A DNA stretch of 64,000 bases, taken from contig MWSW01000018.1 in the NCBI GenBank assembly GCA_002050165.1, positions 101,874-165,873 on the forward strand, given 5' to 3'. Below, piece after piece: positions 1 to 64,000 of this stretch (positions are counted from its first letter, which is position 1; each line of letters starts with the position of its first letter). The translations under genes were made by a program, and so were the position numbers. The stretch is from Candidatus Tepidiaquacellales bacterium OLB4/UTCHB1. Its GTDB lineage: Bacteria; Bacteroidota; Ignavibacteria; Tepidaquicellales; Tepidaquicellaceae. Under the pieces are notes generated by a model that worked only from the letters and a program-made list of their open reading frames with translations, ran no database searches and was not told where the DNA came from.

Positions 1-378
1 TATTGTGTAGTTGATGGCGGTCCATCAGGCAATAATAGTAACTATCTTGGTGTTGACTATATTCAGGTTAACGGAACAATCGTAGGTGTTGGAAATGAGC
101 CGGAGATTACAGCCGATCAGTATTCGCTCAGCCAGAACTATCCGAATCCGTTTAATCCTGTAACGAAAATCAATTTCTCGATTCCACAGTCAGGCTTTGT
201 ATCAATGAAAGTTTATGACGCTATGGGAAGGGAAGTTGCCACACTCGTCAGCGAAAATAAAACTCAGGGTACTTACACCGTAAAGTTCAACGGCGCTGAT
301 TTCTCAAGTGGTGTTTATTTCGTTAGAATGCAGGCAGGAGATTTCTCACAGGTAAGGAGAATGGTCCTTGTGAAATAA
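1..378 (+). CDS. C-terminal part of a type IX-secreted protein
   Basis: Frame 1 is open from the window edge to TAA at 376-378, so only the last 125 residues are seen. The final 85 or so residues form a Bacteroidota type IX secretion sorting domain. It opens with LSQNYPNPFNPVTKINFSIP, continues with VYDAMGREVATLV and SSGVYFVRMQAG, and ends in RRMVLVK. In this family the domain directs export across the outer membrane and is usually cleaved or anchored. The catalytic or binding part lies outside the window, so the function is unknown. A strong terminator follows 27 bases after the stop. Confidence 0.9.
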   Translation, partial: YCVVDGGPSGNNSNYLGVDYIQVNGTIVGVGNEPEITADQYSLSQNYPNPFNPVTKINFSIPQSGFVSMKVYDAMGREVATLVSENKTQGTYTVKFNGADFSSGVYFVRMQAGDFSQVRRMVLVK

Positions 379-405
379 GCAACTTTAAGTTGTTTTAACT
401 TTATT

Positions 406-437
406 AACCCCGGTATTAACAACCGGGGTTTTTTTTA
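406..437 (+). terminator. Rho-independent terminator after the secreted protein gene
   Basis: A perfect 9-bp stem (406-414 with 422-430, AACCCCGGT/ACCGGGGTT) closes a 7-base loop and runs into a T tract at 429-436. It separates the upstream gene from pgk, which therefore needs its own promoter. I found no clear promoter between 437 and 543. Confidence 0.9.
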
Positions 438-543
438 GTTAAAAATTTCAAGATGATTTAAAAGATGAAAGAGAAATAGCAAAGTAAAGTTCACTGAAAG
501 AAAAAATTTGAATTTGTAATTTACGAAAAACTAAAATTACTTT

Positions 544-1761
544 ATGTCAAAGCTATCCCTTCAGGATCTCGTTAACTCCAATTCAATCAATGGAAAAACT
601 GTTTTAGTGCGTGTAGATTTCAACGTCCCGTTAGATAAGGACGGAAAAATTACAGATAACAAGAGAATATCAGAAACACTTCCAACTATTAAAGCTATTT
701 CAGATAACGGTGGAAAGTGTGTCTTAATGAGCCATCTTGGCAGGCCAAAGGGTGAGAAAAAACCTGAGTTTTCGCTGAAACCCGTCGCTGACGAATTATC
801 CAGAATTTACAATAAACCGGTTTTATTTTCTGATGATTGCATATCGGACAGGAACAAGGATATTATTGAGAGTATGAATTTAGGTGATGTATTGTTGTTA
901 GAGAATCTGAGATTTTATAAAGAGGAAGAAAAGAACGATTCGGACTTCGCAGGGAAACTTGCGTCGCTTGGAGATTTATATATTAATGACGCATTCGGGA
1001 CTGCTCATCGCGCTCACGCTTCGACTGAGGGAATTACACATTTCATTGATACGTGTGCCGCGGGTTATCTTATGGAAAAAGAAATAAAATATTTGTCGGA
1101 AGCAGTAGATAATCCGAAACGTCCGCTCTGCGCAATTCTCGGAGGATCGAAAATTTCCGGGAAAATTGATGTATTGGAAAATTTGCTAAATAAAGCGGAC
1201 TATATTCTTGTTGGTGGAGGAATGATGTTTACGTTTTATAAGGCACTCGGATATAATATCGGCAAATCAATTCTTGAAGAAGATAAAGTCGGACTCGCTG
1301 GTAACATTCTGGAAAAAGCAAAAGCATTGGGAAAAGAAATTAAACTCCCGGTTGATGTTTTATATGCATCTGAATTCAGTGAAGATGCGCAAACCAGAAT
1401 ATTTAACGCTGACAACTTGGAGGCAAATTGTAATCAATGGCTGGGTGTTGATATAGGTCCCGAAACGATACGAGAATACAGCGAGGTGATACGTAAATCA
1501 AAAACGATAATTTGGAATGGTCCAATGGGAGTATTCGAAATCCGGAAATTTGCAAATGGGACATTTGAGATTGCAAAAGCGCTTTCAGAAGTTACAGATA
1601 ACGGTGCGATTACAATAATCGGTGGAGGAGATTCTGCAAGTGCAATTTCAAAGGCAGGTTTGGAGAAGAGCGTAACACATGTTTCTACCGGTGGTGGCGC
1701 ATCGCTTGAATATCTTGAAGGGAAAAAACTTCCCGGAATAGAAGCTTTAACCGATAAATAA
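544..1761 (+). CDS. pgk: Phosphoglycerate kinase
   Basis: Transfers phosphate between 1,3-bisphosphoglycerate and ADP in glycolysis and gluconeogenesis, in the cytosol. At 405 residues it has the normal bacterial length. Visible family motifs are VRVDFNVPL (22-30), SHLGRPKG (63-70), the basic-patch LRF (122-124), FGTAHRAHAS (151-160), GGSKISGK (200-207), NGPMGVFE (335-342) and the nucleotide-binding GGGDSASA (360-367). The ATG at 544 gives a complete N-terminus; no Shine-Dalgarno stands out, which is common in this phylum. Its stop codon directly abuts the stop of the opposite-strand lpxC-fabZ gene. Confidence 0.98.
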   Translation: MSKLSLQDLVNSNSINGKTVLVRVDFNVPLDKDGKITDNKRISETLPTIKAISDNGGKCVLMSHLGRPKGEKKPEFSLKPVADELSRIYNKPVLFSDDCISDRNKDIIESMNLGDVLLLENLRFYKEEEKNDSDFAGKLASLGDLYINDAFGTAHRAHASTEGITHFIDTCAAGYLMEKEIKYLSEAVDNPKRPLCAILGGSKISGKIDVLENLLNKADYILVGGGMMFTFYKALGYNIGKSILEEDKVGLAGNILEKAKALGKEIKLPVDVLYASEFSEDAQTRIFNADNLEANCNQWLGVDIGPETIREYSEVIRKSKTIIWNGPMGVFEIRKFANGTFEIAKALSEVTDNGAITIIGGGDSASAISKAGLEKSVTHVSTGGGASLEYLEGKKLPGIEALTDK

Positions 1762-3168
1762 TTACCGGTCAACTATTGCTGCAGTGAACTCGCCTTCGCA
1801 GGCAAGTTCACCGCCAAGAATATCTTTATATGCCTTACCGGATATTTTTCCTATTCCGCTACGGTAGGCAAGCAACTTCATCTCAAAGATTAGTTGGTCT
1901 CCCGGAATAACCGGTTTCCTGAATTTTACTTTGTCAATCGCTGCAAAATAGGCAAGCTTATTTTCTGCCCCGTCTATTGAATTCATCAGTAACATGAATC
2001 CGCACTGCGCCATCGCTTCAACAATCATAACGCCGGGCATGATAGGTTTCCCCGGGAAGTGGCCCTGAAAGAAAGGTTCGTTAAATGTTACGTTCTTTAT
2101 CCCAACGATTGTATCGTCCGGAATGAAATCAATAATTCTGTCAACTAAAAGAAACGGATAACGGTGTGGCATGATTTTCAGGATTGAATCCATATCGTAA
2201 ACAAAATTTTTAGATTTCATCACCTGAAACTTCTTCTGAATTCTTTTCTGCAGGTATAATTTACGAAGGATTTTTGTGAATTCTACGTTTGATTTGTGAC
2301 CAGGTCTGGCGGCAAGTATCTGACCCTTTATTGGTGCGCCAATCAGTGCAAGATCACCAATTAAATCTAAAAGTTTATGTCTCGCCGGTTCATTTTTAAA
2401 TCGGAGCTGTTTGTTATTTAAAATTCCGCTGGAGCCTAGAATAACACTTTCCTCTATCCCAAGTCTCTTTTTCAGGTTTTCGAATTCGCTCTTTGAGGCA
2501 TCCCTGTCAACTATAACGATTGCGTTATCAATGTCCCCACCCTTAATTAAACCTTTGCTCCTGAGATCTTCGATTTCACTAAGGAAACAGAAAGTACGGG
2601 CAGGTGCAAACTCTTTCTCAAATTCTTCGTGTAAGTTGAATAGTCCGGTGTGTTGAACTCCTAAGGCCGGATTGTTGAAATCAATCAGTACTGTTAACCG
2701 GAAATCATCTTTCAACGGTAATGCGACGATATCAACCTGCCTCTCATCATCGTGATAGTGAACAGGTTCTTCAATTATGAGATATTCCCGTTTTGCTGAT
2801 TGGTCAATTGCCCGGGCTTCTTTAAGCGTGCGTACATAGTCAATTGCGCTTCCATCCATTATCGGAGGTTCGTTTGAATCGAGTTCAATTCTGATATTAT
2901 CAATCTCACACCCTTTGATTGCTGCTAAAACGTGTTCGACAGTATGAACCTCAGCGCCGTTTTGTGCAATTGTAGTTCCCCTTGAAATATCCGTTACGTG
3001 GTCAACGTCAGCAGTTATTTCAGGAGAGTTGTCCAAATCTGTACGCACGAATTTTACTCCGTAGTGTTCGGGTGCAGGTTTAAAGGTCATATTGGATTTG
3101 TTGCCCGTATGCAAACCGACACCGGAAAGGGTGATTTCTTTCTCAATAGTTCTTTGCCTTTCAAGCAT
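1762..3168 (-). CDS. lpxC-fabZ: Fused UDP-3-O-acyl-GlcNAc deacetylase / 3-hydroxyacyl-ACP dehydratase
   Basis: One 468-residue protein carries two enzymes. Residues 1 to about 312 are LpxC, the committed step of lipid A synthesis, with the zinc-site HTVEH (75-79), RHKLLD with H264 and D268, and H291. Residues from about 322 are FabZ, the dehydratase of fatty acid elongation, with PHRYPFLLVDRI (334-345), H370 in FFQGHFPG and E384 in MIVEAMAQ, which correspond to the catalytic His/Glu pair. The fusion is a known Bacteroidota-group arrangement. It is the last gene of the minus-strand envelope operon, 1 base after lpxD. lpxA, often next in related genomes, is absent here. Confidence 0.97.
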   Translation of the reverse strand: MLERQRTIEKEITLSGVGLHTGNKSNMTFKPAPEHYGVKFVRTDLDNSPEITADVDHVTDISRGTTIAQNGAEVHTVEHVLAAIKGCEIDNIRIELDSNEPPIMDGSAIDYVRTLKEARAIDQSAKREYLIIEEPVHYHDDERQVDIVALPLKDDFRLTVLIDFNNPALGVQHTGLFNLHEEFEKEFAPARTFCFLSEIEDLRSKGLIKGGDIDNAIVIVDRDASKSEFENLKKRLGIEESVILGSSGILNNKQLRFKNEPARHKLLDLIGDLALIGAPIKGQILAARPGHKSNVEFTKILRKLYLQKRIQKKFQVMKSKNFVYDMDSILKIMPHRYPFLLVDRIIDFIPDDTIVGIKNVTFNEPFFQGHFPGKPIMPGVMIVEAMAQCGFMLLMNSIDGAENKLAYFAAIDKVKFRKPVIPGDQLIFEMKLLAYRSGIGKISGKAYKDILGGELACEGEFTAAIVDR

Positions 3169-3169
3169 T

Positions 3170-4201
3170 TTATTGTCCCCCGTCTTTAGAATTTTTTTCC
3201 AGCATTTTAATTTTTGAGTTTAATTCCTCAATTTTTTTTATGAATGCTTCCTGCTTTAAATCCTCTTTATGCGGTTTGGCGCGATACCCGGTGTATAATC
3301 CCGGCTTTGAAATTGATTTGGATACTCCGACCGAAGCGCCAATAATTGCATCATCGCAAATTGTGATATGACCGACTATTCCGCTCTGCCCTCCAATCAT
3401 AACTCTTTTACCAATTTTTGCTGAACCTGCAATACCAACCTGACCTGCTATTACAGTATCGTCGCCGATTGAAACATTGTGGGCAATTTGTACCATATTG
3501 TCAATTTTAACACCTCTTCCTATCGTCGTCTCACCGATAGTCGCGCGGTCAATTGAACAGTTACTCCCGATTTCCACATCATCACCAATTCTTACGATTC
3601 CAATCTGCGGTAACTTCTTGAATGATCCGTCCGCTTGTTTCACCTGCCCAAAGCCATCGCTACCAATGACCGTTCCAGCATGGATTATGCAGTTGTTTCC
3701 GATTACCGTACCCCTGTAAATTGAAACATTCGGGTATATTGTAACATTGTTACCTATTTTTACATTTTTGTCTAAAGTGCAGTTCGGGAAAATCCTTGAA
3801 TTGTTTCCGATAGTACAATTATCGTTGATGGATACAAAGTCGCCAATGTACAGATCGTTCCCTAAGGTAACATCGTTACCAATTTTGCATTCATCTGAAA
3901 TGCCTTCGTAAAAATCATCTTGTTTCTTTTCAAATTCTTCGAGCAGAATCAGGAATCCCCGGTACGGGTCATGAACGCGAATTACTGAAATATCATTTCG
4001 CGGGAATTTGATTTGAAAGTCGTCCGAAACGAGTATAGCCCCCGCTTTTGTATGTTCAAAGAATTTCTCATACAATGAATTCGCGATGAAAGTAATCTCA
4101 CCGGGTTCCGCAGATTCTATCTTTCCAACACCGGTAATTATTTTCTCACTATCGCCTTGTACTGAACCATCGAGCAGTTCAGAAATTTCTGCAACGGTCA
4201 T
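3170..4201 (-). CDS. lpxD: UDP-3-O-(3-hydroxyacyl)glucosamine N-acyltransferase
   Basis: Adds the second 3-hydroxyacyl chain in lipid A synthesis, after LpxC. The 343-residue protein has the LpxD N-terminal domain (about 1-100), then a long left-handed beta helix of hexapeptide repeats such as IGNDVTLGNDLYIG and IGNNVTIYPNVS (about 103-310). It ends in a coiled-coil helix (about 320-340). The expected catalytic histidine is in NMVQIAHNVSIG (H241). The start codon abuts the stop of the upstream ompH gene without a gap, so the genes are very likely cotranscribed and translationally linked. Confidence 0.97.
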   Translation of the reverse strand: MTVAEISELLDGSVQGDSEKIITGVGKIESAEPGEITFIANSLYEKFFEHTKAGAILVSDDFQIKFPRNDISVIRVHDPYRGFLILLEEFEKKQDDFYEGISDECKIGNDVTLGNDLYIGDFVSINDNCTIGNNSRIFPNCTLDKNVKIGNNVTIYPNVSIYRGTVIGNNCIIHAGTVIGSDGFGQVKQADGSFKKLPQIGIVRIGDDVEIGSNCSIDRATIGETTIGRGVKIDNMVQIAHNVSIGDDTVIAGQVGIAGSAKIGKRVMIGGQSGIVGHITICDDAIIGASVGVSKSISKPGLYTGYRAKPHKEDLKQEAFIKKIEELNSKIKMLEKNSKDGGQ

Positions 4202-4732
4202 TTAATTTCCGGTTAGGATTTTAATTACTTTTTGAGTCAGGTCGTATTGCTCGTTTACATACATAAGAAAAATATCTGAATTCCTGTCGAATACGTAATC
4301 GAAATTTTCTTTCTCTGCGACTTTCAATATTGCATCGTAAATTTTCTCCTGTACGGGTTTCATAAACTCCCGTTGCTTCTGGAAATATTCGCCACCTTCG
4401 CCGAATTTGTTAACTTTAAATGTCTCTATATATTTTTTCAGATTATCAATATTCTGGAGCAATTGAGCTTTCAATTCCTCGGTCAGAATAAGCTTTTTAT
4501 TCTCAAAATCTTTTTCAAGTTTTGAGAGGCTGTCGTTTAGCGCACTAATTTCAGTTTGCCATTCGCTGACAAGATTGTCGAGTCGCTGTTGAGCATCGTT
4601 TGATTCAGGCAGGACGGCAACGAGCTTCTCCGAGTCAACAAAACCGATTTTGGTTTGTGCCTGAGCAGGTTTACCTGTAATAATGAAGAACCCGACTAAC
4701 AAGGGCAATAATGCCCTGATGAAAATTTTCAA
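4202..4732 (-). CDS. Periplasmic OmpH/Skp-family chaperone, copy 2
   Basis: A 176-residue OmpH/Skp-like protein. It has a signal peptide (about 1-25, ending QAQ), the family-typical IGFVDSEKLVAVLPE at the start of the mature chain, and a long charged helical middle (about 45-115) expected to form the tentacle-like coiled coil. The end is VAEKENFDYVFDRNSDIFLMY. Skp-type proteins hold unfolded outer-membrane proteins in the periplasm for BamA, whose gene is two genes upstream. Five bases separate it from the first ompH copy. Confidence 0.9.
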   Translation of the reverse strand: MKIFIRALLPLLVGFFIITGKPAQAQTKIGFVDSEKLVAVLPESNDAQQRLDNLVSEWQTEISALNDSLSKLEKDFENKKLILTEELKAQLLQNIDNLKKYIETFKVNKFGEGGEYFQKQREFMKPVQEKIYDAILKVAEKENFDYVFDRNSDIFLMYVNEQYDLTQKVIKILTGN

Positions 4733-4737
4733 CTCGG

Positions 4738-5310
4738 TTATTTTAGTTTATCTAAAACTTTAAAGGTAATATCAAATTCTTTATCACCATAGATAAGGTT
4801 ACCTTCAGCCTTATCGAAAACGAAACTGATCTTTAAATCTTTCGCAGTGTTTTCAATAGCTTTTGTTACCTTTTCTCTGACCGGTTCGAAAAGTTCAGAC
4901 TGCCTTTGCAACAATAATGCTTGTACGGTTTGCTTGTATTCGGTCAGTTCCTGATCAAGCTTTTGGAGTTCCTGTTGAAGCATTCCGATACGTTGGTTTA
5001 GTTCGGTGAATTCCTGTTCGGTCATGTTACCGCCTTCAACTAAAGCCTGCGCATTTTCGTATTCCGTTTTAAAGGTTTCTGCCTTTGTTTTAAGTTCGGT
5101 TTCCTTTGTCTGAATTGTATCGAGATACTGACGCTGCAATCCGTCAAGTTCATTTGTTAGTTGCTGATACTCGGGTAACTGTTTGATAATAATCTCACTG
5201 TCTACAAATGCAATACTTGATTGCTGGGCCGAAGCAATAGCAATGCTAAGGAAAAGAAACATTGTACAGATCAGTGATGCTAAGGATAACTTTTTGATTA
5301 AGTTTTTCAA
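4738..5310 (-). CDS. Periplasmic OmpH/Skp-family chaperone, copy 1
   Basis: A 190-residue paralogue of the next gene. The signal peptide is about 1-28 (ending ASAQQ), followed by SIAFVDSEIIIKQLPEY, a glutamine- and glutamate-rich coiled coil (about 55-150) and the terminal KDLKISFVFDKAEGNLIYG. The role is inferred from the family: periplasmic chaperoning of outer-membrane proteins. It lies 25 bases downstream of bamA on the same strand. Tandem Skp-like copies after bamA are common in Bacteroidota; whether the two form mixed or separate trimers cannot be told. Confidence 0.9.
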   Translation of the reverse strand: MKNLIKKLSLASLICTMFLFLSIAIASAQQSSIAFVDSEIIIKQLPEYQQLTNELDGLQRQYLDTIQTKETELKTKAETFKTEYENAQALVEGGNMTEQEFTELNQRIGMLQQELQKLDQELTEYKQTVQALLLQRQSELFEPVREKVTKAIENTAKDLKISFVFDKAEGNLIYGDKEFDITFKVLDKLK

Positions 5311-5335
5311 TTAATTTTCTTTTTAATTTATAAAG

Positions 5336-7699
5336 TTAAAAACCTCTTCCAAATTGGAAATGGAATAACCAGGACGGTGGTTTCCTGTCAACAATTTCTC
5401 TGTCAAATCCATATCCGAAATCAAAGCCAATCAATCCCACAGCCGGTAGCAACAATCGTGTACCGAAACCGACTGAACGTCTGAGGTCGAATGGATTTGT
5501 TTTTGCAAAATCGCTCCAGATATTACCTGCTTCCGCAAAGGCAACTACAAAGATTGGTATTGGATCGAGCGATAACGGATATCTCAACTCAATTTCGTAT
5601 TTCAATGCAACCCTTCCCCCGATTGGTGTGAGGTTGGCATTTTTAGGACCAACGCCGCGGTCATCATAACCACGCAATGCAATCGTATTGTAAGTTAATC
5701 CGTTGCCACCCATAAAGAAAACTTCGTTTGGCGGAAGATATTTATCAGCAGCAAATGAGTTAATGAACGAGAAATTAAAACTTGAAAATAGTACAAATTT
5801 TGTATCTCTGAAAAGCGGCGTATATGCTTCGGCAATGAAAACATTTTTTATGAATTCAGTATTACCCGGGAGAAACGGTCCGCCTGAGAGCTCGGTAGTA
5901 TTTGAAACTTTCGTTCCCGTTGTCGGAAAAACCGGGTCGAAAACGGTTGAGCGTGAGATAGTTTGTCTGAGGCTGAATTGAGTTCGAATCCCTTCTTCGT
6001 AAAAACCGGCACCCTCTTTAGTATCAGTGCGTTGGAATTTTATCGCCCAGTCTCCTCTGAAAAAATCGTCCGGAAATGTAAATCTTCGACCGGTGCTTAA
6101 TTGCGCTCCTGTTTCTCTAATATCAAGGTTATTGAAATTTTGCCGGGTATCGAATAAGCTTACGCCCAACAAAGTCGGAGTGTCAAAAAGCCACGGTTCA
6201 GTAAATCCAATGTTAAACGTCCGGAAGGTTCCGCCTTCTCCAAACTGCCAGTTGAAATTTAATATTTGCCCTGCTCCTCCTGAAAACGGTCTGGTGATAT
6301 CGAAATTATTGAATGTTAAACCTAACGCACCGGTTATTCCGAAACTACCGCTGTAACCAATTGATGCGTTGAATTGGTCTGATGAACGCTCTTCAACTAC
6401 GTATGTGATATTCACAGTTGAATCACTTGCAAACTGAATGTCCTGTGTAAGTTTTTCAGGGTTAAAGTAATTAAGCGCTGCGATTTGCTGTAGTGTTCTG
6501 ATTACGTCAGTCTTCCTGAAATACCTACCGGGGACAGTGTAAGCCTCCCTGCGAAGTACTTTGTCGCGGGTTTTGTCATTCCCCTGAAAATTTACCAAAC
6601 CAAATCTGAATTGATTGTTCTCGGTTACCTTTAAGTTAATATCAACTTTGTTTCCGCCAACTACCTCCTCGTTTATTTCTACCTGAAATGCAAGGTAACC
6701 GTTGTCAAGGTAAAGCGAATTTATATCGGTTTCAGATTCATTACCGTAGATATTTTCACGTAACTTTTTGATGTCGTATATATCACCTTTTTTCATGTCA
6801 ATCCTCTCAAGCAAAAGGGAATCATTGTACAATTCGTTTCCGGAAATATTTATACTGTTTATACGGTATTGTTGCCCCTCGTCAATTTTAATGATCAGGT
6901 CAACGTCTTCACCATCAGGAGTAACTTTGAGTTCATGTCCCAATACAATTGCATCTTTGAAACCTTTGGTTTTATAAAAATCTTCTATAAGTTTGAGATC
7001 GTTAATGAATCCCTCTTTATCAAACCTCGCCCTGTCCCAGAATTTCCACCAACTTTTAACAGTTGTATTATCCATTGCGCTGTAGAGATCATCGGAAGAA
7101 ATTCTATCGTTGCCTTCGAACTTAACATTTCGCACTGTCAAGCGATTACCTTCGTTGATTTTAATTATAACCCTTGCCTCATTGCTTGCGGACAGGAGTT
7201 GTTCAACTGTAACATCGGCGAGCGGATAACCGTCTTTGTGATAGGCTTCGGTTATGTTAAATTCTATGTCTTTTAGTTTCTGTGGATTGGCAACTTCACC
7301 GGATACGATATCAACATTTTCCATGATTTCTTCATTTGAGAAGTGGTCGTTACCTTCAATCATAATTTGTTCTACCCGAGGAAGTTCTTCAACCTGAATA
7401 ATGAGAAACACTTCACTGCCCACCTTTCGGTCAACTGAGAGCTTAATATCGGAAAATAAACCAAGTTTCCAGAGCTTGGAAATTGCATCCCTTGTTTCGT
7501 CCGAAGGGATTGTAATTGTCTGACCCAGCTTCAATCCGGAATAAGAAATTATTGTCTTTGAATCATACAACCTGTTTCCTGTAATTGAAATACCGCCAAT
7601 AGTATATTCCGTCAAACCGTCAGTTTGAGCGGAAATTTGAAGTAGAGGAACCATCAAAAATATTAGCAGTACAGATAAATGAAATCTATTAAAACTCAT
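5336..7699 (-). CDS. bamA: Outer membrane protein assembly factor BamA (Omp85)
   Basis: Central pore of the machine that inserts beta-barrel proteins into the outer membrane. The 787-residue protein has a signal peptide (about 1-24, ending ISAQ) and a series of POTRA repeats (about 28-420). The POTRA region shows recurrent motifs such as VEQIMIEGNDHFSNEEIM, VRNVKFEGNDRISSDDL and INSINISGNELYNDSLL. A C-terminal Omp85 barrel ends in aromatic FHFQFGRGF, the usual terminal-phenylalanine signal. The length matches the family. It lies between uppS (1-base gap) and the two skp-like genes, its functional partners. Confidence 0.97.
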   Translation of the reverse strand: MSFNRFHLSVLLIFLMVPLLQISAQTDGLTEYTIGGISITGNRLYDSKTIISYSGLKLGQTITIPSDETRDAISKLWKLGLFSDIKLSVDRKVGSEVFLIIQVEELPRVEQIMIEGNDHFSNEEIMENVDIVSGEVANPQKLKDIEFNITEAYHKDGYPLADVTVEQLLSASNEARVIIKINEGNRLTVRNVKFEGNDRISSDDLYSAMDNTTVKSWWKFWDRARFDKEGFINDLKLIEDFYKTKGFKDAIVLGHELKVTPDGEDVDLIIKIDEGQQYRINSINISGNELYNDSLLLERIDMKKGDIYDIKKLRENIYGNESETDINSLYLDNGYLAFQVEINEEVVGGNKVDINLKVTENNQFRFGLVNFQGNDKTRDKVLRREAYTVPGRYFRKTDVIRTLQQIAALNYFNPEKLTQDIQFASDSTVNITYVVEERSSDQFNASIGYSGSFGITGALGLTFNNFDITRPFSGGAGQILNFNWQFGEGGTFRTFNIGFTEPWLFDTPTLLGVSLFDTRQNFNNLDIRETGAQLSTGRRFTFPDDFFRGDWAIKFQRTDTKEGAGFYEEGIRTQFSLRQTISRSTVFDPVFPTTGTKVSNTTELSGGPFLPGNTEFIKNVFIAEAYTPLFRDTKFVLFSSFNFSFINSFAADKYLPPNEVFFMGGNGLTYNTIALRGYDDRGVGPKNANLTPIGGRVALKYEIELRYPLSLDPIPIFVVAFAEAGNIWSDFAKTNPFDLRRSVGFGTRLLLPAVGLIGFDFGYGFDREIVDRKPPSWLFHFQFGRGF

Positions 7700-7700
7700 T

Positions 7701-8492
7701 TTAAACTTTTCTTGTGACTTTATGATTGATTAATTGTTCACTGACCATTCCGTACCTTCGCTCACGCTTTTGGTATTCGGAAATTGCTTCGTAAAGTTTA
7801 TTACGTTTAAAGTCCGGCCAATAGTCGCTTTCAATATAAATCTCGGAATATGCAACCTGCCATAGGAGAAAATTGCTTATTCTGAAATCGCCCCCGGTCC
7901 GTATCATCAGGTCTGGATCGGGAATGTTTTTTGTAACCAGATATGAACTGAAAGTTTCTTCAGTAAGGTTGTCTATATGTAAATTTCCATTGAGATAGTC
8001 ATTGCAAACGTTTTTGACAGCGTTGAGAATATCCCACCTCCCGCTATAACTTAAAGCAAGGTTGAGCGTCATTTTATCGTTGTCCTTTGTAATTCGCATC
8101 GCTTCATTCAATTGATCCCTTACTTTTTCCGGAAGTGAGTTTAGATTACCGGTTGAAATTAATTTTACATTATTCCTGTGAAGTCTGTCGGTTTCCTTTC
8201 TGAGAGTACTGATCAGAAGTTTCATTAAAAGGTCAACCTCAGATTTAGGCCTCCTCCAGTTTTCAGTAGAAAAAGTATAGAGAGTTAAAAAGTTAACTCC
8301 AAGTTCGGCGGATGCTTCTACAATATCACGAACAGAATTTACTCCCTCCTTATGCCCGGCGTACCGTGATTTACCTTTTGATTTTGCCCATCTGCCGTTC
8401 CCATCCATGATAATTGCAATGTGACTGGGAATTTCACCTGATTTTTTTAGCTTCGCCTGTATATCACTATCGGAATGTGAAATCTTATTCAA
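7701..8492 (-). CDS. uppS: Isoprenyl transferase (undecaprenyl diphosphate synthase)
   Basis: Condenses isopentenyl diphosphate onto farnesyl diphosphate to make the C55 lipid carrier for peptidoglycan and O-antigen. The 263-residue protein has the cis-prenyltransferase signature IAIIMDGNGRWAKSKG (25-40, with catalytic D30) and the C-terminal RTGGDFRISNFLLWQ and DYWPDF motifs. It is the first gene of the minus-strand envelope operon. The 184 bases upstream, between it and the trpS stop, must hold its promoter; I see only a weak candidate there. Confidence 0.97.
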   Translation of the reverse strand: MNKISHSDSDIQAKLKKSGEIPSHIAIIMDGNGRWAKSKGKSRYAGHKEGVNSVRDIVEASAELGVNFLTLYTFSTENWRRPKSEVDLLMKLLISTLRKETDRLHRNNVKLISTGNLNSLPEKVRDQLNEAMRITKDNDKMTLNLALSYSGRWDILNAVKNVCNDYLNGNLHIDNLTEETFSSYLVTKNIPDPDLMIRTGGDFRISNFLLWQVAYSEIYIESDYWPDFKRNKLYEAISEYQKRERRYGMVSEQLINHKVTRKV

Positions 8493-8676
8493 ATGAAAGT
8501 GAAATTTTTAAAAAATTACCTTTATTGGTTTCTAAAATCAATGAAATGACCAGAATCAATGTTAACTAATAGTTGAAAAAATTACAAAAAGTTTCAAATA
8601 ACAAATGTAAAAATTTTTCGATAGGCTTTTTTCAGATGTGAGTTATATGATTTACAAGTTTCAATATTTATTTTAA

Positions 8677-9657
8677 TTATAAAAGCCCTAATTTATTCTT
8701 AACTTCAGATAATTTTTTATCCGCAATTTCAGATGCTTTCTCTGCCCCTTCGTTTAAGATAAGGTCGAGTTTATCCACATCAGCCCTGACATTATTGAAT
8801 GTCAGTTGTAATTCACCAAGTTTCTCCGCGACGATTTCTCCAAGGTCGGTTTTAAAAGCCCCGTATCCTGAGTTTTCATATTTGGCTTCGATTTCATTAA
8901 CAGGTATACCGGTAAACCCAGAGTAAATTGTCAGTAAGTTGCTGACTGCTGGTTGTTCGGGTGTAAATTTTACTCGGTTCATAGAGTCGGTAACTGCGCG
9001 CTTAAATTTTTTTATTATTGCCTCGCGGCTATCACGAAGTAAAACGAAACTATCATTAGATTCACTTTTACTCATTTTAGAACTTGGATTATTCAGGCTC
9101 ATTACACGTTTTGCTGTAACTGATAAAGTCGGCTTAGGTTCCTTAAATGTTTTGCCATATATTGAATTAAACCTGACGACAATATTCCTCGCCAACTCGA
9201 GGTGTTGTACCTGATCGTCACCGACCGGGACCTCGTCCGCATCGTACAATAATACATCACCTGCCATTAATACAGGGTAGTTATACAAACCCGCGTTTTG
9301 ACCGTCTTTCCCCGCTTTTGAAGATTTATCCTTAAATTGTGTCATCTTGTTTAATTCGCCGAGCATTGTGTAATTATTTAAAATCCACGCAATCTCTGAA
9401 TGCGCTTTCACTTGCGATTGAACAAAAATTGTTGACTTAGAAGGGTCAACGTTAAGAGTCAAAAGCCATGCGACAATATCGTAAGTTCGATTTCTAAGGT
9501 CAACCGGGTTATTTCTGGTTGTAAGTGCATGAAGGTTTGCAACGAAATAAAAGCAGTCTTTTTCATATTGTGCTTCATGCCACCTTATCATCGCGCCAAG
9601 ATAGTTCCCGATTGTTAAATCTCCCGAAGGTTTTATACCTGAAACTACTCTTATCAT
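8677..9657 (-). CDS. trpS: Tryptophanyl-tRNA synthetase
   Basis: Charges tRNA-Trp. The 326-residue class I enzyme has a TIGN form of the HIGH motif (15-18 in SGDLTIGNYLGAM), the tryptophan-binding region around GDVLLYDADEVPVGDDQVQH, and KMSKS (194-198). The length is typical of bacterial TrpRS. It is the last gene of the ddl-divIC-M42-trpS operon and its start overlaps the M42 stop by 4 bases. The matching tRNA-Trp gene is in this window at 32395. Confidence 0.97.
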   Translation of the reverse strand: MIRVVSGIKPSGDLTIGNYLGAMIRWHEAQYEKDCFYFVANLHALTTRNNPVDLRNRTYDIVAWLLTLNVDPSKSTIFVQSQVKAHSEIAWILNNYTMLGELNKMTQFKDKSSKAGKDGQNAGLYNYPVLMAGDVLLYDADEVPVGDDQVQHLELARNIVVRFNSIYGKTFKEPKPTLSVTAKRVMSLNNPSSKMSKSESNDSFVLLRDSREAIIKKFKRAVTDSMNRVKFTPEQPAVSNLLTIYSGFTGIPVNEIEAKYENSGYGAFKTDLGEIVAEKLGELQLTFNNVRADVDKLDLILNEGAEKASEIADKKLSEVKNKLGLL

Positions 9658-10685
9658 TTATTGTGATTTAGAAAGTTCATTAAATATGCCTGCGCGAGTT
9701 TGGTTGTGTTTTCAAGTCCCTTTATGTGCGTTCGCTCTAACCCGTGTGAAGCCGAGACACCGGGTCCGATTAAAGCTACTTTAATATCGTAACCGGAAAG
9801 TAACGCTGCACTCCCATCCGAACCATAAAACGGGTAAATGTCGATTACAAAATCAAGGTTATTTTGCTTAGCTAAATGTTTCAGGGATGTTGTCATGCTG
9901 TAATCGTATGGTCCGCTCGAATCTTTAGCACAGATTGAAACTTTGGTCTCGCTGCCTTTGCAACCGTAACCGACAACTGCCATATCGAGTACCAATAATT
10001 CTTTTGCAGAACGAGGGATTCCCATAGTTGATCCATGTCCGACTTCTTCATAGTTTGAGAAATAAAACGCGATTGGTTTATCTTTCAATTCATTCTTATT
10101 TTCAAGAATCAACTCAATCATAATAGCTGCGCATGCTTTATCATCAAGGTATCTGCTTTTTATGAAACCGTTATCAGTTACTTCAAATCTGTGATCAAAG
10201 AAAACATAGTCGCCTACTTCAATACCAAGTTTGTCAACTTCCGTATCATTAAAAACTTCCTCATCGAGCCTGATGCCCATGTTGGCTGCATCTCTCTTTT
10301 GCGAAGAAAAATCTTTATTAACGTGTAGAGCCGGATTGTTTAAGAGGAATGTACCTCTGAAAAGTTTACCGTTACTGTTTCTGACAGTTACATATTCACC
10401 TTCGATTGAATTAAATGAGTATCCGCCAATAAGTGAAATTCCCAACCAACCGTCTTCCCTGATTTCTTTTACCATTGCACCGAGCGTGTCAACGTGTGCG
10501 GTGACTACCAGCTCCGGTGCGTCAGAAAATGGTACTAATATTGAACCTTTGTTCGATTCAGTGTAATTGATACTAAACTCATCGAAGACTCCCTTCAGAT
10601 AATCATTTATTTCTATTGTATATCCGGAAGGTGAATTTATTGAACATAATTTCTTCAGTGTAGAAATGAATTTCGAACTATTCAT
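9654..10685 (-). CDS. M42-family metallo-aminopeptidase
   Basis: Cytosolic dinuclear-metal aminopeptidase of the M42 family, which is also loosely annotated as glutamyl aminopeptidase or endoglucanase. Metal and catalytic motifs are VTAHVDTLGAMV, KSRYLDDKACAA, SNYEEVGHGS, VLDMAVVG and the terminal SASHGLERTH. I chose the ATG at 10685 (MNSSKFISTLKKLCSINSP), which overlaps divIC by 8 bases. An ATG at 10715 is also in frame but would add 10 residues and a 38-base overlap. Substrate specificity cannot be read from the sequence. Confidence 0.9.
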   Translation of the reverse strand: MNSSKFISTLKKLCSINSPSGYTIEINDYLKGVFDEFSINYTESNKGSILVPFSDAPELVVTAHVDTLGAMVKEIREDGWLGISLIGGYSFNSIEGEYVTVRNSNGKLFRGTFLLNNPALHVNKDFSSQKRDAANMGIRLDEEVFNDTEVDKLGIEVGDYVFFDHRFEVTDNGFIKSRYLDDKACAAIMIELILENKNELKDKPIAFYFSNYEEVGHGSTMGIPRSAKELLVLDMAVVGYGCKGSETKVSICAKDSSGPYDYSMTTSLKHLAKQNNLDFVIDIYPFYGSDGSAALLSGYDIKVALIGPGVSASHGLERTHIKGLENTTKLAQAYLMNFLNHNK

Positions 10686-11037
10686 CGGGGATATTTTTGT
10701 TGCTATCAATTTCAACTCTGTAAATTACTTCACCTTCTTTCGTCATTCCGTATTTTTCACGGGCAACTTCTTCCAATTTTTTATCGGAGTTTTGCAATGC
10801 TTCAATTTCTTTGTGTAACTCATCAGTTCGTTCATTCTCTTCGCGAAGTTTTTTCTCTAACTCTACTTTTTCGTTCTGCATTGAAATTCTTTCAACCAGT
10901 CCGTTTTGTCCGAATAATGCGTAAATGACTAATGAAATAAGCACAATTAGAAACACTACAAAAGTTTTATTGTATTTAATAAACCGAAAAAACTTCCAAC
11001 CGATGTTATCTTTTTGTGTTTCGTTACCTGCCTTCAT
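10678..11037 (-). CDS. Septum formation initiator, FtsB/DivIC family
   Basis: A 119-residue bitopic division protein. A short basic cytosolic tail precedes one membrane helix (about 26-43, TFVVFLIVLISLVIYALFG). A periplasmic coiled coil follows (about 50-90, rich in E/K/L), then the family-typical EEVAREKYGMTKEGEVIYRV. FtsB/DivIC partners with FtsL and FtsQ/DivIB, both encoded in the dcw cluster at 45-58 kb. Its start overlaps the ddl stop by 4 bases, which couples a division gene to a peptidoglycan gene. Confidence 0.92.
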   Translation of the reverse strand: MKAGNETQKDNIGWKFFRFIKYNKTFVVFLIVLISLVIYALFGQNGLVERISMQNEKVELEKKLREENERTDELHKEIEALQNSDKKLEEVAREKYGMTKEGEVIYRVEIDSNKNIPDE

Positions 11038-12086
11038 TTCTCTAGTGAAAGGTTAATTATAGTTTCTAACAATTCTGGGAACTCAATTCCCTTCGCCCGG
11101 GCGGATTTCGGTACAAGCGAAGTCTCTGTCATCCCCGGAAGTGTATTTATTTCAAGACAGTATGGATTGCCATCGTCAGTAAGTATAAAATCAATGCGTG
11201 AATAAACCCTGCATCCCATGGTTGTATGAGCAATCATTGAAACTTTATTTATCTCTCTTGCAACCTGCTCGTCTATTTCAGCCGGACAAATATATTCCGT
11301 CATGCCTTTGGTGTATTTATGTTCGTAATCATAGAAACCTGACTTCGGTTTAATTTCAATTATCGGAAAAGTCTCACTGCCTACTATAGTGCAGGTTAAT
11401 TCCCTTCCGGAGATAAATTTTTCAATCATGACTTTTTCGGAATACGAAAACGCAGTATTGATTGCATTTAAAAAATCTTCGGTTGAAATTTTTTCTTTAA
11501 CGAGTGTAAGACCGACTGTCGACCCTTCATCGTTTGGTTTTATAACGAACGGGTATCCAATTTCATTTTCGGATTTTGTAAATGCAGTTTCTGGTTCATC
11601 TAAAATTGATTTGTCAAAGGTTATCCAGTCCGGTGTAAGAATTTTATTGTATCTGAATAAAATTTTTGAATAATGTTTATCGAGACACAGAGCCGAAGCT
11701 ACGAAACCTGATCCGGTGTACTTAACACCGCGCATTTCAAGAAGCGATTGAATTACTCCATCTTCGCCGAACTTCCCGTGCAAACCGATAAATACGATGT
11801 CAACATTATCGAATAATTTTGAATTTACACATTCAAATATTTTTCGATTTGTTGTTTGAACAATTTGTTTAAGAATTTCCGGTTCAGGGTAATTTGTAGA
11901 TATTTGCTTTTGGAAAATTTCTTCTTCTGTTGGTTGATCCGACCCGTAAACCGGATCAATAACTGTTACGTTGTGATTTCTTTCCCTGAGCGCTTTCAAT
12001 AAACTTCTACTTGACGCTAACGATACTTCGCGTTCTGCCGATATACCTCCGGTCAGTAAGATTATGTTCATATTTTTATCAAACAT
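11034..12086 (-). CDS. ddl: D-alanine--D-alanine ligase
   Basis: ATP-grasp enzyme that makes the D-Ala-D-Ala dipeptide used by MurF. The 350-residue protein shows LLTGGISAEREVSLAS near the N-terminus, HGKFGEDGVIQSLLEMRGVKYTG, the ATP-grasp segment PFVIKPNDEGSTVGL, and the C-terminal RIDFILTDDGNPYCLEINTLPGMT. The ATG at 12086 is used; a second ATG five codons in (MNIILLTGG) is equally credible. It heads the minus-strand operon. ddl is often inside the dcw cluster, but here it lies about 32 kb away. Confidence 0.96.
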   Translation of the reverse strand: MFDKNMNIILLTGGISAEREVSLASSRSLLKALRERNHNVTVIDPVYGSDQPTEEEIFQKQISTNYPEPEILKQIVQTTNRKIFECVNSKLFDNVDIVFIGLHGKFGEDGVIQSLLEMRGVKYTGSGFVASALCLDKHYSKILFRYNKILTPDWITFDKSILDEPETAFTKSENEIGYPFVIKPNDEGSTVGLTLVKEKISTEDFLNAINTAFSYSEKVMIEKFISGRELTCTIVGSETFPIIEIKPKSGFYDYEHKYTKGMTEYICPAEIDEQVAREINKVSMIAHTTMGCRVYSRIDFILTDDGNPYCLEINTLPGMTETSLVPKSARAKGIEFPELLETIINLSLEK

Positions 12087-12167
12087 CTAATATATTCATT
12101 ATGGTAAAGTTTAAAAATGTTCAAATTATACCTTATATATCTTTTTAATTGTAAGTAAATTTCGGGA

Positions 12168-12992
12168 ATGAATATAAATGGAAAGAGAGCCGATTTACAT
12201 ATACATTCATTGTATTCCGACGGAGCTTATAATGTAGATCAGCTTTTTGCGCTCGCCCTTGAAAAATCAATTGACTTAATTTCAATTACAGACCATGACA
12301 CAATTAAGTCTATACCTGAGCTAAAACGTCTATCGCGTCAATATGGAGTTGAAGTTGTTAACGGAGTTGAGCTTAGTGCAGATTTCAAGGGCAGGGAAGT
12401 TCATATATTAAATTATGCGTTTGAGGAAAGTTCACCGGAACTTAATTATTACCTGAACGACTTTGCATTACGGAGAGTTGAGCGGGTAAGGCAGACGTTA
12501 GATTTGTTAAATGGCGATGGAATAGAGCTGACGATGGAAGACGTAATCGTTAAAAATTCTCCATCTCAGATATTGGGGAGACCTCACATTGCTGCAGCGT
12601 TGGTGAATAAAGGTTACGCTAAAAATATGTTTGATGCATTTAAAAGATTTATAGGCGATGACAAAAAGTTTTGTATAAAAAAACGAAATGAATCGGTTGA
12701 GTTTATAATTGATTTGATTAAAAAGTCAGGTGGAATGAGTTTCATTGCTCACCCGGGTCAAAACTTAAGGGGGAATGAGCTGAGCCAGCTTATAAAGTTA
12801 GGGTTCGACGGGATTGAAGTTGTACATCCGGCTCACGATAAATACAGTACAAATTATTTCATAAAGGTAGCAGAGGAGCATGGTTTGATTCAATCAGGTG
12901 GTTCGGATTTCCACGGTAAAAATAAGCAGGATTTTGAAAACTTCGGAAACTTTTACATCCCATATTACAAGCTAAATTCTTTATTAAATTAA
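12168..12992 (+). CDS. PHP-domain phosphoesterase (RNase AM/YciV-like)
   Basis: A 274-residue PHP-domain protein with all metal-binding motifs: DLHIHSLYSDG (9-19), ISITDHDT, NGVELSAD, SFIAHPGQN and SGGSDFHGK. An insert region around LGRPHIAAALV matches the YciV/TrpH branch. Characterised members are 5'-to-3' exoribonucleases or 3',5'-nucleoside bisphosphate phosphatases. The exact substrate is inferred from the family only. It is divergent from ddl across 81 bases and is followed 6 bases later by ribH. Confidence 0.88.
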   Translation: MNINGKRADLHIHSLYSDGAYNVDQLFALALEKSIDLISITDHDTIKSIPELKRLSRQYGVEVVNGVELSADFKGREVHILNYAFEESSPELNYYLNDFALRRVERVRQTLDLLNGDGIELTMEDVIVKNSPSQILGRPHIAAALVNKGYAKNMFDAFKRFIGDDKKFCIKKRNESVEFIIDLIKKSGGMSFIAHPGQNLRGNELSQLIKLGFDGIEVVHPAHDKYSTNYFIKVAEEHGLIQSGGSDFHGKNKQDFENFGNFYIPYYKLNSLLN

Positions 12993-12998
12993 ATTCAG

Positions 12999-13439
12999 AT
13001 GAAAATTTGTATAGTATCGAGCAAATTTAATAAACCTGTTACTGATAATTTGATTGCAGGTGCGCTAAAGGGAATCAGGGATAGCGGAATTCCGGAAAAT
13101 GCAGTTGAAATTTATCAGGTCCCGGGCGCATTTGAAATTCCCGTTGCGATAAAAAAATTACTTGAGAAACATCACGACATTGCCGGAATAATTGCACTCG
13201 GTTGTTTGATAAAAGGAGAGACTGCGCACTTCGAATATATCAGTAATCCCGTTTCTAAATCAATTATGGATTTGTCGGTTGAATATTTAATCCCGATCGG
13301 ATTTGGTATTCTGACATGTTATACTGCTGAGCAGGCTTTTCAACGGAGCGGGACAGAACCATTGAATTCTGAAACAAACAAAGGTTATGAAGCAGCGGTA
13401 ACAACAATAGAGATGATTGATTTAATGAACCGAATGTGA
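12999..13439 (+). CDS. ribH: 6,7-dimethyl-8-ribityllumazine synthase
   Basis: Penultimate enzyme of riboflavin synthesis, forming lumazine from a pyrimidine and 3,4-dihydroxybutanone phosphate. It usually assembles into pentamers or 60-mers. The 146-residue chain has SKFNKPVTDNLIAGA near the N-terminus, QVPGAFEIPVAIKKL, and GCLIKGETAHFEYI with the catalytic histidine region. It is slightly shorter than many homologues but complete. No other rib gene is nearby. It is convergent with the following minus-strand gene with 1 base between the stops. Confidence 0.95.
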   Translation: MKICIVSSKFNKPVTDNLIAGALKGIRDSGIPENAVEIYQVPGAFEIPVAIKKLLEKHHDIAGIIALGCLIKGETAHFEYISNPVSKSIMDLSVEYLIPIGFGILTCYTAEQAFQRSGTEPLNSETNKGYEAAVTTIEMIDLMNRM

Positions 13440-13440
13440 T

Positions 13441-14205
13441 TTATTCATTAGCGAGGTTAATGAAATCCTGGTGTATCAATCCATTAGTTGCTAAAATTTG
13501 TTTACCGTAGATAGAATACAGTTCGCCGCCAAGTCCGGTAATATTTCCTCCGGCTTCCGTGACTATCAATGTTCCTGCGGCAACATCCCATGGGTTTAAA
13601 TTAAATTCCCAAAATCCGTCAAACCTCCCGCAAGCAGTCCAGCAAAGGTCAAGTGCAGCAGAGCCAATCCGCCTGACAGGTATGTCAACCGATAAGACTT
13701 TTGAAAATATTCTAAGTTCGGATTGCGGACTTTTACTTGTGTTATAAGGAAAACCCGTTACCAGCAATGATTTCCTGATGTCGTTTTCATTTGATACTTT
13801 AATCCTTTTTTCATTTAAAAATGATCCGCAGTTTTTTTCAGCGAAGAAAAGTTCATCCATGAACGGATTGTAAACAGCTCCGAGAATTAGTTCACCTGAT
13901 TTCTCCACGCCAATTGAGACGCAACAAATAGGTATTCCGTGAGCGTAATTTATAGTTCCATCAATCGGATCAATTATCCATTTCGTTTCGGAATCGGTTA
14001 TAATTGCACCTGACTCTTCAGTAAGAATATAATGTTCCGGATATTCTTTTCGGATTATTTCAATTATAGCCGCTTCAGATTTCCGGTCAACCTCTGTCAC
14101 AAGGTTTGAAATAATATCTTTGCTTTCAATTTTAAATTCTTTTTTGAAAGATTGCTTTAGAATTTTTCCGGCTTCGATTGTAGCCAGATATAATGTGTTT
14201 TTCAT
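13441..14205 (-). CDS. Inositol monophosphatase family protein (SuhB-like)
   Basis: A 254-residue Mg2+-dependent phosphatase of the FIG superfamily. Metal-site motifs are EVDRKSEAAIIE, LTEESGA, IDPIDGTINYAHGIP and WDVAAGTLIVTEAGG. Substrates in this family include inositol-1-phosphate, fructose-1,6-bisphosphate, NADP and 3'-phosphoadenosine phosphates, so the exact activity is open. It shares the minus-strand run with the metallo-hydrolase gene 5 bases upstream. Confidence 0.92.
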   Translation of the reverse strand: MKNTLYLATIEAGKILKQSFKKEFKIESKDIISNLVTEVDRKSEAAIIEIIRKEYPEHYILTEESGAIITDSETKWIIDPIDGTINYAHGIPICCVSIGVEKSGELILGAVYNPFMDELFFAEKNCGSFLNEKRIKVSNENDIRKSLLVTGFPYNTSKSPQSELRIFSKVLSVDIPVRRIGSAALDLCWTACGRFDGFWEFNLNPWDVAAGTLIVTEAGGNITGLGGELYSIYGKQILATNGLIHQDFINLANE

Positions 14206-14210
14206 TTAAT

Positions 14211-14981
14211 TTAAATTTCTATCCTCATACCATCGTGTGCTAATTCTATATTGTGCGGGAGTTTCGATGATATGACACTATGTTTAACATCATGTGAAAG
14301 GTGTGTGAAAAAAGTTCTTCGTGCATTTATCCGGGTTGCAACTTCCACTGCCTGAGATATATTAAAATGAGTCGGATGTTCGCGTTCCCTTAGCGCATTG
14401 AGAATTAAGACATCAAGTCCAATTAGTTTTGAAATTTCTTCTTCGGGAATATGGCTGGCATCTGTAATGTAAGCAAATTTACCTATGCGGTAACCAAGTA
14501 TCGGAAGGTATCCGTGGATAACCGATATTGGAATTATTTCTATATCCCTGTAATGGAATGGGAAATTATTGATTGTTTGCAGATTCACAAGAGGAACAGC
14601 CCTGTGTGCAATTAACCGTTCGTCAAAAATATAACGGAAAGTTACGGATATTTCTTTTAATGTCTCTTCATTACCGAACACTTCAACATATTTATTGTGC
14701 TTCTGATTAATCTGCCTGAGATCGTCCATTCCCAATATGTGGTCAACATGGTGATGGGTGAATAAAACAATATCAACATCATCAAGATGATACCTTAGCA
14801 TTTGCGATCTGAAATCAATTGAAGTATCAATGAGGATTTTCAAACCGTTTGTTTCAATGAAAGCTGATGCACGCAGGCGTTTATCTTTTGGATCTGATGA
14901 TGTGCAGGTATCACAATTGCAGCCGATAATTGGCACCCCTTGAGATGTTCCGGTTCCGAGAATTGTAACCTTCATATTCAT
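14211..14981 (-). CDS. MBL-fold metallo-hydrolase, PhnP-like
   Basis: A 256-residue metallo-beta-lactamase-fold protein. It begins with ILGTGTSQGVPIIGC and a cysteine cluster (CNCDTC) typical of the PhnP branch, then the zinc motif THHHVDHILGMDDL, ITDASHIPEEE and FFTHLSHDV. PhnP is a cyclic phosphodiesterase in phosphonate breakdown, but no phn genes are near, so the substrate is unknown. It lies between a phosphatase gene and a small unknown gene on the same strand with 1- to 5-base gaps. The start could be Met1 or Met3. Confidence 0.9.
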   Translation of the reverse strand: MNMKVTILGTGTSQGVPIIGCNCDTCTSSDPKDKRLRASAFIETNGLKILIDTSIDFRSQMLRYHLDDVDIVLFTHHHVDHILGMDDLRQINQKHNKYVEVFGNEETLKEISVTFRYIFDERLIAHRAVPLVNLQTINNFPFHYRDIEIIPISVIHGYLPILGYRIGKFAYITDASHIPEEEISKLIGLDVLILNALREREHPTHFNISQAVEVATRINARRTFFTHLSHDVKHSVISSKLPHNIELAHDGMRIEI

Positions 14982-14982
14982 A

Positions 14983-15288
14983 TCAACTCTCGGTACCGAT
15001 GTCAGAGCTGTCTATAAGCGCTCTGATATTGGGTTTAATGTAAATATCTTCCGTGCCGAGCAACGTAAGATTTTTTACAAGAAAATTGATTTTCTTATCC
15101 TGATCAATATTTTTATTTAATAAAAATAATTTCTGATCTTTCAACAGACAGAATCCACCTTTGAACGTACCTTTTTCAATGCGGACATTGAAATTTAATT
15201 TCTCATAAATTCTTATGAGGTCTTGAATCATCCTGTCTTTTTCTTCATCAAACTTCTGCTTAGGAGTTTTTTTAATAACGTGTTTCAA
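14983..15288 (-). CDS. Unknown small protein, 101 residues
   Basis: Not recognised. The chain is cytosolic in character, lysine-rich at the N-terminus (KHVIKKTPKQKFDEEKDR), with an amphipathic helix, then a short beta-rich part (NVRIEKGTFKGGFCLLKDQKLFLLN) and a KNLTLLGTEDIYIKPNIR segment. It has no signal peptide or membrane segment. Tight packing (1 base to the metallo-hydrolase, 1 base from the membrane protein upstream) supports a real gene in an operon. Confidence 0.75.
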   Translation of the reverse strand: MKHVIKKTPKQKFDEEKDRMIQDLIRIYEKLNFNVRIEKGTFKGGFCLLKDQKLFLLNKNIDQDKKINFLVKNLTLLGTEDIYIKPNIRALIDSSDIGTES

Positions 15289-15289
15289 A

Positions 15290-15892
15290 TTAATTGTCTT
15301 TTACTGCGAGGTCATCTTCCTCGTGCAATATATATTCGTAAGAATACTGTTCCTTAAATTTCTTTTTTAAAATATTGAGCTCTGCTTTGGATTTCTTTAG
15401 CGGTTGAAATACTGAAATGATTATGATACAGTAATATGATAACATTGCAACCCATGGAGTTCCTTTTAGAAAACCAATCCTCTCTCCGAAAATTTTAAGT
15501 AATTGATCGTGATTTTCGGGTTTGCTGAAAAATAATGTAATGAACCGGTAATCCAGATACGCAGTGTAGAGTTCTACAGGGACAAAAATAAAAAATAGAA
15601 TGCAATTCATTAAAAGCCATGGGTTCTCTTTGAAATTTAATTTACAGGTTCTGACAAAACCAATAGCCGCAATCAGGGTTAGAATGTACGAACAAATTAT
15701 CAGGATGGATGAATTGGCAACCATTCTGAAAATTGTTTCCTCTTCATCAGGTGGAATTGCAGTCCGGAAATTGAACTCATCGAAAATCAGAAGTTCGTTA
15801 CCTATTAAAAATCTTACGTTAATCGCCCCCAACCAAACAATTGCAAATGCAATCAGGAACGTAAGCCAGTATTTAGCGGATTTCGGTAACAA
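15290..15892 (-). CDS. Unknown membrane protein with four predicted helices
   Basis: A 200-residue protein of unknown function. Hydrophobic segments lie at about 7-28, 57-80, 93-113 and 147-165, and a charged cytosolic tail (about 167-200, LKKSKAELNILKKKFKEQ) ends the chain. The loop between helices 1 and 2 is acidic (PPDEEET). It heads a five-gene minus-strand run that ends in the inositol phosphatase gene. It is divergent from rpiA across 156 bases that contain a 25-bp dyad. Confidence 0.75.
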   Translation of the reverse strand: MLPKSAKYWLTFLIAFAIVWLGAINVRFLIGNELLIFDEFNFRTAIPPDEEETIFRMVANSSILIICSYILTLIAAIGFVRTCKLNFKENPWLLMNCILFFIFVPVELYTAYLDYRFITLFFSKPENHDQLLKIFGERIGFLKGTPWVAMLSYYCIIIISVFQPLKKSKAELNILKKKFKEQYSYEYILHEEDDLAVKDN

Positions 15893-15940
15893 GGTAAAAT
15901 CAAATTATCTAATTGAAAAAATTTATTCAATTTAGTAATT

Positions 15941-15965
15941 CGTATTGCTAACGTTAACAAATACG
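15941..15965. promoter_or_regulatory. 25-bp imperfect dyad between divergent genes
   Basis: The arms CGTATTG (15941-15947) and CAAATACG (15958-15965) flank the perfect palindrome TAACGTTA (15949-15956). It lies midway between the divergent starts at 15892 and 16049, where a shared operator would be expected. A TAACGTTA core resembles LacI/GalR-type operators, but no such regulator gene is in the window, so the protein that binds is unknown. Confidence 0.4.
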
Positions 15966-16048
15966 ATATAAACTCTTTCGAATAGAATGTGTGTTGACGT
16001 AATATTATTTTTACGGTTGATGAGAAAACTTATTTATCGGAGGATTCG

Positions 16049-16735
16049 TTGAAGCTACAAGATAAACTTAAAAAGCGGGCAGCGCTGAAGGCGGTTGATT
16101 TTATTAAATCCGGAATGAAGATCGGCCTTGGTACAGGTAGTACAGTTTTTTACGCGCTCGAGGAAATAGGCAAGAGGATAAAGACCGGTGAGCTTAATAA
16201 CATTGAAGGAATACCAAGTTCAGATGATACAAAAAGATTGGCGAAAAAGTTTGGAATAAAACTTACGGATTTTTCGAAAATCTCAAGACTCGATATCAAT
16301 ATTGACGGTGCAGATGAAGTTGACAAAAAATTAAATCTGATAAAAGGTGGTGGTGGTGCATTGCTTCGGGAAAAAGTTGTTTTCCAATGTGCCGATCTTA
16401 ATTTAATTATCGTTGATGAAAGCAAGGTGTCTGAAAATCTGGGAGAGAAATGGGGTGTTCCTGTTGAAGTAGTACCATTTGCAAAGGATGCGGTAACTCC
16501 GTTTATCAAAAAATTTAAAGGTTCACCGGTATTAAGAGTAGATAAAAATATGAAGCCGGCAAAAACAGATCAGGGGAATTTGTTGTATGATTGTAAATTT
16601 GGGATTATAGAAAATCCATCATCACTCGCGAAAAAATTGAATACCATTGCAGGAATTGTTGAACACGGGATATTTTTTCCGAGGAATTGTAAAGTAATCG
16701 TCGCGGAGAACGAAAAGATTTTCATTCTTGAATAA
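16049..16735 (+). CDS. rpiA: Ribose-5-phosphate isomerase A
   Basis: Interconverts ribose-5-phosphate and ribulose-5-phosphate in the pentose phosphate pathway. The 228-residue protein has KIGLGTGSTVFYALEEIG, DGADEVDKKLNLIKGGGGALLREK and VEVVPFA, all typical of RpiA. The start is TTG at 16049, chosen because a good Shine-Dalgarno (GGAGGA, 16039-16044) sits just upstream and no in-frame ATG fits the family N-terminus. tRNA-Asp follows 48 bases after the stop under its own promoter. Confidence 0.95.
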   Translation: MKLQDKLKKRAALKAVDFIKSGMKIGLGTGSTVFYALEEIGKRIKTGELNNIEGIPSSDDTKRLAKKFGIKLTDFSKISRLDINIDGADEVDKKLNLIKGGGGALLREKVVFQCADLNLIIVDESKVSENLGEKWGVPVEVVPFAKDAVTPFIKKFKGSPVLRVDKNMKPAKTDQGNLLYDCKFGIIENPSSLAKKLNTIAGIVEHGIFFPRNCKVIVAENEKIFILE

Positions 16736-16739
16736 TGAA

Positions 16740-16770
16740 TTGAAAAAGAAACTTAAGTAACATACCTTTG
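16740..16770 (+). promoter_or_regulatory. Bacteroidota-type promoter of tRNA-Asp
   Basis: TTG at 16740-16742, a 20-base spacer, then TACCTTTG at 16763-16770, an exact match to the TAnnTTTG element of the Bacteroidota housekeeping sigma factor. Transcription would begin about 7 bases before the tRNA at 16784. The pattern recurs at rimP, mraZ and metH with the same spacing within one base. Confidence 0.7.
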
Positions 16771-16783
16771 TAGTCTTTTCAAA

Positions 16784-16858
16784 GGAGCCGTAGTTCAGTT
16801 TGGTTAGAACGCCTGACTGTCACTCAGGAGGTCGCGGGTTCGAGTCCCGTCGGTTCCG
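16784..16858 (+). tRNA. tRNA-Asp (GTC)
   Basis: A full cloverleaf can be drawn: acceptor GGAGCCG/CGGTTCC with one G-U pair, D arm GTTC/GAAC, anticodon loop CTGTCAC with GTC, and T arm with loop TTCGAGT. The discriminator is G and CCA is not encoded. Confidence 0.97.
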
Positions 16859-16869
16859 CACTAAATAAA

Positions 16870-16902
16870 GGCGCTTGATGAAATCTCAAGTGCCTTTTTT
16901 TT
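16870..16902 (+). terminator. Terminator after tRNA-Asp
   Basis: A 9-bp stem (16870-16878 with 16886-16894, GGCGCTTGA/TCAAGTGCC, one G-U pair) is followed by eight T. The remaining 334 bases to the next gene (16903-17236) are AT-rich; I see no gene, RNA or clear promoter in them. Confidence 0.88.
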
Positions 16903-17236
16903 CTCCCACATTGTTCGGTTACACTCAAACGAATTATCCGGTTGCAATCTATATTTTTTATAAAGCAGTGATGGATATACATGTTGTCATAATGGATTTT
17001 TTATTGAGAAAGAATGTATCTTTTTTCTAATATATTCGCGCTGCAGTTTTAGCTTAAAATCAGTTAAGATTATAATATAAAACCAAATTGAAAATTTTGG
17101 AAAAAAAATCGTAATATGACTGTATTGAATTTATTTAATAAAAAAAATTTTATCAGGAGAAAGTTGAGCTTCGTTAAACCAATATTATAATGTCAGTGTC
17201 ATAAGTCTGAATTTATAAATTAACGGTAACTTAGTC

Positions 17237-18841
17237 ATGAATTCAGTTTTCACGAAAACATTTCATTCTTTTTTTTCAGTTTTAATATTTTCATTTGCTG
17301 TACACGCTCAACATGGTGTAAGCCCGGAATGGGGAAGTGAAATTCAAATTCCAAAAGTGAACAGCAATTACTCGCAAAGAGGAGTATTATTCAACAATAT
17401 TGTTTGTGCAAATACCGGCAGGATTTTCTTACACACTGTTGAGCTTGATACATCTATAAATCCACCTCAGGGAATTATTAAAGGAGTTTACATTTATTAC
17501 TCGGATAACGGTGGTTTAACTTGGTCAATTCCTGTAGAGTTTACACCTGTAAAGCTGACTGTAGGATCATCTCCGCCCAAAATTGCAATTTCCGGAGATG
17601 GCAGTGTCCACTTTTTCTGGACAGCACTTGCTCCGGCTGCGCTATTTTATTCACGTTACGATTACAACTTAAATCTGGTTGTAGACACTATCCGCATAGC
17701 AAATAAAGTCAATTTTGAACAATGGGCAACGCACCTTACAATTGACAGACGTAACAGGCTGCATGCAATCTGGCACGAAGGGAATACTAATAATAATAAT
17801 GTTGCTGAGGTTTACTATTCCAATTCTTCTGATAATGGGTTAACATGGCGACAGGCGGAGAGATTAAGCGCAGAGGACGGAAAACATTCTGCATTTCCAC
17901 GTGTTCAGCTCGACGCAGCAAGCGGTGATACGATCGCAATCGCATGGCGTAATGAAGTTACGGCTAACAACTGGGATGTACAGATGAGAATCAGCACAAA
18001 TTTCGGTGCAAGCTGGAATCCGATAGATACAGTTGTGTCAGACTTGAGTTTTGATTCAGACCCGGATGTCTTGATAGATAATTACGGGAGAATACATTTA
18101 TTTTATCATCAGTATCCCGTTGTGAATCCGTTTTATGGTGCGAATGTCAGATATGGCTATTCTGACAATCTCGGACAGACGTGGATACCGGCAACTTTCT
18201 ATCAGATGACAGAAACCGGAATGAGAAGTCATCTCGTTGAAGGGACTAGATATGATATTACCCGGAATATTCTTTGGACTTTCTGGAAAGATGAAAGAGA
18301 TTTCATGAATGGTCAGCACCGCGCTGATATGATGTGCAGTTATTCAACTGACCGTGGGGAAAACTGGTCATCGCCCGAGTGGGTAACCGATAAAGATAGT
18401 TTTACAATAGCATACAAAGCAGCGACTTTAACGCACGATGGGGGCATTGCGGTGAATTATGAAGTATCAAGCAGTGTCAACGGATTAGGGCTGGTTCAGG
18501 TGTATTTCAGAAAGAGAAACTCACCTTTGGGTGTTAATCCGATTAGTACAACCTTGCCATGTAATTTTGTTCTAAACCAAAATTATCCAAATCCATTCAA
18601 TCCTTATACAAAGGTTCGTTTTTCAATTCCCGGCATAAGAGGATTATCCGAAACACAAAGTGTACAATTAAAAGTTTACAATATACTCGGAAAAGAAGTA
18701 GCAACGCTTGTAAATGGACAACTGAATCCAGGTACGTATGAAGCAGATTTCAATGGAAATGGATTGTCGGGCGGCGTGTATTTCTATCAATTAACTGCCG
18801 GCAGGTTTACAGATACGAGAAAAATGATTTTGACAAAGTAA
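17237..18841 (+). CDS. Type IX-secreted protein with five Asp-boxes (sialidase-like propeller)
   Basis: A 534-residue secreted protein. The signal peptide is about 1-25 (ending VHAQ). Five Asp-box motifs of the form SxDxGxTW lie at 89-96, 187-194, 253-260, 309-316 and 370-377. They match the turns of a sialidase/BNR-type beta-propeller. From about residue 438 it has a type IX sorting domain with NQNYPNPFNPYTKVRFSIP and YFYQLTAGRFTDTRKMILTK. Asp-boxes mark the fold and not the activity. I cannot identify the arginine triad of true sialidases, so it may be a glycan-binding or structural propeller. It is convergent with the next gene. Confidence 0.85.
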   Translation: MNSVFTKTFHSFFSVLIFSFAVHAQHGVSPEWGSEIQIPKVNSNYSQRGVLFNNIVCANTGRIFLHTVELDTSINPPQGIIKGVYIYYSDNGGLTWSIPVEFTPVKLTVGSSPPKIAISGDGSVHFFWTALAPAALFYSRYDYNLNLVVDTIRIANKVNFEQWATHLTIDRRNRLHAIWHEGNTNNNNVAEVYYSNSSDNGLTWRQAERLSAEDGKHSAFPRVQLDAASGDTIAIAWRNEVTANNWDVQMRISTNFGASWNPIDTVVSDLSFDSDPDVLIDNYGRIHLFYHQYPVVNPFYGANVRYGYSDNLGQTWIPATFYQMTETGMRSHLVEGTRYDITRNILWTFWKDERDFMNGQHRADMMCSYSTDRGENWSSPEWVTDKDSFTIAYKAATLTHDGGIAVNYEVSSSVNGLGLVQVYFRKRNSPLGVNPISTTLPCNFVLNQNYPNPFNPYTKVRFSIPGIRGLSETQSVQLKVYNILGKEVATLVNGQLNPGTYEADFNGNGLSGGVYFYQLTAGRFTDTRKMILTK

Positions 18842-18857
18842 ACCTCCCAAGGTTTAC
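18838..18857. terminator. Hairpin at a convergent gene junction
   Basis: A perfect 8-bp stem (GTAAACCT with AGGTTTAC) closes a 4-base loop. It includes the stop codon of the plus-strand gene and ends 1 base before the stop of the minus-strand gene. Neither side has a long T tract, so it may end transcription weakly from both directions or mainly protect 3' ends. Confidence 0.45.
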
Positions 18858-18858
18858 G

Positions 18859-19308
18859 TTATTCCTTAAAACACTCCACTAGAAATCTGTATTGGTTCCA
18901 GAATAAAATTACTCTGATCTCATCAGATTTCCATTCCCTGTAGAAGTACGTTTTACCGTCTTCAATTGATTTAAGAAAAGCATCCCATTGAAGATTGAGA
19001 CCTTTTACATCCTCAGCGATGTAATCCTTATTGATGATAGGTTCGCCCAGAGTTGAGTTAATTTCAAATTCGACCCGTTTGAAAATCTCCTGTGTTGGTG
19101 ATGAAGCGTAAAATATATATCCGAGATCAGGTATCAAAATTATTTCAGAAAATGGATAAACCGATTCACTTCTTATATACAAGTTGTCTGTTTGTTCCCA
19201 ATCGGATTTAACTTTTGTATCCTGAATATCAATATTAAAAAGAACCTGAGAATAAAGCTGGCCCAGGTTTAAAGTTAGGAATAGAATTAAAAGAAAAGAT
19301 AGCTTCAT
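18859..19308 (-). CDS. Unknown secreted protein, 149 residues
   Basis: Not recognised. A clear signal peptide (about 1-20, KLSFLLILFLTLNLGQLYSQ) precedes a mature domain of about 129 residues. That domain is rich in acidic and aromatic residues, for example SDWEQTDNLYIRSES, GLNLQWDAFLKSIEDGKTYF and ILFWNQYRFLVE. It has no lipobox cysteine and no type IX sorting domain, so a periplasmic location is likely. It is a single gene, divergent from rimP. Confidence 0.7.
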   Translation of the reverse strand: MKLSFLLILFLTLNLGQLYSQVLFNIDIQDTKVKSDWEQTDNLYIRSESVYPFSEIILIPDLGYIFYASSPTQEIFKRVEFEINSTLGEPIINKDYIAEDVKGLNLQWDAFLKSIEDGKTYFYREWKSDEIRVILFWNQYRFLVECFKE

Positions 19309-19323
19309 ATATAAATAAGTAGC

Positions 19324-19354
19324 TTGTATTTAAAAACTATCATCGCTAACTTTG
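19324..19354 (+). promoter_or_regulatory. Promoter of the rimP-nusA-infB operon
   Basis: TTG at 19324-19326, a 20-base spacer and an exact TAnnTTTG element (TAACTTTG, 19347-19354). The predicted start near 19361 would give a leader of about 50 bases containing a terminator-like hairpin before rimP. Confidence 0.7.
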
Positions 19355-19378
19355 TACGATAATATGAATCAAGTTGCG

Positions 19379-19406
19379 GTGGGTTGCCAAAACCCACTTT
19401 TTTTTT
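19379..19406 (+). terminator. Terminator-like attenuator in the rimP leader
   Basis: A perfect 7-bp stem (GTGGGTT 19379-19385 with AACCCAC 19391-19397) is followed by nine T (19398-19406). It ends 7 bases before the rimP ATG. The gene upstream is on the other strand, so this hairpin can only act on the operon's own leader transcript. Confidence 0.75.
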
Positions 19407-19413
19407 ATAAACC

Positions 19414-19884
19414 ATGCAGGAAAAATTAGCCGGATTAATAAACCAGCTTTTAAAAGAAACTAAATATACTCTTATTGATTTAGTAATACGAGGAGAAAAG
19501 AGATCAAAGGTATTGGAAGTGTATGTTGATTCTGTTAAAGATATGGATTTAGAAATGCTCGGTTCCTTAAATTACAAACTGAACGAACTTGTTGAATCTG
19601 ATTCATCGTTGGATTTCTCACGAGTATTGGTTTCATCGCCGGGTGTTGACAGACCATTCAGATTCTCCTGGCAACTTGTTAAACATATCGGCAGGACGCT
19701 TGAAATTGAAACTTGTGACGGGGAAATATTTTTCGGTAAGTTAACAAATGTATCCAACGAATCAGAATTGAAGCTTGAAGAATTTAAACCTGGGAAGAAA
19801 CAAATATTAAAAAGTACTGGTAAATATCGGGCAATAAAGTTTTCTGATATTAAAAAGTCAAAAGTTTTAATAAGTTTTAAATAA
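19414..19884 (+). CDS. rimP: Ribosome maturation factor RimP
   Basis: Helps assemble the 30S subunit. The 156-residue protein has the two-domain RimP plan: an N-terminal alpha/beta domain with a DLVIRGEKRSKVLEVYVDS strand-turn and LVSSPGVDRPFRFSWQLVKHIGR, then a small SH3-like barrel (about 100-155, ending in KFSDIKKSKVLISF). It is the first gene of the operon with nusA, infB, rbfA and truB, the usual bacterial order, and 12 bases precede nusA. Confidence 0.95.
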   Translation: MQEKLAGLINQLLKETKYTLIDLVIRGEKRSKVLEVYVDSVKDMDLEMLGSLNYKLNELVESDSSLDFSRVLVSSPGVDRPFRFSWQLVKHIGRTLEIETCDGEIFFGKLTNVSNESELKLEEFKPGKKQILKSTGKYRAIKFSDIKKSKVLISFK

Positions 19885-19896
19885 TAATTTAAAAAA

Positions 19897-21240
19897 ATGC
19901 GATCGGACATTTTTGATGCGTTTTCGCTAATGGCGAAAGAAAAAAATATTGATAGATATATTCTCGAAGGAGTAATTAAAGAAGCCTTCCAAAAGATGAT
20001 GGAAAAGAGATTTGGCGAAGAAGCTGAGATAGAGATTAACGTAAATATGGAGCGTGGAAGTATTGAGATTTTCCTTATGAAATCAGTAGTTGAAATGGTT
20101 GAAGATCCTGACCGTGAAATCAGTATTGAGGAAGTTAAAAAGCTCGGTGAGGAAGATCTGGAAGTCGGCGATGAATATGCTGAATTAATTCCCATTGATG
20201 ATATAGGGAGAAGATTAGTTTTGAATCTGAAACAGACTTTGAATCAAAAGATACGGGAAATTGAGAAAGAGACAATATTTAAAAAGTATAACGAACTTAT
20301 TGGCGAAGTTATAGTTTCCGAAATTTATCAGATAAAACCAACGCTGATAATTCTAATGAACGAAGGCAATGAAGTATTATTCCCTTATTCGGAGCAAATA
20401 CCAAAGGAGAAATACCGAAAAGGTGATACAATCCGTGCGATAGTAAAAAGTGTGGAAAAGAAATCATCCGGTTTACCAACAGTAATTGCATCAAGGGCGG
20501 CAGATCAGTTCCTTTATAAACTATTCGAGTTGGAAATACCGGAAATTTACGACGGAATAATAGAAATAAAGAAAATCGCACGTGAACCCGGGGAAAGGGC
20601 AAAAGTTGCGGTAATTTCAAACGATGACAGGATTGATGCCGTTGGTGCATGTGTCGGAATGAAAGGTATAAGAATCCACTCGATTGTCAGAGAATTAAGC
20701 AATGAAAATATTGATGTGATTAATTATTCCGATGATCCGGTGAATTATATTGCCAGAGCGCTCGCACCTGCGAAAATTGACGATATCTACATTGATGTAG
20801 AGGGTAAAATTGCTAAAATTGAGGCGCAAAGCGATCAACTCAGCCTTATAATCGGCCGCAACGGACAGAACATAAAACTTGCTTCCGCTCTTACAGGTTA
20901 TCAACTTGAAATTATAAAATATGAAACAGCGGATGAAAGCAAAGAGGAAGAGGATGAGACAGAATTTGAAAATGTCTATGATGACGAAGACAACGAAATA
21001 GCATATGATGAATCGGATGTTGATGATGGAGAGGAATCCGATAATGAAGAGAATAGGGAAGACGATTATGATGATGAAGACAATGACGAAGGCGAAATCC
21101 AATCAGACGAAAATGAAATTGAAGAAGGGAATGACAGAGAATCAAACGTTAACGAAGAAAGTTCGGTACAGGATGAAGCGGATGATGAGGGACAGGACAA
21201 ACAAACTGAAGATACAGGAAAAGGGGAAAACAAAAGTTAG
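19897..21240 (+). CDS. nusA: Transcription termination/antitermination factor NusA
   Basis: Binds RNA polymerase and nascent RNA to control pausing, termination and antitermination. The order is an N-terminal polymerase-binding domain (about 1-130), an S1 domain (about 135-200, around IGEVIVSEIY and GDTIRAIVKSVE), then KH1 and KH2 (about 225-345, with VGACVGMKGIRIHSIVRELSNE and IIGRNGQNIKLAS). The last 100 residues are a very acidic, disordered tail of D and E. The C-terminal AR repeats of E. coli NusA are absent, as in many bacteria. Confidence 0.97.
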   Translation: MRSDIFDAFSLMAKEKNIDRYILEGVIKEAFQKMMEKRFGEEAEIEINVNMERGSIEIFLMKSVVEMVEDPDREISIEEVKKLGEEDLEVGDEYAELIPIDDIGRRLVLNLKQTLNQKIREIEKETIFKKYNELIGEVIVSEIYQIKPTLIILMNEGNEVLFPYSEQIPKEKYRKGDTIRAIVKSVEKKSSGLPTVIASRAADQFLYKLFELEIPEIYDGIIEIKKIAREPGERAKVAVISNDDRIDAVGACVGMKGIRIHSIVRELSNENIDVINYSDDPVNYIARALAPAKIDDIYIDVEGKIAKIEAQSDQLSLIIGRNGQNIKLASALTGYQLEIIKYETADESKEEEDETEFENVYDDEDNEIAYDESDVDDGEESDNEENREDDYDDEDNDEGEIQSDENEIEEGNDRESNVNEESSVQDEADDEGQDKQTEDTGKGENKS

Positions 21241-21301
21241 TTTATTTCTACTAAGAAGGCCCCGGCAAATTTTATAATTTTTCAAAGGGAATTAAACTTT
21301 A

Positions 21302-24097
21302 ATGCCATTGAATCTTTCAGACGAAAAGGTTACACCGGTAAAAATCGTTAAACATCTAAAGTTATCTGTAGGGGATATTCTTGAATTTTTAAAGAAAGAA
21401 TATCCTGATGAAAATATTACGCGAAATACAAAATTAGATACAGAAAAACAGAACAAAATATTTAAGAGATTTGAGAAGGAGCAAAAGGAAAAAGAAAAAG
21501 CTCACGGTAAACTTGATGAACTTTCAAAAGCGACCTCAATAACGTTCAAAGAAGTAACTCAGAAGCGCGAACAAGAGGAAGAAATTAAAAAGCAAGAAGA
21601 GGAAAGGAAAAAGCAGGAAGAAGAAGAAAGGAAGCGACTTAAGGAAGCCCAGAGAATTGAAGCTGAAAAAGCTTTGCAGCAAGAGATCATCATGAAGGGG
21701 ATTGAAGATAAACGTCGGGAAGAAGAGGCAAAAAAACAAAGAGAAATTGATAAGGCGATAGAAAAGCGAAAGGAAATTATAAAAACCGAGAAGAAGAGAA
21801 AGAGCGAAGCAAAGAAAAACATTACGGAGAAAAAACAGCGTACAATTGATAGACAAAAAATACATAAAGGTACGGAGAGGGTTCAAAATACTGAACCACG
21901 GGTTAAACAAGTTGTTAAAAAAGACTTTCCGGTTAAAGCCGACAAGCAAAAGCCCGGGCAAACTGAGAAGAAAAGTAAATTTGTAAAATATACAGTAAGT
22001 GCCGACCGAAGCCAAACCCAGAACGGAAAAAAGAAATCTCCGTACAAAAAAGGAATTGAAAAAGCGCGAACAGTTTCTGCACCTTCCCATAAATTTGGTA
22101 AAGAACTTCCGAGAAAAGACGATCTTTCTAAAGAAAAATTCAAACGCCCTAAGAGTTCAAAATCACCAAAGTCTAAAGAATATTCTCAAAAAGAGATTGA
22201 AGATGCAATAAGGGAAACCTTCTCAAAAATTGAAGAACAAGGAAAAAGTTCATCTGCACGTTCCTTAATTCGCAAGAAGAAGAAGAAAGAACGATTAGAA
22301 AAAGAAATAATTCAACAGGAACAAAAGGAACAGACAAAAAATATTCTTAAAGTAACCGAATTCATTTCCACGTCAGATCTTGCAAACCTGATGAGCGTTG
22401 ACGTTACCGAACTTATCAAAAAGTGCTTCTCGTTAGGGATGATGGTTTCAATTAATCAGCGCCTCGACAAGGATCTCATTATTTTGTTAGCTGATGAAAT
22501 GGGATTCAAAGTCGAGTTCCAGACTGAATATGAGGAAGACCTGCTCGTGGATGAACCGGATGACCCGGAGTTAATGGTAGATCGACCGCCGGTAGTAACT
22601 GTTATGGGGCACGTTGACCATGGAAAGACTTCATTACTAGATAATATCAGGAAAACAAATGTAGTTGCCGGTGAAGCCGGTGGAATAACCCAACACATCG
22701 GAGCTTACACGGTTACGATTAATAACAATAAAAAAATAACGTTTTTAGATACTCCCGGTCACGAAGCTTTCACCTCAATGCGGGCGCGTGGCGGACAAGC
22801 CGCGGATATTGTAGTGCTCGTAGTTGCAGCGGATGACAGCGTTATGCCTCAGACAGTTGAAGCAATCAATCATGCGCTTGCAGCAAATGTTCCGATCGTA
22901 GTAGCAATAAATAAAATTGATAAACCGGGCGCCTCTCCCGAAAAGATTAAGCAACAATTATCAGAGCGTGGAATACTTGTTGAAGATTGGGGCGGTAAAT
23001 ATCAATCAGTTGAAATTTCCGCCAAAATGGGAATGAATCTCGAATCGTTGCTTGAAAAGATTCTACTCGAAGCTGAGATGCAACAGTTGAAAGCCAATCC
23101 GAGTAGTAAAGCACGTGGGATTGTACTTGAGGCTAAACTTGACAAGGGGAAAGGAATCGTTGCATCGTTGCTCGTGCAAAAAGGGACGCTTAATGTGGGT
23201 GATGTTTTCATTTGCGGGGTTTATTCCGGTAAAATTAAAGCTATGTTTGACGAGCGCGAGCATAAAATTGAATCCGCCGGTCCGTCTCAGGCAGTTCAGG
23301 TGCTTGGTTTCGATGGCATGCCACAGGCAGGCGATACTTTTATTGAAATGGACTCTGAACGGAATGCAAAGGAAATTGCAATAAAAAGGCAACAGCTCAA
23401 GCGGGAACAGGATTTCAGACAAATAAAATTTATTACGCTTGATGATATCTCAATGCAAATTAAAGAGGGTAAACAGGTTGAGTTGAATATTATTCTGAAA
23501 GCTGATACTGACGGTTCAGCCGAGGCGCTTGCTGATTCTCTCCTGAAGCTTTCAACCCCGGAAGCAAAAGTGAGGGTAATTCATAAAGCGGTTGGACAAA
23601 TCAGCGAGTCGGATATCATACTTGCCGAAGCTTCAAATGCGATTATTATCGGATTTAATATCAGGCCGAACCTCAATGCAAGAAAGCTTGCGGAAAGTAA
23701 GAATATTGATATTCGCTTACACAATATTATCTATAACCTTATTGAGGAAATCAGGAATGCATTGGAAGGTTTGCTTGCCCCAGAGATTCAGGAAAAAGTT
23801 AAATGCACAATTGAAGTGAGAGAAGTATTTAAGGTACCGAAAATAGGAAACATTGCCGGATGTTACGTGCAGGAGGGTAAAGTTACAAGAAATACGAAAG
23901 TTCGATTATTGCGAGACGGGTTTGTAATTTTCGATGGAAATATTTCTTCGCTGAAAAGAATTAAAGACGATGTAAGAGAAGTTGATCAGGGTTACGAATG
24001 TGGAATTGGTCTTGAAAATTACAACGATATTAAGATAGGTGATGTAATTGAAGGTTATGAAAAACTTGAAGTGAAAAGAAAACTTACATCTGCTTAA
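21302..24097 (+). CDS. infB: Translation initiation factor IF-2
   Basis: GTPase that places initiator tRNA on the 30S subunit. The 931-residue protein starts with a small IF2N domain (about 1-55, VKIVKHLKLSVGDILEFLKKE), followed by a long, highly charged K/E-rich linker (about 60-350) and a second IF2N-like part (about 350-400). The G domain (from about 430) has GHVDHGKTS, DTPGHEAF and NKIDKPGA. Domains II to IV follow with the fMet-tRNA-binding C-terminus. A 61-base gap follows nusA; rbfA begins 3 bases after the stop. Confidence 0.98.
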   Translation: MPLNLSDEKVTPVKIVKHLKLSVGDILEFLKKEYPDENITRNTKLDTEKQNKIFKRFEKEQKEKEKAHGKLDELSKATSITFKEVTQKREQEEEIKKQEEERKKQEEEERKRLKEAQRIEAEKALQQEIIMKGIEDKRREEEAKKQREIDKAIEKRKEIIKTEKKRKSEAKKNITEKKQRTIDRQKIHKGTERVQNTEPRVKQVVKKDFPVKADKQKPGQTEKKSKFVKYTVSADRSQTQNGKKKSPYKKGIEKARTVSAPSHKFGKELPRKDDLSKEKFKRPKSSKSPKSKEYSQKEIEDAIRETFSKIEEQGKSSSARSLIRKKKKKERLEKEIIQQEQKEQTKNILKVTEFISTSDLANLMSVDVTELIKKCFSLGMMVSINQRLDKDLIILLADEMGFKVEFQTEYEEDLLVDEPDDPELMVDRPPVVTVMGHVDHGKTSLLDNIRKTNVVAGEAGGITQHIGAYTVTINNNKKITFLDTPGHEAFTSMRARGGQAADIVVLVVAADDSVMPQTVEAINHALAANVPIVVAINKIDKPGASPEKIKQQLSERGILVEDWGGKYQSVEISAKMGMNLESLLEKILLEAEMQQLKANPSSKARGIVLEAKLDKGKGIVASLLVQKGTLNVGDVFICGVYSGKIKAMFDEREHKIESAGPSQAVQVLGFDGMPQAGDTFIEMDSERNAKEIAIKRQQLKREQDFRQIKFITLDDISMQIKEGKQVELNIILKADTDGSAEALADSLLKLSTPEAKVRVIHKAVGQISESDIILAEASNAIIIGFNIRPNLNARKLAESKNIDIRLHNIIYNLIEEIRNALEGLLAPEIQEKVKCTIEVREVFKVPKIGNIAGCYVQEGKVTRNTKVRLLRDGFVIFDGNISSLKRIKDDVREVDQGYECGIGLENYNDIKIGDVIEGYEKLEVKRKLTSA

Positions 24098-24100
24098 ACC

Positions 24101-24439
24101 ATGTCATTACGAACTCAACGGGTTGCTGAAGAACTTAAGCATAAACTCAATTCAGTTATGGCGAAAGACCTGTCTGAATTATCAATCGGACTTGTAACAA
24201 TTACAAATGTAATGGTATCTCCGGATCTAAAAACTGCCAAGATCTATGTTACTTTTATCGGAAATAAAGAGCCGGTAGATAAATGTGTTGATAAATTGAA
24301 CGAGCGTAAAAGACACATAAGGTTTCTTCTTGCCAAAATCATCTCACTGAAATACACCCCGGACATCATTTTTTATTACGATGACACTTATGAATATGCA
24401 GACAGGATACAGAAGTTGTTAAATGACCTAAAAGGATAA
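24101..24439 (+). CDS. rbfA: 30S ribosome-binding factor RbfA
   Basis: Cold-shock and 16S rRNA maturation factor that binds the 30S neck. The 112-residue KH-like protein has RTQRVAEELKHKLNSVMAKDL, VTITNVMVSPDLKTAKIYVTFIG and the C-terminal YTPDIIFYYDDTYEYADRIQKLL, all typical of the family. It lies between infB and truB with 3- and 1-base gaps. Confidence 0.95.
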   Translation: MSLRTQRVAEELKHKLNSVMAKDLSELSIGLVTITNVMVSPDLKTAKIYVTFIGNKEPVDKCVDKLNERKRHIRFLLAKIISLKYTPDIIFYYDDTYEYADRIQKLLNDLKG

Positions 24440-24440
24440 A

Positions 24441-25142
24441 TTGGATTTATCCGTTTCAATTATACTTGCCGATAAGCCGGTCGGACTTACGAGCAACGAC
24501 GTCCTTAATATTTTCAAAAAAAAATTCGGAATTAAAAAAGCGGGGCATGCGGGTACACTCGACCCTAATGCGAGTGGATTACTTTTAATTTGTACAGGTA
24601 AGATGACTAAATTAATGGATAGGTTCATTGACCTCGATAAGGAATATATCGGCGTTATCAAACTTGGTGCAGTTACCGAAAGTTTCGATACCGAAACTCC
24701 CGTAATGAAAGTTACCGAAAATTTCCGGATTACAACGGAAGATTTAAGAGTTGCAACAGAAAAATTCAGAGGAAGTATTTCCCAAATTCCACCAATGCAC
24801 TCAGCCATAAAATTTAAAGGGAAACCGCTTTACAAATTTGCGCGTAAAGGACGAACTATTGAAAGAAAGCCAAGGGAAGTTTTCATTTCCGAATTTGAAA
24901 CTAAGCTAATCACAGGTGATGAAGTGCATTTTAGAATTTCATGCAGTAAAGGAACATACATCAGAACAATTGCAAACGACCTTGGAGCGGAACTTGGCGT
25001 TGGTGCATACCTTAAGGAGTTGAGGCGTACCCGGATAGGTAAGTTCACCGTAGAAAATTTTGATAATATTGTGCAGGAAATAAAATTTAAAGTTGTTCAT
25101 CTTGATGCGAATAGAAATGATGATGAAAAAATTTTGCCTTAA
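24441..25142 (+). CDS. truB: tRNA pseudouridine-55 synthase
   Basis: Makes pseudouridine 55 in the T loop of tRNAs. The catalytic motif HAGTLDPNASGLLLI contains D41. YKFARKGRTIERKPREV and CSKGTYIRTIANDLG are further family motifs. The start is TTG at 24441, 1 base after the rbfA stop; it gives the expected N-terminus (LSVSIILADKPVGLTSND) and has an AAAAGG-like site just upstream. At 233 residues it is at the short end of the family and lacks a C-terminal PUA extension. ribF and rpsO, which often follow, are absent. Confidence 0.95.
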   Translation: MDLSVSIILADKPVGLTSNDVLNIFKKKFGIKKAGHAGTLDPNASGLLLICTGKMTKLMDRFIDLDKEYIGVIKLGAVTESFDTETPVMKVTENFRITTEDLRVATEKFRGSISQIPPMHSAIKFKGKPLYKFARKGRTIERKPREVFISEFETKLITGDEVHFRISCSKGTYIRTIANDLGAELGVGAYLKELRRTRIGKFTVENFDNIVQEIKFKVVHLDANRNDDEKILP

Positions 25143-25179
25143 ATAGTTGCAACACTTCTGAAGATAAATTATTTATGGG

Positions 25180-25233
25180 CTCATGTTTTCGAACGCAACG
25201 AAAGTTAACTTTTGTTGTGTATAACAGTATGAG
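25180..25233. other. Two-tier hairpin between truB and tRNA-Ser
   Basis: A 54-base structure. The outer helix has 8 pairs (25180-25187 with 25226-25233), then a symmetric 5-by-5 internal loop, an inner helix of 12 pairs (25193-25204 with 25209-25220, two G-U) and a TTAA tetraloop. No T tract follows on the plus strand, so it is not a standard terminator. It could stabilise the 3' end of the truB operon, act as a Rho-related stop signal or be a small structured RNA. Confidence 0.5.
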
Positions 25234-25278
25234 TTGAAATATAAAGCGCTAAGCAAGCTTATCAAATGTGTATCTTCA

Positions 25279-25308
25279 TTGAGGGAAAAAAATAATTTTA
25301 GTATTTTG
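25279..25308 (+). promoter_or_regulatory. Probable promoter of tRNA-Ser
   Basis: TTG at 25279-25281, 20 bases, then TATTTTG at 25302-25308, one base short of the full TAnnTTTG element. It lies 12 bases before the tRNA. Confidence 0.45.
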
Positions 25309-25320
25309 TACACTTAAAAT

Positions 25321-25407
25321 AGAGAGATGGCTGAGTGGTTGAAAGCGGCGGTCTTGAAAACCGTTGAGGCGGCAACGTCTCCGGGGGTTCGAATCCCTCT
25401 CTCTCTG
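25321..25407 (+). tRNA. tRNA-Ser (TGA)
   Basis: A class II tRNA of 87 bases with acceptor AGAGAGA/TCTCTCT, anticodon loop CTTGAAA containing TGA, a long variable arm (TGAGGCGGCAACGTCTCC region) and T loop TTCGAAT. The discriminator is G and CCA is not encoded. Confidence 0.96.
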
Positions 25408-25452
25408 CTAATCACACCAGTTTTTATTTTTCCTCTAAGCAAATAAAAAAAT

Positions 25453-27744
25453 TTATTTTTTGCCGACGGGAATTGTTACTTTGAATGTACTTCCTCTCCG
25501 TTGCTTGGAAATTACCTTTATATCCCCCTTTAACCTTTTTACCGCGAGTTTTGTAATGTATAATCCTAATCCGGTGCCGTGAGTATTTTCAGTTGCTTTG
25601 TAAAACTGATTAAAAATGTATGGGATTTTTTCATCCTCTATACCAACACCATTATCTTCTACGGTGAGCGCATATTTGCCGTTTGATTTAAAAAAGGAAA
25701 TTTTTACATACGGATTTTTGGATTTTAGTTTACAGAATTTGATTGAATTCGCAAGCAAATTTTTAAGTATCAATATAAGGCGATACTCGTCCGTTATGAT
25801 TGAGTCCGATTGGTCAAACTCTCTGATGATTTTAACTTTCTCGAAGTTTTCCAAATGTGTTAATCCGGAAAGGGCTTTATCGAGTGCGCGGTTAATTTTG
25901 ATTTTTTTGAACCTGACCTGAGTTCTTGAATTTCTGGAGTAATCAATAATATCTCGAACGGTGTTATCAAGTTTGTCAACACTAGCCCTGATGTAGCTTA
26001 GATATTTTTTAACATCTTCGCCAATGACCTCATCAGCAACAACATTTAAAACGCCGAGTATAGAGGTAAGTGGCGCCCTCAAATCGTGAGAAACGCTGTA
26101 AACAAAATTATCCAATTCTTCATTGGTAGTTTCTAATTCGTTGTATTGATTAAAAAGCTTTTCCTCAGCCTCTTTTCTTTCTGTGATATCATTAGAGATT
26201 AACAAAAACTCCACAGGTGTTTTTTTGTCGTCGAAAATTGGAACGATAGTAGTATGGATCCAGAAAAATGAACCATCTTTTCTTCGGTTTTTTATTTCTC
26301 CTTTCCAAACATTACCCGCGTTTATCGTATCCCAAAGCTCTTTGAAAAATTCCGGACTGTGATAATCAGCCCAGAAAATGTAGTAGCTTGAACCTATTAG
26401 TTCTTCAGAGGAGTAACCTGAAATGTTAACAAGATTGCTGTTCACATATTTGATTTTACCATCTAAATCGCTTCGTGATATAATGTCTGAAACATCGAGT
26501 GCTGCTGTTAATTCTGTGAGGGCGTTGGCTAATTCAGTATTCTTGAGTTTCTGATATTCAATTTCTTTATCAGCTGTTTCAACTTCGTGCAATATCTGAA
26601 GGTTTTTGATTTTGTTTATGGATTGCTCGCTTAAAATTTCATTCTTGAATTTTATGAAAAGCTCTTTGTGATAAAGTGCATGTTTATAATCTCCCGTTTC
26701 CTTATACGTGTCTGACAGGATATCATGAATTTTATATATATACTCTTTAAATTTCCGTTTGGTGGAAATGTTTAATGCTTTCTTTTGCAGTTCAAGAGCA
26801 GTTTTGTAATTTTTAATTTTTAAATTGTAGCTTGAGATTGTGATCAAAACCATAACCTCATCGGATTTACTGTTAAATACCTTAGCTTCTTTTAATGATA
26901 ATTTCAGCAGTTTATCGGCATCATCAAGTAAACCTGTTTTTATGTAAGCATTAGCCAACCCGATTGTTGCATAAAGTTTGCCCGGAAAATCTTCAATTGC
27001 AATTTTTAATTTTAATGCCTCCTCAAAATATTGAATCGCTTTATTGAAATTTTCTAACCTCGTATAGGTATTGCCAATGTTTACAAGAGAATTTGATACT
27101 CCCCGAACATCTTTAACTTCTTTTTTTATTCTCAGACTTTTTTGCTCGTATTTTAGGTCGGATTCGTAATCACCGAGTTCCTTGTAAATCAATGCAAGAT
27201 TTGTTAGGCTGGATGCTTCACCAAGTTTATATTTAATTTCTTGAAATATTTTATATGCATCGAAATGGTAATTGAGTGAATTTAGGTAATCACCGAGGCT
27301 TGTATATGCGTATCCGAGATTGTTCAGACATATTGCCTCACCTTTTTTGTCTCCGGCTGACTTGTGTATCTTTAATGACTTTTTGTAATATTCGACAGCT
27401 TTGAAATAATTCCCCTTCCTTCGACTAATAATCCCGAAAATGTTGTAAACTTTTGCAATACTGTTCAAATCCCCGATACTTGAAAAAAGCTTTTGCGATT
27501 TGTTTAAATATGTTATCGCTGATTTAAAATCAGATAACCATGACTTTGTAACAGCAATATTTCTGAAAGCCTCTGCAAGCCCGGATTTATAATTTTTTTC
27601 TCTCGAAAGTTTTGCAGCAGCTTTTGCATATTCAAGCGATTTTGAATAATCTGTACTTCGGATTTCCTCTGATTGTATGTTCAGATTATCAATTTTTCTG
27701 TAATACTCTTTTGTTCGATTAGAGTTATCAGAATTTCGTCTCAT
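25453..27744 (-). CDS. Cytosolic TPR-PAS sensor histidine kinase
   Basis: A 763-residue hybrid with no signal peptide or membrane helix. About 30-365 holds eight or more TPR units with repeats such as NNLGYAYTSLGDYLNSLNYH and VNIGNTYTRLENFNKAIQYF. A PAS/PAC sensor follows (about 405-525, ending SNDITERKEAEE), then HisKA with the phospho-acceptor H553 in SVSHDLRAPLTS, and an ATPase domain with N-box NLLANSIKF (662-670), DNGVGIEDEK (697-706) and GTGLGLYITK. The signal is unknown; TPRs suggest a protein partner. It is divergent from a response regulator gene across 183 bases, its likely partner. Confidence 0.92.
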   Translation of the reverse strand: MRRNSDNSNRTKEYYRKIDNLNIQSEEIRSTDYSKSLEYAKAAAKLSREKNYKSGLAEAFRNIAVTKSWLSDFKSAITYLNKSQKLFSSIGDLNSIAKVYNIFGIISRRKGNYFKAVEYYKKSLKIHKSAGDKKGEAICLNNLGYAYTSLGDYLNSLNYHFDAYKIFQEIKYKLGEASSLTNLALIYKELGDYESDLKYEQKSLRIKKEVKDVRGVSNSLVNIGNTYTRLENFNKAIQYFEEALKLKIAIEDFPGKLYATIGLANAYIKTGLLDDADKLLKLSLKEAKVFNSKSDEVMVLITISSYNLKIKNYKTALELQKKALNISTKRKFKEYIYKIHDILSDTYKETGDYKHALYHKELFIKFKNEILSEQSINKIKNLQILHEVETADKEIEYQKLKNTELANALTELTAALDVSDIISRSDLDGKIKYVNSNLVNISGYSSEELIGSSYYIFWADYHSPEFFKELWDTINAGNVWKGEIKNRRKDGSFFWIHTTIVPIFDDKKTPVEFLLISNDITERKEAEEKLFNQYNELETTNEELDNFVYSVSHDLRAPLTSILGVLNVVADEVIGEDVKKYLSYIRASVDKLDNTVRDIIDYSRNSRTQVRFKKIKINRALDKALSGLTHLENFEKVKIIREFDQSDSIITDEYRLILILKNLLANSIKFCKLKSKNPYVKISFFKSNGKYALTVEDNGVGIEDEKIPYIFNQFYKATENTHGTGLGLYITKLAVKRLKGDIKVISKQRRGSTFKVTIPVGKK

Positions 27745-27927
27745 AAATGGAAAAATAATAAAATTTTTTTAGTCATGATACTGTAATTATTCCGAATTGT
27801 TAAAGAAATTACTTGTTTCTTTTAGTACCTAAAGTTAACTTGAAGGAGTGAATAAGTTAATGTTTCATCAACTTGTGCAGTATAATCTATAAAAATTCAG
27901 TGTTTTTAAACTCTTTTAGTCTTTATT

Positions 27928-29307
27928 ATGCCAAATGTACTAATTGCAGACGACGATAAATTCTCAAGAATTCTCTTGGAGAAAATTGTACAAAAGATCG
28001 GCTACACGACTGATAGTGTAGAAGACGGGAAGTCCGCACTTGAAGCATTGAAAGGGACAAAGTACGATATTTTGTTGACTGACTTCAATATGCCGGCGAT
28101 GAACGGCATTGAATTAACACGACGCGCATTGGAGCTCGATAATTCAATATTGGTAATTCTTATCACCGCATACGGTTCGATAAAGCAAGCAGTGGAAGCT
28201 ATAAAACTTGGTGCTTATGATTATCTGACCAAGCCGGTTAATAACGATGAACTTCAGTTGATAATGAAACGCGGGCTTGAAACCCTTAGCCTGCTAAAAG
28301 AGGTAATATTACTACGACAACAGTTAGACAGTATTGAAGGGCATTTTGATTTCATTACGGAAAGTAACGCAGTCAGAAAAATATTAGACGAGGCAAAGAA
28401 AACTTCCAATTCAGATTCAATTATATTAATTACCGGTGAAGGTGGTAGCGGTAAGGAACATCTCGCAAGATATATTCACCACAACAGTAATCGTGCAAAA
28501 GAGCAGTTCGTGGTTGTTAACTGTTCGTCGGTTTCAAAAGAGGAACTGGAATCGAATCTGTTCGGGGTTTCGGATACAGGCGAAGGTGTGGCAAAGTTGG
28601 GTTATCTTGAGATTGCAGAGAACGGTACAATTTTTCTTGACGATATAACCAGCGTTGACCTTGCACTCCAATACACGCTTGTTAGAGTTCTCCAGAGCAG
28701 GAAATTTTCAAGGGTGAATGAAAACAAGGTTCAAACTACAAATGCACGGATAATTGCAGCTACTTCAAATGATATACCTTCGTTAATTTCGAAGGGATTG
28801 TTCAGGGAAGATTTGTATTATATTATGAATGTATTTGAATACAATCTATTGCCGTTGCGCAATCGTCCTGAAGATATCATCCTTTATTTTAACAAATTCA
28901 TCCAGAACTATACAAATCTTTACGGCAAGAGGATTAGAGAAATTTCCTCTGAAGTGCGGGCAGCTTTGTTAAACTACGATTGGCCGGGAAATGTGAGGGA
29001 ATTGAAAAATATTGCGGAACGGGTTAGTATTCTGGCAGAGAATGAAAAAATTACACCGGATTTGTTACCGGATAAAATGTTCATAAAAGAAGAAAAGTCA
29101 AAAGTCCTTCTGACGAACGATTTTAACGAAAACAAGAGAGAAGTCGTAAGGGAATTTGAGAGAAAATTTCTAACGAAGTTTTTGAAACTCTTCCGGGGTA
29201 ATATTTCTGCTACTGCACGGGAAATTAACTTCCACCCTGTAACTCTACGCCAGAAGTTAATTGATCTGGGGATTAACCCAAAAGAGTTTAAGAAGAAGCT
29301 GAACTGA
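27928..29307 (+). CDS. NtrC-type response regulator lacking the GAFTGA loop
   Basis: 459 residues in three parts. The receiver domain (1-120) has D8-D10, phospho-acceptor D52, T80 and K102. An AAA+ domain (about 130-365) follows, then a Fis-type HTH (about 425-455, GNISATAREINFHPVTLRQK). Walker A GEGGSGKE (160-167) is intact. Between LFG (201-203) and LGYLEIAENGTIFLDD the sigma-54-contacting GAFTGA stretch is missing. Walker B ends DD (228-229) instead of DE, and I289 replaces the usual arginine after FREDLYY. Family knowledge says GAFTGA contacts sigma-54. I infer a regulator that does not activate sigma-54, comparable to the known GAFTGA-less NtrC relatives that work with sigma-70. Confidence 0.9.
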   Translation: MPNVLIADDDKFSRILLEKIVQKIGYTTDSVEDGKSALEALKGTKYDILLTDFNMPAMNGIELTRRALELDNSILVILITAYGSIKQAVEAIKLGAYDYLTKPVNNDELQLIMKRGLETLSLLKEVILLRQQLDSIEGHFDFITESNAVRKILDEAKKTSNSDSIILITGEGGSGKEHLARYIHHNSNRAKEQFVVVNCSSVSKEELESNLFGVSDTGEGVAKLGYLEIAENGTIFLDDITSVDLALQYTLVRVLQSRKFSRVNENKVQTTNARIIAATSNDIPSLISKGLFREDLYYIMNVFEYNLLPLRNRPEDIILYFNKFIQNYTNLYGKRIREISSEVRAALLNYDWPGNVRELKNIAERVSILAENEKITPDLLPDKMFIKEEKSKVLLTNDFNENKREVVREFERKFLTKFLKLFRGNISATAREINFHPVTLRQKLIDLGINPKEFKKKLN

Positions 29308-29545
29308 AATTTCTAACCATCGCAGATTCAGTTTTCAGGGTTAACAATAAACTGATTGAAACGAGTTCGGCAAATTTCTTTTGTTCATTCACACAGATGA
29401 GCTCTGTTGTTATCTCGTCGTTTTCAAGTGAAAATATTTCCTTAGAGCGTACCTTTATACGCGACGGAAAATAAATTATTTGCGGACTAAGATTGAGCAT
29501 TGTTACTAAAATTAGGGTCAGTATTAATCTCTTCCATAGCGCCAT
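29288..29545 (-). CDS. Possible small secreted or membrane-anchored protein
   Basis: A weakly supported 85-residue frame from ATG at 29545 (MALWKRLILTLILVTMLNLS), with a hydrophobic N-terminus that could be a signal peptide or anchor. A TTG at 29581 would add 12 residues. The rest (KVRSKEIFSLENDEITTELICVNE in two parts) is not recognised. It fills an otherwise empty 298-base gap but its end overlaps the regulator gene by 20 bases on the other strand. It could also be chance. Confidence 0.4.
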   Translation of the reverse strand: MALWKRLILTLILVTMLNLSPQIIYFPSRIKVRSKEIFSLENDEITTELICVNEQKKFAELVSISLLLTLKTESAMVRNFSSASS

Positions 29546-29605
29546 AATTCTAAATTTGTTAACGGAAACTAAAAAATGCAACTCATATTCTGATGTTATA
29601 TTTAA

Positions 29606-30424
29606 TTGAATCTTGGTGCATATATATTTAAGTTTACCAAAAAATTTTTGCTCACTGCTTTATTCGTAGGTTTTCTTCTTGGTTACATCCTTTCGATGCC
29701 CCCGATGGGTCCCACAAATTTCGCTGTAATGTCAAAAGGTTTCAGAAAGCAAATTGGAGAGGGACTTGCAATTGGCGCCGGCGCCGGGTTCATGGACATG
29801 ATATATGTGATGATTTCATATGGCGGAGTTGCGCTCGTTGTTACTGTCCTACCTGCATCTATAATCACTTTTTTTGAGGAACATGAATTGGCGGTAAAAT
29901 TAATCGGCGCTTTGCTTGGATCGTTGGTTGTTATCGTCTATGGTATCAGTATAATTAACAAAAAAATTCAGATTGATAACTCCTCACATACGTTGTCCGA
30001 AGAAATTTTTGAAGACGATATAAAACATTCAGAGGAAATTCTTCACGATAGGGAGGAAAAATTTAAAAAGCTGTTCCATGTATCCCGGGAGAAAGAAAGG
30101 AACGGCTTCTTCATAAAAAATTTTTTTACCGGAGTATTATTTTGCCTGTCGTCAATAACATTGCCTGCTTCATGGATAGCTATTGTTGGTTACCTTAAAA
30201 GTTATCGGATTCTTGATTCAAACTTTTTTACCGGATTTGTGTTTGGGCTATCAGTTATGATCGGTACGGTAGCCTGGTTTTACACACTCCTGAAAATTCT
30301 GAAACAATATACCCATAAATTAAAATCTACAACTTTAATTACCATTAACAAGACAGTGGGGATATTGCTTATCTTGTTAGGTGTTTACCTCATCGTTAAT
30401 GTCTTATATTTCGCAATGTCTTGA
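29606..30424 (+). CDS. LysE-family-like membrane exporter
   Basis: A 272-residue membrane protein with hydrophobic segments at about 15-35, 65-90, 95-118, 172-195, 200-230 and 245-270. The first contains GYILSMPPMGPTNFAVM, which resembles the conserved PxGP motif of LysE/RhtB amino acid exporters. A long charged cytosolic loop (about 125-170, rich in E, D, H, K) splits the helices into two halves, as in this family. The start is TTG at 29606; no ATG gives a full first helix. The substrate cannot be inferred. The RING-like gene begins 30 bases downstream. Confidence 0.75.
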   Translation: MNLGAYIFKFTKKFLLTALFVGFLLGYILSMPPMGPTNFAVMSKGFRKQIGEGLAIGAGAGFMDMIYVMISYGGVALVVTVLPASIITFFEEHELAVKLIGALLGSLVVIVYGISIINKKIQIDNSSHTLSEEIFEDDIKHSEEILHDREEKFKKLFHVSREKERNGFFIKNFFTGVLFCLSSITLPASWIAIVGYLKSYRILDSNFFTGFVFGLSVMIGTVAWFYTLLKILKQYTHKLKSTTLITINKTVGILLILLGVYLIVNVLYFAMS

Positions 30425-30454
30425 TTTAATTTAATTGCTGAAATAATTTGTAAG

Positions 30455-31954
30455 GTGTACAATTCAGAACTTAAAACCTGTGAATATTGCCATTCGAATA
30501 TTAAATTAAATTCGGATGTAGTAATCTGTCCGCGGTGTCAGACGCCATATCATCCTGATTGCTGGCTGGAAAATGACGGTTGCGCTGTTTACGGTTGCGG
30601 ATATAAAACATCATCAGATGACAATTTATCAGACTCTCTGAAACCGGATGAACTCGTAGAAATTGAATTTCTAATCAATGAAAGAAATTATATTGAAGCG
30701 ATTAACGAGTGCAAAAGCAGGCTAAAGTTAGACAAGAATAATGTTAACCTTAAACGTCTCTATAACAAAGCGGTATCTCACATTAATGTGAAAACAAAGC
30801 TGATTGAGGAAGGTGATAATTTTTTTGAATCCGGTGATTACCAGAATGCCTCAGTATTTTATAACCGCGCTTTACGTTACTGTAATGAATTTGACACGTC
30901 CGTTATCCAATCCCGACTTGAGATTATTAACCACAACATTCCACTTGAAATAAGACGAAAGAGAATCGGAAATGCGCTAACGGCTTTTATTGTTATAGTG
31001 ATGCTTTTCATTGGTGTGGCTTCTTATTATTATTTTGTCATGTTAGAAGATGAGCGTGAATTTAAAAAAATTGAATCATCGGAAAACATTAGCGATATTA
31101 TGAATACTGAGATTCAAATTTCAAAATATGAAAACTTCCGGCAACATGCCAAAGATGGTAAATGGCGGGATAAAGCAGATGAGAAAATCAATTTCATGTC
31201 GGCCTATCTCGCAAAACAACTATACCTGGATGATTGGCGCACAGCCAAAAAATATTTGAAAAAAGTAAATAGTTCGGAACTTCAAAGTGCGTACAGGGAA
31301 ATTGATAAACGGATTTACTTAGAGGCGTTGAAGGAATTTAAAGAGAGGATTAAACAAGCCAACGATTATAACAAATCCGGAAATTATTCCGAATCTAAAT
31401 ATTCAATTGAATCAGCTATAGAGATTGTAAATCATTTCCCGGAAGATAAATTCAGGGGGATTCGGGAATCGTTACAAAGTGACGTTTACTTGCTAAAGGA
31501 AAAAATATCTCAACTGGTAAAGTATAAAAATGTAATTGAGGAAATACGGGAGAAGAAAAACGACCTTGGAAATATACAGTCAACAAAAAAAGAAATTTAT
31601 TCTCCGGATGAAACCATTGTCATTTCCGGTGTGGTTACGGGAAATCTTGGTCGCGGGCTTATTGCGGTCAAGTCAACCTCCGGCAAACAAGTAGCGCTCA
31701 ATACCGGTTCGTATAATTTTTCCGAAGGTGATTATATTACATTGGAATCTATCCAGGAAGGAAAATTTAAGTTTATTAATGGTGGTGTTGAGGAATCAAT
31801 CCCAATGTATATTGCGGTGTTACCTGACCAGTCAATGAATTATTCTGCATTAACAGATTACGAGCGTTTGGCAATTCAACAACGATTGGCATTTTTGCAA
31901 TCACAGAAAAAATACCTGGACAGTTTAATGAATATTAAACTAAAAACGCATTAA
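30455..31954 (+). CDS. RING-like zinc finger, TPR, single-span membrane protein
   Basis: 499 residues starting at GTG 30455. The N-terminus (9-48) has eight spaced ligands, C9, C12, C25, C28, H33, C36, C43 and C48. This is the pattern of the prokaryotic RING family 1 treble clef. A helical TPR-like part follows (about 65-155), then one membrane helix (about 171-196), a helical charged region (about 200-370) and a beta-rich module (about 385-465, with VISGVVTGNLGRGLIAVKS). With the RING inside the cell, the C-terminal 300 residues would be periplasmic. The function is unknown. Prokaryotic RINGs have been discussed as relatives of ubiquitin-ligase fingers, but no ubiquitin-like gene is nearby. 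Confidence 0.8.
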   Translation: MYNSELKTCEYCHSNIKLNSDVVICPRCQTPYHPDCWLENDGCAVYGCGYKTSSDDNLSDSLKPDELVEIEFLINERNYIEAINECKSRLKLDKNNVNLKRLYNKAVSHINVKTKLIEEGDNFFESGDYQNASVFYNRALRYCNEFDTSVIQSRLEIINHNIPLEIRRKRIGNALTAFIVIVMLFIGVASYYYFVMLEDEREFKKIESSENISDIMNTEIQISKYENFRQHAKDGKWRDKADEKINFMSAYLAKQLYLDDWRTAKKYLKKVNSSELQSAYREIDKRIYLEALKEFKERIKQANDYNKSGNYSESKYSIESAIEIVNHFPEDKFRGIRESLQSDVYLLKEKISQLVKYKNVIEEIREKKNDLGNIQSTKKEIYSPDETIVISGVVTGNLGRGLIAVKSTSGKQVALNTGSYNFSEGDYITLESIQEGKFKFINGGVEESIPMYIAVLPDQSMNYSALTDYERLAIQQRLAFLQSQKKYLDSLMNIKLKTH

Positions 31955-32063
31955 ATAAATCCGGCGACTTTTACTTTTCAATCAATTCAGTTCCACTGAA
32001 AATTCCTTGAGTTGTATATTGCTTTAAAAAACCATTTTACATAAATTATATGTTCGCATAAAT

Positions 32064-32146
32064 GGGTAGGTAGCGAAGTGGTTAAACGCAACAGACTGTA
32101 AATCTGTCGACTTCGGTCTTCGGAGGTTCGAATCCTTCCCTACCCA
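32064..32146 (+). tRNA. tRNA-Tyr (GTA)
   Basis: A class II tRNA of 83 bases with acceptor GGGTAGG/CCTACCC, anticodon loop CTGTAAA with GTA, a long variable arm and T loop TTCGAAT. It is the first of four tRNAs ahead of secE. A possible promoter (TTG at 32019, 20-base spacer, TAAATTAT at 32042) precedes it, with two mismatches to consensus. Confidence 0.96.
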
Positions 32147-32173
32147 CACCTGAATTGCAATTTAGGCGGATAC

Positions 32174-32246
32174 GCGGGAGTAACTCAGTTGGTAGAGTCA
32201 CAGCCTTCCAAGCTGTTGGTCGCGGGTTCGAGTCCCGTCTCCCGCT
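32174..32246 (+). tRNA. tRNA-Gly (TCC)
   Basis: 73 bases with acceptor GCGGGAG/CTCCCGC, anticodon loop CTTCCAA with TCC, T loop TTCGAGT and discriminator T. It is second in the Tyr-Gly-Thr-Trp cluster, an order shared with many bacteria. Confidence 0.97.
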
Positions 32247-32307
32247 CATTACGAAGAGGGGTAAAAATATTTAGTTTAGCATATTTCCGATCTTTGAAAA
32301 ACTTGAA

Positions 32308-32380
<73 letters not shown>

Positions 32381-32394
32381 CTAAATTTGATTTT

Positions 32395-32467
32395 ACGGGT
32401 GTAGCTCAATTGGTAGAGTAGCGGTCTCCAAAACCGTTGGTTGGGGGTTCGAGTCCCTCCTCCCGTG
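32395..32467 (+). tRNA. tRNA-Trp (CCA)
   Basis: 73 bases with anticodon loop CTCCAAA containing CCA and T loop TTCGAGT. The acceptor ACGGGTG pairs with CTCCCGT except for a T-T mismatch at the sixth pair (32400 with 32461). All other arms pair. It lies directly before secE, its normal position. Confidence 0.94.
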
Positions 32468-32498
32468 CTGCCATGCCGAATCTGAAATTATAACCATT

Positions 32499-32681
32499 AT
32501 GAAAGAAAAAATAATCAACTATTTTAAAGATATTGTTAAGGAAATGAAAAAAGTTTCCTGGCCTACTAAAGAACAATTGAGAGATTACACGAAAATCGTA
32601 ATATTAACTATGCTCCTGATGTCATTATTCGTGTATATAGTTGATAAAGGTTTTAGCGAGATTTTGAAAGTAATTTTTTAA
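32499..32681 (+). CDS. secE: Preprotein translocase subunit SecE
   Basis: Small essential part of the SecYEG channel in the inner membrane. The 60-residue single-helix form has the amphipathic DIVKEMKKVSWPTKEQLRDYT stretch (in part, 11-30) followed by a membrane helix (about 34-56). Most non-proteobacterial SecE proteins have this short form. nusG follows 8 bases later, the standard order. Confidence 0.96.
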   Translation: MKEKIINYFKDIVKEMKKVSWPTKEQLRDYTKIVILTMLLMSLFVYIVDKGFSEILKVIF

Positions 32682-32689
32682 AATAACAA

Positions 32690-33313
32690 ATGAGCGACGA
32701 TAAAAAGAAATCGGACGATGTTTTACCTGAAAAAAGTTCTTCAACCGAATACACTGAAGATAATGATAGGTTCAAATGGTATGCAGTAAGGATAATTTCA
32801 GGTCATGAAAAGAAGGTGAAGATATATCTTGACAATGAAATTAAAAATGAGGGGATGGAAGATAAAATTAAAGAAGTCATCATCCCTTACGAAAAAGTTT
32901 ATGAGATAAAATCCGGCAAGAAGAAAATAAAAAATAAAAATTTTCTCCCGGGGTATATTATAGTCGTTGCCGACCTTGATGAAGCCGTGAAGCACTTCAT
33001 TAATAGTATCCCTTCAATATTAAATATGGTAGGACCAAAGGGCACGAGCGCTAAAGTTGAACCGGTTGCTTTATCACCTGAAGAAGTTGCGAGATTAAAA
33101 ATTAAGTTGAATCAGGATATGAATGAACAAAAGGTAGATTTTGTGCTTTGTGAAGGTGACCCGGTTAAGGTAACCAGCGGACCATTCAATAATTTTAGCG
33201 GAAATGTACTTGAAGTTAATAATGATAAGATGAAGGTCAAGGTGATGGTCAGTATTTTTGGTAGAAAAACCCCGATTGAATTAGATTTTACTGAAATTGA
33301 AAAAGAAAAATAA
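32690..33313 (+). CDS. nusG: Transcription elongation/antitermination factor NusG
   Basis: Binds RNA polymerase across the clamp and links it to Rho or ribosomes. The 207-residue protein has an acidic N-terminal extension (about 1-26), then the NGN domain starting KWYAVRIISGHEKKVK, with FLPGYIIVVADL. The C-terminal KOW domain contains GDPVKVTSGPFNNFSGNV and ends GRKTPIELDFTEIE. It lies between secE and rplK as in most bacteria. Confidence 0.97.
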   Translation: MSDDKKKSDDVLPEKSSSTEYTEDNDRFKWYAVRIISGHEKKVKIYLDNEIKNEGMEDKIKEVIIPYEKVYEIKSGKKKIKNKNFLPGYIIVVADLDEAVKHFINSIPSILNMVGPKGTSAKVEPVALSPEEVARLKIKLNQDMNEQKVDFVLCEGDPVKVTSGPFNNFSGNVLEVNNDKMKVKVMVSIFGRKTPIELDFTEIEKEK

Positions 33314-33325
33314 CATTATTATTCC

Positions 33326-33748
33326 ATGGCAAAGAAAATAACAGATTATATTAAACTCCAGATACCTGCGGGTGGGGCGACAATGGCGCCTCCTGTCGGA
33401 CCTGCTCTAGGCCAAAGGGGTGTCAACGGAATGGAGTTCTGTAAGCAGTTCAATGCACGAACACAGGATAAAAAAGGATTAATTATCCCTGTTGTAATAA
33501 CGGTATATTCCGATAAGTCTTTTACCTTCATTACAAAAACACCGCCTGCTGCTGTACTCCTCTTGAAGGCTGCTGGGTTGGAAAAGGGTTCCGGCGAACC
33601 AAACAAAAATAAAGTGGGGAAGGTTTCACTTAAACAGGTGCAGGAAATTGCCGAAACCAAAATGCCGGATTTGAATGCCCGCGATATTGAACATGCAATG
33701 AACCTGGTTAAAGGTACCGCGAGAAGCATGGGAATTACGGTTGAGTAA
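33326..33748 (+). CDS. rplK: Ribosomal protein L11
   Basis: Part of the 50S GTPase-associated centre; senses stalled ribosomes for RelA-type enzymes. The 140-residue protein shows [21 protein letters not shown], the typical proline-rich N-terminal region, and [14 protein letters not shown]. Its C-terminal rRNA-binding domain ends in [13 protein letters not shown]. It is followed by rplA after 28 bases. Confidence 0.98.
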
Positions 33749-33776
33749 AATTTATTAAAGTTTAAAATATTTTGAA

Positions 33777-34481
33777 ATGAAACTTACCAAAAGGCAGAAA
33801 GAAAATAATTCATTATTTGAACCAGACAAAGCTTACAGTATTGCTGAGGCAATAGACATTCTGAAAAGAACAAAAAAAGCTAAGTTCGATGAATCCGTTG
33901 AAATTGCAATGAACCTTGGGGTTGATCCAAGGCATGCTGATCAGGTTGTGAGGGGAACAGTATCGCTGCCTCATGGAACGGGTAAAGAAATGCGGGTACT
34001 CGTAATTGCAAAACCTGATAAGCATCAGGAAGCAAAAGATGCAGGAGCAGACCATGTCGGTTTCGAGGAATATTTTGAAAAGATAAAAGAAGGATGGACA
34101 GACATAGATGTTATCATCGCTACTCCGGATGCTATGAGCGAACTTGGAAAACTCGGAAAAATCCTGGGTCCGCGTGGTTTAATGCCAAATCCTAAAAGTG
34201 GGACTGTAACTATGGATGTTGCAAAGGCAGTTAAGGAAGTTAAAGCTGGTAAAATAGATTTCAGAGTTGACAAAACCGGTATTGTACATTCGGCAATTGG
34301 CAAGTTATCTTTTGATGCAGATAAATTGTTAGAAAATATTACGACTTTCGTGAACATAGTTATTAAATTAAAACCTGCGGCAGCAAAGGGGACTTACGTT
34401 AAAGCGGTTACACTCGCGACTACGATGGGACCCGGAGTAAAAATTGACAGAAATCTGCTCGATGTCAAGCGGGCTGCATAA
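33777..34481 (+). CDS. rplA: Ribosomal protein L1
   Basis: Forms the L1 stalk that moves deacylated tRNA out of the ribosome; in many bacteria it also represses its own mRNA. The 234-residue protein has [21 protein letters not shown] near the start, the central [19 protein letters not shown], and [20 protein letters not shown] translational operator mimic is expected in the rplK leader, but I could not identify it. Confidence 0.98.
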
Positions 34482-34518
34482 GTTACATTTAGAAATTACG
34501 CACTCATAATAAAATATA

Positions 34519-34564
34519 ATCAAACCCTTGCTTCTGGGGTTTGATAAAAACGTATTTAAATACG
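34519..34564 (+). promoter_or_regulatory. Probable L10 leader hairpins before rplJ
   Basis: The 101-base gap before rplJ holds a perfect 9-bp hairpin (34519-34527 with 34537-34545, ATCAAACCC/GGGTTTGAT) and then a perfect 14-bp palindrome, CGTATTTAAATACG (34551-34564). The L10-L12 complex controls its own mRNA at this position in many bacteria, so a binding site is likely. The consensus kink-turn was not verified. Confidence 0.45.
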
Positions 34565-34582
34565 AAAATTTATTGATCGGAT

Positions 34583-35116
34583 ATGGAAAAAAACAAAAAA
34601 ATTGAAGTTACTGAAGAGATAAAGACTATGCTCAATGATTCGACAGCTCTTTATTTTACCGACTTTACCGGAATGACCGTTGCTGAGGCCAATGAGTTAA
34701 GAGATGAATTTCATAAGTCGAATATTAAGTATCGTGTAGTGAAAAACACTTTACTTAAGAGAGCTCTCGGAGACTCGGACAATTATTCCGAACAAGTCGA
34801 AGAATTTTCGAAATATTTAGTCGGACCAACAGGAGTCATCTTTGCAGGTGAAGATCCGGTTTCCCCCGCCAAAATAATCAAGAAATTTTTTGATAAGTCT
34901 GAAAAGCCAAAATTGAAAATTGCATACCTCGATAATCAAATTTTCGGTGGTGAGCAGTTGAATATGTTGGCAAGTATGCTTACGAAAGAGGAAGTGATTG
35001 CAGGTATTTGTGGAAGTCTGAACTCACCGGCTTCCGGAATCGTAGGCTCGATAAACGCATTAATGAGGGACCTTTTCAGTGTAATCGAAGAGGTTGCCAA
35101 GAAAAACAACAATTAA
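34583..35116 (+). CDS. rplJ: Ribosomal protein L10
   Basis: Anchors the L7/L12 stalk dimers on the 50S subunit. The 177-residue chain shows YFTDFTGMTVAEANELRDEF, KYRVVKNTLLKRAL, VGPTGVIFAGEDPV and a C-terminal helix (about 140-177) that would carry the L7/L12 dimers. rplL follows 32 bases later. Confidence 0.97.
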   Translation: MEKNKKIEVTEEIKTMLNDSTALYFTDFTGMTVAEANELRDEFHKSNIKYRVVKNTLLKRALGDSDNYSEQVEEFSKYLVGPTGVIFAGEDPVSPAKIIKKFFDKSEKPKLKIAYLDNQIFGGEQLNMLASMLTKEEVIAGICGSLNSPASGIVGSINALMRDLFSVIEEVAKKNNN

Positions 35117-35148
35117 TTAAAATTTAAAATCAAACAAGGGAAAATAAC

Positions 35149-35526
35149 ATGTCAGTCGTAGAAGAATTAGTAGAAAAAATATCTAACCTCACATTAAGCG
35201 AGGCTTCAGAGTTAAAGAAAACTCTCGAAGAAAAATTTGGAGTTACCGCCGCAGCTCCCATGATGATTTCTGGTGCACCGGCTGCAGGTGATGGTGCTGC
35301 TGCTACTGAGGAACAAACGGAGTTTACGGTTATGTTGCTCGAAGCTGGCGCACAAAAAATTAATGTTATCAAAGCTGTTAAAAATGCAACCGGTTTAGGT
35401 CTTACGGAAGCTAAAAATCTTGTGGACGGTGCGCCGAAGCCCGTTAAAGAAAATATTTCAAAAGAAGAAGCTGAAAAGCTTAAACAAGAACTTGAAGCCG
35501 CTGGAGCTAAAGTTGAATTGAAGTAA
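35149..35526 (+). CDS. rplL: Ribosomal protein L7/L12
   Basis: Flexible stalk protein that recruits translation GTPases. The 125-residue protein has an N-terminal dimer helix (about 1-35), an alanine- and glycine-rich hinge (about 43-60, [12 protein letters not shown]) and a conserved C-terminal domain. That domain contains [33 protein letters not shown] and the terminal AGAKVELK. Confidence 0.98.
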
Positions 35527-35590
35527 TTTTTCGAAGCAAATCTAAACTAACTTCGTATCATTTTTGTTGTAATCAAAGAATAATTCATCA

Positions 35591-35620
35591 ATCCCTCCCC
35601 TCTCTAAAAAGGGGTGGGAT
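35591..35620 (+). terminator. Attenuator-like hairpin between rplL and rpoB
   Basis: The arms (35591-35601 and 35610-35620) pair ATCCC/GGGAT and CCCCT/AGGGG around one T-T mismatch, with an 8-base loop. The following T-rich TTGTTTGTT is broken by G, so termination would be partial. E. coli has an attenuator at the same place that lowers rpoBC output relative to ribosomal proteins. Confidence 0.6.
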
Positions 35621-35636
35621 TGTTTGTTAAATTTAC

Positions 35637-35644
35637 AGGAGGTG
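35637..35644 (+). promoter_or_regulatory. Strong Shine-Dalgarno of rpoB
   Basis: AGGAGGTG lies 9 bases (from the end of GGAGG) before the rpoB ATG at 35652. Most genes in this window have no recognisable site, so this one is unusual and supports the chosen start. Confidence 0.75.
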
Positions 35645-35651
35645 AAACTTC

Positions 35652-38600
35652 ATGCAGTCATCAGAAATTATGTCTAATCTGAAACCCATTAATAGTAAAA
35701 ATCCGAGATTAACTTTTTCAAAATCTTCAGTTACACATGAACCTCTGGATCTTCTAAACATACAAATTCAGTCATTCAAAGAATTTGTTCAAGAGGGCGT
35801 GCCGGCGCATAAACGAAAATCTACCGGACTTCAAAAAGTTTTTGAAGATAACTTTCCCATCACTGACTCGAGAGAAACCGCTCTGCTCGAATTTATTGAA
35901 TATACAATTGAAAAACCACCGTATTCAATTATTGAATGTCAGGAACAGGGATTAACATACTCAGTTCCGATAAAAGCTAAACTCAGACTCTCATCTAAGC
36001 CCACAGCTTCTGCAAAGGAATTTACTAACCATATTGAACAGGAGGTTTACCTCGGAAACCTTCCCAACATGACTTCCCGTGGTAGTTTTATAATTAACGG
36101 CGCTGAAAGGGTTATTGTTAGTCAATTGCATAGATCACCCGGTGTCGTCTTCAGCGAATCAACCCACGCTAACGGAACGCAATTATATTCTGCAAGGGTA
36201 ATTCCCTACAAAGGGTCATGGGTTGAGTTCACAACAGATATCAACGAACTCTTATATGCTTATGTTGACAGGAAGAAAAAGTTTTATTTTTCTACGTTGC
36301 TTAAAGCACTTGGTATTAATGAAAAAGTGCAAATGCTCGAATTGTTCGGTTTAGTTGAAACGGTGAAAATCAATAACAATAATTACCTAGATTTTGTCGG
36401 CAGGACTACAGCAGAGGAAATAGTTAACAAAGAAACCGGTGATGCACTCGATATTAATGAGAACGTTGAATTAACCGAAGAGAATTTACTTGATATTGCT
36501 CAGGCAAAATTAAAGGAAGTAAAACTTATTAAATCTGATTTGACTGATGGTGAGAAAGTGATTTCATTTACTATTATGAAAGACGACGAAGAGGATGAAG
36601 AGTATCTGGAAAAAGAGGACAGTAGCGCAACATTATCAAAGTCTAAGAGTCAGGTTATGATGGAAGCAGAGGGTGAGAGCGCAAAAAGTTACATAGAGAA
36701 ATTATTCTTTAATCCAAAGAAATACGATTTAGGCGATGTTGGAAGATATAAAATTAATTACAAACTTGGTTTAAAAATTGCCCCCGAAATAACAATCCTT
36801 ACGCTCGAAGATATCGTTGCTATCATCAGTTATATTCGCGACTTGATAGATAACGAGAAAGGTGTAGATGATATTGACCACCTTGGAAACAGGCGGGTAA
36901 GAACAGTAAAAGAACAACTCGGTCAACAATTCGGACTGGGATTATCGCGTATGACGAGGACCATTCGTGAGAAAATGAGCGTTCACGATGAAGAAAATTT
37001 TACACCAGCAAGGCTTGTCAGCGCGAGACCTATCACAAGTGCACTCGCATCATTCTTTGGGACGAGCCAGCTTTCACAGTTCATGGACCAGACAAACCCG
37101 CTTTCAGAGATGACTCACAAGAGAAGGATCAGCGCTTTGGGTCCGGGCGGGCTGTCAAGAGAGAGGGCAGGCTTTGAGGTCAGGGACGTTCACTATACAC
37201 ATTACGGTCGCCTTTGCCCGATTGAAACTCCGGAAGGTCCGAATATAGGGCTGATTTCTTCGCTCTGTATTCATTCGAGAATAAACGATTTTGGATTTAT
37301 AGAAACGCCATATCGAAAAGTTGTCAATGGCAAAGTAACGAATACGATTGAATATCTATCAGCTGAGAAGGAAGATTTCTTCCGGATTGCGCAGGCAAAT
37401 GAAACAGTGGATGAAGAAGGTAATTTCATGAACGAAAAGGTAAAGGCGAGATATAAGGGTGATTTCCCGCTCTTAAGTCCAGATGAAATTGACTATATGG
37501 ATGTTGCGACAAATCAAATCGTAAGCTCTGCTGCCGCATTAATACCATTTCTGGAACACGATGACGCAAACCGCGCGCTAATGGGAAGCAATATGCAGAG
37601 ACAGGCTGTTTTATTGCTCAAAACAGAAGCTCCGTATGTCGGAACAGGATTCGAGGAAGTGGTTGCAAGAGATTCACGCTCAATGATCACCGCTGAAGCG
37701 GACGGAGTTGTTGAAAGTGTCTCTGCAGATAAGATAGTTGTTAGATATAACATTAAGGAGAACTCTGAAGAAAGTCTCCTTAGCTTTGAAGATTTGCAAA
37801 CGGTTGAATATAATCTGATAAAGTTTTTAAGGACAAATCAGGATACTTGTATTAACCAGAAACCGATAGTAACTGAAGGACAAAAAATAAAAAAAGGTGA
37901 TATTTTAGCTGATGGTTCCTCAACTCAAAACGGTGAACTTGCATTAGGGAAAAACGTACTTGTTGCATTTATGCCGTGGCACGGTTTTAACTACGAAGAT
38001 GCAATAGTAATAAGTGAGAGAATTGTATCAAAGGATATATTTACTTCCATTCATATTGAAGAATACTCGCTGGAAGTCCGCGATACGAAAAGAGGTGAAG
38101 AGGAGTTGACGAGAGAAATTCCTAACGTAGCTGATGATGCTATCGGAGACCTCGATGATAACGGTATTGTTCGTATCGGTGCAGATGTGAAAGAGGGGGA
38201 TATATTGATTGGTAAAGTAACTCCTAAAGGTGAAACTGAACCAACCCCTGAAGAAAAACTCCTTAGAGCAATTTTCGGTGACAAAGCCGGCGACGTTAAA
38301 GATGCGTCATTAAAAGCTCCTCCGGGATTGAAAGGTATTGTCATAAATAGAAAATTATTTTCCAGAAAGACCCGTGATACTGAACACAAGAAAGAAGAAA
38401 AGAAGAGAATTGATAAGTATGAAGCGTCCAGAAAGGAAGAAATTAAAAACCTTAACCGCAAACTGACGGAAAAACTTGGGATTTTATTTGAATCGAAAAC
38501 CTCTACGGGTATCAGGGATTTGAAAAATAATATTATCCTGAAGAGCGGAGTTACCATTAAAAGAGAAACATTTCAGGATCTCTTGGAGAAAAGTAATTTC

Positions 38601-39494
38601 AATCCGGCTAATTTTGAAGTTGAACCCAACTGGACGAACGATAAGAAGGCTAATTCATTAGCTAAAGATATTTTGAAGAACTACGAGTATAAGTTGAATG
38701 AAATTGAAGAAAGGTACAAACGACTAAAAGTTAAGGTAACGCTTGGAGACGAATTGCCAACCGGAGTAGTTAAACTGGCAAAAGTTTACGTCGCCAAAAA
38801 AAGAAAACTTTCCGTTGGCGATAAAATGGCAGGAAGACACGGTAACAAAGGTGTTGTTGCGAAAATTGTTCCGGTTGAAGATATGCCGTTTATGCCGGAT
38901 GGAACACCTGTTGATATTGTATTAAATCCGCTCGGTGTACCCTCAAGAATGAATGTCGGTCAATTGTACGAAACTGCTTTGGGATGGGTAGCAGCTAAGC
39001 TTGGAGTTAAGTTTGCAACTCCAATTTTCGATGGCGCCTCGGTAGAGCAAATTCAGGAATGTCTTGAACAGGCGGGATTACCGGGAAATTCCCGAAGCAA
39101 TCTGTTCGATGGAAGAACGGGAGTAATGTTCGATCAAAAAGTAACAGTTGGATACATTTATATGCTCAAATTATCTCACCTTGTAGATGATAAAATTCAT
39201 GCAAGGTCAATTGGACCATACTCATTAATCACACAACAACCTCTCGGTGGAAAAGCTCAGTTCGGTGGTCAGAGGTTTGGAGAGATGGAATGCTGGGCGC
39301 TGCAAGGCTATGGTGCCGCAAATATTCTTCAGGAAATGCTTACTGTAAAAAGTGATGATGTCAACGGTAGAAGTAAAGTCTTCGAGGCTATTGTCAACGG
39401 AGACAATCTCCCTGAACCTGGAGTTCCTGAAGCATTTAACGTACTGATGAAAGAGATGAAAGGTTTATGTTTAGATGTAGAGCTGGAAGACTAA
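35652..39494 (+). CDS. rpoB: RNA polymerase beta subunit
   Basis: Forms the catalytic cleft with beta-prime; target of rifampicin. The 1280-residue protein has SRGSFIINGAERVIVSQLHR, the rifampicin region GTSQLSQFMDQTNPLSEMTHKR (in part), LCPIETPEGPNIGLI, MPWHGFNYEDAIVIS and the C-terminal GGKAQFGGQRFGEMECWALQ. An acidic insert (about 308-335, with DDEEDEEYLEKED) lies before the second lobe region. All universal parts are present. Confidence 0.99.
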   Translation: MQSSEIMSNLKPINSKNPRLTFSKSSVTHEPLDLLNIQIQSFKEFVQEGVPAHKRKSTGLQKVFEDNFPITDSRETALLEFIEYTIEKPPYSIIECQEQGLTYSVPIKAKLRLSSKPTASAKEFTNHIEQEVYLGNLPNMTSRGSFIINGAERVIVSQLHRSPGVVFSESTHANGTQLYSARVIPYKGSWVEFTTDINELLYAYVDRKKKFYFSTLLKALGINEKVQMLELFGLVETVKINNNNYLDFVGRTTAEEIVNKETGDALDINENVELTEENLLDIAQAKLKEVKLIKSDLTDGEKVISFTIMKDDEEDEEYLEKEDSSATLSKSKSQVMMEAEGESAKSYIEKLFFNPKKYDLGDVGRYKINYKLGLKIAPEITILTLEDIVAIISYIRDLIDNEKGVDDIDHLGNRRVRTVKEQLGQQFGLGLSRMTRTIREKMSVHDEENFTPARLVSARPITSALASFFGTSQLSQFMDQTNPLSEMTHKRRISALGPGGLSRERAGFEVRDVHYTHYGRLCPIETPEGPNIGLISSLCIHSRINDFGFIETPYRKVVNGKVTNTIEYLSAEKEDFFRIAQANETVDEEGNFMNEKVKARYKGDFPLLSPDEIDYMDVATNQIVSSAAALIPFLEHDDANRALMGSNMQRQAVLLLKTEAPYVGTGFEEVVARDSRSMITAEADGVVESVSADKIVVRYNIKENSEESLLSFEDLQTVEYNLIKFLRTNQDTCINQKPIVTEGQKIKKGDILADGSSTQNGELALGKNVLVAFMPWHGFNYEDAIVISERIVSKDIFTSIHIEEYSLEVRDTKRGEEELTREIPNVADDAIGDLDDNGIVRIGADVKEGDILIGKVTPKGETEPTPEEKLLRAIFGDKAGDVKDASLKAPPGLKGIVINRKLFSRKTRDTEHKKEEKKRIDKYEASRKEEIKNLNRKLTEKLGILFESKTSTGIRDLKNNIILKSGVTIKRETFQDLLEKSNFNPANFEVEPNWTNDKKANSLAKDILKNYEYKLNEIEERYKRLKVKVTLGDELPTGVVKLAKVYVAKKRKLSVGDKMAGRHGNKGVVAKIVPVEDMPFMPDGTPVDIVLNPLGVPSRMNVGQLYETALGWVAAKLGVKFATPIFDGASVEQIQECLEQAGLPGNSRSNLFDGRTGVMFDQKVTVGYIYMLKLSHLVDDKIHARSIGPYSLITQQPLGGKAQFGGQRFGEMECWALQGYGAANILQEMLTVKSDDVNGRSKVFEAIVNGDNLPEPGVPEAFNVLMKEMKGLCLDVELED

Positions 39495-39532
39495 TCCAAT
39501 TTTTAAAAACGCAATTAAATTAAGAGGTATAT

Positions 39533-42500
39533 ATGGCTTTCAAATCTGAATTACAAAAGAAACGAATCAATAAGATTTCTATCCGATTAGCATCTACTGA
39601 GACGATTACGCAACAATCAAAAGGCGAAGTTACAAAACCTGAAACGATTAATTACCGCACATTCAAGCCTGATAAGGAAGGTTTATTTTGTGAAAAAATC
39701 TTCGGACCTGTAAAAGATTGGGAATGTCATTGCGGAAAGTATAAAGGCATAAGGTACAGAGGTATTGTCTGCGACAGGTGCGGTGTAGAAGTGAATTTGA
39801 AAAGTGTACGTCGCGAGAATATGGGACATATTTCACTTTCAGTTCCGGTTGTCCATATCTGGTATTTTAGATCATTACCGTCGAAAATCGGAAACTTACT
39901 TGGCATAACGAACAAGGAACTTGAGAGAATAATTTATTATGAATCTTATGTTGTGATAAATCCGGGGAAGCAGGATAGATTTAAAGTGCTTGACTTAATC
40001 ACAGAGGAAGAATATTTGCAGGCGTTGAGTGAAATGACAGATGAAGAACGAAACCTTGAGGATGACAATCCAAAGAAATTTCTCGCCGCACAGGGTGGAA
40101 TCGCAATTAGGGAATTGCTTAAGCGTGTTAAGGTAGAAGAGGAGATTACCAGGTTAAGGAAGGAATTGAAAGGCGATTTATCTGCATTAAAAAAGACCGA
40201 GTATATAAAGCGACTTAAAGTCCTCGAAGCTTTCAGGATTCGGGAGGGAGCAAAAGAAAATCGTCCCGAGTGGATGGTTCTTGAAGTTATTCCCGTAATC
40301 CCGCCCGAACTAAGACCGTTGGTTCCACTGGAAGGTGGAAGGTTTGCTACTTCTGACCTAAATGATTTGTACAGAAGGGTTATTATAAGGAATAACCGTC
40401 TGAAGAGACTTATTGACATTAAAGCTCCGGAAGTTATCCTTAGAAATGAAAAACGGATGCTTCAGGAAGCAGTAGATGCACTCCTTGATAATTCAAGAAG
40501 AGTTACTGCTGTCAAGTCTGAGAACAGGGCGCTTAAATCTCTATCTGATATTCTGAAAGGTAAACAGGGAAGATTCCGACAAAATTTGCTCGGTAAAAGA
40601 GTTGATTATTCAGGCCGGTCTGTTATAGTTGTAGGACCTGACCTGAAACTTCATGAATGCGGATTACCCAAAGAGATGGCACTTGAGCTTTTCAAACCGT
40701 TCGTCATCAGAAGGCTTATTGGCAGGGATTATGTGAAAACTGTGAAAACTGCAAAGAAGTTTATTGATAAAAGAACACCTGAAGTCTGGGATATCCTTGA
40801 AAATGTAATTGATGGACATCCTGTCTTGTTGAACAGGGCACCAACTTTGCATAGGCTCAGTATTCAGGCATTCCAACCTATACTGATTGAAGGGAAAGCC
40901 ATTACGTTACACCCACTTGTTTGTACTGCGTTCAATGCAGACTTCGACGGCGACCAGATGGCAGTTCACGTACCCTTGTCAAGCGAGTCACAGTTGGAGG
41001 CATCAATTTTAATGCTTTCGTCACACAATATTTTGTCCCCTCAAAACGGTAATCCGATTATCGTTCCAAATCAGGAAATGATACTTGGAGCATATTACCT
41101 AACAAAAGAGCTCAAAGGTGACAAGGGCGAAGGTAAGATGTTCTCATCTATTAATGAACTCATTTATGCCCATGACATGAAGAAGGTTGGATTACATGCA
41201 AGGATTAAATTACGTTGGAAAAATGGTTCTATAATTGAAACCACAACCGGAAGGGTAATTTTCAATGAAATTGTACCGGAAGAATACGGTTTATTTATAG
41301 ATGAACTTTTAAAGAAAAAGAAAATTATTGAAATCATTGGGAAGATTTACAACAAAGTAGGAAATAAAAAGACTGCGAAGTTTCTCGACGATTTGAAAGA
41401 AATCGGTTACAAATATGCGACGATGGGTGGTTTATCGGTAAACATTGATGATATTGAGGTTCCGGACAAGAAGTGGAAAATTATTGAGGATGCTCAAAAC
41501 AGGGTAAATATTATTGAGAAGTCAAAAGCGAGAGGCATTATTTCAGAAAATGAAAGGTATAATAAAGTTATTGATATCTGGACTCACGTCAGGGATGAAG
41601 TCAAAATTGAGCTTCTTAACAACCTGACGAGATCGAAGAATGGCTTCAACTCACTATTTATGATGATTGATTCTGGTGCAAGAGGTTCAGCCGATCAGGT
41701 GCTTCAGCTCGCCGGGATGAGAGGTCTTATGCAAAAACCACAGAAATCACTTACCGGACAAGCTGGTGAGATTATAGAGAATCCGATTCTTGCGAATTTT
41801 AAAGAAGGGCTCTCAATTTTAGAATATTTTATCTCTACGCACGGTGCGAGAAAAGGGCTTGCTGACACTGCTCTTAAAACTGCAGACGCCGGATACCTTA
41901 CTCGGAGGTTGGTTGATGTTGCACAGGATGTAATAATTTCCGAAGTAGATTGCGGGGCGACCAGAGGTGTTGAAACTGAAGCACTGAAAGAAGGTGAAGA
42001 TATCAAAGAAAAATTATCAGAACGAATTCTCGGAAGAGTAACTGTCAGTGATGTTATTCACCCGCTGACAGGTGAGGTAATCGTTAAAAGTGGCGAAGAA
42101 ATAACTGAGGAAAAAGCCGAACAGATTGAAGAGTCACCGGTCAGTATGGTAGAGATAAGATCGGTATTAACCTGCGAATCGAAGAGGGGAGTATGTGCGA
42201 AATGTTATGGTAGAAATCTTGCAACCGGAAAGTTAGTTCAGGTTGGAGAAGCAGCCGGTATAATTGCAGCGCAGTCTATTGGTGAACCCGGTACTCAGTT
42301 AACACTGAGAACATTCCATATTGGAGGAACTGCAAGTAATATTATTGCACAATCCCAAATTCATTCAAAGTACGAGGGAAAGGTCAAATTTGATAACCTT
42401 AAATTGGTCGAATATTCAGGGTCAGTTGGCAAATCTTACGTATCGTTGAGCAGAAACGGAGCAATCTATATTCAGGACGAGAACAGGAATGATTTAACGA

Positions 42501-43804
42501 AATATCAGGTGCCTTATGGTTCGAACCTTCTTGTAAAAGATAAACAGAAAGTAACAAAAGGTGCGGTACTTTACGATTGGGATCCATATAACTCTGTAAT
42601 CATTGCTGAAAATGATGGTATAGTTAAATATGTTGATATGGAAGAAGGTAAGCAATATGAGTTGATTAAAGACGATCAGACAGGACACTACCAGAAAACA
42701 GTTATTGACAGTAAAGATAAAACCAAGAGTCCGACCCTGCACATTGTAAGCACAAAATCAGGTAAAAAACTCAGCGAATATCTGATCCCTGCTAAGGCGA
42801 ACCTGTTGGTTGACGACGGATCTGAGGTTAAGGCTGGTTCAATTCTGGTTAAGATTCCAAGAGATTCCGGTAAGACACGTGATATTACCGGTGGCTTGCC
42901 ACGAGTAACCGAATTGTTTGAAGCAAGGCGACCAAGCGATCCGGCTAAAGTTGCGCAAATCGAAGGTAAGGTTGTAATCGGTAAACTTTCCAGAGGAAAC
43001 AGAGAGCTCAAAATTATCAGTCACGATGGTTCCAAAGAAGTTGATTATAAAATTCCAATAGGTAAGCATATACTTGTGAGAAATGGTGATATTGTTAAAG
43101 CTGGTGAAGCATTGACCGGTGGTGCATTGGATCCTGTTGATATTCTTAAAATCAAAGGAGTCTCAATCGTTCAGGAATATTTGGTTAATGAGATACAGGA
43201 AGTGTATAGAATTCAAGGCGTGAAAATTAATGATAAACATATTGAAGTGATTGTAAGGCAGATGTTGCAGAAAGTCAAAATAACTGATCCCGGAGATACA
43301 AAGTTCCTTGAGGGCGATGTTGTTAATAAAACTTTATTCGCGGAAGAAAATGAAGCTTTGAAGGGAATGTTATATATAGAGAATCCAGGTCCGATTGATA
43401 AACTGAAGGAAGGTGATTTAATTTCAAAGAAAGATCTGAAGGAATTAAAATCTGCAGCAAAGAAGAAGAATAAGAAAGTTGAGGAGATCGTTTCAAGGGA
43501 TGCGATACCCGCAACTGCTGATGCTGTATTGCTGGGAATTACTCAGACTTCTTTGACGACTGATAGCTTTATTTCTGCAGCTTCGTTCCAGGAAACGACT
43601 AAAGTATTAACCGATGCCGCAATTAAAGGAAAAATTGATAACCTGCACGGACTGAAGGAAAATGTTGTAATCGGTCAGTTAATCCCTGCAGGTACCGGTA
43701 ACAGGAAATTCAGAAACCTGATTGTGAGGAATAAAAAATATATCCCGCTTTCAAGTGATGAAACTATTGGTTCAATTCCTGTTGAGGTACAGGTAGAGGC
43801 ATAA
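39533..43804 (+). CDS. rpoC: RNA polymerase beta-prime subunit
   Basis: Carries the active-site magnesium. The 1423-residue protein begins with the zinc ribbon [20 protein letters not shown] (about 64-83). It has the catalytic [16 protein letters not shown] (about 464-479), a bridge-helix region, a second cysteine cluster [11 protein letters not shown] and [18 protein letters not shown]. The C-terminal part ends [14 protein letters not shown] strong terminator follows. Confidence 0.99.
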
Positions 43805-43828
43805 AATTTAATAAATATTGATCATATT

Positions 43829-43863
43829 AAGGGTAACCATAATTGAATTGGTTACCCTTTTTT
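43829..43863 (+). terminator. Terminator after rpoC
   Basis: A perfect 11-bp stem (43829-43839 with 43849-43859, AAGGGTAACCA/TGGTTACCCTT) with a 9-base loop and a T tract to 43863. It closes the secE-rpoC transcription unit and isolates the dcw cluster. Confidence 0.95.
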
Positions 43864-43929
43864 GGTTTTCCACGATTATCATCTTTCCCTTGTTAAAGCA
43901 CAACCGCAAATGCATTAAAAAATTTATTG

Positions 43930-43960
43930 TTTGACTTTGTAATCGTTTTAGTTATTTTTG
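43930..43960 (+). promoter_or_regulatory. Promoter of the dcw cluster
   Basis: TTTG at 43930-43933, a 19-base spacer, then TATTTTTG at 43953-43960, an exact TAnnTTTG element. The predicted transcription start falls just before or in the MraZ repeats. Confidence 0.7.
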
Positions 43961-43967
43961 TAATCAT

Positions 43968-43995
43968 GTGGAGTAAAGTGGGGGAAAGTGGAAGT
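43968..43995 (+). promoter_or_regulatory. MraZ-binding direct repeats
   Basis: GTGG occurs three times at exactly 10-base spacing (43968, 43978, 43988), the last two within AAAGTGG. This fits both published MraZ sites: TGGGN repeats with 5-base spacers in E. coli and AAAGTG repeats in mollicutes. It lies just downstream of the promoter and 28-55 bases before mraZ, so MraZ probably represses its own cluster. Confidence 0.75.
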
Positions 43996-44022
43996 TCCTC
44001 CCAAAACAAACTTTCCTAACGA

Positions 44023-44475
44023 ATGTTTCAGGGTCATTCAATATTAAGTCTTGATAACAAGTCGAGGTTCATTCTACCTGCGAAATTCAGAAAATTCATA
44101 AAGCCTGAAGCGGATAACAAACTTATCATTACACGCGGGCTTGATGATTGTTTACTTTTATATCCAATGGACGAATGGGAAAAGTTGACCGCTGGTTTGG
44201 TTAACTATAATCAATTCAATCCACAGCAACGAAATTTTATCAGACAATTTTTTATGTATGTGCATGAATGTGAGCTCGATTCACAAAACAGAATCTTGAT
44301 TCCCTCACAACTTATTGAATTTGGTAAGTTGAAAAGAGAAATTATGATAATCGGATTGATAGATAAAATGGAAATTTGGAATCCTGAAACAAAATCAGAA
44401 TACGATAACAAACAAGATCTGACATTTGAAGAAGTTGCCGAGAAAGTTTCAGAAATACTAAGGGCAGATAACTAG
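44023..44475 (+). CDS. mraZ: Transcriptional regulator MraZ
   Basis: DNA-binding repressor at the head of the division cluster. The 150-residue protein has two SpoVT/AbrB-like halves, each with the DxxxR signature (D11-R15 in LSLDNKSRFILPAKF and D86-R90 in ELDSQNRILIPSQL). Repeats matching MraZ sites lie directly upstream. rsmH follows after 6 bases. Confidence 0.97.
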   Translation: MFQGHSILSLDNKSRFILPAKFRKFIKPEADNKLIITRGLDDCLLLYPMDEWEKLTAGLVNYNQFNPQQRNFIRQFFMYVHECELDSQNRILIPSQLIEFGKLKREIMIIGLIDKMEIWNPETKSEYDNKQDLTFEEVAEKVSEILRADN

Positions 44476-44481
44476 TCTGAT

Positions 44482-45414
44482 TTGGAAGCCGAGTATCATA
44501 TACCGGTTCTTTTAAATAAAGTAATCGAAATTTTCAAAAGTACGGAATTCAGAAATCCGGTTTTTTTTGATGGAACTCTCGGCGGTGGTAGTTACACTGA
44601 AGCTATACTCAGTGAAATCCCTGATTCAACTGTAATCGCGGTTGATAAAGATATTAATGCTATCAGTTTCTCAAAGAATCGGTTAAAAAAGTTTGGGTCA
44701 CGCGTTAAGTTTTTCAATAGTTCTTTTGCGGAAATTCGTAGTTTAGTAAAACAAGCAGGGTTTGATTCTTTATCGGGTATTGTTCTTGATTTAGGATTAT
44801 CTTCGTATCAACTCGAAGCGGAAGATGGGTTTAGTTTCATGAAGGATACCCCGATTGATATGCGCGCCGACAAACGGAAGGAACTGACCGCAGAAAAAGT
44901 ATTAAATGAAAATTCTCCTGAAGATCTTGAAGAAATGTTTCTTAAATACGGTGAGATATACAATCCGGCTGAATTTGTACGTAATATTATTTCAGCGCGC
45001 AGAAACAAACCCATTTCGACTACCAATGATTTATTGAAAATTATTGAATCCAGTTTTAATATAAAGGGCAGAGCGCGGATTAAACTTATTGCGAAAATAT
45101 TTCAGGCTTTAAGGATTTTTATAAACAATGAAATTGAAGATTTGCAAAATTTATTGAACACATCGTTGGATATCCTGAATCACGGCGGGATAATCATAGT
45201 TGTTTCATATCATTCGCTTGAAGACAGGAGTGTGAAAAACTTTTTTAAGGATAATTCAAGAGAGCAGAAGAAATCAAAATATTCCCGGGGAGAAGCAAAT
45301 CCAAAACCTGTATTACAGTTATTGACTAAAAAGCCTGTGATACCCGTTGAACAAGAGATTCGACACAACCCCAGGAGCAGAAGTGCAAAATTAAGAGCAG
45401 CAATGCGAATATGA
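44482..45414 (+). CDS. rsmH: 16S rRNA m4C1402 methyltransferase
   Basis: SAM-dependent N4-methylation of C1402 in 16S rRNA (also called MraW). The 310-residue protein has EYHIPVLLNKVIEIF, the SAM-binding FFDGTLGGGSYTEAIL and AVDKD, GLSSYQLEAEDGFSF, and the C-terminal VVSYHSLEDRSVKNFF with RSAKLRAAMRI. The start is TTG at 44482, 6 bases after mraZ; no ATG gives this N-terminus. It overlaps ftsL by 4 bases. Confidence 0.97.
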   Translation: MEAEYHIPVLLNKVIEIFKSTEFRNPVFFDGTLGGGSYTEAILSEIPDSTVIAVDKDINAISFSKNRLKKFGSRVKFFNSSFAEIRSLVKQAGFDSLSGIVLDLGLSSYQLEAEDGFSFMKDTPIDMRADKRKELTAEKVLNENSPEDLEEMFLKYGEIYNPAEFVRNIISARRNKPISTTNDLLKIIESSFNIKGRARIKLIAKIFQALRIFINNEIEDLQNLLNTSLDILNHGGIIIVVSYHSLEDRSVKNFFKDNSREQKKSKYSRGEANPKPVLQLLTKKPVIPVEQEIRHNPRSRSAKLRAAMRI

Positions 45415-45716
45415 ACAATTCAAATTCAAAGAGGAAAATTTCAATTTTTTATACTTTGCTTGTTCTGATGTTTGTGTCAATCGTGATGATATTTTGGGTT
45501 AATAACATTATTACAGTGAATTCACTGTCTGTGAAAAATAATTTGCTTCGGAAAGAAATCAAACAGATTGAGCAGACCAATAATTTTTTAGTAACCGAAT
45601 TGGAGAAACTAAAAACATACGACAGGATAAGCAAGCTTGCCGGAGAGAAGTTAGGTATAAAGTACCATGAAAATTCGACTTCAGGAGGTGAAACAATCAT
45701 AGTAAAAGCAAATTGA
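45411..45716 (+). CDS. ftsL: FtsL-like cell division protein
   Basis: A 101-residue bitopic protein with a basic cytosolic tail (about 1-11), one membrane helix (about 12-32) and a periplasmic coiled coil (about 40-70). It ends in KLAGEKLGIKYHENS, similar to FtsB/DivIC ends. The FtsL name rests mainly on position between rsmH and the PBP gene, because FtsL sequences diverge widely. The likely partners are the DivIC-like protein (10678) and FtsQ (57340). Confidence 0.85.
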   Translation: MNNSNSKRKISIFYTLLVLMFVSIVMIFWVNNIITVNSLSVKNNLLRKEIKQIEQTNNFLVTELEKLKTYDRISKLAGEKLGIKYHENSTSGGETIIVKAN

Positions 45717-47893
45717 CTTATTTTATAAAAGATACTACTGCTGTGAACATAAGACGCAGAACTAATTTATTATTGCTTTTGTTTTTCGTGCTTTTTGGAA
45801 TAATCGCGTTCAGGTTGTTCTCAATTCAAATCCTTGATTCGGAAAAGTATCAGATATCGGCGAGGAAACAATACGAATCAAAAATAATTTTATATCCATC
45901 GCGCGGTTTAATTTTTGACCGGAATATGAATCTATTAGTTTCCAATTCATTTAATGTCTCCATTGCAGCAGATCCGAACATGGTAACGAAGCCGGATGAA
46001 ATTGCACAACACCTTGCAAGCAGGTTGGGTCAACCGAAAGAATTTTATCTCGAGAAGTTAAGTACACCGAATACATCTTTTGTTTACCTTGAGCGAAAAA
46101 TTGATGCACAAAAAATTCAGGGATTGGACACGCTGAAATATGACGGATTAATTATTCTTAAAGAGCCAACCAGAGTTTATAATTACAATCAACTGGCATC
46201 GCAAATACTTGGGTTAACGAACAATGAAAACGATGGTTTGTCAGGTATAGAGAAAACGCTTAACGATCAGTTGTCCGGAACAGAAGGATTCATGATAATG
46301 AAACGTGATGGTAAAGGCAACCTCAGACCAGCGACAGAATTTCCAAGGAAGGAACCGGTAAAAGGCAACAATGTTGTACTAACAATAGACATCAATATTC
46401 AACGGATTGTAGAAGAAGAACTATACCGTACTGCTATTGAACACAAAGCTGCCGGAGTAAGGTCTGTAGTTATGTCTGTGAAAACCGGAGAAATTCTCGC
46501 AATGTCATCATACCCTACTTTTGACCCTTCACACATCAGACCGGCAGATACAGCAGGATTCAGAAATGCTGTCATAACTGATCAGTTTGAGCCGGGTTCA
46601 ACATTTAAATTGATTACAGTTGCTGCTTCATTGGAGGAAGGGATAACCAATATCAACAGTATAATCCGCACTGAAAGCGAATCGTACGGAGTTACTGGGT
46701 CACAATTAACAAACGTGAATTCTCCCGAATCCATTTCATTTCAAAAGGCTGTTGAGCAATCAAGCAATTCAGGGATGATAAAAATTGCAAACGTACTCGG
46801 TAAGGAAAAGTTTTACAAATACTCGAGAGATTTTGGATTTGGAATTCCGACCGGGATAGAGCTAACAGGTGAAAGCAGCGGTACATTAAAACGCCCGATA
46901 GATTTTTTACCGCAGTCACTGGACTATCTTGCAATTGGTTATCAGGTTTCTGTTACAACATTGCAGATGGCGGCAGCTTATTCATGTGTTGCGAATAATG
47001 GAATGTATATGAAGCCATATATTGTAATGAAAGAATTGAACGCGAGCGGTGAAACAGAATCTGAGAATAAACCAATTGAAATCAGACAGGTGGTATCACC
47101 GAATACTTCAAAAATTATTTCACAGTTACTTACCGGGGTTGTTCAACGAGGGACGGGAATGGAGGCTTCACTTGACGGAATTTTAGTAGCCGGAAAAACC
47201 GGGACCGCGCAAAAGCTGGTAGATGGTTCATATTCAAGCAGCCACCATCAGTCATCATTTATTGGTTATTTCCCTGCAGATAATCCGATAATACTGATTG
47301 CTGTTGTGATAGATGATCCGGGTTCAGGTGTTTACTACGGTGGAAAAATATCTGCACCGGTTTTTAAACGAATTGCCACGAAAATCCTTGACTATAAGAG
47401 TATAGATGAATTATATAACCCTGTGATTACCGGTAGAGATCAAATGAAAGTTGATGAAAATTTAACCTCAAACGAAGATGAAGTATTTATTCCAAAGTTA
47501 ACATATAAGACTTTGCAGGACGCGATCAAAATTTTAAACGAGAAATCGTTCAGCTATAAAGTTACCGATGAAACCGGAAAAGAAATAAAAAATAATGAAG
47601 GAAATGAGAAGATGTTCGTGGTATTACAAAACCCTTCTCCTAACCTTAAATATCCCATGAACGAAAAACCGGAAGTTGCATTAGTCGTTTCCGGGTTTGA
47701 AAATAAAAACGAAGAATTTACTTTACCCGATATAACGGGACTTAGCTTGAGAAATGCAATTAATAAATTAATTGCGTCAGGTTTTGAAATTGAAATTAAC
47801 GGCTCCGGGGCTGTTATCAGTCAATACCCCCCGGCTGGGACATCTCTATTCCCCGGAGCCAAAGTTGTTATTTATTGTGATCAAAATTTGTAG
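45713..47893 (+). CDS. ftsI: Division transpeptidase (PBP) with two PASTA domains
   Basis: Cross-links septal peptidoglycan. The 726-residue protein has a membrane anchor (about 18-40) and a PBP dimerisation region (about 55-210). The transpeptidase has S296-TFK, SSN (350-352) and KTGT (495-498). Two C-terminal PASTA domains (about 590-660 and 668-726) follow; they are typical of Gram-positive SpoVD/PBP2x and also seen in some Bacteroidota-group genomes. The start is TTG at 45713 (overlapping ftsL by 4) or possibly GTG at 45743, which gives MNIRRRTNLLLL. Confidence 0.93.
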   Translation: MTYFIKDTTAVNIRRRTNLLLLLFFVLFGIIAFRLFSIQILDSEKYQISARKQYESKIILYPSRGLIFDRNMNLLVSNSFNVSIAADPNMVTKPDEIAQHLASRLGQPKEFYLEKLSTPNTSFVYLERKIDAQKIQGLDTLKYDGLIILKEPTRVYNYNQLASQILGLTNNENDGLSGIEKTLNDQLSGTEGFMIMKRDGKGNLRPATEFPRKEPVKGNNVVLTIDINIQRIVEEELYRTAIEHKAAGVRSVVMSVKTGEILAMSSYPTFDPSHIRPADTAGFRNAVITDQFEPGSTFKLITVAASLEEGITNINSIIRTESESYGVTGSQLTNVNSPESISFQKAVEQSSNSGMIKIANVLGKEKFYKYSRDFGFGIPTGIELTGESSGTLKRPIDFLPQSLDYLAIGYQVSVTTLQMAAAYSCVANNGMYMKPYIVMKELNASGETESENKPIEIRQVVSPNTSKIISQLLTGVVQRGTGMEASLDGILVAGKTGTAQKLVDGSYSSSHHQSSFIGYFPADNPIILIAVVIDDPGSGVYYGGKISAPVFKRIATKILDYKSIDELYNPVITGRDQMKVDENLTSNEDEVFIPKLTYKTLQDAIKILNEKSFSYKVTDETGKEIKNNEGNEKMFVVLQNPSPNLKYPMNEKPEVALVVSGFENKNEEFTLPDITGLSLRNAINKLIASGFEIEINGSGAVISQYPPAGTSLFPGAKVVIYCDQNL

Positions 47894-47899
47894 TGTGAT

Positions 47900-49390
47900 A
47901 TGTTGCTGTCTGAGATAGTATCGAAAGCGGATATTAGATACGAAATCACCGATGATGTGGAGGTTAAAGGGCTTTCCTATGATTCACGAAAGATTGAAGA
48001 AGGGTTCGTGTTCTTTGCGATTCCGGGATTTAAAGAAGACGGGAGCAAATATATTCAGGCGGCAATAAACAAGAAGGCTATTGCTATAATATGTGACAAG
48101 CGAGTTAGCATACCGGAGTTAAAGATACAACCTGCGATTATTCCTGTTTCAGACGTTCGGTTAGTCATGGCTAAAGTTGCATGTATTTTTTTTAACAATC
48201 CTTCAAACTATTTGAAGTTGGCGGGAGTAACAGGGACGAACGGGAAAACAACCATTACTTTTATATTGAAATCAATTTTTGAAAGCGCCGGCATAAAAAC
48301 AGGATTGATAGGAACTTTGGGATATCAATACAATAATATTTTAAGCAAGGCTATGCTTACAACACCTGAATCCATAGAGTTAAATTCGATAATGAGCGAT
48401 ATGAGAGCTTTTGGTGTTAACGCGTGTGCAATGGAAGTATCTTCAGTAGCGCTTGATTTAGATCGCGTAACTGGTCTCGATTTTGATATCGGGATTTTTT
48501 CAAACCTTACTCCCGAGCATCTTGATTTTCACAATAGTATGAACGATTATTTTTTATCGAAGAAAAAATTCTTTGACGAACTAAAGCCGGACGCAGTTGC
48601 AGTTTCAAATGCTGACGATGAATTTGGTGAAGCAATTCTCGAAGATACAAAAGCGGGAAAAGTAACGTATTCATTGCTTAAAAATTCTGATTACAAAGTT
48701 ACAGATTATTCGCTCTCATTAGATGGATCCGAATTTACTATAGAACATCACGGGGAAAAATACTTCTTCGTCTCAAATCTCACTGGTAAATTTAATTTAT
48801 ACAATCTGGCAGCGGGAATAGCGACTTCATTTGAAATGAAAATTGATTACAAATCTATTAAAAGTGCAATTGAAACCCTCGCTCCGGTTGATGGTAGATT
48901 CAATCTGATAAAATTACCCAATGATGCTTATACGGTAATAGATTATTCTCATACTTCCGACTCATTGAAGAATGCAATTGAATCTGCCATAAATCTTATA
49001 AATGAAAGCGACTCTGGTGGCAGAGTAATTACCATCTTCGGCTGCGGAGGTAACCGCGACAGGCTGAAGCGACCGGTAATGGGGAAATATGCGACGGAGT
49101 TATCTGACTATGTGATTATTACTTCAGACAATCCGAGATTTGAAAACCCGGATTCAATAATTGATGAGATTGTTGCAGGGATTGAAAACAAAACAAATTT
49201 CGAAAGGATTACTGATAGGGAGTTAGCAATAAAACGGGGGATTGAGTTATCAAAATCCGGCGACCTAATTTTAATTTGTGGTAAAGGTCATGAAACGTAT
49301 CAGGAAGTTAAAGGTATCCGAAGTCATTTCGATGACAAGGAAATAGTTTCGAAGTATATGAATCTTACAGTAGAAAAAAGAGACGAATGA
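47900..49390 (+). CDS. murE: UDP-MurNAc-tripeptide ligase MurE
   Basis: Adds the third amino acid to the peptidoglycan precursor. The 496-residue Mur ligase has GVTGTNGKTTITF in the ATP site and the central and C-terminal domains, with FGCGGNRDRLKRPVMG. The DNPR motif (410-413, in TSDNPRFENPD) marks enzymes that use meso-diaminopimelate, so the wall is probably of DAP type. It overlaps murF by 4 bases. Confidence 0.97.
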   Translation: MLLSEIVSKADIRYEITDDVEVKGLSYDSRKIEEGFVFFAIPGFKEDGSKYIQAAINKKAIAIICDKRVSIPELKIQPAIIPVSDVRLVMAKVACIFFNNPSNYLKLAGVTGTNGKTTITFILKSIFESAGIKTGLIGTLGYQYNNILSKAMLTTPESIELNSIMSDMRAFGVNACAMEVSSVALDLDRVTGLDFDIGIFSNLTPEHLDFHNSMNDYFLSKKKFFDELKPDAVAVSNADDEFGEAILEDTKAGKVTYSLLKNSDYKVTDYSLSLDGSEFTIEHHGEKYFFVSNLTGKFNLYNLAAGIATSFEMKIDYKSIKSAIETLAPVDGRFNLIKLPNDAYTVIDYSHTSDSLKNAIESAINLINESDSGGRVITIFGCGGNRDRLKRPVMGKYATELSDYVIITSDNPRFENPDSIIDEIVAGIENKTNFERITDRELAIKRGIELSKSGDLILICGKGHETYQEVKGIRSHFDDKEIVSKYMNLTVEKRDE

Positions 49391-50790
49391 TAAAAGTATC
49401 GCAACTTAAAGAATTATCTGGTTCGAAAATTTGGGAACCGAAAGGGTTTAGTTTAAAAAGTTTTTCATCTGTAGGAATTGATTCACGAACTGTAAGGAAG
49501 AATGAAATATTTTTTGCAATCAAAGGTGAAAATACTGATGGATACAAATATATTGATAATGTTTTAAAGAAGGGAATAAAGGCAATTGTAGTTAACACCT
49601 CAAAAATTCCCGAGCTGAAAAGAAAGTATAAAGATGTTTTAATAGTAGGCGTAAAGGATACCACCTTATCACTAGGGGAACTTGCGGGTAACCACCTGAG
49701 AAGATTTAATGTACCAGTTCTTTGTATAGGTGGAGCTAACGGTAAGACGACGACCAAAGATCTTGTGGCAGCAGTGTTGAGCGAAAAATATAATGTGCTT
49801 AAAACCGAAGGAAATCTAAACAATCATATCGGTTTGCCATTAACATTACTAAAGTTAAATAAATCGCATCAGTTTTGTGTGCTTGAAGTAGGGACGAATC
49901 ATTTTGGTGAGATAGAATATCTTTGCAGAATTTGCAGACCGAACTTTGGTTTAGTTACAAATATCGGTAAGGAACATTTTGAGTTCTTTAAAAATGAGAG
50001 AGGAGTAGCAAGAGCAGAATTTGAGTTGTACGACTATATTATGAAAACCGGAAACGGATTTTGTTTTTATAACTTAGATGATAAATACATCCGCGCTTAT
50101 GCTCGTAAAAATTTCATTTCCGGTGATGTAACATACTCATATGACCATAAAGCTGAATTCACCGCCAGATTCAAGGGATATAATCGAAAGTTACAACCTG
50201 AGTTTGAAGCAAGACATAATGACGGGAAATATTCTTCATTCAAAGTGTCTACATTTGGGCGGCACTCAATATATAACGGCTTTGCAGCATACACTGCAGG
50301 AATGGTATTTGGAGTTAAACTTTCCGATATAAAATCAGCTTTAAAAAATTTTAAATTGCAGAGCTCTAAGCGAATGCAGGTTGAAGTTAAGTCAGGTATT
50401 ACGTTTGTTAACGATACATACAACAGCAATCCGGGATCGGTTGAGATGGGTTTAAAATCATTGAAAGACATGAAGATTAAAGGAACTGCTCATATAATAT
50501 TAGGTGATATGTTAGAGTTGGGTAGTGTGAGCAGAAGGGAACATAGCGCAATCGGAAAGCTCGTTAGTGAAATGGGATTTAAAAAACTATACACTTTCGG
50601 TAGTGAATCATTTCATACATCACGATCTGCAAAAAAACTTGAAGTAAATCTGCATTTCAAAGATAAGGAGTCGTTGTCACGAATGGTGTTGTCCGGATTG
50701 AAAAAAGGTGATGTTGTTTATGTAAAAGGTTCCCGCGGTATGAAGCTCGAGGAAGTTATAGATACAATCAAATCTAAAGTTAATTTATGA
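49387..50790 (+). CDS. murF: UDP-MurNAc-tripeptide--D-Ala-D-Ala ligase
   Basis: Joins the D-Ala-D-Ala product of Ddl to the tripeptide. The 467-residue protein has the N-terminal GIDSRTVRKNEIFFAIKGE, CIGGANGKTTTKDLVAAVL with the P-loop (slightly changed from the usual GTNGKT), NDTYNSNPGSVEMGLK and GDMLELG. It lies between murE and mraY, 4 bases from the latter. Confidence 0.97.
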   Translation: MIKVSQLKELSGSKIWEPKGFSLKSFSSVGIDSRTVRKNEIFFAIKGENTDGYKYIDNVLKKGIKAIVVNTSKIPELKRKYKDVLIVGVKDTTLSLGELAGNHLRRFNVPVLCIGGANGKTTTKDLVAAVLSEKYNVLKTEGNLNNHIGLPLTLLKLNKSHQFCVLEVGTNHFGEIEYLCRICRPNFGLVTNIGKEHFEFFKNERGVARAEFELYDYIMKTGNGFCFYNLDDKYIRAYARKNFISGDVTYSYDHKAEFTARFKGYNRKLQPEFEARHNDGKYSSFKVSTFGRHSIYNGFAAYTAGMVFGVKLSDIKSALKNFKLQSSKRMQVEVKSGITFVNDTYNSNPGSVEMGLKSLKDMKIKGTAHIILGDMLELGSVSRREHSAIGKLVSEMGFKKLYTFGSESFHTSRSAKKLEVNLHFKDKESLSRMVLSGLKKGDVVYVKGSRGMKLEEVIDTIKSKVNL

Positions 50791-50794
50791 CACA

Positions 50795-51904
50795 ATGCTT
50801 TACTTCCTTGCAAAATATATAAACGCACATTTTAACCCACCGGGATTTGACGCATTCCAGTTCATTACATTCAGGGCAGCGCTTTCGGCGATTACGGCGT
50901 TATTTATAACGTTTATTGTCGGTCCGAAAATTCTCAAGATTTTAAAGAAGAAGCAGATTGGTGAAGCAAAGAAAGAAGATGGGCCTGCATTTCATTGGTC
51001 TAAAGCCGGAACTCCTACAATGGGTGGCATTATCATTCTGCTTTCGGTACTTACACCTGTTTTCTTTTGGGGTGACTTGTCCAACATCTACGTTCAGATA
51101 ATTTTGTTCGTTACTATTGCACTTGGTGCAGTCGGTTTTTCGGATGATTACCTCAAGGTGGTAAAAAAATATCAAAAAGGATTAATAGAAAAATATAAAC
51201 TACTGTGGCAATTTATAATCGGATTAGTCGTAGCGCTTGTGATTTATTTTGCACCTCAGTTTAATGGTATAAATTCATTGACAACTATTCCGTTTATTAA
51301 AGGTTTTGAGTTTGATTTCAGTTACTTTTATATCCCGATTATAATATTCATTATAATAGCAACGTCAAACGCCGTAAATCTAACGGATGGTCTCGATGGT
51401 CTTGCAACGGGAACAACGACAATTGTAGCATTGACGCTGGCAGTGATTGCTTACGTTTCCGGAAATATTGAGACATCAGATTATCTGGATATAATTTACT
51501 TGAAGGGGAATGGTGAATTGGTAATATATTGTACGGCCCTTGCAGGCGCCACACTGGGTTTTTTGTGGTGGAATTCATATCCTGCGCAGGTATTCATGGG
51601 CGATACGGGTTCGCTTGCGCTCGGTGGTGCTATAGGTACGCTGAGCATTTTGGTTAAAAAAGAATTTTTACTTCCGATACTCGGTGGAATTTTTTTAGTT
51701 GAAACTGTTTCAGTTTTATTACAACGATATTATTTCAAATTCAGCAGATTGAAAACCGGTGAAGGGAAGAGAATTTTTAAAATGGCACCATTGCATCACC
51801 ATTATGAAATGTTAGGAATCCCTGAACCGAAAATTGTAATGAGATTTTACATCATTGCAATAATACTTGCAATTTTAACCCTATCAACTTTTAAGATTCG
51901 ATGA
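50795..51904 (+). CDS. mraY: Phospho-MurNAc-pentapeptide transferase
   Basis: Inner-membrane enzyme that loads the precursor onto undecaprenyl phosphate to form lipid I. The 369-residue protein has about ten membrane helices and the signature motifs KKEDGPAFHWSKAGTPTMGG, GFSDDYLKV, NLTDGLDGLATG and FMGDTGSLALGG, with the C-terminal PLHHHYEMLG loop. It uses the carrier that UppS (7701) makes. It overlaps murD by 4 bases. Confidence 0.98.
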   Translation: MLYFLAKYINAHFNPPGFDAFQFITFRAALSAITALFITFIVGPKILKILKKKQIGEAKKEDGPAFHWSKAGTPTMGGIIILLSVLTPVFFWGDLSNIYVQIILFVTIALGAVGFSDDYLKVVKKYQKGLIEKYKLLWQFIIGLVVALVIYFAPQFNGINSLTTIPFIKGFEFDFSYFYIPIIIFIIIATSNAVNLTDGLDGLATGTTTIVALTLAVIAYVSGNIETSDYLDIIYLKGNGELVIYCTALAGATLGFLWWNSYPAQVFMGDTGSLALGGAIGTLSILVKKEFLLPILGGIFLVETVSVLLQRYYFKFSRLKTGEGKRIFKMAPLHHHYEMLGIPEPKIVMRFYIIAIILAILTLSTFKIR

Positions 51905-53289
51905 ATAAGTCCGGTGAATTTGACGGTTGTTCTTTTACAATTCTTGGTGCAGGAAGAAGCGGGATAGCTATTGCGAAATTCCTGAACGGACGTGGTTTTA
52001 AAGTTTTCCTTTCAGATAACAATCCGGAAGCAAGTTTGAGCTATTTAAACCCCGGTTCGTTAAAGGAGGAGAATATTAGCTTCGAAACTGGCGGACATTC
52101 AGAAAAAGTATTTGAAAACGATGTAATCGTGAAAAGCCCCGGAATTAATCCTGTTTCACCTGTTATACTTAAAGCGAGAGAACTTGGGATTCCGGTTTTC
52201 GGTGAAGTGGAAATAGCGTACAGGTTTTGTATTTGTCCGGTAATCGCAATTACCGGGACGAACGGAAAAACCACTACAACAATGCTGACCGGACAGATAT
52301 TTCAGGATGCAGGACTGGATGCAAGAATCTGCGGAAACGTTGGAAAGGCTTTTGCGGAAGAGCTCGATACCATAACTGAAACTTCTGTTATCATTCTCGA
52401 GATTAGCAGTTATCAGTTAGAAGATACGTTAAAGTTTAAACCAGCAATTTCAGTTTTCATGAATTTCACGGAGGATCATATTGAGTGGCACGGGAATGTT
52501 CAGAATTATTTTAATGCAAAATTTAAAATTGTTACAAATCAGGATGGGGATGATTTATTTATATACAATGCCGATGAAAACAAGATACGTGAAAAGGCAA
52601 AAACTTTAAGAATTCCGAAAGCAGCGTTTTCGTTTGAAAACAAGCAGACAGAATTGGATGGATTAAAGTACAGTACATTTTACAAGAATGGAATACTTTT
52701 CGTTAAAGATGGAAATTTCACATTTGAATTGATTCCACGAAATGATATAAAATTAATCGGCGATCACAACACTCAAAATTTTTTGGCAGCGGGCCTTGTC
52801 GCCTATTCTTACGGAATCCCGATTGAGAGCATCAGGAAAAGTATGGCGAATTTTGGAGGAGTGGAGCATCGGATAGAACATTGTGGTACATTAAACGGGA
52901 TTGATTTCTATAATGATTCTAAAGCAACTAATTTTGATTCCATGCTAATGTGTTTGAACAGTTTCGGGAAAGTTGTGCTTATTTCAGGTGGTCAAAATTC
53001 AACTGCCCGGATTGATGTAATTTTTGATACAGTAATAAAGAAAGTTGAGGCTCTGATTTGTATTGGTGAAATGAAAGAAGTTTTAGCAGAAAAATTTATG
53101 AGGTACTTACCGGTTGAAATTGCTGAGACGCTTGATGATGCTGTAAGAATTTCATTTTCACACGCGACCGCGGGCATACCGGTATTGTTCTCGCCCGGTT
53201 TTAAAAGTTTCGATATGTTTAACGATTACGAACACAGAGGATCTGAGTTCAAAAAAAGTGTAAAAAAGTTGATTAATGAAAATGACTGA
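51901..53289 (+). CDS. murD: UDP-MurNAc-L-alanine--D-glutamate ligase
   Basis: Adds D-glutamate to the precursor. The 462-residue protein begins with a Rossmann-like FTILGAGRSGIAIAKFL, has the ATP motif AITGTNGKTTTTML, MNFTEDHIEWHG, the NDSKATNFDSM motif, and FSPGFKSFDMFNDYEHRG. It overlaps ftsW by 14 bases, which suggests translational coupling. Confidence 0.97.
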   Translation: MNKSGEFDGCSFTILGAGRSGIAIAKFLNGRGFKVFLSDNNPEASLSYLNPGSLKEENISFETGGHSEKVFENDVIVKSPGINPVSPVILKARELGIPVFGEVEIAYRFCICPVIAITGTNGKTTTTMLTGQIFQDAGLDARICGNVGKAFAEELDTITETSVIILEISSYQLEDTLKFKPAISVFMNFTEDHIEWHGNVQNYFNAKFKIVTNQDGDDLFIYNADENKIREKAKTLRIPKAAFSFENKQTELDGLKYSTFYKNGILFVKDGNFTFELIPRNDIKLIGDHNTQNFLAAGLVAYSYGIPIESIRKSMANFGGVEHRIEHCGTLNGIDFYNDSKATNFDSMLMCLNSFGKVVLISGGQNSTARIDVIFDTVIKKVEALICIGEMKEVLAEKFMRYLPVEIAETLDDAVRISFSHATAGIPVLFSPGFKSFDMFNDYEHRGSEFKKSVKKLINEND

Positions 53290-54412
53290 CGAAAAGCAAA
53301 GAGTTGATTACTGGTTATTGCTGCCTGTGCTGATTATGATGTTCGGAAGTATCGCAGTGGTTTACAGTGCGAGTTCAACAGTTGCAGCTTATACATTTAA
53401 AGACCCTGATTTATTTTTAAAGCAGCACGCGATTCGGGTAATTTTGGGGATAATTTGCATTATTGGCTTTTCAAAAATTAATTATAAAGTATTTCAAAAG
53501 TACGGTAAGATAATTATTTGGGTTTCAATCGGTCTGTTATTATTGATTTTCATTTTAGGTGTAACGAAGATTAAGGGTGCATCGCGTTGGATTAATCTTG
53601 GAATTTTTAGTTTTCAACCGTCGGACATAGCAAAATTCGCACTGATAATTTACCTTTCGGCTTTACTTGTAAAAAAGAAGGATTACGTTCATTGGCTTTA
53701 TAAAGGATATCTGCCGTTGTACTTTTATATAATCCTCGTAACCGGATTAATTCTGCTGCAACCGAACCTTTCAACTGCTGTAATAATTTTTACAACAAGT
53801 ATGATATTACTTTTAATGTCAAATGTAAAATTTAAGCACGTAATATTTTCGGTGCTCGCATTAACTCCGCTCATTATTATCTTTATCCTTTCCAAAAATT
53901 ATATAATTGGCAGATTGACATCACACGCTGAATACTCATCCGGCGGAGAGTCAAACTACCAACTCTATCAGGCGATTATTGGATTCGGTAACGGTGGGTT
54001 GTTCGGCATTGGTCCCGGAAATTCTATGCAGAGAGAATTCTTTCTCCCGGAAGCCCACGCTGATTTTATTTTCTCTGTGATCGGGGAAGAATATGGTTTC
54101 ATTGGAACTATGACGGTTATAATACTTTACTCTTTCATCGCGGTAAGGGGATTTGCGACTTCAAAGAGGATAAACGATGATTACGGAAAATACGTCGCTA
54201 TTGGATTAACTACTTTAATAACCCTTTATGCAATTGTGAATATGTGTGTAGCAACAGGCTTGATTCCGACGACCGGGGTGCCCATGCCATTTATTAGTTA
54301 CGGTGGTACAGCGCTGTTAATAAATTCAGTTGCTGTCGGGATACTTTTAAATATTTCAAGCGGAAGGAATTTAAAATCTCAGAATTTGGAACTAAATGGA
54401 TTTCAATCATGA
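53276..54412 (+). CDS. ftsW: Peptidoglycan polymerase FtsW
   Basis: SEDS-family glycosyltransferase that works with the division PBP. The 378-residue protein has about ten membrane helices, with the SEDS motifs GASRWINLGIFSFQPSDIAKF, LLLQPNLSTAVIIF, FLPEAHADFIFSVIGEEYGFIG and GVPMPFISYGGTALL (in parts). Starts at 53276 or 53282 are both ATG. It overlaps murG by 4 bases. Confidence 0.96.
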   Translation: MKMTDEKQRVDYWLLLPVLIMMFGSIAVVYSASSTVAAYTFKDPDLFLKQHAIRVILGIICIIGFSKINYKVFQKYGKIIIWVSIGLLLLIFILGVTKIKGASRWINLGIFSFQPSDIAKFALIIYLSALLVKKKDYVHWLYKGYLPLYFYIILVTGLILLQPNLSTAVIIFTTSMILLLMSNVKFKHVIFSVLALTPLIIIFILSKNYIIGRLTSHAEYSSGGESNYQLYQAIIGFGNGGLFGIGPGNSMQREFFLPEAHADFIFSVIGEEYGFIGTMTVIILYSFIAVRGFATSKRINDDYGKYVAIGLTTLITLYAIVNMCVATGLIPTTGVPMPFISYGGTALLINSVAVGILLNISSGRNLKSQNLELNGFQS

Positions 54413-55491
54413 ATTTTTTATTTGCCGGCGGTGGTACGGGCGGACATGTTTTCCCGGCGTTGGCAATTGCGGACGAATTAAAAAAAATGGATAGTTCATC
54501 GGATATTTTGTTTGTTGGTGCCAAAGGTAAAATCGAAGAACGGCTGGTTCCTCAGAATGGTTACCGGCTTGAGACAATCAGTATTGAAGGGCTGAAAAGG
54601 AACTTGTCCATGTCGAATTTTTCATTAGTGTTTAAACTCGTCCGATCAGTTATAAAAAGTAAAAAAATAATAAAGGAATTTAATCCGCAGGTCGTGATTG
54701 GAACAGGGGGATTCGTAAGTTTGCCCGTTTTGTATTCTGCAACTTCTATGAAAAAGAAAACGCTTATTCAGGAAGGGAATTATTATCCGGGTTTAACTAC
54801 TAAATTCCTCGCTCCCAAGGTAAATAAAGTTGTCGTGAATTTTGAGGGTACGAAAGAGTTACTAAAGCGAAAAGACAACATAATTAAAATCGGCCACCCG
54901 ATAAGAAGCGCATTAAAAATTTCCGATCCGCAAGAAGCTAAAATCAAACTTGGAATAAGTCTCGATAAATTTACAGTTCTTGTATTTGGCGGGAGTCAGG
55001 GTGCACGCGGAATTAACAATGCGATTGGGAGTTTGGTAGAAGAGTTCTTAAAAAATGAAATTAACCTCATTTGGCAAACAGGTAAATCCGACTTCGGTGA
55101 ACTTTCAGGAAAGTTTGCGAATAAAGAGAATGTACTTATACAGGACTTTTTTAATGATATGGGTTTAGTTTATTCAGCAGCAGATTTGGTTGTTTGCAGA
55201 TCAGGTATTACAAGTATTATGGAGCTTGCTTCACTTAGGAAAGCAGTAATTTTCATTCCGTTCCCGGATGCAACTGATAACCATCAGGAGTCGAATGCAA
55301 AATCTCTGGAGGCTGAAGGTGCAGCGTTTATAATACTTCAGAAGGATGTAGCAAAGGGACTTTTTCCGTTAATACTTGAGCTGAAAAATAATAAGTCGAA
55401 ATTAAACGATCTGGAAAAAAACATAAAGAAATTTGAGGATACAAAAGCAGCAAAAAAAATTGCTGATGTGATAATGAATCTGTCGGTTTAA
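54409..55491 (+). CDS. murG: Lipid II-forming GlcNAc transferase
   Basis: Adds GlcNAc to lipid I on the inner face of the membrane. The 360-residue GT28 enzyme has FAGGGTGGHVFPALAIADEL at the N-terminus, VIGTGGFVSLPVL, VFGGSQGARGINNAI and the acceptor/donor motif CRSGITSIMELASLRKAVIF. The following unknown gene begins 2 bases after the stop. Confidence 0.97.
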   Translation: MNFLFAGGGTGGHVFPALAIADELKKMDSSSDILFVGAKGKIEERLVPQNGYRLETISIEGLKRNLSMSNFSLVFKLVRSVIKSKKIIKEFNPQVVIGTGGFVSLPVLYSATSMKKKTLIQEGNYYPGLTTKFLAPKVNKVVVNFEGTKELLKRKDNIIKIGHPIRSALKISDPQEAKIKLGISLDKFTVLVFGGSQGARGINNAIGSLVEEFLKNEINLIWQTGKSDFGELSGKFANKENVLIQDFFNDMGLVYSAADLVVCRSGITSIMELASLRKAVIFIPFPDATDNHQESNAKSLEAEGAAFIILQKDVAKGLFPLILELKNNKSKLNDLEKNIKKFEDTKAAKKIADVIMNLSV

Positions 55492-55493
55492 TT

Positions 55494-55961
55494 ATGGAAC
55501 AACGTATTTACAAGTACAATCTTGATTTTTATTATAAGTCGCTAATCCTTTATCTGGTATTCCTGATACTTTATGTATTGCTGAAAGGGAGTTTTGGTGA
55601 AGAGAAATTTGAAGTTGTATTTAAAGATCCGTTAATATACATCGTTTCAATTTTTATAATTTTCTTTCTCGTATTGATGGTCTCCGCATATATAAGGAGA
55701 AGGGAAATAGTAATTGATCAGGACAGATTTTTAATCAGAAACAGGTTCGGTGAGCGAGTAATCCTTTTTTCGGACATAGTGTTTATGAAATTTTCACGTC
55801 AGTTAAAGGAGCGGAGATACAGGGGAGCGGTTAGGTTAGTTAAAATAAAATTGCGCGGACGGAAAAGGCCTTTAAGGATAAGGCTCGGCGAATTTGAAAA
55901 CGAGTCGAGACTGTATAAAGAATTCACTGAAATTAACAAGCAACTGCAAAAAGAAAATTGA
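55494..55961 (+). CDS. Unknown membrane protein inside the dcw cluster
   Basis: Not recognised. The 155-residue protein has two membrane helices (about 14-32 and 45-67) and a basic cytosolic domain of about 85 residues. That domain has beta-rich segments resembling a PH-like fold (EIVIDQDRFLIRNRFGERVI, VKIKLRGRKRPLRIRLGEF). It sits between murG and murC with a 2-base gap and a 4-base overlap, so it is cotranscribed and likely works in envelope growth. Nothing in standard dcw clusters matches it. Confidence 0.8.
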   Translation: MEQRIYKYNLDFYYKSLILYLVFLILYVLLKGSFGEEKFEVVFKDPLIYIVSIFIIFFLVLMVSAYIRRREIVIDQDRFLIRNRFGERVILFSDIVFMKFSRQLKERRYRGAVRLVKIKLRGRKRPLRIRLGEFENESRLYKEFTEINKQLQKEN

Positions 55962-57343
55962 GCCTTACAAAAGAGAAAATATTCCAGAGCAATAAAATAC
56001 ATTTCATCGGTATTGGCGGTGCTGGTATGAATGCTATAGCAGAGTATTATCTCCGGCACGGAGTGAAAATTTCCGGTAGTGATCTTACAAGAAATATCTC
56101 CACTGGCAGGCTTGAGAAACTTGGAATTGAAGTGAACTATAATCATTCACCGGAAAATATACCGCTCGATACTGATGTGGTTGTTTATACTCCAGCTTTG
56201 TCTGAATCAAACGTGGAATTTCTCGAGGCAAAGAAACGCGGTTTGCAGATTGTCAAACGCGCCGAACTGCTTGGTATAACGGTTAACGATAAAAAATTAG
56301 TTGCAGTAGCTGGAACGCACGGTAAAACGACTACATCCGCAATGATTGGAAAAGTGCTGATTGATTCCGGTTTTGACCCGACACTTTTTATAGGAGGGAA
56401 TGTGGAGTTTATGCAAGGAGCTTCCACGAGACTCGGTAGCGGAGATTTCGCAGTTGTTGAAGCTGATGAATATGACCGTAGCTTCCACTACCTGAAACCG
56501 GATCTCATCGTTATTACAAGCATTGAACTCGACCATTCAGATATTTACTCCGGACAGGCGAACCTTGAGGAATCGTTTGAAATTTTCCTGAGTAAATCCA
56601 AAACCGGAGCGAAAGTTATTTATTGCGGTGATGATAAAGTTGTATCCGGGTTGGTGAAGCGCTCGGGTATTGGAGCGGTTTCTTATGGTTTGACTGCCGA
56701 TAATTTTCTCGTTGTTTCAGATTACAAGTCGATTGGAAAATCAGCTGAATTTAAAATTAATGGCGACTATGTAAAATTAAGTGTACCGGGAATTCACAAT
56801 GCGCTCAATGCCACAGCGTCGTTTGGTATAGCATCTGAGCTGGGGATAACTATAGAGAAATATTCCGAAGCAATTGAAAGATTTTCAGGAGTTGACAGAA
56901 GGCTTCAGTTAGTTTACAACAATGAAATTGATGTTTATGATGACTACGCTCATCACCCGACAGAAGTAAAAGCTTCATTGAATACTTTAAAGGAAATTTC
57001 GAAAGGTAATGTGATTACTGTTTTTCAACCTCACTTGTATAGCCGTACAAAGGATTTTCACAGTGAGTTTGCCGATGCACTTGCATTAAGTGATTCAATT
57101 GTTTTGCTTGAAATTTATCCGGCGCGTGAAGAAAAAATTCCCGGTATAGAAAGTTCGGTTATTAAAACTGACCTGGTGGAAAAATACGGAAAGGATGTAT
57201 TGATTCCGAAAACAGTTGATGAATTGAATCTTTATCTTTCATCAATTGTACACGACGGTGATATTATAGTTTTTATGGGAGCCGGGAATGTTACGAACTA
57301 TTGTTCATTTTTTCTCAATCATCTTAAAGGGATAAAAATATGA
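55958..57343 (+). CDS. murC: UDP-MurNAc--L-alanine ligase
   Basis: First amino acid ligase of the peptidoglycan precursor. The 461-residue protein shows IHFIGIGGAGMNAIAEYYL, VAGTHGKTTTSAMIG, VVEADEYDRSFHYLKPD, IELDHSDIY and the C-terminal VYDDYAHHPTEVKASL. The start is TTG at 55958, overlapping the preceding stop by 4 bases (TTGA); no ATG gives the conserved N-terminus. murB, which often follows murC, is absent here. Confidence 0.97.
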   Translation: MSLTKEKIFQSNKIHFIGIGGAGMNAIAEYYLRHGVKISGSDLTRNISTGRLEKLGIEVNYNHSPENIPLDTDVVVYTPALSESNVEFLEAKKRGLQIVKRAELLGITVNDKKLVAVAGTHGKTTTSAMIGKVLIDSGFDPTLFIGGNVEFMQGASTRLGSGDFAVVEADEYDRSFHYLKPDLIVITSIELDHSDIYSGQANLEESFEIFLSKSKTGAKVIYCGDDKVVSGLVKRSGIGAVSYGLTADNFLVVSDYKSIGKSAEFKINGDYVKLSVPGIHNALNATASFGIASELGITIEKYSEAIERFSGVDRRLQLVYNNEIDVYDDYAHHPTEVKASLNTLKEISKGNVITVFQPHLYSRTKDFHSEFADALALSDSIVLLEIYPAREEKIPGIESSVIKTDLVEKYGKDVLIPKTVDELNLYLSSIVHDGDIIVFMGAGNVTNYCSFFLNHLKGIKI

Positions 57344-58164
57344 AGAAAAATTTCAAGCTCATAATTTTTATTCCACTGATAGTATTTCTGATTGTTGCCG
57401 CAGTTGTATTGGCCAACAAGTGGCGAACCGATTCACATTATAACAAGATAACGATTCGGGGTAATTTTACAATTCCTGAAGATGACATTTTAAAATATCT
57501 CAAACTTGAAAACGATTCGGTTATAGACCTTAAAAAAGTAAACCTCGAGTTGATTCAGGACAGAATTTTAAACCATCCTGAAATTAAAAAAGTGAGCGTT
57601 GTGAAACAACCTCCGAAAGAACTCATTATTGAAATTGTGGAAAAAAAGCCGATAGCGATAATAAATTTTTACAATAAACTTATGCTTGTTGACCGTGACT
57701 TTGAAATTTTCTCTTTTAAAAATAGCGGAATGCTTTACGATTTGCCGGTAATAAGTGGGATTGATTTGAAAAATGATCCTGAAAATATTAATAGTCTTAA
57801 AAAAAGTTTTGAACTGAAAACCGCGATATTTCTCATAAACCTTGCCTATACGAACAGTAAAACTTTATACAGTTATATTTCGGAAATTTGCATGAACAAA
57901 CGTGACATGATTATTATTTATTCGAACTACCGATCGATACCGTTTTACTTTCCGCGCATGGATAAAGGCGATACAGAGAAAAGCTACAGCGACAAACTTC
58001 AATTTAAGTTGAAATGTTTCGGAGGATTTTTAGAACAAATCCTGCCGGACAAAAGCGAAAAAGAAATCGAATATGTTGATCTCCGCTTTGAAAAGCAGGT
58101 AATTGCAAAGGAAAAATTAAATCAATATTTAAGCGATGGCTCACAAAACGAAAAAACAAACTGA
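57340..58164 (+). CDS. ftsQ: Division protein FtsQ/DivIB
   Basis: Bitopic division protein that forms a complex with FtsL and FtsB/DivIC. The 274-residue chain has one membrane helix (about 6-25), a POTRA domain (about 35-105, starting HYNKITIRGNFTIPEDDILKYL in part, with VVKQPPKELIIEIVEKKPI) and a beta domain after it. The sequence is divergent, but position and architecture agree. Its end overlaps ftsA by 29 bases, the longest overlap in the cluster. Confidence 0.9.
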   Translation: MKKNFKLIIFIPLIVFLIVAAVVLANKWRTDSHYNKITIRGNFTIPEDDILKYLKLENDSVIDLKKVNLELIQDRILNHPEIKKVSVVKQPPKELIIEIVEKKPIAIINFYNKLMLVDRDFEIFSFKNSGMLYDLPVISGIDLKNDPENINSLKKSFELKTAIFLINLAYTNSKTLYSYISEICMNKRDMIIIYSNYRSIPFYFPRMDKGDTEKSYSDKLQFKLKCFGGFLEQILPDKSEKEIEYVDLRFEKQVIAKEKLNQYLSDGSQNEKTN

Positions 58165-59422
58165 TTCACTTAGCGATGAATTTATAGTAGGTCTCGATGT
58201 AGGCACTACGAAAATTTGCGTAATAGTAGCAAAAATCAGAGACAAGAATAATATTGATATACTTGGAATAGGCAAAGCTCCGTCCGATGGGTTACATCGG
58301 GGAATCGTTGTGAATCCGACTAAAACAGTAAAGTCAATCCGTCAGGCGCTTGATGAAGCGGAGGCAAAAGCAAATGTTGAAATTAGTTCTGTTATTGTCG
58401 GAATCGCGGGACATCATATCAGATGTATTCAAAGTTCAAGCGTAATAGGAATCAATAATCCGGATAGAGTGATTCAGGATCAGGATATTGACCGGTTGAT
58501 TGAACAGGCACGGTTAATCAAAATCCCAAGTGATACAACCATCATTGATGTTATTCCTCAGGAATATATAATTGACGGAAAGGATGGCATATACGAAAAT
58601 CCTGCGGGTATGTTCGGGATACGGGTAGAAGGGAAATTTAATATTGTTACCGGACTGATTTCGAGCATAGACGATTTATCCAAATGTGTACTTGACAGCG
58701 GTGTAGATATAGATGATATCGTTCTTGAACCAATCGCATCTTCTTGTTCAGTCCTTAATGAAACCGAGAAAAAAGTGGGGGTTGCAATGATAGATATTGG
58801 TGGAGGAACGACAGACATTGCCGTATTTAAAAAGGGAGTCTTGAAATACACTGCCGGAATTGGAATTGCCGGTAATCTGGTAACGAATGATATTGTTGAA
58901 TCGCTTGGAATTACTGATGAAGAAGCTGAGCGCCTTAAACGAGAGTACGGTTACGCAACGATTGAGGAGATTATCAACGACGATGACATTCCCGTTAAAT
59001 CCATCCGCCCGAATGAACCAAGGTTTACAAAGAAAACAATTCTTGCAAGAATTATTCAGGCAAGGATGCACGATATATTCGAACTCTCCGCTATTGAGAT
59101 TAAGAATTCTCAGATCGCAAATGAGCTTCATGCAGGTGTAGTGATTACCGGCGGGGGGTCGTTGATTAAAGGCACGAAGGAACTTGCTTCATACATTCTG
59201 GGGACTGACGTAAACCTTGGAATTCCAACCGGTCTCTCGGGTGGATTGATTAAGGAGGTTGAGAGCCCGATTTATGCAACTGGAGTTGGATTAGTTCTTT
59301 ATAGGATAAGTCAGATGAATTCGGAAGACAGGGCATTCAAAAAGGTAAAACAAAACAAGGGTGAAAAATTCAATTTTAAGAACATCTTTATGAAAGTTAA
59401 AGAATGGTTCGACGAGTTATAA
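58136..59422 (+). CDS. ftsA: Division protein FtsA
   Basis: Actin-like ATPase that ties the FtsZ ring to the membrane. The 428-residue protein has FIVGLDVGTTKICVIVAKI, the SHS2-type insert (about 85-165), DIGGGTTDIAVFKKGVL, AGVVITGGGSLIKG and ATGVGLVLY. The last 17 residues (from FNFKNIFMKVKEWFDEL) form an amphipathic membrane-targeting helix. ftsZ follows after 43 bases. Confidence 0.97.
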   Translation: MAHKTKKQTDSLSDEFIVGLDVGTTKICVIVAKIRDKNNIDILGIGKAPSDGLHRGIVVNPTKTVKSIRQALDEAEAKANVEISSVIVGIAGHHIRCIQSSSVIGINNPDRVIQDQDIDRLIEQARLIKIPSDTTIIDVIPQEYIIDGKDGIYENPAGMFGIRVEGKFNIVTGLISSIDDLSKCVLDSGVDIDDIVLEPIASSCSVLNETEKKVGVAMIDIGGGTTDIAVFKKGVLKYTAGIGIAGNLVTNDIVESLGITDEEAERLKREYGYATIEEIINDDDIPVKSIRPNEPRFTKKTILARIIQARMHDIFELSAIEIKNSQIANELHAGVVITGGGSLIKGTKELASYILGTDVNLGIPTGLSGGLIKEVESPIYATGVGLVLYRISQMNSEDRAFKKVKQNKGEKFNFKNIFMKVKEWFDEL

Positions 59423-59465
59423 ATATTTTAAATTAGTTTTTTAAACTTAATGAAAGGGTAAAAAA

Positions 59466-60746
59466 ATGCCAATCACTTTAATGGCTAACCAAAATGCCGG
59501 CGCTAAAATAAAAGTTATCGGAGTCGGTGGTGCAGGAGGCAATGCTATCAATACTATGATCGCCGAAGGTATTGAAGGTGTTGAGTTCATTGCAATAAAC
59601 ACTGACATTCAGGCGTTGGAAAGTAACCGGGCGAATCAGAAGATTCAAATCGGGAGAAATGTAACCAAAGGTCTCGGTACTGGGATGGATCGGGAAAAGG
59701 CTCTGAAAGCAGTGGAAGAGAGCAGAGAGGAGATAATGCACGCATTGCAGGACAGTGATATGGTTTTCATTACTGCCGGAATGGGCGGTGGTACAGGTAC
59801 GGGCGCTTCTGCTTTCGTTGCTAATGTAGCAAGAAGCATTGATGCGCTCGTTGTAGGTATCGTAACCAAACCATTCAATTTTGAGGGAAAACCACGACAG
59901 ACACTTGCGGAAGAAGGAATCAAAAACCTGAAAGAGGAAGTTGATAGCCTCATCGTCATTCCAAACCAAAAGATCATCGAAGAAATTGATAAAAAAGTAA
60001 CTTTTGAAGAGGCGTTTAAACTTGCTGATCGTGTTTTGTATAATGCAACGAAGGGAATTTCACAAATTATTACGAAGACCGGACATATAAATGTAGATTT
60101 TGCCGATGTGCGTACCATTATGAAAGGTACAGGAGATGCTTTAATCGGTACAGGTTTTGCAACCGGAGAAGACCGTGCAATCAGAGCTGCCGAAGATGCG
60201 CTGACTAATAAACTTCTTGAAACAATTGACATCTCCGGTTCGGAATCAGTGCTCGTTAATATTTGTTCAAGCGGTGACGTTACAATCGAAGAAATTGAGA
60301 AAGCAAATACGTACATTAGTAATAAAGCAGGAGAAAATGCGAAATATATTTTCGGGCTCGTAAATGATTCAGAACTTGAGGAGGGAATTATGATAACTAT
60401 AATTGCTACGGGATTTAAAAAACATGCCGCAAGGAAAGAGAAAAAAGAAGAAGGTTTATTGAGCACGAAAAAAGGTAACGGACAAATACAAATATTCAGC
60501 AATAATAGTGGCAAAATTTACACTGTCCCAAGTGACCAGGAATTGAAAAATCTGGATATTCCGGCGATTAAAAGGCGCCAATCGGATCCGGAAAACAGTT
60601 TGAAAATTGACGAAGATTTTGCCGAATTGAAATCTGCCGATGACGATAAAGATATTGCCTCCGATGATTCGGATTTTAATTATAACGAATTAAAACTTGA
60701 AGAGGAGCTGAAGCGACCTACCTTTCTTCGCAGGATGATGGATTAA
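59466..60746 (+). CDS. ftsZ: Cell division protein FtsZ
   Basis: Tubulin-like GTPase that forms the division ring. The 426-residue protein has IKVIGVGGAGGNAINTM, GGGTGTGASAFVA (the tubulin signature, about 107-119), NFDFADVRTIM-like NVDFADVRTIM and a variable acidic linker (about 330-410). It ends in the conserved tail LKRPTFLRRMMD, which binds FtsA. It is the last gene of the cluster and is followed by a terminator. Confidence 0.98.
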   Translation: MPITLMANQNAGAKIKVIGVGGAGGNAINTMIAEGIEGVEFIAINTDIQALESNRANQKIQIGRNVTKGLGTGMDREKALKAVEESREEIMHALQDSDMVFITAGMGGGTGTGASAFVANVARSIDALVVGIVTKPFNFEGKPRQTLAEEGIKNLKEEVDSLIVIPNQKIIEEIDKKVTFEEAFKLADRVLYNATKGISQIITKTGHINVDFADVRTIMKGTGDALIGTGFATGEDRAIRAAEDALTNKLLETIDISGSESVLVNICSSGDVTIEEIEKANTYISNKAGENAKYIFGLVNDSELEEGIMITIIATGFKKHAARKEKKEEGLLSTKKGNGQIQIFSNNSGKIYTVPSDQELKNLDIPAIKRRQSDPENSLKIDEDFAELKSADDDKDIASDDSDFNYNELKLEEELKRPTFLRRMMD

Positions 60747-60773
60747 TCAAAAAATAAAATACCCTTTCATATA

Positions 60774-60799
60774 AACCCCGCTTGTAAAGGCGGGGTTTT
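60774..60799 (+). terminator. Terminator after ftsZ
   Basis: An 8-bp perfect stem (60774-60781 with 60790-60797, AACCCCGC/GCGGGGTT), an 8-base loop and a short T run. It closes the dcw transcription unit. Confidence 0.85.
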
Positions 60800-60838
60800 C
60801 CCAACGCTTGCTCCCGGTCATAGTATTTATATAAACCC

Positions 60839-60864
60839 AACTTACATTTTCTACATTGTAAGTT
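60839..60864. promoter_or_regulatory. Inverted repeat overlapping the metH promoter
   Basis: A perfect 8-bp inverted repeat, AACTTACA (60839-60846) and TGTAAGTT (60857-60864), with 10 bases between. The right arm covers the predicted -33 TTG. It could be an operator for a repressor of metH or a second weak terminator (TTTTATTT follows). Confidence 0.45.
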
Positions 60865-60886
60865 TTATTTACATGCAATAATTTTA
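60856..60886 (+). promoter_or_regulatory. Promoter of metH
   Basis: TTG at 60856-60858, a 20-base spacer and TAATTTTA at 60879-60886 (seven of eight bases of TAnnTTTG). Transcription would start about 9 bases before the first helix of the SAM riboswitch. Confidence 0.6.
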
Positions 60887-60901
60887 AACAGTTCATTCGC
60901 A

Positions 60902-61033
60902 GACTCTGACTTATTACGAAAGGTGGAGGGAGTAGGCCCGAAGAAACCTTGGCAACCGTTCCGTTACAGTACCGGAAAAATGGTGCTAATTCCTATCCCG
61001 CTAAGTATAGGGAAAAGATAAGTTCGGAGAGTC
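60902..61033 (+). ncRNA. SAM-I riboswitch aptamer
   Basis: The core matches the SAM-I (S-box) consensus: AAAGGTGGAGGGA, GGCCCGAAGAAACC, TTGGCAACC and ATGGTGCTAATTCC. P1 is closed by CTTAT/ATAAG (60910-60914 with 61018-61022). It is extended by GA/TT and ACTCT/AGAGT (60903-60907 with 61028-61032) around a CGG bulge. P3 is TTCCG/CGGAA and P4 CCTAT/ATAGG. It lies before metH, which makes methionine, the precursor of SAM. Binding of SAM should lower metH expression. Confidence 0.95.
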
Positions 61034-61054
61034 AGAAAAATTGAAAATCAACTG

Positions 61055-61101
61055 ATCTCTTCCGGCTTATAGAATTTAAATTAAACCGAAGGGATTTTTT
61101 T
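61055..61101 (+). terminator. Riboswitch-controlled terminator before metH
   Basis: A 10-bp stem (61055-61065 with 61086-61095, one bulged C) is followed by seven T that touch the metH ATG. The competing antiterminator pairs 61018-61035 with 61052-61070. It thereby uses the 3' strand of P1 and the 5' arm of the terminator. This is the standard SAM-I switch that turns a gene off when SAM is bound. Confidence 0.85.
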
Positions 61102-64000
61102 ATGCACGAAATTAACAAACTCCTCGAAAAAAGAATACTGATTTTAGACGGTGCGATGGGGACAATGATTCAACGTCACTCGTTAAGTGAAGATGATTTC
61201 AGAGGAGACAAGTTTAAAAGCCACTCTCACCCGCTAAAAGGAAATAACGATCTTTTATCCATTACTAAACCAAATATAATAAAAGATATCCATGCGCAAT
61301 ATCTCGAAGCAGGTGCTGATATTATTGAAACCAACACGTTCTCTTCAACTTCAATTGCACAGGCAGATTACAAGCTTTCATCACTGGTTTATGATCTGAA
61401 TTACCAATCAGCAAAAATTGCCAAAGAAGTTGCAAAGATTTTTACAGATAAATCTCCACAAAAACCGAGATTCGTTGCAGGCGCAATGGGTCCGACTAAT
61501 AAAACTGCCTCAATTTCTCCCGACGTTAATGACCCTTCAAAGCGTGGAACAACATTCGACGAACTGCGCGATGCATACTATGAACAAGCAGTCGCATTGA
61601 TTGACGGTGGCGTGGACATTTTACTTGTCGAGACAATATTTGACACGCTTAACGCAAAAGCAGCATTGTTTGCAATTCAGCATTTACTAAGTGAGAGGAA
61701 TCTAAAAGTTCCTATTATGGTATCAGGGACCATTACAGATGCGAGCGGCAGGACTTTGTCAGGTCAGACAGTTGAAGCTTTTTTGTATTCGATGATGCAT
61801 GTTGATTTATTGAGCATTGGATTTAATTGTGCACTTGGTGCCAAATTGCTTCGACCACATATTGTTGAGATTTCTGACAAAGCACCTTTTTTCATCAGCG
61901 CTTATCCAAATGCCGGGTTACCGAATGAGTTCGGCGAATATGATGAAACCCCAGAAACTACTGCTGCTCAAATCAAGGAATATCTTGAAGAAGGTATCGT
62001 GAATCTCATCGGAGGGTGTTGCGGTACTACACCTGCCCATATAAAAGAGCTTGCAAATCTGGCAAAAAACTATGCACCACGAAAAATCCCGGTTAGAGAG
62101 AGGCTCCCGAAGTTCAGCGGACTTGATGGTGTAACAATTTTTAAAGGGTCGAATTTTGTAAACGTAGGCGAGCGAACAAATGTTACCGGTTCATCTGTTT
62201 TTAAACGGTTAATTAAGGAAGAGAAGTTCGAAGAGGCATTGACGATAGCTCGCGATCAGGTAGATGGCGGTGCGCAGATAATAGATGTGAATATGGATGA
62301 AGGTATGATTGATTCTGAAGAAGTAATGGTAAAGTTTCTGAATTTGATAGGATCTGAACCGGATATATCAAAACTACCGATCATGCTTGATTCTTCGAAA
62401 TGGTCAGTTATTGAAGCCGGATTGAAATGTATACAGGGAAAGGGAATTGTAAATTCGATTTCTTTAAAGGAAGGTGAGGAAAAGTTTATTGAATTAGCGA
62501 CAAAAGTTAAGATGTACGGTGCCGCTGTGATAGTTATGGCGTTTGATGAGAAAGGTCAGGCTGATACTTTTGAAAGGAAAATTGAAGTTTGCAAAAGAGC
62601 TTATGATATACTCACTCAAAAGGTTGGTTACAATCCCGAAGATATAATTTTCGATCCGAATATTCTTACCGTTGCAACCGGAATTGAGGAACACAATAAT
62701 TACGCAGTTGATTACATTAACGCCGTAAGATGGATAAAAGAGAATTTGCCAGGTGCGCTTACAAGCGGTGGAGTAAGCAATATTTCATTTTCATTCAGGG
62801 GAAACAATGTCGTTAGAGAAGCGATGCATTCCGTATTGTTGTATCATGCGATAGAAGCCGGTCTTGATATGGGAATTGTAAATCCCGGGATGTTACAGGT
62901 GTATGAAGAAATTCCGAAAGATTTGTTGGAGCGGGTTGAAGATGTATTGTTGAATAAACGCTCTGATGCAACTGAACGGTTGCTTGAATTTGCAGAATCA
63001 GTTAGAGGCGAATCAAAAACACGGGTAAAGGACGAAAGCTGGCGAAAACTTCCGGTGAATCAAAGACTTTCTCATGCTTTGATAAACGGTATAGTAGAAT
63101 ATATCGAAGAAGATACCGAAGAAGCCAGAACCCAATTTGATAAGCCACTTCAAGTAATTGAAGGACCGCTAATGGATGGAATGAATGTGGTTGGTGATTT
63201 GTTTGGCTCAGGAAAAATGTTTCTCCCACAGGTAGTAAAAAGCGCAAGGGTAATGAAGAAAGCTGTTGCCTATCTGCTCCCATATATTGAAGCGCAAAAA
63301 GATGAGTCGTCATTATCCAAAGGTAAAATTTTGCTGGCAACAGTTAAAGGTGACGTTCACGATATAGGGAAAAATATCGTCGGAGTTGTACTCGGTTGTA
63401 ATAATTACGATGTTATTGATCTCGGGGTGATGGTTCCGTCCGAAAAAATTCTTGATGAAGCGAGGAAAAATAATGTTGATATAATCGGGTTAAGTGGTTT
63501 AATTACTCCGTCACTTGATGAAATGATCCATATTGCAAAAGAAATGGAACGTGAAGAGTTTGAAGTACCTCTTCTCATAGGCGGTGCTACTACATCAAAG
63601 ATACATTCGGCGGTTAAGATCTCACCAAATTACAGTAGGTCTCAGGTTGTTCATGTCATGGACGCATCAAGGTCTGTAACTACTGTAAGCGATTTGCTCG
63701 GAGAAAACCGGGATACTTTTATTGAAAAAGTTCGCTCGGAATATAAAAATATCCGCGAACGATACAGTAAAACCAGAAGCGAGAAAACTTATATCAGTTA
63801 TGAAGCCGCCTTAAAGAATCGTTTCAGAATAAATCTTGATGAGGATAATTTCACTAAACCTGAATTCACGGGGGTAAAAAAATTTAAAGATTATCCTTTA
63901 AATGAAATCCGGAACTTTCTGGACTGGTCACCGTTTTTCTGGACATGGGAGCTATCGGGGAAATATCCGGCAATATTAGACGATGAGAAATTCGGTAAGC
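61102..64000 (+). CDS. metH: Cobalamin-dependent methionine synthase (partial)
   Basis: Transfers a methyl group from methyltetrahydrofolate to homocysteine through cobalamin. The frame is open to the window end (966 codons seen). The homocysteine domain starts [15 protein letters not shown] and has the zinc-site GGCCGTTP (about 304-311). The folate domain begins near [12 protein letters not shown]. The B12 domain has the DVHDIG ligand motif (about 751-756) in [16 protein letters not shown]. The end, [15 protein letters not shown], enters the reactivation domain. The ATG at 61102 follows the terminator T tract; GAAGGGA (61088-61094) is a possible ribosome site within the terminator stem. Confidence 0.97.

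Follow-up and report, generated by a model that had tools for sequence, protein, structure and literature searches.

A degenerate NtrC-type response regulator lineage retained alongside its intact sister in a family of Ignavibacteria

The regulator and its neighbors

The window (the whole 64,000-nucleotide stretch analyzed here) encodes at 27928..29307 on the forward strand a degenerate NtrC-type response regulator of 459 residues, assigned as such by its open reading frame, domain search, tree and alignment. It consists of a receiver domain (residues 1-112; 27928..28263), an AAA+ domain with lid (about residues 141-385; 28348..29082) and a Fis-type HTH (residues 424-449; 29197..29274), all on the same strand. 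This is the order typical of NtrC-type sigma-54 activators, and the Pfam matches are Response_reg (2e-28), Sigma54_activat (4e-47), AAA_lid_14 (6e-24) and HTH_8 (1e-6). The receiver has everything expected of a phosphorylatable one: the acidic pair D8 and D9, the phospho-acceptor D52, T80 and K102. An earlier note on this DNA had described D52 and the HTH as intact, and both alignment and domain search agree. Among proteins of solved structure, NtrC1 and other NtrC-type proteins are nearest to it in sequence. The AlphaFold2 model has a mean pLDDT of 85, and its AAA+ domain superposes on NtrC1 (1ny6) over 244 residues with an rmsd of 1.8 and a Z of 30.

Upstream, on the reverse strand, lies a divergent histidine kinase with a TPR-PAS-HisKA-HATPase arrangement by domain search (25453..27744). 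It is a possible partner. No close full-length homologue of it appeared in the nine relatives searched, so we do not consider it a conserved partner. Elsewhere in the window (30455-31954) is an otherwise uncharacterized 499-residue protein whose N-terminus is a prokaryotic RING-type zinc-binding domain (Prok-RING_1, 1.4e-11).

Residues of the AAA+ motor

For the L1 comparison, the window protein was aligned with NtrC1 and 21 intact relatives. The alignment reads LFG-V---SDTGEGVAKLGYLEIAENG, with three residues gone and substitutions in what remains; V---SDTGEG stands where HEKGAFTGA is expected. The GAFTGA by which functional bEBPs are recognized is reduced to -SDTGE, its Phe having become Asp and its final Ala Glu. 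The L1 remnant is LFGVSDTGEGVA, residues 211-222 (28558..28593). The earlier note had the sigma-54-contacting loop deleted after an LFG at 201-203. The loss of GAFTGA and the LFG boundary both stand; the loop is shortened by three residues and rewritten, not wholly removed, and the LFG is at 211-213, ten residues further on. No displaced GAFTGA is found elsewhere in the domain in the alignment with NtrC1 and relatives.

The damage extends to the ATPase residues. Walker B ends in DD in place of DE, as had been noted (residues 238-239; 28639..28644). The second arginine finger is replaced by isoleucine; the substitution had been recognized but numbered I289, and the residue is Ile299 (28822..28824), the equivalent of NtrC1 R299. 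A fourth change, beyond the three previously listed, is at the sensor-I Asn, a residue with a role in sigma-54 remodeling by bEBPs, which here is Ser280 (28765..28767). Several residues remain. Walker A (GEGGSGKE, residues 170-177, G170 to K176; 28435..28458) is intact, also as previously claimed, and N198, the first arginine finger R293 and the sensor-II Arg357 (28996..28998) are present. GAFTGA, the Walker B Glu and the arginine finger all have documented roles in sigma-54 remodeling (PMC7175178, PMC3162934). Since GAFTGA, the Walker B Glu, the sensor-I Asn and one arginine finger are gone, it is very unlikely, judging from sequence, that this protein remodels sigma-54 complexes.

Two sister lineages

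We sampled 29 genomes of the window's family within a 294-genome sample of its class. Close homologues (E up to 1e-98) occur in 19 of the 29, and none were found in the remainder of the class sample. In a tree of 35 proteins, 27 fall into two groups: D, comprising the window protein and seven homologues from five other genera (n=8), and I (n=19). D forms one clade with support 92/85, and I is its sister lineage. When the tree was rebuilt without the AAA+ core, the I clade still split from all D members at 98/93, while the status of D as a single clade at its base was neither resolved nor contradicted. The D/I separation therefore does not hinge on the lost motifs, which speaks against D monophyly as an artefact of shared motif loss.

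A residue matrix was compiled for 22 functional positions, counting as intact either A or S at position two of GAFTGA and either D or E at the second acidic residue of the receiver. Its rows were 18 I sequences, the eight D sequences, NtrC1 and three outgroups. All 18 scored I sequences and the outgroups are intact at all 22 positions, and NtrC1 is intact at every AAA+ site. All eight D members retain the five receiver residues, and their HTH is retained too. By our count, each D member has lost between 4 and 13 AAA+ residues, in differing combinations: 4 in L011-L013, 5 in L014, 6 in the window protein, 9 in L047, and 13 in L044 and L046. Only the GAFTGA change and the loss of the sensor-I Asn are common to 8/8. 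The replacements vary, with Ile or Asn at the first finger, Lys or Ile at the second, and Asn for the Walker B Asp. The sensor-II Arg is gone in the seven D members other than the window protein, and in two D members the Walker A motif is disrupted. The simplest reading of these sequences is that the lineage was released early from sigma-54 remodeling and that its members then eroded independently.

The earlier note had argued that linked losses suggest a changed mechanism and not sequencing error. Sequencing error can be dismissed, since the seven homologues in five other genera share the syndrome with open frames and low dN/dS. A changed mechanism is supported by the losses throughout D, the retained receiver and HTH, and the selection data below. 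Within I, one genus shows a different kind of loss. In both of its species, a second I copy with an intact AAA domain stops just before the HTH (L043 2451-3737 and L045 2488-3789). In these copies it is the DNA-binding domain, and not the motor, that has gone.

Selection

Non-synonymous change between D pairs is far below synonymous change (for L011/L012, pN 0.033 vs pS 0.58), and in the least degraded pair this holds for the AAA+ domain itself (pN 0.036 vs pS 0.61). The pairs are among the D relatives, the window copy having no close sister, and it is in those relatives that the comparison demonstrates purifying selection. With the topology fixed, the total branch length of D relative to that of I is 1.34 for AAA+, 0.98 for REC and 0.66 for HTH. 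The motor is thus where constraint has specifically loosened, and in relative terms the DNA-binding end has been preserved best. AAA identity is 0.55 within D and 0.72 within I.

Genome context

The genome that contains the window is 2.42 Mb and 99% complete. The earlier note had proposed looking for rpoN; it is present, so its absence is not the cause of the losses. Of 11 family genomes checked, the eight D genomes among them, every one carries rpoN. The window's genome has four good sigma-54 activation domains, in L001, L002, L003 and the window protein. L001 and L002 are intact activators, and L002 is the intact I paralogue of the window protein. Coexistence is general where it can best be seen: all five D-bearing genomes that are at least 90% complete also carry I, and the two D genomes with no I detected are 77% and 88% complete.

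The I gene adjoins an HPt protein and hybrid kinase or other phosphorelay parts in several genera, this genome included. D in the five other genera is separate from the I locus and has no linked kinase. Its surroundings there are conserved, with either threonine aldolase and an aminotransferase on one flank or queF-fumC on the opposite flank; locus L052 carries both. With I tied to a relay and D not, each may respond to signals of its own, which counts against interference between them at shared sites. The queF-fumC locus of the window's genome lacks D and has NRPS-like genes upstream, which suggests that the window copy relocated to its current site next to the TPR-PAS kinase. At that locus (L070, C4:190000-202000), the ORFs upstream of queF-fumC, where relatives have D, are NRPS-like and PPTase-like.

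DNA recognition

The recognition helix of the window protein, NFHPVTLRQK, aligns with NFHPVSLRQK in I, including the intact paralogue of its own genome. The form NFHPV[TS]LRQK is common to I and most of D, and the outgroups differ. Because the helices are nearly identical and the two proteins are in the same cell, overlapping sites are to be expected. In two D genera (three D members), the helix has become FHQISLRQK, and sites need not be shared with I throughout D.

When the regions upstream of D and I genes were scanned for half-sites and palindromes, AAGTYAACTT turned up in front of two D genes, a post hoc result. In the window, the palindrome AAGTTAACTT lies between the kinase and the regulator (27832..27841) and is a candidate operator, likewise a post hoc lead. 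It has three copies in this genome, two of which flank the kinase-regulator pair, and those two are the only AAGTYRACTT sites in the genome judged intergenic. The AAGTYAACTT motif, picked after inspection, was not found upstream of I genes, and we do not rely on it. The copy at 25202-25211 is embedded in a larger imperfect palindrome, some 110 bp upstream of tRNA-Ser(tga) (25321-25408). A sigma-54 promoter pattern gave 16 matches in this genome vs 19 for the control on one strand, and 29 vs 15 on the other.

Relation to known systems

The window protein resembles the group 1 bEBPs NtrC and NtrC1 in its receiver-AAA+-Fis HTH order, its predicted fold and its sequence (41% against A. aeolicus NtrC1 across the aligned region), and differs from them in having lost GAFTGA, the Walker B Glu, the sensor-I Asn and the second arginine finger. 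By sequence, it belongs with the bEBP homologues that lack a functional GAFTGA. Among these, TyrR, VpsR, DhaR and YplP, most of which carry other N-terminal sensing domains, are outside the D/I lineage. They have a defective GAFTGA, as the window protein does (PMC3162934). Closer in kind are the NtrC proteins of Rhodobacter capsulatus and Caulobacter and HupR, which are also phospho-regulated NtrC-type proteins without the L1 GAFTGA. The precedents cited in the earlier note, HupR, TyrR and R. capsulatus NtrC, were therefore fair ones for loss of GAFTGA (PMC3162934, PMC10274813). Two differences set the window protein apart. Caulobacter NtrC requires its Walker A and Walker B residues (PMC10274813), whereas the window protein has lost catalytic residues too; and, unlike in those systems, its genome keeps an intact sister whose DNA-reading helix is nearly the same.

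The same genome offers a further comparison. L003 (C8:44586-45878) is also a receiver-AAA-HTH protein without GAFTGA, but it has Walker A, Walker B DE, the sensor-I Asn, both arginine fingers and the sensor-II Arg. Loss of GAFTGA there did not entail loss of the ATPase residues. With its relatives L034-L036 and L038, L003 appears to represent a second such family without GAFTGA, retaining most or all ATPase residues in several genera. GAFTGA-less bEBPs are already known; what is new is the concerted loss of the ATPase residues and the retention of a disarmed and an intact sister as a pair. The literature was searched for inactive bEBP paralogues with an antagonist role and for GAFTGA together with Ignavibacteria, and neither search found anything.

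Possible modes of action

We consider the window protein to be, very probably, a phosphorylation-switched DNA-binding regulator that does not remodel. It would have the NtrC architecture and be unable to remodel sigma-54 RNA polymerase, its ATPase and sigma-54 functions presumably lost. D52 should still be able to accept a phosphoryl group, and the AAA+ domain would still fold, probably as an oligomerization scaffold. That the receiver and HTH have been kept points to DNA binding under phosphorylation control, that is, occupancy of sites that depends on phosphorylation and involves no ATP-driven remodeling. The DNA would be read with almost the same recognition helix as that of the intact sigma-54 activator in the same cell. 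For that reason, we favor competition with, or dampening of, the intact paralogue at enhancers that the two would share. That interference of this kind is its main action we hold tentatively, as a near thing that falls a little short of probable.

The strongest competing explanation is that the window protein regulates sigma-70 promoters of its own with no special relation to the paralogue. Published GAFTGA-less relatives do act at sigma-70 promoters, and R. capsulatus NtrC requires binding of ATP and not its hydrolysis (PMC10274813, PMC3162934), which would suit the intact Walker A seen here. In addition, D in five genera stands apart from I in a conserved metabolic neighborhood (threonine aldolase/aminotransferase, queF, fumC). 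On the other hand, a helix almost identical to that of I in the same cell predicts overlapping sites, and the ATP site is eroded beyond that of Caulobacter NtrC. Two D members have lost a working Walker A, so the assembly-linked ATP binding suggested in the earlier note may hold for the window protein and does not extend to the lineage. Action at separate sigma-70 promoters is a real possibility that we would not call probable. Because the genome has rpoN and an intact paralogue with a near-identical helix, competition with that paralogue is at least as likely. A precedent that we count in favor of interference is the GAFTGA-less NtrC of Caulobacter, which both activates and represses at sigma-70 promoters (PMC10274813) and whose mutants affect sigma-54 genes of another bEBP (PMC12421884).

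Another idea is that D supplies inactive subunits to mixed rings with the intact paralogue and so sets their activity. The predicted AAA+ fold, which superposes on NtrC1, would allow it, and in the least degraded pair the domain remains under constraint. We think it unlikely, since AAA+ is the most relaxed domain in D, its identity within D is well below that within I, and the interface arginine fingers and Walker residues have been lost in differing ways. Least likely of all is that the window copy is decaying toward loss after leaving its ancestral site: it has the longest tip branch of D (0.9) and is missing from the conserved queF-fumC locus, now occupied by NRPS-like genes, but its 459-codon frame is open, every receiver residue and the HTH are intact, and the HTH evolves more slowly than AAA+ across the lineage.

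Implications

The evidence suggests that a similarly disarmed copy has been maintained beside a working twin in related genera and that the window gene is not simply broken. We offer more speculatively, as something possible though short of probable, that one copy of a twin pair was disarmed by routes that differ among genera and kept as a phosphorylation-gated antagonist or mixed-ring subunit. One practical matter is that D-type proteins score far above the cut-off of the Pfam sigma-54 activation model, so annotation may miscount them as sigma-54 activators. GAFTGA-less enhancer-binding proteins have usually been described singly; here, one ancestor has given rise to an intact and a disarmed lineage in the same genomes. 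The graded loss of 4 to 13 ATPase residues with a nearly unchanged DNA-reading helix is a natural series, and it bears on how a sigma-54 activator can be used without its motor and on a pseudo-ATPase as a brake on its active twin. If the disarmed twin does act in this way, it would be the transcription-factor counterpart of a pseudo-enzyme, working at the same enhancers as its intact sister.
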